A stretch of DNA of 39,548 nucleotides, taken from an uncultured Ruminiclostridium sp. GTDB taxonomy: Bacteria; Bacillota; Clostridia; Oscillospirales; Ruminococcaceae. The stretch spans positions 1 through 39,548 of the forward strand of contig CAJOMV010000043.1 of assembly GCA_905235805.1 (NCBI GenBank), read 5' to 3'. Within the stretch, counting starts at the first letter, position 1. Each line of letters starts with the position of its first letter. The notes beneath the pieces were generated by a model. The model saw nothing but the letters and a program-made list of their open reading frames with translations. It was not told the DNA's origin and did not search any database. Below, one piece after another: positions 1 through 39,548 of this stretch. A program made the translations under genes and the position numbers.

Positions 1-42
1 CGGTTATTTCTTTTTATTTCGGAGGGTTTGTCAAGAATACAC

Positions 43-77
43 AAAAAAGCTGTAAGCCTCACGGTTTACAGCTTTTT
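43..77 (-). terminator. Rho-independent terminator of the diguanylate cyclase gene
   Basis: An 8-bp stem (AGCTGTAA with TTACAGCT) around a 10-nt loop is flanked by A and T runs on both sides. On the minus strand it ends in six T just after the cyclase stop codon. The T run at 73-77 means it could also stop plus-strand transcripts. Confidence 0.8.
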
Positions 78-87
78 CCATATCTGC

Positions 88-1149
88 TCACTCGGGAAGT
101 ATATCCCCGTCCACGCGCATTCCCACGGCTATGAGCTTCGCGAGGAAGTAGATCATTGCGCACTCGTCCTCCTGCCAGATACGGTGGCTTCTCGGCTCGG
201 CACAGATAAGATAGCCGTTGGTATCCTCCTTCATGCCTATCCTTGTCAGGAGCAGAGTCTCCACTTTAAGCTTTTTCAGCACCGCGCAGAATACGGGAGC
301 CGGTCCGGCAAGGTCGTCGATGTTATTGGTGCGGTAGATGTCGTCCTTTGTTATCTGTACGATATCGCTGACATTTTCCCGGAGATCCTTGTTAAGTACG
401 GCGTGCAGAACGTTATTCCTGCCGGTGTAGTAGAGATCGCTGATACCTACCTCGTCCATAAGCAGCGGAAGAACGGCGTGGAACTTGTTCTCGGTGCCGG
501 GAACGAGCTCGACCTGCCGGATCATGGACTGCATCACGGTACAGATACCGTGTCCGGCGAGGTTCCTGATCTCGATGTTCTTGTGTTTTTCTTCGACGTA
601 GATGATGTAGCAGTTCCTGCCCTTGCTTTTTCCGCGGTACAGTGTCTTGTCTATCATGGCAAAGAGCTCATCGAAGTCGGCGGCATCGTCCGGGAAGGTC
701 GCGCAGCCTATCGTTCCGGTAATGAAGGGGCTCCACTCCTCGAGGTCGAAGTTCCTGCGCAGTACAGCACCGTCGGTGTACATTTCGCTGAAAAATGCTT
801 TCTTTTCATCATACGTTATATGCTTCAGGTCAATGAAAAGGTACTCATCTCCGCCGAAACGCCCGGCAACACCAAATCCGTCGATATATTCTATCAACTC
901 ACCCGCAACGCCCTTGAGCACACCGTCACCCGCACTGTGACCGTATGTATCATTCACAAATTTGAAGTTATCGAGGTCGAGCATTGCGAAGCTGAAAGGT
1001 TTTTTTTCGGCTATCAGCGACCTGACAAATCCGAGGATATACGGTCTCGCTATCATTCCCGTAAGGGGATCCAGAATGTGTTCCAACCCCGATCTTGCAA
1101 GTAAATCGGCAAAGTATGGATATTTCAGGAGCTGCTCTATTTTATACAT
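88..1149 (-). CDS. GGDEF-domain diguanylate cyclase with C-terminal GAF-like region
   Basis: Predicted to make the second messenger cyclic di-GMP from two GTP in the cytoplasm. The GGDEF domain spans about residues 24-170: DPLTG at 27-31, the metal-binding DLDNFK segment at 58-63, and the signature at 99-103, which reads GGDEY rather than GGDEF. No RxxD inhibitory site is present in the five-residue-upstream position, so product inhibition is probably absent. The C-terminal half (about 175-353) is soluble and looks GAF-like, which is a weaker call. There is no membrane segment or signal peptide. The gene stands alone after uxaC, with its own promoter at 1217-1245 and terminator at 43-77. The Tyr in the signature may be tolerated; activity cannot be judged from sequence. 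The input signal is unknown. Confidence 0.85.
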   Translation of the reverse strand: MYKIEQLLKYPYFADLLARSGLEHILDPLTGMIARPYILGFVRSLIAEKKPFSFAMLDLDNFKFVNDTYGHSAGDGVLKGVAGELIEYIDGFGVAGRFGGDEYLFIDLKHITYDEKKAFFSEMYTDGAVLRRNFDLEEWSPFITGTIGCATFPDDAADFDELFAMIDKTLYRGKSKGRNCYIIYVEEKHKNIEIRNLAGHGICTVMQSMIRQVELVPGTENKFHAVLPLLMDEVGISDLYYTGRNNVLHAVLNKDLRENVSDIVQITKDDIYRTNNIDDLAGPAPVFCAVLKKLKVETLLLTRIGMKEDTNGYLICAEPRSHRIWQEDECAMIYFLAKLIAVGMRVDGDILPE

Positions 1150-1216
1150 TGTAGTAAACCTTTCCGTATTCTTTCACAGACACCATATTTTACATTTCTG
1201 CAGTGCGCTCATTTAT

Positions 1217-1245
1217 ATTATATAACATTCCTGTCCGAATAGCAA
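1217..1245 (-). promoter_or_regulatory. Sigma-A-type promoter for the diguanylate cyclase gene
   Basis: On the minus strand, TTGCTA (1240-1245) and TATAAT (1217-1222) are separated by exactly 17 bp. The spacer contains TTCGGACA, similar to the motif seen at pectin-locus control regions. The start of transcription would be near 1210, giving a leader of about 60 nt. Confidence 0.65.
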
Positions 1246-1292
1246 GTCTTTTGTGAGTAAAATCTTCATTAAGAACGAGCGGGAGCTTCCGC

Positions 1293-2690
1293 TTATTTGG
1301 AGAAGTACTGTATTGCGTTGTTATAGCAGATATCCTTTACTATCTGTCCTACGAACTCGATGTTGTCAGCGGGGTACTCGCCGCTCTCGATGAGGGTGCC
1401 GAACATATCGCAGAGTATTCTTCTGAAATACTCGTGGCGGGTGTAGGAGAGGAAGCTTCTGCTGTCGGTGAGCATACCCACGAACTTGGATACAAGTCCG
1501 AGCTGGGAGAGGGCGGTGAGCTGCTTCTGCATTCCGTCCTTCTGATCGTTGAACCACCATGCCGAGCCGAACTGTATCTTGCCCACTATGCCGCCCTGCT
1601 GGAAGCAGTTCATTATGGTAGCTATCACCTCGTTGTCACGCGGGTTGAGGCAGTAGAGAATGGTCTTGGGGAGCTCGTCGGTGCTGTCGAGGGTGTCGAG
1701 CAGCATGGAGAGCGGCTCCGCGAAGGTGCTGTCCTCGATAGCGTCGAAGCCCGTGTCGGGTCCGAGCAGACCCATGTAGCGGCGGGAGTTGTTGCGGAGC
1801 GCTCCGATGTGGTACTGCTGTACCCAGTGCAGACGCGCGTACTGCTTCCCGAGGTGCACGAGGATATACCCCTTGTACTGCTTTATCTCGTCCGGAGTAA
1901 GGTCGTCGCCGGCGAGCGCCTTCTTCACTATCTTGTCCGCCTTGTCCTTGTCGCAGGGCTTGAACATTACAACGTCCAGCGCGTGGTCGGAGCAAACACA
2001 GCCTACGCTGTCGAAGTACTCGATGCGCTTCGTGAGCGCCTCGCACAGCCCGTCGATACCGTCAATGCGCACGTCAGCGGCGTCCGCGAGCTTCGCGATA
2101 TACGGAACGTATGTCGGCAGCTCGATATTTATCGCCTTGTCGGGACGGAATGCCGGATATACCTCAACGTCGAAGGACTTGTCCTCCTTCAGCAGCTTGT
2201 GGAAATGCAGGTCGTCTATCGGGTCGTCGGTGGTGAACAGCTTCTTCACGTTGCTGTCCTTGATGAGCTTTCTCGCGGTGAGGGTCTGGAGCTTCTCGTT
2301 GCACTTGTCGAAAATGTCCTTCGCGGTCGCTGGGGAGAGGATATCGCTGATACCGAAGTATCTCTGGAGCTCGAGGTGCGTCCAGTGGAATATCGGGTTG
2401 CCGATAGCGTAGGGCATTACCTCGGCGTACTTCATGAACTTCTCGAAGTCGGGCTTGTCGCCGGTGATGTAGCTCTCGTCCACGCCCATTTCACGCATGA
2501 GGCGCCACTTGTAGTGGTCGCCGCCCAGCCAGCACTCGGTTATGGAAGCGAATTTCCTGTCATTGTATATCTCCTCTACGGGCAGATGACAGTGAAAATC
2601 GAATATCGGCATATCCTTCGCGTAGTTTTCGTACAGCTTTATCGCTGTTTCGTTAGTAAGGACAAAGTCCTTGTCCATAAATTTCTTCAT
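1293..2690 (-). CDS. uxaC: Uronate isomerase (glucuronate/galacturonate isomerase)
   Basis: Converts D-galacturonate to D-tagaturonate (and D-glucuronate to D-fructuronate), the first step of the isomerase route. The 465-aa length matches the family. The metal-binding FDFHCHLP segment of the amidohydrolase-like TIM barrel lies at residues 30-37, followed by the conserved WLGGDHYKWRLMR block and a later LNPRDNE segment. The start is supported by AAGGAG nine bases upstream. It is the last gene of the uxaB-uxaA-uxaC run, 21 bp after uxaA, so all three are probably co-transcribed. A weak GC stem follows the stop (around 1275-1292) without a clear T run, so termination here may be leaky. Confidence 0.97.
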   Translation of the reverse strand: MKKFMDKDFVLTNETAIKLYENYAKDMPIFDFHCHLPVEEIYNDRKFASITECWLGGDHYKWRLMREMGVDESYITGDKPDFEKFMKYAEVMPYAIGNPIFHWTHLELQRYFGISDILSPATAKDIFDKCNEKLQTLTARKLIKDSNVKKLFTTDDPIDDLHFHKLLKEDKSFDVEVYPAFRPDKAINIELPTYVPYIAKLADAADVRIDGIDGLCEALTKRIEYFDSVGCVCSDHALDVVMFKPCDKDKADKIVKKALAGDDLTPDEIKQYKGYILVHLGKQYARLHWVQQYHIGALRNNSRRYMGLLGPDTGFDAIEDSTFAEPLSMLLDTLDSTDELPKTILYCLNPRDNEVIATIMNCFQQGGIVGKIQFGSAWWFNDQKDGMQKQLTALSQLGLVSKFVGMLTDSRSFLSYTRHEYFRRILCDMFGTLIESGEYPADNIEFVGQIVKDICYNNAIQYFSK

Positions 2691-2711
2691 TTTCTGCTCC
2701 TTGTGTGTATT

Positions 2712-4190
2712 TTATAGTGTTACGCCCGTCTTGAAAAGCGCTATGTCGCGGGAATTGTACCGTTCGTTGACCGTCTGCTTTCCGTTGACCACGGAAACGA
2801 CAAGGTCTATTAGAGCCTCGAGCTTGCTGTCGAAGCTGTCGCCCGTCACTATGCTGCCCGCATCGAAGTCTATCCAGTTCGGCTTTCTCCCCGCAAGGTC
2901 GGAGTTCGTGGAGATCTTCACCGTCGGCACAAAGCCTCCGAAGGGGGTTCCGCGTCCGGTGGTGAACAGTACGAGGTGACACCCGGCACAGCCGAGATTA
3001 GTCACAGCCACCATATCGTTTCCGGGACCGTTCAGGAGGTTCAGTCCGTGCGCCGAGAGGCTGTCGCCGTCGAACAGCACGTCGCAAACCGCGCCGCTTC
3101 CCGATTTCTGGGTGCAGCCGAGGGATTTGTCCTCGAGGGTGGTGATGCCGCCCGCCTTGTTTCCGGGGGAGGGGTTCTCATATACAGGCTGGTCGTGCTT
3201 CTGATAGTATTCCTTGAAGCCGTTCACCAGCTTCACTATCTTCCCGAAGGTCTCTTCGTCCTTCGCTCTGTCCATGAGGAGCTGCTCCGCGCCGAACATC
3301 TCCGGCACCTCGGTCAGCACCGTCGTACCGCCCGCCGCCGCTATGTAGTCCGAGAAGCGCCCCACCAGCGGGTTCGCTGTGATACCGGAAAGCCCGTCCG
3401 AGCCGCCGCATTTGAGCCCCACCTTGAGGCAGGAGATATCCTTCGGCACACGCTTGTCGTTCTTTGCCTTGTCGTACAGCTTCCCGAGGAGCTTCACGCC
3501 CTCTTCTATCTCGTCCCCGACGTCCTGCGCTATGAGAAACTCCGTGCGCTCGGCGTCGTAGTCCCCAAGGCTCTCGCGGAACACGTCCATGCGGTTGTTC
3601 TCGCAGCCGAGCCCCAGTACCAGCACACCGCCGCAGTTGGGGTGCTTCACCATTCTCTGGAGAAGCAGCTTCGTGCGCTCGTGGTCCTCGCCTATCTGCG
3701 AGCAGCCGTAGGGGTGGGTGAAGGTATGCACGCCGTCCACTCCGGTCAGCTCCCCATGCTTGCGAATGAATGTATCAACGATCGCTCTTGCCTGCGAGTT
3801 CACGCAGCCGACGGTGGGGATCACCCACAGCTCGTTGCGTATGCCGACCTCGCCGCTCTTACGCTCGTATACGTTCACCGTGCGGCTCTTCACCGCGGCG
3901 GCGGGGGCTATGTCCTTCTTGTTGTAGCTGTATTCCAGCGTCCCGTCGAGGCAGGTAGCCATATTGTGGCTGTGGATATGCTCGCCGGGCGCTATATCCG
4001 CGGTGGCGTGTCCGATGACCTCGCCGTACTTGATTATCTTTTCGCCGTTCTTTATCGGCTTCAGCGCGAATTTATGCCCCTTTGTGATATCCTCGGTCAG
4101 TGTAACGCCCTCCACAGTTTCGCCCTTCCCGAGCGGCACCAGAGCAACGCCTACCGAGTCACCGGGGGATATTATGATAGTTTTCTTCAT
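2712..4190 (-). CDS. uxaA: Altronate dehydratase
   Basis: Dehydrates D-altronate to 2-keto-3-deoxygluconate (KDG). The N-terminal SAF domain (about residues 1-95) is followed by the large catalytic domain with GCVNSQARAIV and the ECCGSD-like segment reading KCGGSDGLSG. The 492 aa fit the family's usual ~495. The ATG at 4190 is preferred over an in-frame GTG at 4199: it has GGTGA five bases upstream and sits one base after the uxaB stop, so translation is coupled. Substrate comes from UxaB; product goes to KdgK encoded in the same locus. Confidence 0.96.
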   Translation of the reverse strand: MKKTIIISPGDSVGVALVPLGKGETVEGVTLTEDITKGHKFALKPIKNGEKIIKYGEVIGHATADIAPGEHIHSHNMATCLDGTLEYSYNKKDIAPAAAVKSRTVNVYERKSGEVGIRNELWVIPTVGCVNSQARAIVDTFIRKHGELTGVDGVHTFTHPYGCSQIGEDHERTKLLLQRMVKHPNCGGVLVLGLGCENNRMDVFRESLGDYDAERTEFLIAQDVGDEIEEGVKLLGKLYDKAKNDKRVPKDISCLKVGLKCGGSDGLSGITANPLVGRFSDYIAAAGGTTVLTEVPEMFGAEQLLMDRAKDEETFGKIVKLVNGFKEYYQKHDQPVYENPSPGNKAGGITTLEDKSLGCTQKSGSGAVCDVLFDGDSLSAHGLNLLNGPGNDMVAVTNLGCAGCHLVLFTTGRGTPFGGFVPTVKISTNSDLAGRKPNWIDFDAGSIVTGDSFDSKLEALIDLVVSVVNGKQTVNERYNSRDIALFKTGVTL

Positions 4191-4191
4191 G

Positions 4192-5628
4192 TCATTCACC
4201 GAGAAATTCCTTCAATGCAGCCGCTTCGCCCTTTTCGACGATGCTCTTTATATAGCCCGCGACAACGTTCAGGTTGTCGTCCTCGTTGAGATCCTGCTGC
4301 CATATATCGGCAGCGGACAGAGCCTTCTTTGCTATTTCCGTATAGTCGGAGAGCGTCCATACCTGCTTCCAGAATTCCAGATACTCCGCGTCGTCCTTCA
4401 GGTCGATAGTCTCATCGCCGCGCTTTCCGCGGAAGAATACGACCAGCGACGCAAAGGAGAACAGAATGTGCTTCGGGCTCTTTCCGAACTTCGCGCGGTA
4501 GTCATTGTAGGTCGGGAGCAGTCTTGTGCGGAACTTTGTGGTGGAGTTCAGGGCGATGGACATAAGCTCGTGACGGATAAAGGGGTTCATGAAGCGCTCC
4601 ATTACCGCAGACGCGAAGGCGTCCATTTCGTCCGACGGTAAGTCTATGGTCGGCTTTATCTCCTCATTCGCGAGCTCTCTCACAAAGCGTCCCACATACT
4701 CGTCGGTGACTGCCTCACGGACGGTGTCAATGCCGCTTAAGTACGCCACCGGCACCATAGCGGTGTGCGAGCCGTTGAGTATCTTGACCTTGCGCTGCTT
4801 GTAGGGGGTGATGTCGTCCGCGAAGATGACGTTCAGTCCGCCCTTGTCAGCGGGAAATCTCTCCTGCACGAAGGGCTCCTTCTGGAGCACCCAGAGGTGG
4901 AACACCTCGCCCTTTACGATGCTGTTATCGTTGTAGCCGGTCTCCTCGCAGATCTGCGCCGCGTTATCCCTCGGATAGCCGGGCACTATGCGGTCGACCA
5001 GCGTGTTTGTGTAGTGGTTCGCGGTATTGAGCCAGTCGATGAACTCGCCGCTCATTCCGTGTATCTTAGCGAGCTCGTTCATCACGCGCTTCAGCTCCTC
5101 GCCGTTGTGGTCGATGAGCTCGCAGGGGACTATCGCAAGTCCCTTTGTCGGATCTCCGGCAAAATGGTCGTATCTTGCCTTCAGGAACGCGAGCAGCTTT
5201 CCGGGGAAGCTCTTCGGGCAGACCGTGAAGTCGGTGTCCGTGGTATCGAGAGCTATGCCTGCCTCGGTGGTGTTGGATATCACTATCTCGAGCTCGCTGC
5301 TCTTTGCGTACTCGAGGTACTTGTCATACTGTGTGTAGGGGTCGATGAAGTCGCGGAGCACATCTATCACATCGCGGCTCTGCACCTTCTGACCGTTATC
5401 TATGCCCTCGAGGCATACGGTATAAAGACCGTCCTGCTCCGAAAGCTCCTTGAGCCTGCCTGTGGGGGTCGGCTGTACGAGCGCGACGTCCGCGTTCATT
5501 ACGCCCTTGTTGTTGAGATTCCAGAGGATCCAGTCAACGAACGCTCTTAAAAAGTTGCCTTCACCGAACTGGAGTACCTTTATCGGTCTTGTACCGGTAG
5601 GATAATTTGTTCTGTTCAGATCTTTCAT
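4192..5628 (-). CDS. uxaB: Tagaturonate reductase (altronate oxidoreductase)
   Basis: NADH-dependent reduction of D-tagaturonate to D-altronate. It belongs to the mannitol dehydrogenase family: an N-terminal nucleotide-binding segment (VLQFGEGNFLRAF) and a C-terminal helical domain starting near KILNGSHTAMVPVAYLSG. With the ATG at 5628 the protein is 478 aa, close to E. coli UxaB. An upstream in-frame GTG at 5640 is less likely because it overlaps the AGGTGG ribosome binding site that is correctly spaced for 5628. A stable hairpin separates it from the upstream msmX-like gene, and uxaA follows with one-base spacing. The alternative, fructuronate reductase (UxuB), is less likely given the uxaA and uxaC neighbours. 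Confidence 0.94.
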   Translation of the reverse strand: MKDLNRTNYPTGTRPIKVLQFGEGNFLRAFVDWILWNLNNKGVMNADVALVQPTPTGRLKELSEQDGLYTVCLEGIDNGQKVQSRDVIDVLRDFIDPYTQYDKYLEYAKSSELEIVISNTTEAGIALDTTDTDFTVCPKSFPGKLLAFLKARYDHFAGDPTKGLAIVPCELIDHNGEELKRVMNELAKIHGMSGEFIDWLNTANHYTNTLVDRIVPGYPRDNAAQICEETGYNDNSIVKGEVFHLWVLQKEPFVQERFPADKGGLNVIFADDITPYKQRKVKILNGSHTAMVPVAYLSGIDTVREAVTDEYVGRFVRELANEEIKPTIDLPSDEMDAFASAVMERFMNPFIRHELMSIALNSTTKFRTRLLPTYNDYRAKFGKSPKHILFSFASLVVFFRGKRGDETIDLKDDAEYLEFWKQVWTLSDYTEIAKKALSAADIWQQDLNEDDNLNVVAGYIKSIVEKGEAAALKEFLGE

Positions 5629-5656
5629 AGTACGGACCACCTTTTCCTATTATTGC

Positions 5657-5700
5657 GCAATGCCGCACAAGGCTCCCTGCGGAGCCCTGTACGGTATTGC
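5657..5700 (-). other. Intercistronic stem-loop between msmX-like gene and uxaB
   Basis: GGCTCC and GGAGCC around a CTGC loop, extended outwards by near-perfect pairing of GCAATGCCG with CGGTATTGC, gives a long imperfect hairpin of 44 nt. No T run follows on the minus strand, so it looks like an mRNA processing or stabilising element rather than a full terminator. Confidence 0.55.
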
Positions 5701-5714
5701 TCTTGTATGTGTTA

Positions 5715-6827
5715 TTACTTCTGCTGAAGTGCTTTTGTCTTTACGCGCTTCTCGGTCGTCTTGTCGAAGAGATATACGCTCTCATAGGGGATAGCGAACT
5801 CGAAGGACGAACCTACGCTCGGAGCCTGATGCGGGTCGAGCTTTAAGATAGTGTTATAGCCGTCGAAGTTCACATATACGTTGGTGCTGTCGCCGAGGAG
5901 CTCAACAAGGTTTACAAAGCACTTGATGATATAAGCGCTTCTCGCTACGCCGCCCTCGACAGGTCTCACGCACTCGGGACGGAAGCCGAAGACGATCTCG
6001 CCGCCCTCGTACTTATCGAGCACGTCCTGATCCGCTACCGCGCGGAGCTCTATCTGATTGTCGCTCAGCACGAGATTTCCCTTCTTGACCTTGCTCTCGA
6101 CGAAGTTCATCGGAGGCTCGCCGATAAATCCCGCAACAAACATATTGACTGGGTTGAAGTAGAGGTCATAGGGGGTGCCGACCTGCTGTACATAGCCGTC
6201 CTTCATGACAACTATCCTGTCAGCCATGGTCATAGCCTCGGTCTGGTCGTGCGTTACATAAATGGTGGTGGCACCGGTCTCACGGTGGATCTGCGTGATC
6301 TCGGAGCGCATCGTTACACGCTGCTTCGCGTCGAGGTTGGACAGCGGCTCGTCCATAAGGAATATGTCCACCTTGCGGATAATGGCGCGTCCCACCGCGA
6401 CTCTCTGTCTCTGACCGCCGGAGAGCTCTCTCGGAAGTCTCTCAAGGTAGTCGGTAAGACCGAGTATCTTTGCGGTCGAATTGACTCTCTGCTCTATAAC
6501 GTCATCGTCAACGCCCTGGAGCGTAAGTCCGAAGGCGAGGTTCTCATAGACCGTCATGTGCGGATAGAGCGCATAGCTCTGGAAAACCATCGCCACGCCG
6601 CGCTCACGGGGTCCCTTATCGTTCGCCTTTTCTCCGTCGATGTAGAACTCGCCCTTACTGATGTTCTCGAGACCCGCGATCATACGCAGGGTCGTGGATT
6701 TGCCGCAGCCCGAGGAGCCGACGAATACTATGAATTCGCCCTTTTCGATCTCGAGATTGAAGTCATGCACGGCATGGAAGCCGTTCGGGTAGATCTTGTT
6801 GATGCCTCGTAATGTTAAATAAGCCAT
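5715..6827 (-). CDS. msmX: MsmX/UgpC-type sugar ABC transporter ATPase (copy 1)
   Basis: Cytoplasmic ATPase subunit energising a carbohydrate ABC importer. It has Walker A GSSGCGKST (37-45), Q-loop in QSYALYPHMTVYEN, signature LSGGQ (135-139), Walker B FLMDE (156-160), the H-loop VTHDQTEA and the C-terminal MalK-type OB domain containing GEPPMNF. The 370-aa length with the ATG at 6827 is typical; an in-frame GTG at 6839 is possible, as neither start has an ideal ribosome binding site. It lies apart from the permeases, between kduI and uxaB. Bacillus MsmX serves several importers at once, so this copy might serve the transporter at 20.5-24.8 kb or others elsewhere. A second paralogue is at 18042-19103. 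Confidence 0.92.
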   Translation of the reverse strand: MAYLTLRGINKIYPNGFHAVHDFNLEIEKGEFIVFVGSSGCGKSTTLRMIAGLENISKGEFYIDGEKANDKGPRERGVAMVFQSYALYPHMTVYENLAFGLTLQGVDDDVIEQRVNSTAKILGLTDYLERLPRELSGGQRQRVAVGRAIIRKVDIFLMDEPLSNLDAKQRVTMRSEITQIHRETGATTIYVTHDQTEAMTMADRIVVMKDGYVQQVGTPYDLYFNPVNMFVAGFIGEPPMNFVESKVKKGNLVLSDNQIELRAVADQDVLDKYEGGEIVFGFRPECVRPVEGGVARSAYIIKCFVNLVELLGDSTNVYVNFDGYNTILKLDPHQAPSVGSSFEFAIPYESVYLFDKTTEKRVKTKALQQK

Positions 6828-6876
6828 AGCGCTGCCCACACTTTCATTCTGAATTTTCCCGCCTCGGGGATACCGG

Positions 6877-7713
6877 TCATCTCAGGTCGAGATTGTTGAT
6901 GTTGTCCATGTCATCGTACGTCTGGTTCTCGCCGCACATACCCCAGATAAAGGTGTAGTTGCTGGTGGCGGTGCCGCTGTGGATAGACCAGCTCGGGCTG
7001 ATGACAGCCTGCTCGTTGTGCATTATGATGTGGCGTGTCTCCTGCGGCTGCCCCATCATGTGGAATACGATGTTGTCGCCCTCGAGCTCGAAGTAGAAGT
7101 ATACCTCCATTCTTCTCTCATGGGTATGGGAGGGCATTGTGTTCCAGGAGTTGCACGGGTCGAGCTCGGTCATGCCCATCTGCAGCGAGCAGGACTCGCA
7201 TACCGCCGGGTGGATATACTGGTTGACCACGCGCTTGTTCATGTTCTCGCCGCTGCCGAGGGGGCGGTGGTTAGCCTTGTCCTTGGTGATGTACACGGTG
7301 GGATAGGTCTTGTGGGCGGGGCTGGAGTTGATGTAGAACTTAGCCGGTGCCGAAGCGCTCTCCGAGCGGAAGATTATCTCCTTTGTGCCCATGCCGATGT
7401 ACAGTCCGTCCTTGAAGCCGAGAGCGTACTCCTTGCCGTCGAGCACTACCGTACCCTTGCCGCCGACGTTGATTATACCCATTTCGCGTCTCTCGAGGAA
7501 GTAGTCGGTGCCGAGCTCCTTGGTGCTGCCGAGCTTAAGCTCAGTGTTCACCGGCATTGCGCCGCCCGCTATCATTCTGTCCTGGTGCGAATAGGTGAGT
7601 GCTATCTCGTCCGCCTCGAACACCTTCTCGATAAGGTAGTTCTTGCGGAGGGTAGCCGTATCGTAATGCTTGGAATCCTCGGGGTGGTTGCTGTATCTTA
7701 TATCCAGTTTCAT
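6877..7713 (-). CDS. kduI: 5-dehydro-4-deoxy-D-glucuronate isomerase
   Basis: Isomerises 5-keto-4-deoxyuronate, the open form of the unsaturated uronate released from pectin, to 2,5-diketo-3-deoxygluconate (DKII). With the ATG at 7713 the protein has 278 aa, like E. coli KduI. The cupin zinc ligands fall at H196, H198, E203 and H245 (SHTHERRME and SIHSG), matching the known numbering. An in-frame GTG at 7737 overlaps the upstream gene's stop, and the AGGAGA site lies inside it, so 7713 is the start. Its product is the substrate of KduD encoded at 10655-11410. Confidence 0.97.
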   Translation of the reverse strand: MKLDIRYSNHPEDSKHYDTATLRKNYLIEKVFEADEIALTYSHQDRMIAGGAMPVNTELKLGSTKELGTDYFLERREMGIINVGGKGTVVLDGKEYALGFKDGLYIGMGTKEIIFRSESASAPAKFYINSSPAHKTYPTVYITKDKANHRPLGSGENMNKRVVNQYIHPAVCESCSLQMGMTELDPCNSWNTMPSHTHERRMEVYFYFELEGDNIVFHMMGQPQETRHIIMHNEQAVISPSWSIHSGTATSNYTFIWGMCGENQTYDDMDNINNLDLR

Positions 7714-7733
7714 TCTGTAATGTTCTCCTTCTG

Positions 7734-8570
7734 TCACATTCTGTCCCTGAGGTGCTTTACCGCGGGAGCGATATCCTCTCCCACAGTTCCCTCAAAGACA
7801 AGGTTCGCGTCGGGACATACCTTCTTAATTTCGGTAAGTATCCGGTCATAATCGAAGATACCCTTTCCGACGCCGCACTGCTTAAGCGAGCCGTCCTCGT
7901 TTATGGTGCAGTCCTTGATATGGAATACGCATATCCTGTCGCCGAAGGTCTGTAAGCCCTCCTCGAGGATATCGTACATTCTGTCTATATTCGAGCCGTC
8001 AAGGTAGTTATACAGGTCGAATATTATCCGTATATTCGGCGCGCCGATAGTCTTTACCGCTCTCTGGAGCGTGGCGGGGTTCCAGCAGACGTGCCCGAAC
8101 GCTCCCTCCATGCCGACATTCACGCCGCACTCTTCGGCGTACTCACACAGTCCCGCGAAGGTGCGTATCACCCGTTCCAAAGCTTGCTCTGTGCGGTTCT
8201 GCGGGTGGTATGTCCACTTGTCGCCGTTATATGAGCCGGTCTCGGAGCCGACAATGCTGCCGCCGAAATTCTTCGCGAGCGCGAGATAGTCCTTGAACAC
8301 CGCGACGCCCTTCGTTATTTTCTGCTCGTCCGGGTGAACGGGGTTGAAGTACGCGCCGATGAGCGGGACGGTCTTCCCTGCCCTCTCCATTGCGCCGCGG
8401 AATTTCTCCGCGCGCTCCGCCGTTATGGCACCGGGGGTATAGGGAACATCGTCGAGGCACTTGTACGCCACCAGCTGCACGCCCTCAAGCCCGAGTTCGT
8501 CCAGCCTGTTCACGATGTTCTCCTCGCCCTTCACTCCGAGGTCGTGAGCGCGGATAAACAGCTTCATCAT
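7734..8570 (-). CDS. Sugar phosphate isomerase/epimerase-like TIM-barrel protein
   Basis: A 278-aa protein of the xylose isomerase-like / AP endonuclease 2 TIM-barrel superfamily. The expected divalent-metal ligands are visible: E155 (GMEGAFGH), D185 (IIFDLYNYLDG), H217 (VFHIKD) and E260 (VFEGT). A GVGKGIFDYDRIL segment near 233-245, typical of the family, is also present. The reaction is unknown; family members isomerise or epimerise small keto sugars and sugar acids. It sits between kdgK and kduI (6 and 20 bp gaps), so it probably handles a uronate-derived or galacturonan-linked minor sugar, or repairs an off-pathway epimer. Two consecutive ATGs exist; the second (8567) has slightly better spacing from AAGG. 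Family call is firm, substrate is not. Confidence 0.8.
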   Translation of the reverse strand: MMKLFIRAHDLGVKGEENIVNRLDELGLEGVQLVAYKCLDDVPYTPGAITAERAEKFRGAMERAGKTVPLIGAYFNPVHPDEQKITKGVAVFKDYLALAKNFGGSIVGSETGSYNGDKWTYHPQNRTEQALERVIRTFAGLCEYAEECGVNVGMEGAFGHVCWNPATLQRAVKTIGAPNIRIIFDLYNYLDGSNIDRMYDILEEGLQTFGDRICVFHIKDCTINEDGSLKQCGVGKGIFDYDRILTEIKKVCPDANLVFEGTVGEDIAPAVKHLRDRM

Positions 8571-8576
8571 CGCGCC

Positions 8577-9608
8577 TTAACGCTGTACGCGTCCCGAAGC
8601 GTCGCCGCCCGCAAGTGTCTCCACCTCCGCGCGGGTAACGAGGTTGAAGTCGCCGGGGATAGTGTGCTTCAGAGCGGAAGCCGCAACCGCGAATTCGAGC
8701 GCAGCCTTGAAATCCTTGCCGTCGCACAGTCCGCAGATAAGTCCGCCCGCGAAGGAGTCGCCGCCGCCTACGCGGTCAACGATAGGATTGATGTTGTACT
8801 TTCTGGAGTGGTAGAATTCCTTTGTCTTGCCGTCCATGATGCACGCCGACCAGTCGTTGTTGGAGGCGGAGTGGCTCTCACGGAGGGACGAGATAACGTA
8901 CTTGAAGCCGAACTGGTCGATCATTCTGCTGAAGATGTCAACATATCCCGAAAGCTCGAGGTCGCCCTTTGTCACGTCGGTATTGCCGGGCTTGAAGCCG
9001 AGCACCTTCTCCGCGTCCTCCTCGTTTCCGATACACACGTCAACATACTTCATGAGGTTGGTCATTACCTTCTGTGCCTTCTCGGAGGACCAGAGCTTCT
9101 TGCGGAAGTTGAGGTCGCAGGAAACGGTGACATTATGCTTCTTAGCAGCCTTGAGTGCCTCCTCGGTGACTTCCGCCGCAAGGTCGGAGACCGCGGGAGT
9201 GATACCTGTGAAGTGGAACCAGTCCGCGCCCTCGAATATATCGTCGAAGTCGAACTTGGAGGCATCTGCTGTCGAGATAGAGGAATGCGCTCTGTCGTAT
9301 ACGACGTTCGACGCTCTCATGGCGGCGCCTGTCTCGAGGAAGTAGATACCGAGTCTCTCGCCGCATTTTGCGATGTGCTTTGTCTCAACGCCGTACTTGC
9401 GCAGAGCCGCAATAGCGCAGTTTCCGATCGGGTTGTCCGGTACCGCGGTGATGAACTCCGCGTTGTGACCGTAGTTTGCCAGCGATACGGCAACATTTGC
9501 CTCGCCGCCGCCGTAGTTGATATCAAATTCGTCAGCCTGAATGAATTTCTCGTTGTTCGGGGTGGAAAGTCTGAGCATGATCTCGCCCATTGTAACTATT
9601 TTAGCCAT
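8577..9608 (-). CDS. kdgK: 2-keto-3-deoxygluconate kinase (PfkB family)
   Basis: Phosphorylates KDG, the meeting point of the UxaA and KduD routes, to KDPG. The 343-aa ribokinase-fold protein shows the N-terminal substrate loop YGGGEANVAVSLA (32-44) and the C-terminal catalytic motif VGGGDSFAGG (280-289), with D284 as the catalytic base; the usual GAGDxF reads GGGDSF. AAGGAG lies nine bases before the ATG. It follows the Eda gene after 27 bp and is closely spaced to the isomerase-like gene downstream. The assignment to KDG rather than another sugar rests on PfkB membership plus position beside eda, kduI and kduD. Confidence 0.93.
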   Translation of the reverse strand: MAKIVTMGEIMLRLSTPNNEKFIQADEFDINYGGGEANVAVSLANYGHNAEFITAVPDNPIGNCAIAALRKYGVETKHIAKCGERLGIYFLETGAAMRASNVVYDRAHSSISTADASKFDFDDIFEGADWFHFTGITPAVSDLAAEVTEEALKAAKKHNVTVSCDLNFRKKLWSSEKAQKVMTNLMKYVDVCIGNEEDAEKVLGFKPGNTDVTKGDLELSGYVDIFSRMIDQFGFKYVISSLRESHSASNNDWSACIMDGKTKEFYHSRKYNINPIVDRVGGGDSFAGGLICGLCDGKDFKAALEFAVAASALKHTIPGDFNLVTRAEVETLAGGDASGRVQR

Positions 9609-9635
9609 GATAAATCACTCCTTATGTCAGTTATT

Positions 9636-10598
9636 TTATTTCTTCTCAACAACGCAGACTTTGAAGCCGGCATATTTTCTCTTAAGATATACACAGGTCA
9701 TTCTGCCGCTCTCATCATATCCGGCATCGGACATTTCGAGCGCGAAGCCCCAGTTCTTAAGATGAAACGCCGCTCTGCGCACATTGCTCGTCTGTATGGC
9801 GATATGACCCTTTTCCGGAGAATCGTATTCCTCGATGAACAGATCCATAAAGCCGCGGCTGTCGTCGGGACCCTGTCTCCAGCCGAACAATCCCGAGAAT
9901 TTATCTATTGTCTCTTGCTGCACTTTCTCGCCGAAGCAGTTGATGCCTATGTGCTGAATGGAGAAATCGAGCATCTTGTTGACAGCCGAACGACAGAGCG
10001 CGGTGATCTCCTCCCACTTGCCCGCTTTCACGAGCTTGTCGGGAACTATCCAGCTTCCGCCGCAGCATACTATCTTCTTGAATGCAAGGTAGGTGTTGAG
10101 GTTGTTCTCGTTTACGCCGCCCGTAGGCATGAACTTCATTGAGGAGTAGGGAGCGGAAATAGCCTTGATGTAGGGAAGACCGCCTGCCTGCTCGGCGGGG
10201 AAGAACTTCACGAAGTCAAGCCCGAGCTCCATAGCCTGCTCTATCTGCGAGCCGTTAGCCACACCGGGAGTGAAGGGAACGCCCTTCTTCAGGCAGTGCT
10301 CCACTACCTTCGGGTTGAGACCGGGAGCCACGCAGAACTTCGCGCCCGCGTCGATCGCTCTGTCGCACTGCTCGGTAGTGAGCACGGTACCCGCGCCCAC
10401 GAGCATATCGGGGTAAGCCTTTACCATGTCGGCTATGACCTTGTCGGCGCCCTCGGCACGGAAAGTTACCTCCGCGCAGTGGATACCGCCGTCGTAGAGA
10501 GCCTTTGCGAGATTGACCGCGTCGGCTGTGTTTTCAAGCTTGATGACCGGTACTATGCCTGTGCATTCAAGCTGCTCGAGAAATTTTTTGTTATCCAT
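9636..10598 (-). CDS. eda: KDPG aldolase (Eda) fused to a VOC/glyoxalase-like domain
   Basis: Residues 1-205 are a KDPG/KHG aldolase cleaving KDPG to pyruvate and glyceraldehyde-3-phosphate: E43 in AEVTFR, the Schiff-base lysine K131 in FVKFFPAE, and MPTGGVNENN at 158-166. Residues 210-320 form an extra domain with vicinal-oxygen-chelate features (IQHIGIN at 214-220, KGHIAIQTSNVRRAAFHL at 263-280). Eda alone is usually 205-215 aa. The start at 10598 is chosen because AGGAGG lies 12 bases upstream; an in-frame TTG at 10610 would abut it. The attached domain may be regulatory or may act on a related keto acid. No frame break separates the domains. Confidence 0.93.
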   Translation of the reverse strand: MDNKKFLEQLECTGIVPVIKLENTADAVNLAKALYDGGIHCAEVTFRAEGADKVIADMVKAYPDMLVGAGTVLTTEQCDRAIDAGAKFCVAPGLNPKVVEHCLKKGVPFTPGVANGSQIEQAMELGLDFVKFFPAEQAGGLPYIKAISAPYSSMKFMPTGGVNENNLNTYLAFKKIVCCGGSWIVPDKLVKAGKWEEITALCRSAVNKMLDFSIQHIGINCFGEKVQQETIDKFSGLFGWRQGPDDSRGFMDLFIEEYDSPEKGHIAIQTSNVRRAAFHLKNWGFALEMSDAGYDESGRMTCVYLKRKYAGFKVCVVEKK

Positions 10599-10654
10599 TT
10601 TATGTAACAACCTCCTGAGTTATCATTTACAGATGAAATTATGCAGAGACTTTC

Positions 10655-11410
10655 TTACCGTCCGAGCCAGCCGCCGTCTACTGCCAGCGTAAAGCCGTTG
10701 ACGTAATCGCTTGCCTTGGAAGCAAGGAACACAGCCGCGCCCATAAGGTCATCGGGAGTTCCCCACCTGCCCGCGGGGATACGCTCGAGGATAGCCGCGC
10801 TTCTGTCGGCGTCCTCACGGAGAGCCTGTGTGTTGTTGGTAGCCATGTAGCCGGGAGCTATGGCGTTGACGTTGATACCGTACTTCGCCCACTCGTTCGC
10901 GAGGGTCATTGTGAGTCCCTTTACAGCGGACTTGCTGGCGGTGTAGCTCGGAACGCGTATGCCGCCCTGATAGGAGAGCATACTTGCAACAGATATTATC
11001 TTTCCGCCGCTGTTCTGCTTCACAAACTGCTTTGCCGCAGCCTGTGAGAGGAAGAAGAGAGTGCGCAGGTTGACATTTATAACGAGATCCCAGTTGTCGA
11101 CGGAGAATTCTATGCTGTCCTGACGCTTGATTATACCCGCGTTGTTCACGAGGATATCGAGCTTTCCGTACTTCTCCACAGCGGTATTGATGATAGTTTC
11201 CACAGGGTCGAGCGTCGAGAGATCGGCGGTCAGATAGCTGAAATTCTCCGCGCCGAGCATTTCCTGCGTCGCGGTGCTTGCTGACCTCGAAACACCGAGC
11301 ACCTTTGCGCCCGCCTCAACGAAAGCCTTCGAGATACCCTGTCCGAGACCGGTATCACTTCCCGTTACCACAGCGACCTTGCCGCTCAGGTCAAACATAT
11401 CCAGGATCAT
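10655..11410 (-). CDS. kduD: 2-deoxy-D-gluconate/2-keto-3-deoxygluconate 5-dehydrogenase (SDR)
   Basis: Reduces the diketo product of KduI to KDG with NAD(P)H. A classical short-chain dehydrogenase of 251 aa, as expected for KduD: cofactor motif TGSDTGLGQG, NNAG at the end of strand four, catalytic Ser in SVASML, and YTASKSAVKG. The ORF extends further upstream, but GGAGGT seven bases before the ATG at 11410 fixes that start. A 142-bp gap separates it from the AEC carrier gene. That gap contains a copy of the ACAAATCGGACA-like motif (11534-11550), so kduD may begin its own transcript. Confidence 0.93.
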   Translation of the reverse strand: MILDMFDLSGKVAVVTGSDTGLGQGISKAFVEAGAKVLGVSRSASTATQEMLGAENFSYLTADLSTLDPVETIINTAVEKYGKLDILVNNAGIIKRQDSIEFSVDNWDLVINVNLRTLFFLSQAAAKQFVKQNSGGKIISVASMLSYQGGIRVPSYTASKSAVKGLTMTLANEWAKYGINVNAIAPGYMATNNTQALREDADRSAAILERIPAGRWGTPDDLMGAAVFLASKASDYVNGFTLAVDGGWLGR

Positions 11411-11533
11411 AAATGTTACCTCCACAAACTTTTTTTGATGTTGACAGATACCCCGTTTTTTATTCGCGGCACCTGTATTTATTGTAAATCCAACCCCGTA
11501 TAAAAGCGATAACAAAACCGTCGGATTTTATGG

Positions 11534-11550
11534 ACAAATCGGACATTCTG
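11534..11550 (+). promoter_or_regulatory. Candidate operator, ACAAATCGGACATTCTG
   Basis: This 17-mer matches a site at 29003-29019 upstream of the pectinesterase promoter in 15 of 17 positions, and its first 12 bases match exactly a site in the transporter control region (25712-25723, opposite strand). It lies in the gap before kduD. The likely binder is the AraC-type protein of this locus, which is inference. Confidence 0.4.
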
Positions 11551-11552
11551 TA

Positions 11553-12551
11553 TCAGAATATCCCGAGCATCACCAGTGCGGTCACTATGGCGAAGATCGT
11601 TAATGTGCTGACAAGACTCGTCCAGACCACAAGCTGTCCCGCGAGCTCGTCGTCCGCTCCCATTTCCTTCGCCATGATAGCCGAGGACACCGCGACGGGT
11701 GTAGCGAAAACACCGACGTAAGCGGCGAAATGCTCGCCTCCGAGCGCGAACGCGTCACGGAAGATGTATGCCGCCGAAAGTCCCAGCAGCGGCACTCCCA
11801 CAGTCCGCAGCACAGTCCCGAATATGATCTCGTTCCGCAGCTTCGGGACTGCGGAAAACTCGAATTTCCCACCCAGAACGATAAGCGCGAATGGGGTGCA
11901 TATCGCCTTGACATTCTCCAGAGATTTATAGACTATCGTGACATCTGAAAGCCGGAAGGCTATATTCCCCATAACGAACAGCTCGCGTATCCCCAAACAC
12001 ACAAGTCCCATTACCGTGCCTATGATGAGCGGGTTCTTCACCACCCCGAGCAATACCTTCTTAACGTCCACGGTGTGCTTCTCGGCACTCCCGTTGAATA
12101 TCGTCAGCGTTACCACCGCAAGTATGTTGAAGAGCGGCACACAGAACGCCGACATCACTCCCGCTGCCGCAGCGCCCTTGTCACCGAAGAGCGATGCCGC
12201 CAGCGGAATGCCTATGATAGCGTAGTTCGAGCGGAATATCGCCTGTATCAGCGTTCCGCGCTTCGCGCTGTCCTTCGTGAAGGCGCAGGTAACTGCCGTT
12301 CCCAGCAGGAACACGGCGAACACTCCCACAACGCCGTACAGCACGAACACAATGTTGATATCCGTTATGCGGTCAATGCTGTACACATTTACGAACAGCA
12401 TCACCGGGAGCAGCACCCGGAAGGTGAGCTTGTTGCCGACGTCGAGGAACTCCTTCGTCAGCAGCTTTATGCGCTTGAGAAAATACCCCAGAGCGATGAG
12501 TATGATGATCGGCAGTACGGAATTTGCCGCGAATAAAAATGCGTCTCCCAC
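11553..12551 (-). CDS. AEC family (auxin efflux carrier-type) transporter
   Basis: A 332-aa integral membrane carrier with about ten hydrophobic segments, beginning FAANSVLPIIILIALGYFLKR, the usual AEC N-terminus. Conserved glycine- and proline-rich helices recur in both halves, with a central charged loop (HTVDVKKVLLGVVKNPLIIG). AEC members move organic acids such as malate or lactate, often as exporters or exchangers; substrate cannot be deduced here. Its place between the alpha-galacturonidase gene and kduD suggests movement of a uronate or a fermentation acid. The GTG start at 12551 directly follows the TGA of the GH4 gene, with GGAGAGG nine bases upstream, so the two are translationally coupled. 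Confidence 0.88.
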   Translation of the reverse strand: MGDAFLFAANSVLPIIILIALGYFLKRIKLLTKEFLDVGNKLTFRVLLPVMLFVNVYSIDRITDINIVFVLYGVVGVFAVFLLGTAVTCAFTKDSAKRGTLIQAIFRSNYAIIGIPLAASLFGDKGAAAAGVMSAFCVPLFNILAVVTLTIFNGSAEKHTVDVKKVLLGVVKNPLIIGTVMGLVCLGIRELFVMGNIAFRLSDVTIVYKSLENVKAICTPFALIVLGGKFEFSAVPKLRNEIIFGTVLRTVGVPLLGLSAAYIFRDAFALGGEHFAAYVGVFATPVAVSSAIMAKEMGADDELAGQLVVWTSLVSTLTIFAIVTALVMLGIF

Positions 12552-13952
12552 TCAGAAAAGCCTCTCCATAGGATAGAAGTCCTTCAGGTACTTCTCCGTG
12601 GCACCGACCATTTTCCTGAACAACGCGCGTCCGTCGCTCAACGAAAGCCCGCTGCACAGCGGCTGGTTGATGAACGCCTCGAAAATGCGGTCGAAGTCCC
12701 GCGCCTTTATGCCGTAGTATGTGTTCTCGATGTTGACGGCGTTACGGTACACAAGGGCATTCACGTCGGGCGGCAGGCGCTTCGACGTTACGGGCTTGAG
12801 GCTGTTCTGCGCAAATACGCAGTTCGTCTCCACCACCGACCCGAGAGGCAGATCGGGCATCTGCCCGACATTCACCACATTCGCGTTTGTGACCTTCGCG
12901 GGGATAAGTCCCAGCAGAGCCTTCATCATCTCTACCACTTCCTCGTCGCTGCGAGTGGGAACGACCTTTCCGCCGCCCTCCGCGATATAGCGGGAGAGCT
13001 CGATCTTCCCCGCCTGATCCTTTTTGCGGAAATCCACCGTAGTCAGGTGGTACAGCCAGCTCTCGGCGTCCGCCTTGTCCTTTATGTACCACGAATTGTT
13101 CATGAACTCGACAAGGTGCCTGTCCCCTGCCGCCGCGAGAACCCCGAAACGGCGGAACAGATCCATTTTTACCTTGTTCCCGTAAAGGAACGGGTCGTCC
13201 CGGAAGCCGTCCGGAGAAACTCCGACACGCTCGCAGTACCCGCTCTCATAGAATTTGTCAATGAAACGGGGCAGCAGTGCCAGCAGGTCTGTTCCCTTGC
13301 AGGTGGCTTCGGTTATCCAAGTGAAATGGTTCACACCGCAGGCGTCGATGATGATATCGCTCCTGTCGGGGCGTTCCGGGCACAATTCCTCCTGTGCCAC
13401 ACAGCACAGAAATTCCTGCGCGTGGAACACCTCATGGCAGCAGCCGAACGCCTTTATCTCCGGGAACACGTCGTACAGCGTCTTTGTGCAGGCTGTCATG
13501 GGGTTCGTGAGGTTTATCACCCACGCGTCGGGGCAGTGCGCCTTTATCTCGCGGGCAAAGCCCTCATATATCGGCACAGTGCGCATTGCGCGCAGTACTC
13601 CGCCGGGTCCCACAGTGTCGCCCACCGACTGGTATATCCCGTATTCCTCGGGGAGATGCACGTCCCCAGCCATTTCGTCGAAGGTGCCGGGAAGAATGGA
13701 GCATACCACGAAATCCGCCCCGTCGAGCGCCCCGCCGATACCGGGATATACCTTGTAATCCCACTTCGACACAGTCTCCGGAGCATCGTTTATCCGCTCA
13801 CCTATCCGCCTGTTTATCTCCGCCGCGGGGATATCTATGTCGTACAGCGCTATCTCGCCGCCAAGCCCCTCCGCGAGCGCAAGGTCGTTCATGAATACCC
13901 TCGCCCACATCTTCGAGCCGCCGCCGATGTACGCTATCTTTATCTTCTTCAT
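12552..13952 (-). CDS. lplD: GH4 alpha-galacturonidase (LplD type)
   Basis: An NAD- and metal-dependent glycoside hydrolase of family 4, 466 aa, cytoplasmic. The N-terminal Rossmann motif is IAYIGGGSKMW (6-16); NLTNP is at 147-151; the metal-site motif reads CHEV at 172-175, followed by GVNHFTW (206-212). CHEV is the reported hallmark of the GH4 alpha-galacturonidases, in contrast to other motifs in alpha-glucosidases and alpha-galactosidases. It should release galacturonate from the non-reducing end of short saturated oligogalacturonides, feeding UxaC. It begins 18 bp after the GH105 gene, with a weak AAGAAAG ribosome binding site, and is coupled to the AEC carrier downstream. No signal peptide. 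Confidence 0.92.
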   Translation of the reverse strand: MKKIKIAYIGGGSKMWARVFMNDLALAEGLGGEIALYDIDIPAAEINRRIGERINDAPETVSKWDYKVYPGIGGALDGADFVVCSILPGTFDEMAGDVHLPEEYGIYQSVGDTVGPGGVLRAMRTVPIYEGFAREIKAHCPDAWVINLTNPMTACTKTLYDVFPEIKAFGCCHEVFHAQEFLCCVAQEELCPERPDRSDIIIDACGVNHFTWITEATCKGTDLLALLPRFIDKFYESGYCERVGVSPDGFRDDPFLYGNKVKMDLFRRFGVLAAAGDRHLVEFMNNSWYIKDKADAESWLYHLTTVDFRKKDQAGKIELSRYIAEGGGKVVPTRSDEEVVEMMKALLGLIPAKVTNANVVNVGQMPDLPLGSVVETNCVFAQNSLKPVTSKRLPPDVNALVYRNAVNIENTYYGIKARDFDRIFEAFINQPLCSGLSLSDGRALFRKMVGATEKYLKDFYPMERLF

Positions 13953-13970
13953 ATCAATACGCTTTCTTCA

Positions 13971-15104
13971 TTACTGCGTTAGCATTCTCTTTACTTCCGT
14001 GTAGCACAGCACGAACGGTGCAACGCCCTTCGCGTCGTTCTCGACCACAGGCTCGGAGATGTAGTACTCATAGCTGCCGTCGCGGCGTTTGTCGCTCTCG
14101 GGACCAAGTCCCGCTACAAGGCATATCCCTCCGAGGTTCAGCTCGCCGTCATCGCTGCAGGTGAGGTACTTTTCACAAATGCCGTCAAAGGTCTTTCTGC
14201 CGAGCTGAGCGTAACGCTTGTCGAGCGCTCCGAGCCGTGCGCCCTTCATCATGGCATAGGCTATCATGCTGCTGCCGCTGGTCTCGAGGTAGTTGCCCTC
14301 TCTGCCGCCCTGATCCACGACCTGCCAGTACATACCGGTCTCCGGGTCGGCGTACTGCTCTACGCCCTCGATCACCTCACGGAACAGCCCCGTAAGCTCC
14401 TCCCTGTCGGCGTCGTTGTCGATATAGTCTATGATGTCAGCCAGCGCCACGGTGAACCAGCCAATGGCGCGGAGCCAGAAGTTCGCGGAACGCCCCGTCT
14501 CCTTATCAGCCCAGAATACGCTCTTTGAGCAGTCCACCCCATGGCAGAGCAGCTTCTTGTCCTCATCGAACATCAGCTTGCGCACATTGCGTATCTGCCC
14601 CATTGTGTCGGAGTAATCCCCGCCGCCGTATTCCTTCTGGAACCGCACATAGAACACCTGCGCCATATAGATGCCGTCCAGCCATATCTGGTGCGGGTAT
14701 ATCTTCTTGTGCCAGAAGTTGCCGGTAATGGTGCGGGGCTGCTTCTCGAGCTGCTCACGAAGCAGGAGTATGGCACTCTTGTACTTCTCCTGTCCCGTCA
14801 TCTTGTAGAGGTCGAACAGCACTCTGCCCTCGTTCACGTCGTCGAGGTTGAACTTCTCGATGTCATAGCCGCGGATACTGCCGTCATAGCTGACATAGTA
14901 ATTGATGAAGCTTTCGGCGAAATCCGAGTATTTCTTCTCACCGGTTATCTCCGCCGCCGACAGAAGCGCGGTTATCATGCACCCGTCTATGTAGTTCCAC
15001 TTCGGGGGCTTTCCGTGGCGTACATTCTCGATGTTCCAGAGCGGCGCCTCAGGCGTTGAGCCGTCAAGCAGACGGTCTATGAATTTTTCTATATTCTCGT
15101 ACAT
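13971..15104 (-). CDS. GH105 unsaturated galacturonyl/rhamnogalacturonyl hydrolase
   Basis: A (alpha/alpha)6-barrel hydrolase that removes the 4,5-unsaturated galacturonate left by pectate or rhamnogalacturonan lyases. At 377 aa it fits Bacillus YteR/YesR. The catalytic-site segment WHKKIYPHQIWLDGIYM places an Asp at residue 143, and NLDDVNEG has an Asp at 88; these agree with D143 and D88 of YteR. There is no signal peptide, so it acts on imported oligosaccharides, and the released unsaturated uronate goes to KduI. GGGAG five bases before the ATG gives a clear start, overlapping the end of the GH28 gene's last codons. Preference for rhamnogalacturonan versus homogalacturonan cannot be decided. 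Confidence 0.93.
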   Translation of the reverse strand: MYENIEKFIDRLLDGSTPEAPLWNIENVRHGKPPKWNYIDGCMITALLSAAEITGEKKYSDFAESFINYYVSYDGSIRGYDIEKFNLDDVNEGRVLFDLYKMTGQEKYKSAILLLREQLEKQPRTITGNFWHKKIYPHQIWLDGIYMAQVFYVRFQKEYGGGDYSDTMGQIRNVRKLMFDEDKKLLCHGVDCSKSVFWADKETGRSANFWLRAIGWFTVALADIIDYIDNDADREELTGLFREVIEGVEQYADPETGMYWQVVDQGGREGNYLETSGSSMIAYAMMKGARLGALDKRYAQLGRKTFDGICEKYLTCSDDGELNLGGICLVAGLGPESDKRRDGSYEYYISEPVVENDAKGVAPFVLCYTEVKRMLTQ

Positions 15105-15106
15105 AT

Positions 15107-16645
15107 TTACTCCCTTATCAGCTCGCCGACGTTGTTAGCCATGAGCTCATCTCCGTCGCAGCCCTCTACCCGCACATTCCGCACCGTGAGCTTTCCGACG
15201 TTGTCAAAATACATTCCCGCTCTGCGCAGCTTCACGTTGTTGTTCTTCATGGAGGGGTAGCCCTCTTCCGCGTTCGGGTCGTAGGTGAAGGTGACGTTCT
15301 CCAGCGTTATCTCCGCTATTGGCATTTCCGGCAGACCGTCACAGTAGCACGCGGCTACATGGCAATTGGTACATTCCATATCGCGGAAGGTGAATTTCCC
15401 GAGGTACGGGGTGCGGTCATCGACCGGCAGCTTCTCTCTCGTGGTGTTGTACTCCGAGTATCTGTCGGGGTCACAGCAGTTGTACCACATATTCATTACA
15501 ATGGGGGTCATTACTCCGTCCATTTTTACATTCTCAAATACCACGCCGTCGATCACCGCGAGCTTTCCGCGTCCGCGGCGGGTCTTTATGCGGATACCTC
15601 TGTCGGTGCGGTAGAACAGGCACCGCTCAACGGTCAGATCCCTTACTCCGCCCGCCATTTCGCTGCCCAGCGTCACAGCGCCGTGCCCGAACTGCATGAG
15701 ACAGTTGCGTATGGTGTGGCGGCTCGCGGGGGTCTTGTATTTCTGCGCAAGCTCTATCTTGCCCGACTTTATCGCGATGCAGTCATCTCCCACACTGAAG
15801 CGGCAGCCGATGATATTCACCTCGTCGCAGGCTTCGGGGTCGAGGGCATCGGTATTCGGGCTGTCCTTCGGGGCGTTCACCGCCAGGTCGAGGAAATCCA
15901 GCTTCTGCGAGAAATAGGGGTGGAGCTGCCATGACGCGGAATTCTGCGCCGTTATGCCGTGTACCGTGATATCCTTGCAGCGATTGAAGAATAGCAGTCT
16001 CGGGCGCGCGACCGTGTATTCCTTGACGTTCACCCACCAGTCGCTGTTCTGGGCGTTGCCGTCTATGACGCCCTTGCCGACTATCCGTATATCCTCCGCG
16101 TATTCCGCGAAAATGAGGGACTGATGCATCGGTACGGGATTGCCCTCCCATGCCCCCGTCTGCACAGCCTCGCCGGTGTTGATATCCGTCAGCTCGCCGG
16201 GTATCACAGGATAGCGGGTCTTGTCTGTGTTTCCGAGCAGCACCGCCTTCTCCGGGATATCCAGTGTGATGTGGCTCTTGAGCGCAAGGGGCGCGGTATA
16301 ATACACACCCTCGGGGAAATACAGTCTCCCGCCCGCGGGCAGGCAGTTTATCGCGGTCTGTATGCTCTGTGTGTCGTCCGTCACTCCGTCGCCCTTCGCG
16401 CCGAAGTCCTTCACGCTCACCGCGCAGGTCTCCGGCTTTGTCCGGAAGGTGACACTGCCGTATCCGGAGGCTTCCGCGGTATACTCCGTGTCGGGCTTCA
16501 GTCCGAACAGGGAGAACACGTTCGTATCAAGGTCAAGCTCCTTATCGCCGCATTTTACGCTGTAATGCCCGTCCGTGCGGTAAGCGAGCGTATTCTCAAG
16601 CTCGAAGCACGCGCTCACCGAGCCGATATATAACGTATTTATCAT
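15107..16645 (-). CDS. GH28 exo-polygalacturonase-like enzyme, intracellular
   Basis: Right-handed beta-helix pectinase. Numbered from the upstream ATG (16657), catalytic motifs are NTD (268-270), the Asp pair GDDCIAIKSG (290-299), GHGAVTLGSE (324-333) and RIK (356-358), so the site is complete. An N-terminal beta-rich extension (about 5-75, fibronectin III-like) precedes the KDFGAKGDGVTDDTQ segment. There is no signal peptide, in line with exo-acting cytoplasmic GH28s that trim imported oligogalacturonides. The internal ATG at 16645 is preferred: GGAG lies six bases before it, while the ATG at 16657 lacks a ribosome binding site. It is the first of three hydrolase genes in a row (GH28, GH105, GH4). 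Confidence 0.93.
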   Translation of the reverse strand: MINTLYIGSVSACFELENTLAYRTDGHYSVKCGDKELDLDTNVFSLFGLKPDTEYTAEASGYGSVTFRTKPETCAVSVKDFGAKGDGVTDDTQSIQTAINCLPAGGRLYFPEGVYYTAPLALKSHITLDIPEKAVLLGNTDKTRYPVIPGELTDINTGEAVQTGAWEGNPVPMHQSLIFAEYAEDIRIVGKGVIDGNAQNSDWWVNVKEYTVARPRLLFFNRCKDITVHGITAQNSASWQLHPYFSQKLDFLDLAVNAPKDSPNTDALDPEACDEVNIIGCRFSVGDDCIAIKSGKIELAQKYKTPASRHTIRNCLMQFGHGAVTLGSEMAGGVRDLTVERCLFYRTDRGIRIKTRRGRGKLAVIDGVVFENVKMDGVMTPIVMNMWYNCCDPDRYSEYNTTREKLPVDDRTPYLGKFTFRDMECTNCHVAACYCDGLPEMPIAEITLENVTFTYDPNAEEGYPSMKNNNVKLRRAGMYFDNVGKLTVRNVRVEGCDGDELMANNVGELIRE

Positions 16646-16673
16646 ATTTTTCTCCATTTTTATGTCGCCGTTC

Positions 16674-17318
16674 TTATTTCTTCATGCCGGAGGCTTTTGC
16701 CTTTGTTCCCGCGTCACGAAAAATGCTTATGAAGGTATTTTTTATCAGTATCAGCAGCATATCGAACCCTAAATACAGCAGTCCGAATATGACAGGCTCA
16801 ACGCCGAGCATCGACTCCTCCTGTGCGGCGTCCACGTTCGGGTCAACTCCCATGAGCATATTGATGGCATAGTACGTTCTGAACACGCAGTACAGCAGCA
16901 CACCCGCGTACAGCACATTCAGGAATACAGACCAGAACTGCCGCGCCGTCACCATCATCCACTTGTCGTGTGCTCCCGGCTCCGGCTCGAAGTTCCGCAG
17001 CGTCCTGTTCACGAGTATGTCCGTGACGACTCCGAGACCTATCGCGAGCACGACCAGCAGGTCGATGCCCTGGAGGTATATCCCCAGTCCCCACAGAAAA
17101 AAATAGCAGACCGCACCGGCAAACCAAAATTTCACAAACACGATCTTCAGCCACGTCGGGATATGGAGCTTCTTCTTTGACGTGTACTTCTTTATCTCCT
17201 TATCGGAGACCTCGGGCGCGTCCTTGGCATTCACCAGGCGGTCGACGGCGTCGGTCTTCAGATCATAATAGCTTGCAGCCGATCTGTCTTCTTCTGTTTT
17301 CTGCTTTTTGTCAGCCAT
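16674..17318 (-). CDS. Tetraspan membrane protein of unknown function (214 aa)
   Basis: I do not recognise a characterised family. A hydrophilic, charged N-terminus (1-55, containing YYDLKTDAVDRLVNAKDAPEVSDKE without its last residues) precedes four hydrophobic segments at about 57-82, 84-103, 130-152 and 174-196, and a basic tail. It is the last of four small four-helix membrane proteins placed around the MsmX-like ATPase (16674-20215) and immediately precedes the GH28 gene. A strong hairpin lies just upstream (17344-17381). The conserved-looking cytoplasmic N-terminus could dock to a soluble partner; a role in transporter assembly or energising is inference only. Confidence 0.75.
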   Translation of the reverse strand: MADKKQKTEEDRSAASYYDLKTDAVDRLVNAKDAPEVSDKEIKKYTSKKKLHIPTWLKIVFVKFWFAGAVCYFFLWGLGIYLQGIDLLVVLAIGLGVVTDILVNRTLRNFEPEPGAHDKWMMVTARQFWSVFLNVLYAGVLLYCVFRTYYAINMLMGVDPNVDAAQEESMLGVEPVIFGLLYLGFDMLLILIKNTFISIFRDAGTKAKASGMKK

Positions 17319-17343
17319 TTTTCCAATCTCTTATCTGTACAGT

Positions 17344-17381
17344 AAAACCGCAGGACAGCAGGGACGCCTGCTGCCCTGCGG
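17344..17381 (-). terminator. Strong hairpin with short T run, internal terminator or attenuator
   Basis: CCGCAGG and CAGCAGG pair with CCTGCTG and CCTGCGG around a CGTC loop, one mismatch, followed by TTTTA on the minus strand. A smaller CAGTG-GGA-CACTG stem lies just before it (17395-17420). The next gene starts only 26 bp later with no visible promoter, so partial read-through is likely. Confidence 0.65.
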
Positions 17382-17444
17382 CTTTCTCGCGATCCTTACA
17401 GTGGGACACTGTGAGGGAGCCTTATTCCGATAAGCAGCCTGTTA

Positions 17445-18026
17445 TCAGTCCTCATCATCGGAGATGTCGATAGCTTCCATATTCTCGTTGCCCTCGACCT
17501 CGATAGATGTGTTGATCTTTCTGATCAGCTTAGCATAGACCGGCAGAAGTGCGAGCAGCACCGCGGTTATGATGACGAACACGATGTGCAGTGTCACAAC
17601 GGCCTGTGCCGTGCTTATGTACACCGTCTCATTCGTCACGGCTATCGGATTGTCGGCACGGGTCAGCGCGCTTGTGATGCGGGACAAATATACCACGTCC
17701 ACGAATATCAGCAGCGCCAGCATACCGAACAGCAGTCCCAGCATTATCTTGTTTGCGGGCTTGCGCTTGGGGAAGGTCCTGAGAAATACCACAAACGCGA
17801 GTATCGAGAACAGCATCGCGACGAACTCGCACTGTCCCATATTCGCGCCGTTTATCTTCGCCGTCGTATTCGCTATCGACGAAAGGTTCAGCGAAAAGAT
17901 AAGGAACGCCACCACGAGAAATACCAGAGAGATGTTCTGCGGCGAACGCTTCAGCGAGACCAATGACTTACGAATGACCTCTTTGATACCGCGGCCTTGC
18001 TTTTTCGCGGTTTTCTGATCTGCCAT
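17445..18026 (-). CDS. Tetraspan membrane protein of unknown function (193 aa)
   Basis: Not recognised. The N-terminus (1-29) is strongly basic; four hydrophobic segments follow at about 31-52, 63-82, 93-115 and 137-166; the C-terminus (167-193) is acidic, ending in a run of Asp and Glu. A loop of about 20 residues between helices three and four (TSALTRADNPIAVTNETVY) probably faces outside. AGGAGG lies at a good distance before the ATG. It directly follows the MsmX-like gene (15 bp gap), so both are likely on one transcript and may work together. The opposite charges at its two cytoplasmic ends suggest protein-protein contacts. Confidence 0.75.
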   Translation of the reverse strand: MADQKTAKKQGRGIKEVIRKSLVSLKRSPQNISLVFLVVAFLIFSLNLSSIANTTAKINGANMGQCEFVAMLFSILAFVVFLRTFPKRKPANKIMLGLLFGMLALLIFVDVVYLSRITSALTRADNPIAVTNETVYISTAQAVVTLHIVFVIITAVLLALLPVYAKLIRKINTSIEVEGNENMEAIDISDDED

Positions 18027-18041
18027 CTGCAGTTTCCTCCT

Positions 18042-19103
18042 TTACGCTCTGATAGCGTTTGTTGTTTCCTTGTCGAAGAAATGCTTCTTGTTGAAGGATA
18101 CCTGCACCGTGTCGCCGTACTTGTAATTGCACCAGTCGCGGAATTTGCAGGTTATCTTGTGCTTGCCGACCGTACCGTTGACGAGAGTGTTCTGTCCGAG
18201 GTTCTCGTTCGAGATGACATCGACATTTATCGTGCCGCCCGGAACGACGTTCTCGGGACGGACTCCGAGGGTCACGGTCTTACCCTCATACTCTGTGAGG
18301 ATCTCCTTCTCGGCTGATGTAAGGTCAAGGGTGAACTCGGCGCATACAGCCTGACCGTTCTTTATCTCCACATCAAACAGGTTCATGGGCGGCAGTCCTA
18401 TGAAGCCGGCGACGAACAGGTTCGCGGGGGTGTCGTAAAGCTCGAGGGGAGTACCTATCTGCTGCACATGACCCATGGACATACATACTATCCTGTCAGC
18501 GAGGGTAAGAGCCTCGGTCTGGTCGTGGGTGACATACAGTATCGTGGCGTTGAGGCGCTTGTGGAGCAGCAGTATCTCGCGGCGGGTGGAGCTTCGCAGC
18601 TTCGCGTCGAGATTCGAGAGCGGCTCATCGAACAGGAACACCTTCGGGGTACGCACGATAGCGCGTCCCATGGCGACTCTCTGCCTCTGACCGCCCGAGA
18701 GCTGCGCCGGCTTCTTGTTGAGCTGGGTCGTCAGGTCGAGTATCTCGGCTGCCGCCATTACCTTCTGATGTATCTCGTTCTTGTTCTCCTTGCGGAGCAT
18801 GAGCGAGAACGCCATATTCTCATATACCGTCATGTGACCGTACAGCGCGTAGTTCTGGAACACCATCGCGATATCGCGGTCCTTCGGCGGCATCTGTGTG
18901 ACGTCATTCCCGTCGATTATCAGGTTGCCGGCGGTGATATCCTCAAGTCCCGCGACCATGCGCAGCGTTGTTGACTTTCCGCAGCCCGACGGACCTACAA
19001 GAACTATGAGCTCACCGTCCTTGACATTGAGGTTGAAATCATAGACTGCCTGCACCTTGTTGTCGTAGATCTTTTCAAGATGCTGTAATTTAAGATCACT
19101 CAT
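18042..19103 (-). CDS. msmX: MsmX/UgpC-type sugar ABC transporter ATPase (copy 2)
   Basis: ATPase subunit for carbohydrate import, 353 aa. Walker A GPSGCGKST (37-45), Q-loop in QNYALYGHMTVYEN, signature LSGGQ (135-139), Walker B FLFDE, H-loop THDQTEA, and a shorter C-terminal regulatory domain with GLPPMNLF. AGAGGA precedes the ATG at good spacing. It lies inside the block of four unknown membrane proteins, downstream of the binding protein and permease genes, so it is the most likely energiser of that importer. It differs clearly from copy 1 (for example YGHM versus YPHM in the Q-loop region), so the two are paralogues, not a recent duplication. Confidence 0.92.
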   Translation of the reverse strand: MSDLKLQHLEKIYDNKVQAVYDFNLNVKDGELIVLVGPSGCGKSTTLRMVAGLEDITAGNLIIDGNDVTQMPPKDRDIAMVFQNYALYGHMTVYENMAFSLMLRKENKNEIHQKVMAAAEILDLTTQLNKKPAQLSGGQRQRVAMGRAIVRTPKVFLFDEPLSNLDAKLRSSTRREILLLHKRLNATILYVTHDQTEALTLADRIVCMSMGHVQQIGTPLELYDTPANLFVAGFIGLPPMNLFDVEIKNGQAVCAEFTLDLTSAEKEILTEYEGKTVTLGVRPENVVPGGTINVDVISNENLGQNTLVNGTVGKHKITCKFRDWCNYKYGDTVQVSFNKKHFFDKETTNAIRA

Positions 19104-19116
19104 CTTTTATATCCTC

Positions 19117-19617
19117 TTATTGCTTCTGCTTTTTATCGAGCTCTGCCTGGTAATTGTTAAGAGTAGTGGTTTTCATTATGCCTACGATGCCTGCCGCAAC
19201 GAGCAGCACCGCGGAAACGCACAGACATACCGAGACGTATGTGAACTGGTCGTCCCCCATGACCATAGTCCCCTCCGCGCCGACCACTGTATTCGGGGTC
19301 TCATGGGCTTCGCGGGGAATGTAGAATATGCGCGCTATCTGCAATATACCCAGCACTATCGAGACATAAGCGTAGTTCATCTTGTAGTTCTTCACGCCCT
19401 CGGAGGAGAGGAACGCCAGCAGCATGAACACGAGGTTATATACGACGGAAGCGCCGATGAATATCTTATAGTAGTAGCTGCCCGCGTCCGTTCTGTAAAT
19501 GCTCACGAAGTAGAGCGCGTTCGCCACTATCGCCAGCAGTATCAGATTTGCGGACATCTTGTTCTTTGTAAAGCGAAGGCGATCCTTCTTTATCAATGCG
19601 TCCTTATTTTCCGCCAT
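19117..19617 (-). CDS. Tetraspan membrane protein of unknown function (166 aa)
   Basis: Not recognised. A charged N-terminus (about 20 residues) is followed by four hydrophobic segments (about 22-40, 52-71, 81-100 and 127-148) and a short charged tail rich in Lys and Gln. An external loop of about 25 residues lies between helices three and four. The ATG at 19617 is preferred to an upstream GTG at 19626, since AAGGG is eight bases before it and the preceding gene's TGA ends one base away. Tight coupling with its neighbour (19619-20215) suggests the two form a complex. It is followed after 13 bp by the MsmX-like ATPase gene. Confidence 0.75.
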   Translation of the reverse strand: MAENKDALIKKDRLRFTKNKMSANLILLAIVANALYFVSIYRTDAGSYYYKIFIGASVVYNLVFMLLAFLSSEGVKNYKMNYAYVSIVLGILQIARIFYIPREAHETPNTVVGAEGTMVMGDDQFTYVSVCLCVSAVLLVAAGIVGIMKTTTLNNYQAELDKKQKQ

Positions 19618-19618
19618 A

Positions 19619-20215
19619 TCACTCACCCTTTCCGCTTCCGATAGCCTTCCGCTCCGCCTTCATCACGGCGTTCTTAAAGAACACGTTGGCGACCAGCAGG
19701 CACGCGGTCACTATCAGCAGACCGAACACCCAGAAGCATATATCGAAGAAGAATGTCTCGTCGGGACCTATGTAGAGCGTTCCCCAGTCCTTCGAGAATG
19801 CCGCGAGCTCCTCGAAATTCACGTTATTCCGGAACTGCTGCTTGTAGGAGATTATCTGCGGTATGCACCAGATCGAAACGGCGAGCTGCGCACACGCAAC
19901 GAGTCCCGTAGCAATGTAGTTGCCGATGTAGTACTTGCGGCGTGAGTGTGTGTTGGTGAAGAACAGCGCGAGCGTTATGACGATCAGCACTATGCTTGCC
20001 TTGGTGAAATCGGAATTGAAGGTGAACATATCATAGTACACTCTCGAGCCGGTGACCGAGGAATAATCGAGGTCATAGTCCGGGTAGAGTATCGTCTTGG
20101 AAAGCGCGTCATACAGGTCGGTGGAAAGACCGAGCGAGCAGACGAACACAAGCGCCGCAATTATCAGAGCCGCCATACATATGATCTTCTGAAATATCAT
20201 TTGTTTCTTGTACAT
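19619..20215 (-). CDS. Tetraspan membrane protein of unknown function (198 aa)
   Basis: Not recognised. Four hydrophobic segments at about 9-30, 70-88, 97-120 and 155-178. The loop between helices one and two (about 31-69) is long and rich in Tyr and Asp, and that between three and four (121-154) is aromatic and acidic; both should be extracytoplasmic. The tail is basic and cytoplasmic. AAGGAAGG precedes the ATG. It is the first of the four tetraspan genes after the solute-binding protein, from which it is separated by a 265-bp gap with a palindromic element and a hairpin. The aromatic outer loops would suit contact with sugar or binding protein; this is inference. Confidence 0.75.
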   Translation of the reverse strand: MYKKQMIFQKIICMAALIIAALVFVCSLGLSTDLYDALSKTILYPDYDLDYSSVTGSRVYYDMFTFNSDFTKASIVLIVITLALFFTNTHSRRKYYIGNYIATGLVACAQLAVSIWCIPQIISYKQQFRNNVNFEELAAFSKDWGTLYIGPDETFFFDICFWVFGLLIVTACLLVANVFFKNAVMKAERKAIGSGKGE

Positions 20216-20260
20216 AAGGACCTTCCTTTGTTATGGAATGGGACCGGGGGACTTGCTTAT

Positions 20261-20395
20261 TTTATTACCCCACCAATTAATTCTTTTCTCACAGTCACGA
20301 CACCTGCCATGGCAAAGCCGCATTGCTGTGACTTTGCCGGACCGGTATCGTTCAGAGGACAAGAATTATAAAGAGTTAATTGGTGGAGCAATAAA
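20261..20395 (+). repeat. MITE-like palindromic element (135 bp)
   Basis: The two ends are inverted copies of a 26-bp sequence matching in 23 positions (20261-20286 and 20370-20395; core CCACCAATTAA). An inner inverted repeat GGCAAAG (20311-20317) and CTTTGCC (20332-20338) makes the whole segment foldable into one long interrupted hairpin. It has no coding potential and sits in the gap after the solute-binding protein gene. Size and terminal inverted repeats suggest a miniature inverted-repeat element, but no target duplication is obvious. Confidence 0.5.
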
Positions 20396-20408
20396 TATCC
20401 GCTTTTCG

Positions 20409-20444
20409 CACCGCATATCCCGGCTTTTGCCGGGATACACGGTG
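20409..20444 (-). terminator. Stable stem-loop after the solute-binding protein gene
   Basis: CACCG plus TATCCCGGC pairs with GCCGGGATA plus CGGTG around a four-base loop, with a two-base internal mismatch. It lies 37 bp past the binding protein stop. No T run follows on the minus strand, so it probably protects the upstream mRNA's 3' end and only partly stops transcription, a common way to make more binding protein than downstream products. Confidence 0.55.
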
Positions 20445-20480
20445 CAGCGGACACTGCCGTCAGTCGTTTACGCGGACTGA

Positions 20481-22736
20481 TCAGCCGTTGATGGTGTTGT
20501 AGAATGTCTTGAGTCTGTGCCAAGCTTCATTTCTTCTTGCAAGATATGTCGAGCAGCCCCAACCGCCGTCTGCAACTGCCTTTGTGATAGTGTCGGCTGT
20601 TGTTGCGGCATCTGCGCCTGTCTCGCCTGTGAAGCCCTTGGTGATGATATCAACGAACAGGTTGACCTGCTTCTTGGCGGAGCCGAAGCTTCCGGAAGCG
20701 CTCAGGTTTGTGAGCTCGTTGATAGCGTTTGTCTCAGCGACCTCCTGCGGAAGAACCGTAGGAACGGAGGTGTACCAGGAGTTGGAAGCAAGTGCGAGCT
20801 CGGGGTGCTTGATAGTGCCGAGAGCGATAGCTGTGGAGATGTGGCCTGCGCCTTCCTTACCTACTTCGTGTGTGCACTGATACTCAAATGCCTGGCTCTT
20901 TACGAAGCTGAGGGTCGAACCGATGTAGTTACGCGCGTAGTTGGTGTAGTTACCGTTGGACTTGGACCAGAGCTCTTCATAAGTAGCGTCTGCGATAACG
21001 GGCCACTGCTCGCCGTTGAAATCGAATGTCTCATAGTTGCCGGAAGCGTCCTGCTTGATGAACGCGGAAGGACCATAGGACATGAGGATCATGCCTTCCT
21101 TGCTGTATGCGTAGTCGATGAGCTTGAGAGCAGCGTTGAGCTTGTTTGTGTCGGAGCCTACGCCTGCAGCGGAGATTCCCCAACCGTCTGTCTTGACGGA
21201 ACGCCAGGACTCTGTAAATCTCATGTACTTCTCTTCGCCGTCATTCCAGCGGGATACAGGCACCATAACTGCCATGTACTTCTCGCCGTCTTCGTTCTGA
21301 AGTGCTGTTGCGTTGTAAGCTGTCTGTGTCTGGTTGTAGTCATAGTGCATGAAGCCGTTGTCGTCGGAGAGGTACTTTTCGGTGTTAACGTCCTCTTCGT
21401 TTACGAACGCGCTGGAGATGAGACCTTCCTTGACCATGTCGTTCATCTTTGCGAGTGCTTCGTATGTAGCTGTCTCTGTTCTTGCGTCATGGAGCTCGCC
21501 GTCTGTGCCTACATAGAGGTAATCAAGTCTGGACTCCATACCGCGGATACCGAAGAGAGTACCTGCGAAACGGAACATATCAACACGTCTCTGGTTGTTG
21601 GAATCCTCGCGGGAGTGGAGACCCTGAACAGAGTCAGTACCGTTGAGTGTCTGGGGGTTAGCAACTACGCAGCGGAGGAGAGCAACGAGCTCGTCAACGT
21701 CCCAAGCCGCGTTCTGACCGATGAAGAGGTCTGCGCGGTTCTCACCGTAGTAGCCGTTATAGGTCTTGTCGATGTATTCACGGAGCATGTTGACTGCTGT
21801 AACGCCGTCAACGGAGCCTGCCGCGTTCATCTTATCAACGATGTTGCCGTAAGCGTCGTAGTCCTTGCTGATGGTCTCAACTGCGGAGCCGTCCTTCTTG
21901 ACTACTTCAACGTCGATCTTGCCGGAGGTGGGCATAAAGGGTGTGTAAGCGGGTGTTGCTGTGTTGTTGCTCTTGTCGGCTGCGAATTCGCCGGAGCCGT
22001 TGAGGAGCTTCTCTACCCAGTCGGTTCTCATAAGGGGCATACGCTCGATATCGTTGACACCGTCGAAGTAAGGCGAGAAGTAGATAGCGCCGGAGTTCGG
22101 ACCTGCCGCAGCGCCTGTGATGGAGAGACGAACGATGGGGTTAGCCTCGAGATAAGCCTTGAAGTTAGGCATTTCGTTGAGGTGCTCCGCGAGGTTGATG
22201 AGCTTGCCCTTCTGACCGTTCTCGGAAAGGAGTGTAGCTGTACCGCTGAGCATATCGACCTGATCGAGCTGAGCGTCCCAGTACTGGTACTCATCGGAAG
22301 CGGAGTTGCCCTGGTATTTGTCTTCGATCTTGATGTCGAGGATGGACTGAACTGCCTGCCATGTGGGCTTGAAATCACCGGAGTTGTAGGTGTTGCCGTC
22401 CGCGAGTGTTACGCCTTCGCCTGCGAGGTCTGCGGTGAAGCGCATACCTGTCTTGTCGTTGTTGTAGCCGCAAGCCATACGGAGAACCGTGCCGCTGTCA
22501 TAGGTGAGTGCCGCAGCCTCGATGATCTCCTCCGGAATGGTGCCTGTGGTTGTCTCTGCCGCAGGAGCTGTTGTGGTATCGCCGCCGCCTGCCGGAGCAG
22601 CCGTCGTGGTAGTAGTGCCTGCGTTGTCGTTGCTGCTCGAACCGCCGTCTGTGCTTGTGGTGCCGCAGCCGGACAGTACCGATGTAACTGCGAGAGCCGC
22701 GGTCAGCAGCATTGCTGTGATTCTTGACTTCTTCAT
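20481..22736 (-). CDS. Lipoprotein solute-binding protein of a carbohydrate ABC importer
   Basis: Captures oligosaccharide outside the cell and delivers it to the permeases. The signal peptide (1-23) ends in the lipobox LSGC, so C24 should be lipidated; residues 25-65 are a low-complexity Thr/Gly/Ala linker. The rest resembles the large extracellular solute-binding proteins paired with LplB/LplC-type permeases (Bacillus YtcQ, LplA), but at 751 aa it is some 200-250 residues longer. AAAGGAGG precedes the ATG. Gene order after the two permeases and before the pectin hydrolases indicates oligogalacturonides as ligands. The extra length may carry an additional domain; none is recognised. Confidence 0.9.
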   Translation of the reverse strand: MKKSRITAMLLTAALAVTSVLSGCGTTSTDGGSSSNDNAGTTTTTAAPAGGGDTTTAPAAETTTGTIPEEIIEAAALTYDSGTVLRMACGYNNDKTGMRFTADLAGEGVTLADGNTYNSGDFKPTWQAVQSILDIKIEDKYQGNSASDEYQYWDAQLDQVDMLSGTATLLSENGQKGKLINLAEHLNEMPNFKAYLEANPIVRLSITGAAAGPNSGAIYFSPYFDGVNDIERMPLMRTDWVEKLLNGSGEFAADKSNNTATPAYTPFMPTSGKIDVEVVKKDGSAVETISKDYDAYGNIVDKMNAAGSVDGVTAVNMLREYIDKTYNGYYGENRADLFIGQNAAWDVDELVALLRCVVANPQTLNGTDSVQGLHSREDSNNQRRVDMFRFAGTLFGIRGMESRLDYLYVGTDGELHDARTETATYEALAKMNDMVKEGLISSAFVNEEDVNTEKYLSDDNGFMHYDYNQTQTAYNATALQNEDGEKYMAVMVPVSRWNDGEEKYMRFTESWRSVKTDGWGISAAGVGSDTNKLNAALKLIDYAYSKEGMILMSYGPSAFIKQDASGNYETFDFNGEQWPVIADATYEELWSKSNGNYTNYARNYIGSTLSFVKSQAFEYQCTHEVGKEGAGHISTAIALGTIKHPELALASNSWYTSVPTVLPQEVAETNAINELTNLSASGSFGSAKKQVNLFVDIITKGFTGETGADAATTADTITKAVADGGWGCSTYLARRNEAWHRLKTFYNTING

Positions 22737-22827
22737 TTTTATCCTCCTTTAGGATATTGTTTTCAGTTTGTTTGTCCCTGAAAAGTTTATACCAACCGCC
22801 TTTTGCGGAATGATAACAGATTGTGGC

Positions 22828-23724
22828 TTATTCCTTTACGCCGCCGACGTTGACGCCCTTCGCGAAGTACTTCTGAATGAAGGGGTAGATGACGAGGAGC
22901 GGGATAATGGAGCATACGATGAGCGCGTAGATGACCGAGTCGGGCGCGTAGCTGTGGCTTAGCTGCCAGTTGGTGGTGAGCTCGGGGTCGGAGTATTCCT
23001 CGAGACGCAGTCTCAGGTAAACCTGAAGGGGCTGCTCGTTTGCGCTGGAGATCATCTGTCTTGCCCAGAAGTATCCGTTCCAGCGCGATATTCCGAAGAA
23101 CAGCGCTACCGTCGCGATTATGGATTTGCTCATGGGGAGATACACTCTCCAAAGCACCTGCATTTCCGTCGCGCCGTCCACGATAGCGGCTTCCTCTATC
23201 TCGGAAGGCACGCCCTCGAAGGAGTTGCGCAGCAGGATTATGTTCATTGCCTGCATACCCATTGCGATGACTACCAGCCACTTGTCGTCCATGATGCCCA
23301 TGCCCTGGAACACGCGCTTTGTGGCGAGGTAATTCAGGTACTGCGGTACGAGACCTGCGCTGAACCACATTGTGAATACGAGGAAGAAGTTGAAGGCTTT
23401 ACGGAACAGGAGGCGCTTCTTCGAGAGCGCGTACGCGCCGAATATCGAGAGCAGCATTTCCCAGATAGTACCGTAGAATGTGAGGAACAGCGTATTTGTG
23501 TAGGAGTTCCAGAACGTATTGTCGTTGAATACGTCCCTGAACGCGTCAAACTGAACGTTCTTCGGGAAGAGGATTATCGTCGAATCCCTTACCTCCACAT
23601 ATCCGCTTATCGCGGAGGATATGGTGTAGATGAAGGGATACAGACAGCCTATCGCGAACATCGTCAGCAGCAGATAGCTTATTATCTTGAAAATAAGCTC
23701 CGAGATCTCAAGTTTTCTCTTCAT
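22828..23724 (-). CDS. Carbohydrate ABC transporter permease (LplC/YtcP type)
   Basis: One of two membrane subunits of the importer, 298 aa, with six predicted helices. The cytoplasmic EAA loop that contacts the ATPase lies around residues 177-199 (EEAAIVDGATEMQVLWRVYL). The C-terminus (KYFAKGVNVGGVKE) is the conserved end of the LplC/YtcP subfamily. AGGTGG precedes the ATG, 12 bp after the partner permease gene. Bacillus YteP-YtcP-YtcQ imports rhamnogalacturonan fragments, and the similarity together with the adjoining GH28/GH105/GH4 genes supports pectic oligosaccharide transport. A 91-bp gap separates it from the binding protein gene. Confidence 0.94.
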   Translation of the reverse strand: MKRKLEISELIFKIISYLLLTMFAIGCLYPFIYTISSAISGYVEVRDSTIILFPKNVQFDAFRDVFNDNTFWNSYTNTLFLTFYGTIWEMLLSIFGAYALSKKRLLFRKAFNFFLVFTMWFSAGLVPQYLNYLATKRVFQGMGIMDDKWLVVIAMGMQAMNIILLRNSFEGVPSEIEEAAIVDGATEMQVLWRVYLPMSKSIIATVALFFGISRWNGYFWARQMISSANEQPLQVYLRLRLEEYSDPELTTNWQLSHSYAPDSVIYALIVCSIIPLLVIYPFIQKYFAKGVNVGGVKE

Positions 23725-23736
23725 ACTGCCACCTCT

Positions 23737-24801
23737 TTAATAAAGCGATGTGTCGGACGCTTTTTTGGCTATCGTGTTGGCGCCTATTACCAGCAACATT
23801 CCGATCACATTGTTCATCATTTCCGCCGCCGAGACAAGTCCCTTCAGCGACCCGGCTATACCGTTTCTCTGCGCGAATGTCGAGACGACGTCGGCAGTGA
23901 CGTAGGTGTTCGGGTTATAGAGCAGCAGCACCTTTTCATATCCGATGTTGAGCAGCGAGCCTATTCTCGTGATGAGCATGATAACGATAGTGGAGAGAAT
24001 GAACGGAAGGACAACGTATCTCATCTGCGCCATCTTGCCCGCGCCATCTATCTGCGCGGCTTCGTAGCTTGTCGGGGATATCGCGATTATCGCCGCGAAG
24101 AAAACGATGCTGTCGTAGCCCGCGCCCTCCCAGATACCGCTTATCTGGTATATCGCGCGGAAGAAGGACGGGTTGTTCAGCATACCGGAGTAGGCGGTCT
24201 CACTTGAGATGAGTCCCATATTCGTCAGGAGCTGCGCGATGACGCCGGGCTGTGTGCCGGAAGCGTCCGAGCCCTGCTTCACCAGCATTATTACCAACGA
24301 GGTCATAACGACCGTGGACATGAACTTAGGCAGATATGTAAGCACCTGATAGATGCTTCTCGCGATGTTCGAGCGGATCTCGTTGAAGAACAGCGCTATG
24401 ATTATCGGCACCGGGAAGCCGAACACCAGTCCGTAGAAGCTCAGCAGGAAGGTGTTGCGGAACGCGCGCCAGAACTGAAGCGACAGCTCCGGGTTGCCGA
24501 TACCCGTCAACAGCGTCCTGAAGTAGGAAAAACCGGAGTAGTACTGCTCCGCGACCGTTTTCGTGTCCTCGGTCAGCTTGAAGCTTCCCAGCAGCTCGTA
24601 CATCGGGAAGTAGCGCCACAGCAGGAACACGAGTATCATCGGTATCAGCATGACGTACAGTCTCCAGTCCTTCAGCACCGTCTTGACAACGTTCAGCCAG
24701 TAGTGCTTCTCGACATCGTCCCTTACCGCCTGTTCGGGGTTCTCGATGTATGTGCCGCTCTCCTCATCGAAGATAAGGTAGTCGGCAGCGTTGACTTTCA
24801 T
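23737..24801 (-). CDS. Carbohydrate ABC transporter permease (LplB/YteP type)
   Basis: Second membrane subunit, 354 aa. A cytoplasmic N-terminal extension of about 45 residues (including FDEESGTYIENPEQAVRDD) precedes the usual start of LplB/YteP permeases (DWRLYVMLIPMILVFLLWRY). The EAA loop reads YEAAQIDGAGKMAQMRYVVL at about 262-281. The C-terminus has NNVIGMLLVIGANTIAKK, the subfamily signature. AGGAGGG precedes the ATG. The long N-terminus is unusual in length and could dock an accessory protein. Partner of the LplC-type permease 12 bp downstream. Confidence 0.94.
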   Translation of the reverse strand: MKVNAADYLIFDEESGTYIENPEQAVRDDVEKHYWLNVVKTVLKDWRLYVMLIPMILVFLLWRYFPMYELLGSFKLTEDTKTVAEQYYSGFSYFRTLLTGIGNPELSLQFWRAFRNTFLLSFYGLVFGFPVPIIIALFFNEIRSNIARSIYQVLTYLPKFMSTVVMTSLVIMLVKQGSDASGTQPGVIAQLLTNMGLISSETAYSGMLNNPSFFRAIYQISGIWEGAGYDSIVFFAAIIAISPTSYEAAQIDGAGKMAQMRYVVLPFILSTIVIMLITRIGSLLNIGYEKVLLLYNPNTYVTADVVSTFAQRNGIAGSLKGLVSAAEMMNNVIGMLLVIGANTIAKKASDTSLY

Positions 24802-24854
24802 CTTTTTAAGCCCTCCTTATTATATATAAGTGTAGTATCTTCGTAATTATCGGT

Positions 24855-25463
24855 TCAGTCATTCTCTCCGTATTCGGTATCGCCGTAATCGGGTATCTGC
24901 TCTTTATTGCGTTCAGCCTGTGTGCGGAGCAGGTATGCGACCTGGTCCTCGAACAGTCCGTCTATCCTTCTCGCCAGCAGCACCGTCACTATCGAGAACA
25001 CCAGTGACAACGAGTCGGTCGCGACCAGTCTCACGATATCTCCGAAGCCGCCCCCGAAGGCAAATCCCACTGCCCAGCGTCCGAGCTGCACCCCGCAGAA
25101 CGCGGTGACCACGAACAGCACCGTCAGCGGTATCTTCGACCGTATCTTTTCCTTTTCCCACGCTCTGAACAGGAGCAGCGCCAGCAGCCCGAAGCAGTTT
25201 CCGACGCAGTATATCACATACTGCTCTGCGCTCGCCCCGGACACTACGCACAGCGCAAGACCGCCGCCGACCGCATGGACCGCGGCATACGCACCCCACC
25301 GCATCATCACGATGCACACCACAGCCGTCATGGGCGACAATATGTATGCTTCCGCCGGGAACCAGACTCTTGCGGCGATATTTATAAGCACCTCCGCACC
25401 CACAAGCATAGCCAGTAAGATGCAAAGGTCGATATTTCTGTATTGTTTCAGCGACAGATTCAT
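24855..25463 (-). CDS. Polytopic membrane protein, possibly ECF S-component-like
   Basis: A 202-aa protein with about six hydrophobic segments (roughly 12-32, 38-54, 57-77, 82-100, 110-130, 143-165) and a hydrophilic C-terminal tail (170-202) rich in Glu, Asn and Asp. Size, topology and the short basic N-terminus resemble substrate-binding S components of energy-coupling factor transporters or small regulatory membrane proteins; no diagnostic motif was found, so the function is open. AGAGGA lies nine bases before the ATG. It is the first gene after the 417-bp control region and leads the permease, binding protein and hydrolase genes, so it belongs to the pectin transporter operon. Confidence 0.7.
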   Translation of the reverse strand: MNLSLKQYRNIDLCILLAMLVGAEVLINIAARVWFPAEAYILSPMTAVVCIVMMRWGAYAAVHAVGGGLALCVVSGASAEQYVIYCVGNCFGLLALLLFRAWEKEKIRSKIPLTVLFVVTAFCGVQLGRWAVGFAFGGGFGDIVRLVATDSLSLVFSIVTVLLARRIDGLFEDQVAYLLRTQAERNKEQIPDYGDTEYGEND

Positions 25464-25688
25464 TTACGCCATTCCTCTGCGCCGGGTCAACATGCACAAT
25501 TCAGACACACGGTTTTGTCACAAACTGCACAAAAAGTGATGAAAAAGTTTTAACCGGACGCACATCTTTTATTCATTTTAACCTAAAACGGACATACAAT
25601 ACAAGGCAAATAACAGACAATTTATGTACTATTCGGACATCTTTGCCCGAAATTATGCACAAACCACATTGATACATTTACACAAATA

Positions 25689-25726
25689 CCCGTCCGATAA
25701 AGCGTTTCATTTGTCCGATTTGTCAA
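25689..25726 (-). promoter_or_regulatory. Candidate AraC-type operator, two direct repeats at 21-bp spacing
   Basis: GTCCGAT occurs at 25692-25698 and 25713-25719, exactly two helical turns apart, the layout expected for the two half-sites of an AraC-family dimer. Read on the minus strand, the second copy gives TTGACAAATCGGACAAATG, sharing ACAAATCGGACA with 11534-11550. Confidence 0.45.
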
Positions 25727-25746
25727 ATATTGAACAAACCCTGTGA

Positions 25747-25781
25747 TAAAAAGCCGTTATTTCCCGTAAAAACGGGAACGG
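25747..25781 (-). terminator. Rho-independent terminator after the oxidoreductase gene
   Basis: On the minus strand, TTCCCGT-TTTT-ACGGGAA forms a perfect seven-pair stem, extended by CCGT pairing with ACGG across a bulge, then CTTTTTATC. It separates the pectinesterase-AraC-oxidoreductase unit from the transporter unit. Confidence 0.65.
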
Positions 25782-25880
25782 ACGGGATATTCAAAAAAAT
25801 GACATTGAGCGGATACGCGCCGCGGACCGTCAATTATGACAAAAACGGATATATTTATACTTTTGGGAAAATCCGGCTCG

Positions 25881-27104
25881 TCAGTCCTTCAGCTCCTTGA
25901 GATATTCGTCCATTGCCTCGGCGACCTGCTTGGAGTAGTTGACTGCCTCAACGACCGTCTTTGCGCCGAGCACTACGTCGCCCGCGGCAAAAATGCCGTC
26001 GCGGGTAGTCTCGCCGAAGGTGTTCGTGACGAGCAGACCGCGCTCGGTGACATCTATGCCCGTGGTGGTCGATACTATCCGGTCACGGGGTCCCTGCGAC
26101 ACAGCGATTATCGTGGACGTCGCCGGGTAGAGCTTTTCGGAGCCCTCCACCTGCCGCTTGGAGCCGTCCTCGCCGTACTCCACCTTCACGAATATCACGC
26201 CGTCCTCGGTGATCTCCATCGGCTCGACCCCGGTAACGAACTCAACGCCGTCATACCTTGCGTACTCGACCTCGATCTCGCTCGCGGCGAGATGCTCGGA
26301 GCGCGCGAATACCGTGACCTTCTTGCAGCCGTGGCGCAGCGCCGTTCTCGCGACGTCCATGGCGGAGTTGCCGGCGCCTATGATGTTCAGGCTCTCGCCC
26401 AGTGAGAAAACATCGGGGTTTATCAGGTAGTTTATCGCGAAATGCACATTCCCGAGGCTTTCGCCCTTGATACCGAGGGTGTTTGGCTTCCAGACGCCCG
26501 TGCCGATGAATATGGCGCGGTAGCCGTCGCGGAACATATCGTCAACCGTTATGGTGGTGCCTATGGAGGTGTTCGGGCGTATCTTTATGCCCATGGAGAC
26601 GAGCAGCTTCTTGTAGCGCTCAATATTGCTCTTGGGCAGGCGGAATTCCGGAATGCCGTAGCGCAGCACGCCGCCTATCTTCTCCCGCGACTCGAATATC
26701 GTGATGTCATAGCCTCGGCGCGCAAGCAGTATCGCAATAGTGATGCCCGCGGGACCGCCGCCGATGACACCGACGCGCTTACCCTTCTTCTCTACCTCCC
26801 CGAGGTCGAGCTTATCGAAGTAGCCGTCGCTTATGTAGTGCTCTATCGCACTGAAATGCACGGGAGCGCCCTTTCCGCCGAGCACGCAGTGCCCCTCGCA
26901 CTGATTTTCGTGGTTGCATATCAGCGAGCATATCATGCTGAGCGGATTGTTCTCGAACAGCATATACCCCGCCTTGTCTATATCGCCGTCAAGGAAGGTC
27001 TTTATGACCGTCGGTATCTGCGTGCTGATAGGACAGCCCTTCACGCACCGGGGATTTTTGCAGTTGAGACAGCGGCGCGCCTCGTTTATGATATTGAATG
27101 CCAT
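25881..27104 (-). CDS. GltD-like FAD/NAD(P)-dependent oxidoreductase with Fe-S clusters
   Basis: Resembles the small subunit of glutamate synthase and related electron-transfer flavoproteins. Two cysteine groups at the N-terminus, C12/C15/C20/C24 and C59/C63/C69/C73, would bind 4Fe-4S clusters; GGGPAG (115-120) binds FAD and GAGNSAMD (243-250) NAD(P)H; the C-terminus has the FAD-binding FAAGDVV segment. The 407 aa are shorter than GltD (about 470). No GltB large subunit is near, so ammonia assimilation is unlikely to be its role here; it may pass electrons to an unidentified partner. AGGGAGG precedes the ATG, 19 bp after the AraC gene. Its connection with pectin use is positional only. Confidence 0.85.
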   Translation of the reverse strand: MAFNIINEARRCLNCKNPRCVKGCPISTQIPTVIKTFLDGDIDKAGYMLFENNPLSMICSLICNHENQCEGHCVLGGKGAPVHFSAIEHYISDGYFDKLDLGEVEKKGKRVGVIGGGPAGITIAILLARRGYDITIFESREKIGGVLRYGIPEFRLPKSNIERYKKLLVSMGIKIRPNTSIGTTITVDDMFRDGYRAIFIGTGVWKPNTLGIKGESLGNVHFAINYLINPDVFSLGESLNIIGAGNSAMDVARTALRHGCKKVTVFARSEHLAASEIEVEYARYDGVEFVTGVEPMEITEDGVIFVKVEYGEDGSKRQVEGSEKLYPATSTIIAVSQGPRDRIVSTTTGIDVTERGLLVTNTFGETTRDGIFAAGDVVLGAKTVVEAVNYSKQVAEAMDEYLKELKD

Positions 27105-27123
27105 TTATATATCCTCCCTATCT

Positions 27124-27873
27124 CTACTTCGTTCTCCCGCGATGGGCGGCGTATTTTTTCGGTGAGCAGCCGAAATTCTTCTTGAAGACCCGCGAGAAAT
27201 ACAGCGAATCCGAATATCCGCAGACATACGCTATCTCGGAGATGTTCAGCTCCCCGTCGCCGTAGGAACACAGCAGCTTCTCCGCCATCTGCACCCGCAG
27301 GTTCGTCAGGTAGTTGTGCGGAGTCATGCCCATTTCACTCTTGAACAGCTTCCGCAGGTAGTCGTAGCTGAACGGTATCGTCCTAAGGTACTTATCGAGC
27401 TCGTAGTCACAGTCGGTGAAATTCTGCATTATGTCGCTCTTTATCTCGTCAACTATCCCCCGGAGAGGCTTGGTATTGCTGAAGGCTATGACGTAGTTGA
27501 CGACGAGGTTGCCGATAGCTCCTATGACGAGGTGCTTGCTGTCGATATCGCTGTTGAAGAAGTAGAAGGCGTCCCTGAACGCGTTCAGGATATGCCCCTC
27601 GCTGTCGTCGGATATCATCAGCGGCTCCCGTATCGGAAACGCCGCGTCGGCGATATTCATATATATGTTTGTAAAGCCCTCTTCACTTATATTTATATGC
27701 GGGACCCTCGGCGGGATAATCACAATATCCCCGACGCCGTATTTCAGCGTGATGTCCCCGAATTCAAACTGCCCCTGACCGCCCGTGCAGTAGATGAGCT
27801 CCCACTCCTCGTGGAAATGCTGCTTTGTGGTGAAGGTCACCATGTGCCTCCCTACATAAACGATACTGTTCAT
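27124..27873 (-). CDS. AraC-family transcriptional regulator with cupin sensor domain
   Basis: Probable sugar-responsive activator of the locus. The N-terminal cupin/AraC-binding domain (about 1-130) includes HFHEEWELIYCTGGQGQFEFG and GDIVIIPPRVPHI. The C-terminal part (about 145-245) has two helix-turn-helix units ending in the standard AraC signature (EIAYVCGYSDSLYFSRVFKK with GCSPKKY). At 249 aa it is a compact typical member. It lies between the pectinesterase and the oxidoreductase genes, all in one direction. Repeated ACAAATCGGACA-like elements near the pectinesterase promoter, the transporter control region and kduD are its plausible targets; the inducer, perhaps galacturonate or an intermediate, is unknown. 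Confidence 0.93.
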   Translation of the reverse strand: MNSIVYVGRHMVTFTTKQHFHEEWELIYCTGGQGQFEFGDITLKYGVGDIVIIPPRVPHINISEEGFTNIYMNIADAAFPIREPLMISDDSEGHILNAFRDAFYFFNSDIDSKHLVIGAIGNLVVNYVIAFSNTKPLRGIVDEIKSDIMQNFTDCDYELDKYLRTIPFSYDYLRKLFKSEMGMTPHNYLTNLRVQMAEKLLCSYGDGELNISEIAYVCGYSDSLYFSRVFKKNFGCSPKKYAAHRGRTK

Positions 27874-27885
27874 AGCTACCCCTTT

Positions 27886-28791
27886 TCATCGGAACGCTTT
27901 CAGAAGTCCTTCCCTTTCCCCGTCTGTCAGCCTGCGGCTCCACGGCACTCTGCCGGACGGGATATCCCCGTATTCGTAAAATCTCGCGGTCTTGTCGCGC
28001 TGTGTGTCGTTCCACTTGTCGAAGCCCTCGGCGCAGATATGCCTGCCGTACTCGCAGCTTATGAAGCTGCACTTCCCGTAGTCCCTCCACGGGCGCGCAA
28101 GGAATATCGAGCCGTCGGCGACCGAGTCGCCGCAGGTGAATCTGCACCCGTCGAACACGAACCCGACCTCCTGCTCCGCCGCGTGAGCGGGAGCCGCCGT
28201 ATAGCCATGCCCGCGCACATCGTACACCGAGCGTATCTCGCACCGCTCGAACAGTGTATCGCCGCAGCCGAAGATAAAATCCACATTCCCCGCTATAAAG
28301 CACCCGCGGAATATCTGCCGCATCGCGCCTCCCCTGCGGAGCTCGTCCTTCAGGAATCCGTCATACCTTTCTATAAGGTCATCGGGCAGGGGTCCGCAGA
28401 ATACAGTGTCCTGCGTTGACAGGAACGTGCAGTTTTCGGCGGTGAAGCCGTCGGCGCACACCGTGAGCGCTACCTCCTGCCCCTTTGTCTCGGGCTCCAG
28501 CGCGTCGTTCTCGATCGTGATATCCCTGAACGTCACCCCGTCCGCAAGCACAGCCACAGTATATGTACGGAAGGTGTTGTATTCCACGCCCCGCTCGTCG
28601 AGCTTTTTTGCGTAGTCGCCCCACACTATCCGTGTATTCCCGGCAGACTCTCCGCATATTTCGATACCCGGTACGCTTATCTCGACCTTCTCCCGGTATG
28701 TTCCCGGCGCAAGCACTATCCTCGCACCGGGCTCCGCGCCGTGTAAAGCCCCTGTGATATTTTCGCCGGGATTTATACAAATAGTATTCAC
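27886..28791 (-). CDS. Pectin methylesterase (CE8), intracellular
   Basis: Removes methyl esters from galacturonan, releasing methanol. The 301-aa parallel beta-helix enzyme has a complete active site: GQEVAL (104-109), STQDTVF with D128, VDFIFG with nucleophile D171 (170-175), GYTAAPA and LARPWRDYGK with R233. No signal peptide is visible, unlike secreted pectinesterases, so it should work on imported methylated oligogalacturonides. GGAGG nine bases before the ATG supports the start. It is the first gene of the unit with the AraC regulator (12 bp downstream), driven by the promoter at 28963-28991 through a leader of about 165 nt. Confidence 0.94.
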   Translation of the reverse strand: MNTICINPGENITGALHGAEPGARIVLAPGTYREKVEISVPGIEICGESAGNTRIVWGDYAKKLDERGVEYNTFRTYTVAVLADGVTFRDITIENDALEPETKGQEVALTVCADGFTAENCTFLSTQDTVFCGPLPDDLIERYDGFLKDELRRGGAMRQIFRGCFIAGNVDFIFGCGDTLFERCEIRSVYDVRGHGYTAAPAHAAEQEVGFVFDGCRFTCGDSVADGSIFLARPWRDYGKCSFISCEYGRHICAEGFDKWNDTQRDKTARFYEYGDIPSGRVPWSRRLTDGEREGLLKAFR

Positions 28792-28962
28792 TGTAACCTC
28801 CGTATACGATCTTATTTCATATATTAATAATACCCTGTCCGAAGTATAAAGTACAATACAAATATCGCATTATTTATGCACAAATCGGATACTGCACCGG
28901 CAGTCGTCAGCGCCGCCGCGTTCGGACTGTCAAGCCCTCATTGCTTTAATTACCCACTTCTA

Positions 28963-28991
28963 TTTATACCACATTCTGCTTTGACTTTCAA
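28963..28991 (-). promoter_or_regulatory. Sigma-A-type promoter of the pectinesterase-araC unit
   Basis: Minus-strand TTGAAA (28986-28991) and TATAAA (28963-28968) are 17 bp apart, with TG two bases before the -10. Transcription would begin near 28956, leaving a long leader of about 165 nt. Confidence 0.65.
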
Positions 28992-29002
28992 GCCAAAAAT
29001 GA

Positions 29003-29019
29003 ACAATTCGGTCATTCTG
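29003..29019 (+). promoter_or_regulatory. Candidate activator site, ACAATTCGGTCATTCTG
   Basis: Matches 11534-11550 in 15 of 17 positions. It lies 11 bp upstream of the -35 box of the pectinesterase promoter, the usual position for an AraC-type activator. Confidence 0.45.
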
Positions 29020-29124
29020 CACAATTTATTCCCGCAATTCTCGTTATATTCCACAAGCATTTACAGTTTGCATAAACACAGCAGTATTATACCGAAAAGC
29101 TTACGGCAAAATTGTAAAGCATTG

Positions 29125-29138
29125 TGTCGAATTCGACA
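29125..29138. promoter_or_regulatory. Perfect 14-bp palindrome TGTCGAATTCGACA
   Basis: A perfect dyad in AT-rich intergenic DNA, the size of a dimeric repressor operator. No gene is close enough to name the regulator. Confidence 0.3.
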
Positions 29139-29389
29139 TAAGGCTCCGCAAAATCCACTCGAAAGTCAGCCGTTTTCGGCGCATTTTGGTGGAAAATAAC
29201 AACTTTGCGGATATTTCGCCATAAATTATACTCGTAGATTTTTGCTTTATATGTCATTTTCCTGTAATTTTCTCAATGTTTGCGTCAGCATTTGCGCCTT
29301 CCCGACAAATTTCCCTGCCATTTGACATTCTGTATACGCTCTGCCCTGAGATTTTCGGCTTATGTCATATATTATACCGGTTCGCGGGT

Positions 29390-29500
29390 TCAAGGTGTAA
29401 GAAAATAACCCCTCGCCGGAAATCGGGCATTTTACGGGGGCAAATCGCACACGACACCTGAAGCAATGCCCCATTGCAGGCACAAGGTGTAAAATAATAC
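29390..29500 (-). repeat. Dispersed intergenic repeat, copy 1
   Basis: Read on the minus strand it begins TTTTACACCTTG and, 92 bases on, ends TTTCTTACACCTTGA, preceded by TTTCCGGCGAGGG. Copy 2 at 34421-34521 has the same order of blocks. Non-coding. Confidence 0.45.
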
Positions 29501-29547
29501 ACTGTCGCACCTGCGGATCCGCTCATACAGCCATTCCTGTGCTGCAC

Positions 29548-29581
29548 AAAAAAACAAGCCCTCGGTGTCTGCGAGAGCTTG
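29548..29581 (-). terminator. Rho-independent terminator of the phosphatase fusion gene
   Basis: Minus-strand CAAGCTCTCG pairs with CGAGGGCTTG (one G-U pair) around a seven-base loop and is followed by seven T. It begins 13 bp after the stop codon at 29595. Confidence 0.85.
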
Positions 29582-29594
29582 CGGTATACTAATG

Positions 29595-30587
29595 TCAGAA
29601 TATCCGGTGGTTTATGTAGTGAGCCGTCATCTTGCCGCTCGGTTCGATCACGAATTTTGAGATAGAGCCGCCGCTGCCGTGAAAGCGGAACGCGGCAATG
29701 TCCTCAAGCTTATACCCCATGAGCATGGAGTGTAGGAAGCTGAGTGTAGTGCCGTGGGAGACTATCAGGATACGCTCCTCATTGTTCACGGTGATCTCAT
29801 TGAAGAACGGCGTGAGCCTGTTCCAGAGCTCCCTGTCGGATTCCGCGCCCGGGAAGGGCTTGTAGTCCGCGTCGTAGGCGTCCTCGGGCAGCTTGTTTGC
29901 CTGAAACCACTCCCACGGCCTGCCGTTGCCCTCCCCGGCATTGACCTCCCTTATCACGTCTGTCACGACCGGGTCAATGTGCAGGGACTTATTTATCTCC
30001 TCCGCTGTCTGCACGGCGCGGGCAAGGTCGGAGCAGTACATTTTAAAGCCCCTGTGGCAGTCCTCCCACAGAAGCCACTTGCCGACCTCGTATGCCTGCG
30101 AGCGTCCCCGCTCGGTCAGGCTCCAGTCTCCCCAAGCTCCCGCGTGCCTGTTGACGTGATGCTCGGACTCGGTGTGCTGGACTGTGATGATGGTCTTTCG
30201 CTTTCTGCGGCTGAAGAAGTCCGCGATGACCTGTTCTGCGCGGTCCCTGCCGAACCAGCCCTCACCCCTGCCGAGCTTGGGGTACAGCCTGTGCAGGGCG
30301 TCGGTCTCCTTTGCGGGGAGCTCCGAGATGTCGGTCTCGGGACGGCTTTCGGGGACTGCGACCAGCTTATTGTTGCCGTCAGCGCGGCAGAACACCCCTA
30401 TCACCCGGACAGGTATCTCGTCACCCAGCTCGCATGGCTCGTCGGTCATCACGGTGACATCGAGGTGCTCACAGGGCGGCGTTCCCGATTCCTTTATCCA
30501 GCCCGAGGGCTGGGGAACATTCCGTTCATAGGAAAGGCTGGGGCAGTCCTTCTCCTCGAAGGTATCAGTGTTCGGCATATAGTGCAT
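29595..30587 (-). CDS. Degenerate pyrophosphatase domain fused to a histidine phosphatase
   Basis: Residues about 25-128 resemble the second half of a family I inorganic pyrophosphatase (LDVTVMTDEPCELGDEIPVRV, less its last residue, then LVAVPESRP and FFSRRKR), but key catalytic Asp positions are replaced (the DGDP segment reads PCEH, DDK reads NNK), so that activity is doubtful. Residues 131-330 are a histidine phosphatase: catalytic H138 in VQHTESEHH, WSLTERGRSQA, CSDLARAVQTAEEI and the second His in VSHGTT (276-281). The usual RHG is replaced by QHT. The function may be a phosphatase or binding protein for a pyrophosphate-like ligand. The start is uncertain: the ATG at 30587 has no clear ribosome binding site and overlaps a short upstream ORF. 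Confidence 0.8.
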   Translation of the reverse strand: MHYMPNTDTFEEKDCPSLSYERNVPQPSGWIKESGTPPCEHLDVTVMTDEPCELGDEIPVRVIGVFCRADGNNKLVAVPESRPETDISELPAKETDALHRLYPKLGRGEGWFGRDRAEQVIADFFSRRKRKTIITVQHTESEHHVNRHAGAWGDWSLTERGRSQAYEVGKWLLWEDCHRGFKMYCSDLARAVQTAEEINKSLHIDPVVTDVIREVNAGEGNGRPWEWFQANKLPEDAYDADYKPFPGAESDRELWNRLTPFFNEITVNNEERILIVSHGTTLSFLHSMLMGYKLEDIAAFRFHGSGGSISKFVIEPSGKMTAHYINHRIF

Positions 30588-30657
30588 ACGTCTGGGATAT
30601 GCGGAGGTCTGCTCTATCCTTGCTGTATAAGTCGCGACTGTTTATCCTTTCTGTCAT
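30565..30657 (-). CDS. 30-codon upstream ORF or displaced N-terminus of the phosphatase fusion
   Basis: Starts at the ATG ideally placed after the promoter at 30684-30712, with AGGAAA four bases upstream, and encodes 30 residues (begins MTERINSRDLYSKD). It overlaps the start of the phosphatase fusion ORF by 23 bp in another frame. It may couple translation to the downstream ORF, or a frameshift may have detached the protein's true N-terminus. No known family. Confidence 0.45.
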   Translation of the reverse strand: MTERINSRDLYSKDRADLRISQTYALYAEH

Positions 30658-30683
30658 AGAGTTTCCTGTGCTTCCATGCTTTT

Positions 30684-30712
30684 ATTATAGCATACTCTGT
30701 TCAGCTTGTCGA
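30684..30712 (-). promoter_or_regulatory. Sigma-A-type promoter of the phosphatase fusion unit
   Basis: Minus-strand TCGACA (30707-30712) and a perfect TATAAT (30684-30689) lie 17 bp apart, with TGC just before the -10. The transcript would begin near 30677, about 20 nt ahead of the ATG at 30657. Confidence 0.75.
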
Positions 30713-30746
30713 GCATTTATGCACAGCAGACCATTATTTTTCTGTT

Positions 30747-31160
30747 TCAGGGCTCCGCCGAGGCTTTTTTCATTTTCCCCGCCATGACTGCCTGTGATAT
30801 GACGGCAGCGGCGATGAGCACCGCGGTAACTATGGGGTATATACCGAGCAGACGGTTTTCGGTGCCGTATATCTCCACAACGCCCGCAGCCAGTGAACCG
30901 AGCGCCGCCGTGACTGCCGCCGAGTTCAGCAGATTGAGGAATGCCCTTGCCGCCTGCGCCCTTCTCATATACATTATAAGGTATACGATACCCGCCGCAA
31001 GCGGGAACACGAAGGCATATATCATGAAATACGAGAACACCCCGAAGCTGAACGCTTCGTATATCGCCCCGAACACGATACAGAACACGGCAAACATGAT
31101 ATTGCCGAGGGAATGGCGCAAAAGCCGCCTGTTTTCATTATCAGTAGCCGATGTAAACAA
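30747..31160 (-). CDS. Small four-helix membrane protein
   Basis: A 137-aa integral membrane protein with four hydrophobic segments at about 18-38, 43-63, 78-97 and 105-127, a polar N-terminus and a short basic tail. Not recognised. It starts at TTG (31160), supported by AGGTGA six bases upstream; both lie inside the end of the preceding glycosyltransferase-glycosidase gene, with a 20-bp overlap, so translation is coupled and the two products probably act together at the membrane. Gene end 30747 lies about 35 bp above the phosphatase fusion's promoter, with no terminator seen between them. Confidence 0.7.
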   Translation of the reverse strand: MFTSATDNENRRLLRHSLGNIMFAVFCIVFGAIYEAFSFGVFSYFMIYAFVFPLAAGIVYLIMYMRRAQAARAFLNLLNSAAVTAALGSLAAGVVEIYGTENRLLGIYPIVTAVLIAAAVISQAVMAGKMKKASAEP

Positions 31161-33279
31161 TGTCGCTCACCTTTCTTTCCTTTATGCTGCTGCCGTTGGT
31201 GGTGGGATTATTGATGACCTGTCCGCCGAACCACATGGTGGAGGAGCCGCCGCCGTCGAGGTTGTACGCTGTCCCGACGCCGAGCCTCTGCATAAACTCC
31301 GCCAGCTCCTTCAGGGAAAGCCCCTCGCTCTCGGAGGTCCTGCCGTCGGACACTACGAACACATAATGGAGGTCGTCTATGATGCCGACGGCGGTGCGGG
31401 GATTGCTTGCCATAGCCCTGCCGGCCTCGTCGTTTGCGCCCACGCTTACCGAGCCGTCCTCAACGAGCGCGGGACCGAAGGAGAACGCCTGCCATACCCC
31501 CTCGTCAACAAGCTGCTGCGCGGTCTTTTCGGAGCTGTTCGTTACAGCGAAATGCCCGTCGGCATAGATGCAGAGAACATCGGTGTCTGCGGAGCCGTAG
31601 TCCCGGTAAACAATGCCGTTCCGTATCACATACCCGCTCTCCTTTGCCCCGTAGTAGTCGCCGTTGACCGCGAACAGAGCGTTTTTGGACTCCGCGATAT
31701 CCGAGGTCTCGTCGGTAATATTCTTGCCGTAGGTATCCTTCGCGAAGGCGGTCTTGAGGTACTGCGCCGAGGACAGTGTCACGTCAGCGACGTATATTTT
31801 TGTGTCGTTCTCGTAATATTCGCTAAGCGTTATACCGATATTTTCATCGCTGTACGAGCTCCCCGTCTCCGCTGCCGCAGCAGTGCCCGCAGTGCTCTGC
31901 GACGCTTCCGTTTCCGACGTGGTATCGGACTGCGAGCCCGTACTCCTGCCGGAGCCGGAGGGCTTTTTGCGTTTTTTCTTGGTCTCGGTGACCGCGGTAT
32001 CGGGAGCGGAAGTGTTATCCCCTGTCTCCCGCGTCTCCGCCGCTTCGGTGTCTGCGGTATCTGCCGATACACCGGAGGTCTCCTCCGCGAACATAGCCGT
32101 GTTCATCTGCGCCGCGTCGGCGGAAACGGCTGTCGGTATTATAAAGGTATCGAGCATGACATAGCCCGTGAACAATACGACAGCAGAGCCGTACAGCGCT
32201 GCCCACAGATATCTGTGCTTCATTTTCATCAGTCCTTTCAATGCTTCGGTCTTGTCATTGTCCGAAAAAACGGCTGTACGCTGGACAGCCCAGCTCACAA
32301 TGAACATGACCGCCTCGGTCAGTATCTTTGCCGCGTAGGCGTTTATCCCCATGGCGGTGAGCATGGTCAGCAGCGTGGTATTGCAGGCAAGAATGAACAC
32401 CGCGAGCATGATATACTTTGCCGCGGACTGCTTCACCGAGCTCCTGCCGCCGAACACGAGCCGCCTGTTTATCTCGAAATTGAGGGTGCCGCTGAATATC
32501 CTCGCCGCTATGTTCGCAAGCACAGGTATACCGGTGAGCGCGGAGAGAACGCAGAAGAGCAGATAATCCACCCCGAAGCTGATGAGCGACGACGCGGAGA
32601 ACTTCAGTATCTCTCTGTAAATACGGCAGGAATCCTTCACGGTGTCGAAATGCGAGCTTTCGTTTTTACCGATATAAATGGTCTGTATCGGCACCTGCAA
32701 TATCCGCGCGCCGGTCTTTGCGTACTCCATGAGCACGTTCATCTCGTACTCGTACCTGTCGCCGGGGATATTGACCATTCTGCCCGTATGCCTGTGTGAG
32801 AATGCCCGCAGCCCTGTCTGCGTGTCCGCGAGAGCCTTTCCGCAGGTCAGCGCGAAAACTATGCCGGTAATGCCGTTCCCCAGCCTGCTCCGCAGCGGCA
32901 CATTGCCCTTGAAGGTGCGGCAGCCGATGACAACGGCATCCTCGTCCCCGGCAGCTCTTTCGCATACTCTCACCGCGTCCTCCGGGCTGTGCTGACCGTC
33001 AGCGTCCAGCGTCACCACGACGTAGGGCTCGTGGAAGGTGTTCATTATATAGCAAAGCCCCGTTTTCAGAGCGCAGCCCTTTCCGCAGTTTACCGTGTGC
33101 TCCAGCACTGCCGCGTATTCCGCAGCCTCGGCAAATATCTCCCGGTATGCCTCACCGCTCCCGTCATTCACGACAACCACAGCAAACCCGCGCTCTTTAA
33201 GCACCCTGACCAGCGCAGTCAGGCGGCTGTCGGGCTGATATGCCGGGATAAGCGCTATCCTCAGTGTTTCGTTCGACAT
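31141..33279 (-). CDS. GT2 glycosyltransferase-GtrA-phosphodiester glycosidase fusion
   Basis: Four parts in 712 aa. Residues 6-225 are a DPM1-like family 2 glycosyltransferase (VVVVNDGSG at 34-42, DAD at 92-94). Residues 229-340 are a GtrA-type four-helix membrane domain, thought to help move polyprenyl-linked sugars. A further helix (357-378) leads to a low-complexity Ser/Thr/Ala linker (380-475). Residues 480-712 are a NAGPA-like phosphodiester glycosidase/exopolysaccharide domain (NGDYYG 539-544, NPRTAVG 626-632, NLDGGGSST 673-681), expected outside the cell. The protein could make a lipid-linked sugar, flip it and process a sugar phosphodiester outside. AAAGGAG eight bases before the ATG supports the start. 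All motifs are intact. Confidence 0.88.
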   Translation of the reverse strand: MSNETLRIALIPAYQPDSRLTALVRVLKERGFAVVVVNDGSGEAYREIFAEAAEYAAVLEHTVNCGKGCALKTGLCYIMNTFHEPYVVVTLDADGQHSPEDAVRVCERAAGDEDAVVIGCRTFKGNVPLRSRLGNGITGIVFALTCGKALADTQTGLRAFSHRHTGRMVNIPGDRYEYEMNVLMEYAKTGARILQVPIQTIYIGKNESSHFDTVKDSCRIYREILKFSASSLISFGVDYLLFCVLSALTGIPVLANIAARIFSGTLNFEINRRLVFGGRSSVKQSAAKYIMLAVFILACNTTLLTMLTAMGINAYAAKILTEAVMFIVSWAVQRTAVFSDNDKTEALKGLMKMKHRYLWAALYGSAVVLFTGYVMLDTFIIPTAVSADAAQMNTAMFAEETSGVSADTADTEAAETRETGDNTSAPDTAVTETKKKRKKPSGSGRSTGSQSDTTSETEASQSTAGTAAAAETGSSYSDENIGITLSEYYENDTKIYVADVTLSSAQYLKTAFAKDTYGKNITDETSDIAESKNALFAVNGDYYGAKESGYVIRNGIVYRDYGSADTDVLCIYADGHFAVTNSSEKTAQQLVDEGVWQAFSFGPALVEDGSVSVGANDEAGRAMASNPRTAVGIIDDLHYVFVVSDGRTSESEGLSLKELAEFMQRLGVGTAYNLDGGGSSTMWFGGQVINNPTTNGSSIKERKVSDIVYIGY

Positions 33280-33312
33280 ATATATCTGCTCCTTTCGTCA
33301 GGTCTTGACTGT

Positions 33313-33345
33313 ATTATAACCCCTCAAGTTAAAGCAGACTTAAAG
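33313..33345 (-). promoter_or_regulatory. Promoter of the GT2-GtrA-glycosidase gene with -35 direct repeats
   Basis: A perfect minus-strand TATAAT (33313-33318) has no good -35 box. Instead CTTTAA is repeated 11 bp apart (TTAAAG on the plus strand at 33329-33334 and 33340-33345) across the -35 position. Such spacing is typical of Gram-positive PhoP boxes and other activator-dependent promoters. Confidence 0.45.
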
Positions 33346-33386
33346 TTTTTGAAGGTTTCTTTTATGCGTGTCGGTATGCCGCCCGA

Positions 33387-33415
33387 TTGACATATTGCCG
33401 GAAAAATGCTATAAT
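33387..33415 (+). promoter_or_regulatory. Consensus sigma-A promoter of the cyclophilin-like lipoprotein gene
   Basis: TTGACA (33387-33392) and TATAAT (33410-33415) are 17 bp apart with TGC before the -10, a full consensus match. Transcription would start near 33422, 45 nt before the GTG. Confidence 0.85.
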
Positions 33416-33466
33416 CTGTTGTATCAGAGTTCGGCAAAACCGAAAAATTCAGAAGCGGTGATTTGA

Positions 33467-34327
33467 GTGAAAAGAAAAATTTCAGTTGCTATACTGGCAG
33501 CAGTCGCATTGCTGGCAGGCTGCTCCTCGGTAGGGCAGGATAACGTGACTGCCGGTACAGCCGGGACTTCCGCGGCTCCCGTGACAGCGGAGACTGCGGA
33601 AGCCGCGGAGACTGCCGAAGTCCCAAAAACGGACGGCACAGAACAGACGGAGGTCGATGAAAGCATGAACAATACAGCACAGCTCGTGTTCCATTCCTTT
33701 GACGGCGGTGGACCGGAATTCTCGGTGGTCATCGCCGACCCGGAGATAGCCTCGTACGGACTTCGCTCCGACCGCAGGGCTGACTCCGACAGTATCAGCA
33801 CAGGCTCGGGCTACCGGGTGATATGCACCCTGACGGGACTGAAGCCGGGCAGAACGAATGTCACGGTTCAGGAGCGTTCCCCGATAGCCGACAACCGCGA
33901 CCATATCTATACCGTCACGGTAGGCAGCGATATGAGCGTGACCGTTGACGAGCGGGGAGCCTTTGAGGCGGAGGGCGTGCTCGCGGGAATGAAGCTGCTC
34001 ATCAACGACAGGGAGGTCCCCGGCAAGTGGCTGTGGAACGATTCAACGCTGGAGCTTAGCTATATGCTGCCCGTCACGGCGGAAATGTCGATGTACGGCG
34101 GCTTCGAGCAGGTCGGGGCGCTCACGGAGGACTTCTCCCTGCCAAGCAGCGACAAGCGCATCACGACCCTCCCCGGGGATATAGTCCTGTACTCGGGCGA
34201 TCGGCTCGTGCTCTTCTACGGCTCGAACACCTGGGAATACACCCGCCTCGGCATCATCGACCTCCCGGAGAATGAGCTGCGGGAGCTGCTCGGTAACGGC
34301 GATGTCACGGTGACTATCTGCGAGTGA
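33467..34327 (+). CDS. Lipoprotein with C-terminal cyclophilin-like domain
   Basis: The only sizeable plus-strand gene. The signal peptide ends in the lipobox LAGC, with C19 as the lipidated residue; residues 20-65 are a low-complexity Thr/Ala/Glu linker. A beta-rich, Ig-like region (about 70-155, with LTGLKPGRTNVTVQE) follows. The last ~115 residues match the bacterial cyclophilin-like domain (LPGDIVLYSGDRLVLFYGSN, then WEYTRLGII). Such proteins are surface exposed; peptidyl-prolyl isomerase activity is not assured. The start is GTG with a weak ribosome binding site, after a consensus promoter. It is divergent from the glycosyltransferase fusion. The 286 aa form a single uninterrupted frame. 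Confidence 0.85.
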   Translation: MKRKISVAILAAVALLAGCSSVGQDNVTAGTAGTSAAPVTAETAEAAETAEVPKTDGTEQTEVDESMNNTAQLVFHSFDGGGPEFSVVIADPEIASYGLRSDRRADSDSISTGSGYRVICTLTGLKPGRTNVTVQERSPIADNRDHIYTVTVGSDMSVTVDERGAFEAEGVLAGMKLLINDREVPGKWLWNDSTLELSYMLPVTAEMSMYGGFEQVGALTEDFSLPSSDKRITTLPGDIVLYSGDRLVLFYGSNTWEYTRLGIIDLPENELRELLGNGDVTVTICE

Positions 34328-34342
34328 AAACAGGCTGTTTTT
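34327..34342 (+). terminator. Weak hairpin after the lipoprotein gene
   Basis: AAAACA-GGC-TGTTTT ends in a T run directly after the stop codon. The stem is short and AT-rich; the stronger hairpin in the repeat at 34421-34521 may do most of the termination. Confidence 0.35.
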
Positions 34343-34420
34343 AATAAAAATGCCCGTATTTTATTTTTTTGCAGAATATGTCATTTTCGCGCAATACAGA
34401 GACTTTGCGGGGACGACCTG

Positions 34421-34521
34421 TCATTTTTTTACACCTTGAGAAATGCCCGCCGACGGGCGTTCCCGGACGCCAGAATGCCCTCCCGGGGCGGAAATTTCCG
34501 GAGAGGGCATTTTCTTACACA
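34421..34521 (+). repeat. Dispersed intergenic repeat, copy 2, with terminator-like hairpin
   Basis: Begins TTTTTTTACACCTTGA and ends with TTTCCGGAGAGGG then CATTTTCTTACAC, in the same order as copy 1 (29390-29500, minus strand). A TGCCCTC...GAGGGCA stem followed by TTTTCTTA makes it a likely terminator for the plus-strand lipoprotein gene. Confidence 0.45.
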
Positions 34522-34568
34522 TAGTTCCTGCAAACCCGCGCGAAATGCGGTATGGTGGGAACAGAGTG

Positions 34569-34602
34569 CCCGTTATGAATGGGATTGCGCCTTCATAACG
34601 GG
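34569..34602 (-). other. Perfect 11-bp inverted repeat after a gene remnant
   Basis: CCCGTTATGAA and TTCATAACGGG around a 12-base loop, nine bases beyond the stop codon of the remnant at 34611-34766. No T run on either strand. Confidence 0.45.
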
Positions 34603-34610
34603 GACTTTGT

Positions 34611-34766
34611 CTACTCCAAGTAAACTTTAAGCTCCTTCAGCCAGTCGGGGACATGATCCCCCTTTAATATCAGTGCGACCTTTCTGAACTCCGCCATATC
34701 CGTAAAGCCGTTCTCGTTATTAAAGCGTAAAAGTCGGGCAATTTTTACTGTTTTTGAAAAAATATT
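34611..34766 (-). pseudogene. C-terminal remnant of an unidentified gene
   Basis: An open frame of 51 codons ending in TAG has normal coding composition near its end (MAEFRKVALILKGDHVPDWL, then a short Lys/Leu tail) but no start with a ribosome binding site; the in-frame ATG is preceded by none. Upstream it runs into the AT-rich island and an in-frame stop. This looks like the 3' end of a gene whose front was lost or displaced. Family not recognised. Confidence 0.45.
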
Positions 34767-34789
34767 TCACATTTCGCTAAACAGATCTA

Positions 34790-35092
34790 TTAGCAGATTA
34801 TTACAGTATGCATATTATGTATTGAGAATAAAAATGATACTTTACCTTCATTATACAAATCAATATTTACAGGGCGAGACTTTTTCCCATTGCTATGACA
34901 GAATTGAACATAATTCTTACCTCGTGCGGTTGCACTGCTGGTTAATTGAAGGCGGCGCATAGCACTCACCTCTGCCCCACACAAGTCATTGATTTCCTTA
35001 AACAACAATGTTATACTGGAATCAAGGGGTGATGTATTAAACAAACGCTTCATCGCATCAAATTTAGATTGGATCGTTCTTCCATCCGGCAT
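34790..35092 (-). CDS. Hypothetical protein (100 aa) in an AT-rich island
   Basis: Not recognised. The ATG at 35092 is supported by GGGAGG about ten bases upstream, a far better site than that of any longer start. The product is soluble and moderately basic, starting MPDGRTIQSKFDAMKRLFNT; Lys/Arg-rich middle (RRLQLTSSATARGKNYVQFC) and a hydrophobic C-terminus. Base composition is much more AT-rich than the surrounding genes, suggesting transfer. It stands alone between a gene remnant and a tiny plus-strand ORF. Confidence 0.55.
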   Translation of the reverse strand: MPDGRTIQSKFDAMKRLFNTSPLDSSITLLFKEINDLCGAEVSAMRRLQLTSSATARGKNYVQFCHSNGKKSRPVNIDLYNEGKVSFLFSIHNMHTVIIC

Positions 35093-35253
35093 TTTTCTAT
35101 TCCTCCCAATAAAGCAAAGATATAACATGGGATAAACAATAATGTGGCAAGTACATAATACCATAAACGGAAATAAAACGCAAATAATTTACAAAAAATC
35201 GTCATTCTGCATAGCACCATATGGTAAAATCGCACAAAAGAAATATATATTAT

Positions 35254-35279
35254 CTCCTTGATAATAATTTACCAAGGAG
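35254..35279 (+). promoter_or_regulatory. Inverted repeat masking the ribosome binding site of the 23-codon ORF
   Basis: CTCCTTG (35254-35260) and CAAGGAG (35273-35279) pair around a 12-base loop, and the right arm is the Shine-Dalgarno sequence of the ORF at 35289. Folding would block translation initiation. Confidence 0.5.
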
Positions 35280-35288
35280 GTATTTTTT

Positions 35289-35360
35289 ATGACCTATTCA
35301 GAACGAACAACAATGACGACAGAGGTGATCTACACCGAAAATGCTCTCCCGACAGAGTAA
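35289..35360 (+). CDS. 23-codon ORF between a masked ribosome binding site and a terminator
   Basis: AAGGAGG lies nine bases before the ATG; the ORF encodes 23 polar residues (starts MTYSERTTMTTEVIYTE) and ends inside the loop of a strong terminator (35344-35383). There is no hydrophobic segment, signal peptide or recognised family, and no plus-strand gene follows, so an ordinary attenuation leader is not an obvious explanation. It may encode a small peptide or be part of a small regulatory RNA. No clear promoter was assigned. Confidence 0.45.
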   Translation: MTYSERTTMTTEVIYTENALPTE

Positions 35361-35383
35361 GATCTGTCGGGAGAGATATTTTT
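35344..35383 (+). terminator. Strong Rho-independent terminator with perfect 13-bp stem
   Basis: CTCTCCCGACAGA pairs with TCTGTCGGGAGAG around a six-base loop and is followed by ATATTTTTA. The stop codon of the 23-codon ORF lies in the loop, so a translating ribosome would cover the left arm. Confidence 0.8.
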
Positions 35384-35384
35384 A

Positions 35385-35520
35385 TGTCTTGTTATTACAC
35401 CGGCACTGAAACGAGCCGGGTGCTTTAATGATGTTGATGATAACAATAAACCGTATTGCAGCTTGCACAAGTGATCAGCACCTCCCTTGTGGGTACCTAA
35501 TGCTTGACAGCGGAGAATAC
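35385..35520. other. Possibly structured non-coding segment
   Basis: Contains TTGTTAT pairing with ATAACAA around an inner CACCGGC/GCCGGGTG hairpin, plus a competing pairing of GGGTGCT with AGCACCTCCC further on. No supported gene lies here. It could be a non-coding RNA on either strand or an untranslated tail of the V-ATPase transcript. Confidence 0.25.
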
Positions 35521-35554
35521 AACAAGAAAGCCGCGTGACTACAATCACGCTGCT
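35521..35554 (-). terminator. Probable terminator of the V-type ATPase genes
   Basis: Minus-strand AGC-A-GCGTGA pairs with TCACGC-G-GCT around a TTGTAG loop, followed by the T-rich TTTCTTGTT. An AGGGGAA/TTCCCCT stem lies between it and the subunit D stop. Confidence 0.6.
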
Positions 35555-35606
35555 GTAAAGTACAGGGGAAAACTTCTATATTTGGGCTTAACTTCCCCTT
35601 GGCGGC

Positions 35607-36218
35607 TTACTTAGCTTTAGTCGCCTTGATGATCTTCTGGCGGGAGAACTCCTCGCGCTCCTTTTCCTCGAGAGCCTCGGAGATGAACTTGACCTGCGCG
35701 CGGTAGGTGGGGATAAGGATATTCTTGAGGGCGTTGGCGCGCTTCTGCGACTTGCGTATTGCGACGGAGAGGCGGTAGACGCTGTTCTCGATCTCCGCGA
35801 GCAGCAGACCGGTCTGCTTTGCCTTCAGGAAGCAGGCGTACGCCTTATCGTAGCTGGAATCCGTGTCCGCGAGGCTGTAGCAGAGCTTTGGCTCCGGGTC
35901 ACCGCCGGAGAGGTTCGGGAGCTCTATGCCCATAACGCTGCGGTATGATATGCCGATCGTGTTGTCTATCGGCATACTCTTGCATTTCTCGAGCAGGACG
36001 CCGTCGATGATATTCGCGTTCTGCAGCGCCGCGTAAGCCTCGGCGTAGATCTTCTCGAGAGTGCCGCTGAGCTCCTTTGCCTTGTCAGTGAGGGTCACCA
36101 TTTCGCGGATAAGGATATTGCGCTTCCTGTCCATAAGCTCATAGCCGAGCTGCGCCTGCTTCAGTGAATGCTTAGCGTTTATGAGATTGCCCTTTGTGGC
36201 GAAAACCTGCTGTGCCAT
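35607..36218 (-). CDS. ntpD: V-type ATP synthase subunit D
   Basis: Central rotor shaft subunit of the V/A-type ATPase, linking the A3B3 catalytic head to the membrane ring. The 203-aa, almost wholly helical protein shows the expected long N- and C-terminal coiled coils: AQQVFATKGNLINAKHSLKQ at the start and RRVNALE-like text reading KSQKRANALKNILIP near 160. It is the third gene of the A-B-D run, 21 bp after subunit B, with a terminator downstream. In such bacteria the enzyme pumps H+ or Na+ or makes ATP; the ion cannot be told from this subunit. Confidence 0.95.
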   Translation of the reverse strand: MAQQVFATKGNLINAKHSLKQAQLGYELMDRKRNILIREMVTLTDKAKELSGTLEKIYAEAYAALQNANIIDGVLLEKCKSMPIDNTIGISYRSVMGIELPNLSGGDPEPKLCYSLADTDSSYDKAYACFLKAKQTGLLLAEIENSVYRLSVAIRKSQKRANALKNILIPTYRAQVKFISEALEEKEREEFSRQKIIKATKAK

Positions 36219-36239
36219 AAGCCTATGCTCCTTTCCGTA

Positions 36240-37622
36240 TTATTCCTGTGTTCTGTAGTGCTCCTCGATGAGCTGCGCGTTCATTCGGTCGAGCTCGGAC
36301 TTCGGCAGCAGCGACAGCAGATCCCAAGCGAGCTCGAGAGTCTCGTCCATGGTGCGGTTCTCCTCAAAGCCCTGATTTAAAAATCTCTGCTCAAACTCCT
36401 TGCCGAAGGAGATGTATTTCTTGTCGATATCCGAAAGCTCGTCCTCGCCTATGACCGAGGCAAGGGAGCGAGCGTCCTGCACCTTCGCGTAGGCGGCGAA
36501 GAGCTGGTTCGCGACATCGTTGTGGTCGGCTCTTGTATAGCCCTCACCTATTCCGTCCTTCATCAGACGCGACAGCGACAGCAGCACCGACAGTCCGGGG
36601 TATACGCCCTCGGAGTCGAGGGTGCGGTCGAACACTATCTGTCCCTCGGTGATGTACGCGGTAAGGTCTGGGATAGGGTGTGTGATGTCGTCATTCGGCA
36701 TGGTGAGTATCGGTATCTGCGTTACCGAGCCGCTTGAGCCCTCTATGACACCGGCGCGCTCATACATCGACGCGAGGTCGGAGTACAGATAGCCGGGATA
36801 GCCCTTACGTCCGGGTATCTCGCCCTTCGAGGACGAGAATTCACGAAGCGCCTCGGCGTAGGACGTGATATCCGTCATAATTACGAGAATGTGCATATTC
36901 TTCTCGAACGCGAGATATTCCGCGGTGGTGAGCGCGCATTTCGGGGTGAGTATACGCTCGATTATCGGGTCGTTTGAGAGGTTCAGGAACATGACCACTC
37001 TGCCGCTTGCTCCCGCCTGCTCGAACTGGCGCTTGAAGTAGTCCGCAACGTCGTTCTGCACGCCCATTGCCGCGAACACGACGGCGAAATCCCGCCCGTT
37101 CTCCTCCGCGATACGCGCCTGCTTGACTATCTGCACCGCAAGCTTGTTGTGGGACAGACCGGAGCCCGAGAATATCGGGAGCTTCTGCCCGCGTATCAGC
37201 GTCATAAGACAGTCTATCGAGCTTATGCCGGTGTGGATATAGTTGCGGGGATAGCTTCTCGCCACGGGGTTGAGGGCGCGCCCGTTGATATCGCCGTACT
37301 TTTCCGCGAAAACGTCGCCCAAACCGTCCGCAGGCTTGCCCGCGCCGTTGAACACACGCCCGAGCATTTCCGTGCTGAGCGGTATCTCAAGAGGCTTCCC
37401 CTTGAATACTGTGCGCGTATTGTCCAGCGACAGTCCCGATGTTCCCTCGAACACCTGCAAAACTACCCTGTCGCCCTCCATCTGCACCACGCGCCCCATG
37501 CGCTTCGTGCCGTCCGCAAGGCGAAGCTCGGCTATCTCCTCATACGATACGCCCTTGACGCCCTCAAGGCAGACAAGCGGGCCGTTTACTTCCGCAAGCC
37601 CCGAATATTGGATATTCAGCAT
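36240..37622 (-). CDS. ntpB: V-type ATP synthase subunit B
   Basis: Non-catalytic nucleotide-binding subunit of the A3B3 head, 460 aa, the family's usual length. Visible marks: the N-terminal beta-barrel with [30 protein letters not shown], the [20 protein letters not shown] segment, and SGSGLSHNK in place of a Walker A P-loop, as expected of a regulatory subunit. [20 protein letters not shown] and [16 protein letters not shown] follow. It starts 18 bp downstream of subunit A and is co-transcribed with it and subunit D. Confidence 0.96.
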
Positions 37623-37640
37623 TTACCTGTCAGCCTCCCG

Positions 37641-39389
37641 TCATTCAAGTCCGCCGATGATCGTTTCGATCTCGCGGTCATATTCATTGAACATCTCCGG
37701 CTTATCGTTCGGAATGTCGTATTTCATCTTAATCAGCTTGTCGAACAGCCCCGTTCCGATGACAGCGCGCACGTTCACGCCGCGCGAAAGCGCCGCCTCA
37801 GCCGTGTCGTACAGCTTCAGTATCGTCCGCATCATCGAGAGCTGCTTGCTCATAGGCACGAAGGTATCGTCCTTGTGGAACGCGTTCTGCTGCAAAAATC
37901 CCACGCGTATCACCTTCGCCGCCTCGAGGACGAGCTTCTGGTCGTCCGGCAGCACGTCCGAGCCTATCAGCTTGACTATCTCCATGAGCTTGTTTTCTTC
38001 AAGCAGGATATTGCTTATTCGCTGGCGGACGGCGAGGAAATCCTTCCCCACGTTCTTCTCGTAGTACTCCTCAAAATCGGGGATATACTCCGAATAGCTT
38101 GTGAGCCAGTTTATCGCCGGGTAGTGTCTCGCGTAGGCGAGGGGCTTGTCGAGTGCTATGAAGCAGCGCACGAAGCGCTTGGTGTTCTGTGTTACAGGCT
38201 CGGAGAAGTCGGAGCCCGCGGGGGATACCGCGCCTATTATAGTGACGCTGCCGCGGCTGCCGGAGAGGACATTGCAGTTGCCCGCGCGCTCATAGAACTC
38301 CGCCAGTCGGGAGGGCAGGTACGCCGGGTAGCCTTCCTCGGCGGGCATTTCCTCCAATCGCCCGGATATCTCGCGGAGCGCTTCCGCCCAGCGGGAGGTC
38401 GAATCCGCCATTATCGCTATATCATACCCCATATCGCGGTAGTATTCCGCTATGGTGATACCCGTGTAAATGGACGCTTCACGCGCCGCGACGGGCATAT
38501 TTGAGGTGTTCGCTATCAGCACTGTACGGTCGGTGAGGTGCTTGCCGCTCTTGGGGTCGATGAGCTCGGAGAACTCCTCGAGCACCTGCGTCATCTCGTT
38601 TCCGCGCTCGCCGCAGCCGATGTACACGATTATATCCGCGTCGCACCATTTGGCTATCTGGTGCTGGGTCATGGTCTTACCGGTGCCGAAGCCTCCCGGT
38701 ATAGCCGCGGTGCCGCCCTTGGCGATAGGCACGATAGAATCGAGCACTCTCTGACCCGTTATCAGAGGGGTATTTATCGGAATTCTCGTCTTTACTGGTC
38801 TCGGTGTTCTTATCGCCCATTTCTGGCACAGTGTGAGTGGGATTTCCTCACCGCCTATATCAACCTTCAGTATAGTATCGTTCACCTTATACTTTCCGTT
38901 CGATGCGGCGTAAGTGACGGTGCATTCCGCGATATCAGGCGGCACCATTGCCTTATTCACGATCAGCGCGGTTTCCGGGCAGGTAGCGTATATCTGTCCC
39001 GCGGTGAGCGTATCGCCCTGCTTTGCGAGAACCGTCACATCGAACTCACGCTCGACGTCCACGGTGGGGATATCGCTGCCCTCGGTGACGTAAACGCCGT
39101 CGGTCTTTTTCATATCCCGCAGCGGTCTCGCGATCCCGTCGAATATGTTCGAGATTATCCCGGGACCGAGCGTTACGCTCATAGGCGCGCCGGAGCCCTT
39201 TACGGTCTCGCCGATTTTCAGACCGGCGGTGTTTTCATAGACCTGTATGGTGGTCATCTCGTCGTTCACGCCGATGACCTCTCCGATAAGTCTTTTTTCA
39301 CCTACATACACCATTTCCCGCATTGAGAAGTCCTTGGTATTCTGTATCTTTATAACAGGACCGTTGATAGCATAAATCTTGTTTGTCAT
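37641..39389 (-). CDS. ntpA: V-type ATP synthase catalytic subunit A
   Basis: Catalytic ATP-binding subunit, 582 aa. The P-loop PGGFGTGKT lies near residue 232, followed by YIGCGERGNEM with the catalytic Glu and MADSTSRWAEALREISGRLE. The bulge (non-homologous) region characteristic of subunit A is present between about 115 and 190. AAAGGA precedes the ATG at a nine-base distance. It is complete in the window. The stretch upstream to the window edge is non-coding and repeat-bearing, so subunits E, C, F, I and K, normally just upstream of A, are either beyond a repeat-containing gap or located elsewhere. Confidence 0.97.
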   Translation of the reverse strand: MTNKIYAINGPVIKIQNTKDFSMREMVYVGEKRLIGEVIGVNDEMTTIQVYENTAGLKIGETVKGSGAPMSVTLGPGIISNIFDGIARPLRDMKKTDGVYVTEGSDIPTVDVEREFDVTVLAKQGDTLTAGQIYATCPETALIVNKAMVPPDIAECTVTYAASNGKYKVNDTILKVDIGGEEIPLTLCQKWAIRTPRPVKTRIPINTPLITGQRVLDSIVPIAKGGTAAIPGGFGTGKTMTQHQIAKWCDADIIVYIGCGERGNEMTQVLEEFSELIDPKSGKHLTDRTVLIANTSNMPVAAREASIYTGITIAEYYRDMGYDIAIMADSTSRWAEALREISGRLEEMPAEEGYPAYLPSRLAEFYERAGNCNVLSGSRGSVTIIGAVSPAGSDFSEPVTQNTKRFVRCFIALDKPLAYARHYPAINWLTSYSEYIPDFEEYYEKNVGKDFLAVRQRISNILLEENKLMEIVKLIGSDVLPDDQKLVLEAAKVIRVGFLQQNAFHKDDTFVPMSKQLSMMRTILKLYDTAEAALSRGVNVRAVIGTGLFDKLIKMKYDIPNDKPEMFNEYDREIETIIGGLE

Positions 39390-39481
39390 TGGGTCTTATC
39401 CTTTCTTTGAAAAGGAAAATTCGTTTTATTTCGCCCGCGGAAGCACTCCTTCTTTTTTGGAGCATTCTGCCCGCGAGGCGA

Positions 39482-39541
39482 CTTACTTTCTGCCTGCAGG
39501 TGCAGAAAGTAAGCAAAGACCCCCGCCGGCTCGCCGGGGTC
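39482..39541. repeat. Palindromic intergenic repeat at the right edge
   Basis: CTTACTTTCTGC (39482-39493) and GCAGAAAGTAAG (39502-39513) form a perfect 12-bp stem, and a second GC-rich stem GACCCC...GGGGTC follows at 39518-39541. This pattern (CTTACTTTC, loop, GAAAGTAAGCAAAGA) is familiar as a multicopy intergenic element of Ruminococcaceae, from memory rather than a search. Confidence 0.5.
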
Positions 39542-39548
39542 GTTCGAA

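Follow-up and report, generated by a model that had tools for sequence, protein, structure and literature searches.

Four tetraspan membrane proteins, an S-component-fold protein and two dedicated ATPases co-inherited with a sugar ABC importer core in a pectin utilisation cluster

Introduction

Why should a sugar importer locus carry four small membrane proteins of no known family, wrapped around an ATPase gene? ABC importers of this class usually consist of a binding protein, two permeases and one type of ATPase, which is possibly shared among importers. The question was raised by a stretch of DNA of 39,548 nucleotides from an uncultured Ruminiclostridium sp. (contig CAJOMV010000043.1), which was analysed as a whole and is referred to as the window. 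The original prediction placed four four-helix proteins, here named A to D, around an MsmX-like ATPase (ATP1) between the gene of a solute-binding protein (SBP) and those of pectin hydrolases. This arrangement (A-B-ATP1-C-D) was confirmed by the open reading frames and by a hydropathy scan. Here, the proteins of the locus, their conservation in related genomes and the possible functions of the unit are described.

Results

Organisation of the locus

The region is a pectin and galacturonate utilisation cluster (Table 1). The order of transcription on the minus strand is T, PermF, PermG, SBP, a 265-base spacer, A, B, ATP1, C, D and GH28. The latter is followed by a GH88/GH105-type hydrolase, which we take to be GH105, by GH4 and by a carrier of the Mem_trans family (PF03547). 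Farther downstream, the window encodes a short-chain dehydrogenase (presumably KduD-like), a KDPG-aldolase-family protein, a PfkB kinase, a sugar-isomerase-like TIM barrel and KduI. ATP2 comes next, and then a mannitol-dehydrogenase-family protein, an altronate dehydratase and UxaC. A FAD oxidoreductase, an AraC-type regulator and a pectinesterase are encoded ahead of T. The exact roles of all these enzymes in pectin and galacturonate use are assumed here. From their N-termini, judged by eye, the hydrolases appear to be cytoplasmic.

The genes around ATP1 are tightly spaced in the window, with gaps of 1 nt (A-B), 13 nt (B-ATP1), 15 nt (ATP1-C), 126 nt (C-D) and 16 nt (D-GH28). For B, the start given in the list of open reading frames is an upstream GTG at 19626, resulting in a protein of 169 aa. 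Elsewhere in the window (31141-33279, minus strand), a protein of 712 aa displays glycosyltransferase family 2, GtrA membrane and phosphodiester glycosidase (NAGPA) domains, a combination which was judged unusual.

Table 1. Features of the locus and their positions in the window.
Feature	Description	Position	Strand	Evidence
T	membrane protein of 202 aa with the fold of ECF S-components; the unit starts with its gene	24855..25463	-	
PermF	ABC permease with EAA loop	23737..24801	-	BPD_transp_1, 7.6e-8
PermG	ABC permease with EAA loop	22828..23724	-	BPD_transp_1, 6.7e-13
SBP	751 aa binding lipoprotein, AlgQ-like	20481..22736	-	AlgQ1 profile match, 3e-9
SBP-A spacer	very stable stem-loops	20216..20480	-	folding z-scores
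A	198 aa tetraspan, no known family	19619..20215	-	
B	166 aa tetraspan, no known family; ATG start at 19617	19117..19617	-	
ATP1	MalK/MsmX-type ATPase, 353 aa, dedicated to the module	18042..19103	-	own clade, support 0.95
C	193 aa tetraspan, no known family; model is a four-helix bundle	17445..18026	-	
D	214 aa tetraspan, charged N-terminal tail, no known family	16674..17318	-	
GH28	polygalacturonase-type hydrolase	15107..16657	-	Pfam GH28, 8.7e-36
GH88/GH105	unsaturated uronyl hydrolase	13971..15104	-	Pfam Glyco_hydro_88, 9e-86
GH4	GH4 hydrolase	12552..13952	-	Pfam Glyco_hydro_4, 1.3e-47
ATP2	second MalK/MsmX-type ATPase	5715..6839	-	Pfam ABC_tran and OB_MalK; own clade, support 1.0

The importer core

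PermF, PermG, SBP and the two ATPases display the features of a CUT1 importer, namely two BPD_transp_1 permeases with EAA loops, an OB-domain MalK-type ATPase and a binding lipoprotein. Among the matches listed, the EAA motif was present in 37 of 38 PermF and 38 of 40 PermG sequences (45 and 46 were examined, respectively). In SBP, Cys24 was invariant in 16 sequences. SBP matched no Pfam family, the solute-binding families included. Its profile matched the alginate-binding proteins AlgQ1 and AlgQ2 (3e-9 to 1.2e-8) and, more weakly (4.5e-6), other solute-binding proteins, which we take to be the glycosaminoglycan-binding Smon0123. Because of these matches, a uronate oligosaccharide would be in keeping as the ligand of SBP. 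In the more distant genome G773, SBP (L107 7771-10665, minus strand) has 964 aa and is about 210 residues longer than that of the window.

A folding z-score of -10.75 was obtained against dinucleotide shuffles for positions 20216-20500, which cover the spacer between SBP and A together with 20 bases of SBP. Of 49 corresponding spacers of relatives, 48 had z-scores below -3, here against mononucleotide shuffles. Such a stable spacer would fit a production of SBP in excess over A to D. It forms two stem-loops, the second of which is bounded by an inverted repeat in the manner of a small mobile element; the stretch 20260-20400, however, occurs once in this genome.

The tetraspan proteins A to D

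Four helices were obtained for each of A to D in the hydropathy scan, two overlapping calls in D being taken as one. The counterparts in relatives are approximately 39-86% identical to the proteins of the window. None of the four matched a family of Pfam or NCBIfam at the known-family cut-off, no signalling or enzymatic domain was recognised in them, and nothing was found against the ABC permease family up to an E-value of 1. Searches for relatives of A to D and T among known families and PDB sequences yielded scattered weak matches only. Diverged membership in DUF624/YesL (PF04854) was rejected for A to D, with a profile similarity probability of 2.4% at most, and likewise for T. The five proteins were also rejected as detectable paralogues of one another (2.6% at most in all ten pairs). 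The original prediction knew of no function for A to D, and clear homology of the four to known, unrelated functions would have spoken against it; family, profile and PDB-sequence searches revealed no such homology.

Weak matches of C to many large multi-TM families were obtained, for instance to DUF6057 in 31 of 58 members (best 3.5e-5) and to HisKA_7TM in 16 (best 6.7e-5). Since the matched families are unrelated, these matches are read as an effect of composition. Structure comparison of the C model gave only a generic four-helix fold. In G170 (L088 9406-10356, plus strand), the open reading frame of C is preceded by an extension of about 135 residues resembling a multi-helix membrane domain, and this longer C is perhaps a fusion with another tetraspan protein. 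The N-terminus of D (window 17318-17160, minus strand) aligned with the SinI helical motif at E-values of 0.085 and 0.18, the sole two matches to PDB sequences. This likeness was rejected as evidence, being too weak to use; the charged tail of D is possibly a dimerisation helix, or the match to SinI a product of chance.

T, a protein with the S-component fold

The AF2 model of T had a pLDDT of 90.7. In comparison with known structures (Foldseek, VIA-align), the best 19 matches were all ECF S-components and the six-helix S-component fold was found; the Foldseek E-values are weak when taken alone (0.07 to 0.34), though the probability was 0.97 to 1.00. The conserved AXXXA motif, by which S-components dock to EcfT, was absent from helix 1 of T, with Ala21 in 25 and Ala25 in 24 of 52 sequences, and no pair of alanines four apart was kept among these sequences. 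The Pfam S-component family PF12822 was not among the families listed for the 46 members scanned, and no EcfT or EcfA partner was detected among the 30 window proteins scanned. The C-terminal helix of T is charged and conserved. Thus T, which is encoded beside CUT1-type permeases, differs from the S-components of ECF transporters (ThiT, RibU, PanT and others) and from MreD by lacking a Pfam match, the AXXXA motif and an EcfT in the window. Use of the S-component fold by sensor kinases (5TMR) and by MreD is described in an earlier study (PMC11109136).

Two dedicated ATPases

ATP1 scored above the cut-off of the NCBIfam UgpC subfamily (460 against 432 bits). The 72 ATPase entries placed in a tree, 65 of them distinct, comprised 30 ATP1, 25 ATP2 and 17 other sequences, and both ATP1 and ATP2 formed clades of their own. 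The others include an MsmX-like clade which is also present in genomes without C (G005, G014). In all 12 module genomes examined, a second MsmX-like gene was located on the contig of the module, at a distance of about 1-13 kb. Orthologues of ATP2 with at least 77% identity were identified in all nine C-bearing genomes out of 60 relatives, and none was found in the other 51 among the candidates scored (33 or fewer per genome). The next-best matches came from module-free genomes: fragments with 64% (G004) and 62% (G006) identity over 170-215 residues, which were excluded from the orthologue count, and the rest with 58% or less. When seven further module genomes were included, C and ATP2 occurred together in 16 of 16 genomes, or in 16 of 17 with the partial copy of G145. 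They lie on separate contigs in three of the 16 (G007, G016 and G035; the ATP2 match of G007 contains one internal stop). ATP2 was also found inside the module, namely in L089, where three bases separate it from the preceding D, behind D in L056 and behind GH4 in L075. In five loci named as Lachnospiraceae (L045, L056, L064, L075 and L079), D is succeeded by genes other than GH28 and GH105, and a second MsmX-like ATPase is encoded within about 3.5 kb downstream of D.

Walker A, Q-loop, signature, Walker B and H-loop are intact in both ATPases. A degenerate nucleotide site was searched for in each of them and none was seen. The position after the Q-loop is occupied by Gly in most ATP1 sequences and by Pro in the other ATPases. 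The residues differing between ATP1 and ATP2 did not map clearly to an interface.

Conservation and distribution of the module

Sixty loci were found with the C profile in the named collection, mostly from uncultured Ruminococcaceae and Oscillospiraceae and some from Lachnospiraceae, with Ruminococcus albus 8 as the one named strain. Adjacency was counted only in loci having both members of a pair. It was complete for T-PermF (45/45), PermF-PermG (45/45), A-B (56/56), B-ATP1 (56/56), ATP1-C (59/59) and C-D (57/57), and reached 45/46 for PermG-SBP and 51/52 for SBP-A. Both exceptions correspond to a gene split into two open reading frames, one of a permease and one of a binding protein. Members are missing from 17 loci; on the incomplete side of each, no more than 321 bases separate the last gene found from the end of the contig. 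The median gaps across the loci were -4 (A-B), -4 (B-ATP1) and 14 bases (ATP1-C). With this order retained in every relative that has both neighbours, the A-B-ATP1-C-D arrangement is not due to chance. The gene after D is more variable: GH28 in 48 loci, GH4 in three, and AEC, GH105 and a second ATPase in one each, while the contig ends there in six.

The order of the module was kept in four genomes of another family. It was also kept, from T through PermF, PermG, SBP, A, B, ATP1, C and D to GH28 and GH105, in G773, which belongs to the same class and to another order. There, A, B and C were matched at E-values of 6e-27 to 6e-33, and the identity is 35% for T and 39% for C. The linkage of A to D with sugar ABC genes, whose absence would have told against the original prediction, was retained in the loci surveyed, other family and order included.

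The module is rare. Counting the genome of the window itself, C was detected in nine of 60 relatives and in nine of 297 genomes of the order; across the phylum, one of 299 genomes had it, and this was the window's own copy. B was present in eight of the 297 genomes, all eight among the nine with C. In the class, T was found in two of 243 and D in four of 393 genomes. The absence of C from 51 of the 60 relatives of the window's genus suggests that the transport route of the module is optional. G145 harbours C and D, neighboured by GH28 and an SBP-like open reading frame at the start of a contig of 4.3 kb; its match to C has two stops at the N-terminal edge, and orthologues of B, ATP1 and ATP2 were not found in this genome. 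In G035, where the module is spread over short contigs, C, D, ATP2 and a fragment of B were present and T gave no match. No match to A-D or T was obtained in two other sugar ABC stretches of the genome of the window (L104, L105).

Discussion

A candidate multi-subunit importer

An AlgQ-like lipoprotein, two EAA permeases, two MalK-type ATPases, A to D and T are co-inherited beside pectin hydrolases and genes of galacturonate catabolism. The cluster probably serves the uptake of pectin pieces by gut and rumen bacteria. The accessory module for oligogalacturonide uptake put forward in the original prediction is the best-supported reading; it was incomplete, as T with its S-component fold and ATP2 also appear to belong to the unit. 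We consider the chances about even that the products form one multi-subunit importer for pectic (galacturonate) oligosaccharides, in which A to D and T would be auxiliary subunits and ATP1 and ATP2 the motors, perhaps as a heterodimer.

In such an importer, the SBP lipoprotein would capture oligogalacturonides and pass them to PermF and PermG. ATP1 and ATP2 would dock on the two different EAA loops and power transport, perhaps as a heterodimer. Both most likely serve PermF and PermG, because the EAA loops are the only recognised MalK-type docking sites of the cluster, and the joint retention of two dedicated paralogues would be accounted for by an ATP1:ATP2 heterodimer. A to D and T would surround the permease core, where they may stabilise it, shape the path of the acidic chain, or keep the binding protein or the cytoplasmic hydrolases near. 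T would act outside an ECF system as a scaffold or receptor, like its fold in MreD and 5TMR kinases. The imported oligogalacturonides would then be cut inside the cell by the hydrolases. A bolder version, in which a CUT1 core, an ATP1:ATP2 motor, an S-component-fold subunit and four tetraspans (ten proteins with the lipoprotein) would make up a new ABC importer architecture importing long pectin chains, is tentative and rather doubtful.

The main rival, akin to the second membrane complex with the same ATPase that the original prediction gave as its other option, is less likely than an accessory module and in itself unlikely. One permease pair is accompanied by two dedicated ATPases, which could serve two machines: PermF, PermG and SBP would be powered by ATP2 or by an MsmX-like ATPase shared with other importers (a further MsmX-like clade is present in these genomes), and A to D, with or without T, would build with ATP1 a novel type of membrane complex apart from the importer. 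The invariable place of ATP1 between B (56/56 loci) and C (59/59 loci) would fit such a complex. However, A to D have no ABC permease match at cut-off, whereas PermF and PermG have conserved EAA loops, and ATP1 keeps the MalK-type Q-loop region, save for Gly instead of Pro in most sequences. Moreover, A to D without PermF and PermG were found only at contig ends and in the partial copy of G145.

A shared function without a complex can likewise lie behind co-inheritance in one cluster. In another reading, A to D and T would be helpers and not subunits, that is, assembly factors, sensors, or anchors of the importer to the envelope, the hydrolases or a regulator. T lends itself to such a role by its fold, which also occurs in sensor kinases and MreD (PMC11109136), by its lack of a conserved AXXXA, by its conserved charged C-terminal helix and by the AraC-type regulator two genes upstream. 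The translationally close spacing from A to C suggests, on the contrary, subunits which are made together, and neither A to D nor T has a recognisable signalling or enzymatic domain, so that helpers seem improbable. Mere co-inheritance in a pectin cluster, with functions of A to D unrelated to transport, would agree with the presence or absence of the whole cluster as one block across genomes but is very improbable, as A to D remain with ATP1 while the genes after D vary.

Comparison with known systems

DUF624/YesL proteins (PF04854) are small membrane proteins which accompany sugar ABC genes. They show no profile similarity to A-D or T, and the own DUF624 protein of this genome is encoded on another contig. 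ATP1 resembles the multitask MsmX ATPases in its UgpC/MsmX sequence, and its gene adjoins C in all 59 loci having both. The alginate importer AlgM1M2SS of Sphingomonas sp. A1 is related by its binding proteins, as the profile of the window SBP matches AlgQ1 and AlgQ2 (3e-9 and 7e-9). We take its name to stand for two permeases and, in the SS, one type of ATPase. Together with AlgQ1/AlgQ2, this system takes up an acidic polymer of uronates into the cytoplasm; the sections of the source that describe it, unlike the situation here, name neither tetraspans nor a protein with the S-component fold (PMC9314435). YtcQP-YteP and YesOPQ of Bacillus subtilis, both energised by MsmX and implicated in the uptake of galacturonate oligomers, are likewise sugar importers of type I, in which one binding protein is combined with two permeases (PMC5730181). 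In the corresponding sections of that paper, they share the single ATPase MsmX and no extra membrane subunits are named, whereas in the present locus two ATPases are dedicated to the unit and five further membrane proteins are encoded. A description of proteins like A-D or T was not found in searches of open-access papers (PMC). The CUT1 core is of a known kind, and the surrounding proteins are undescribed as far as could be seen from this literature.

Significance

Scattered pectin degraders of the gut and rumen keep one permease pair together with two ATPases dedicated to it and five membrane proteins beyond the usual set. For these five proteins, no relative reached the cut-off in any family library searched. 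If all of them form one complex, it would represent a sugar ABC importer furnished with a full complement of auxiliary subunits, and the S-component fold would be used outside vitamin uptake, sensing and cell shape. Such a complex might also explain how long acidic oligosaccharides enter Gram-positive bacteria. The co-inherited extra proteins hint at an importer of greater complexity than the textbook type.
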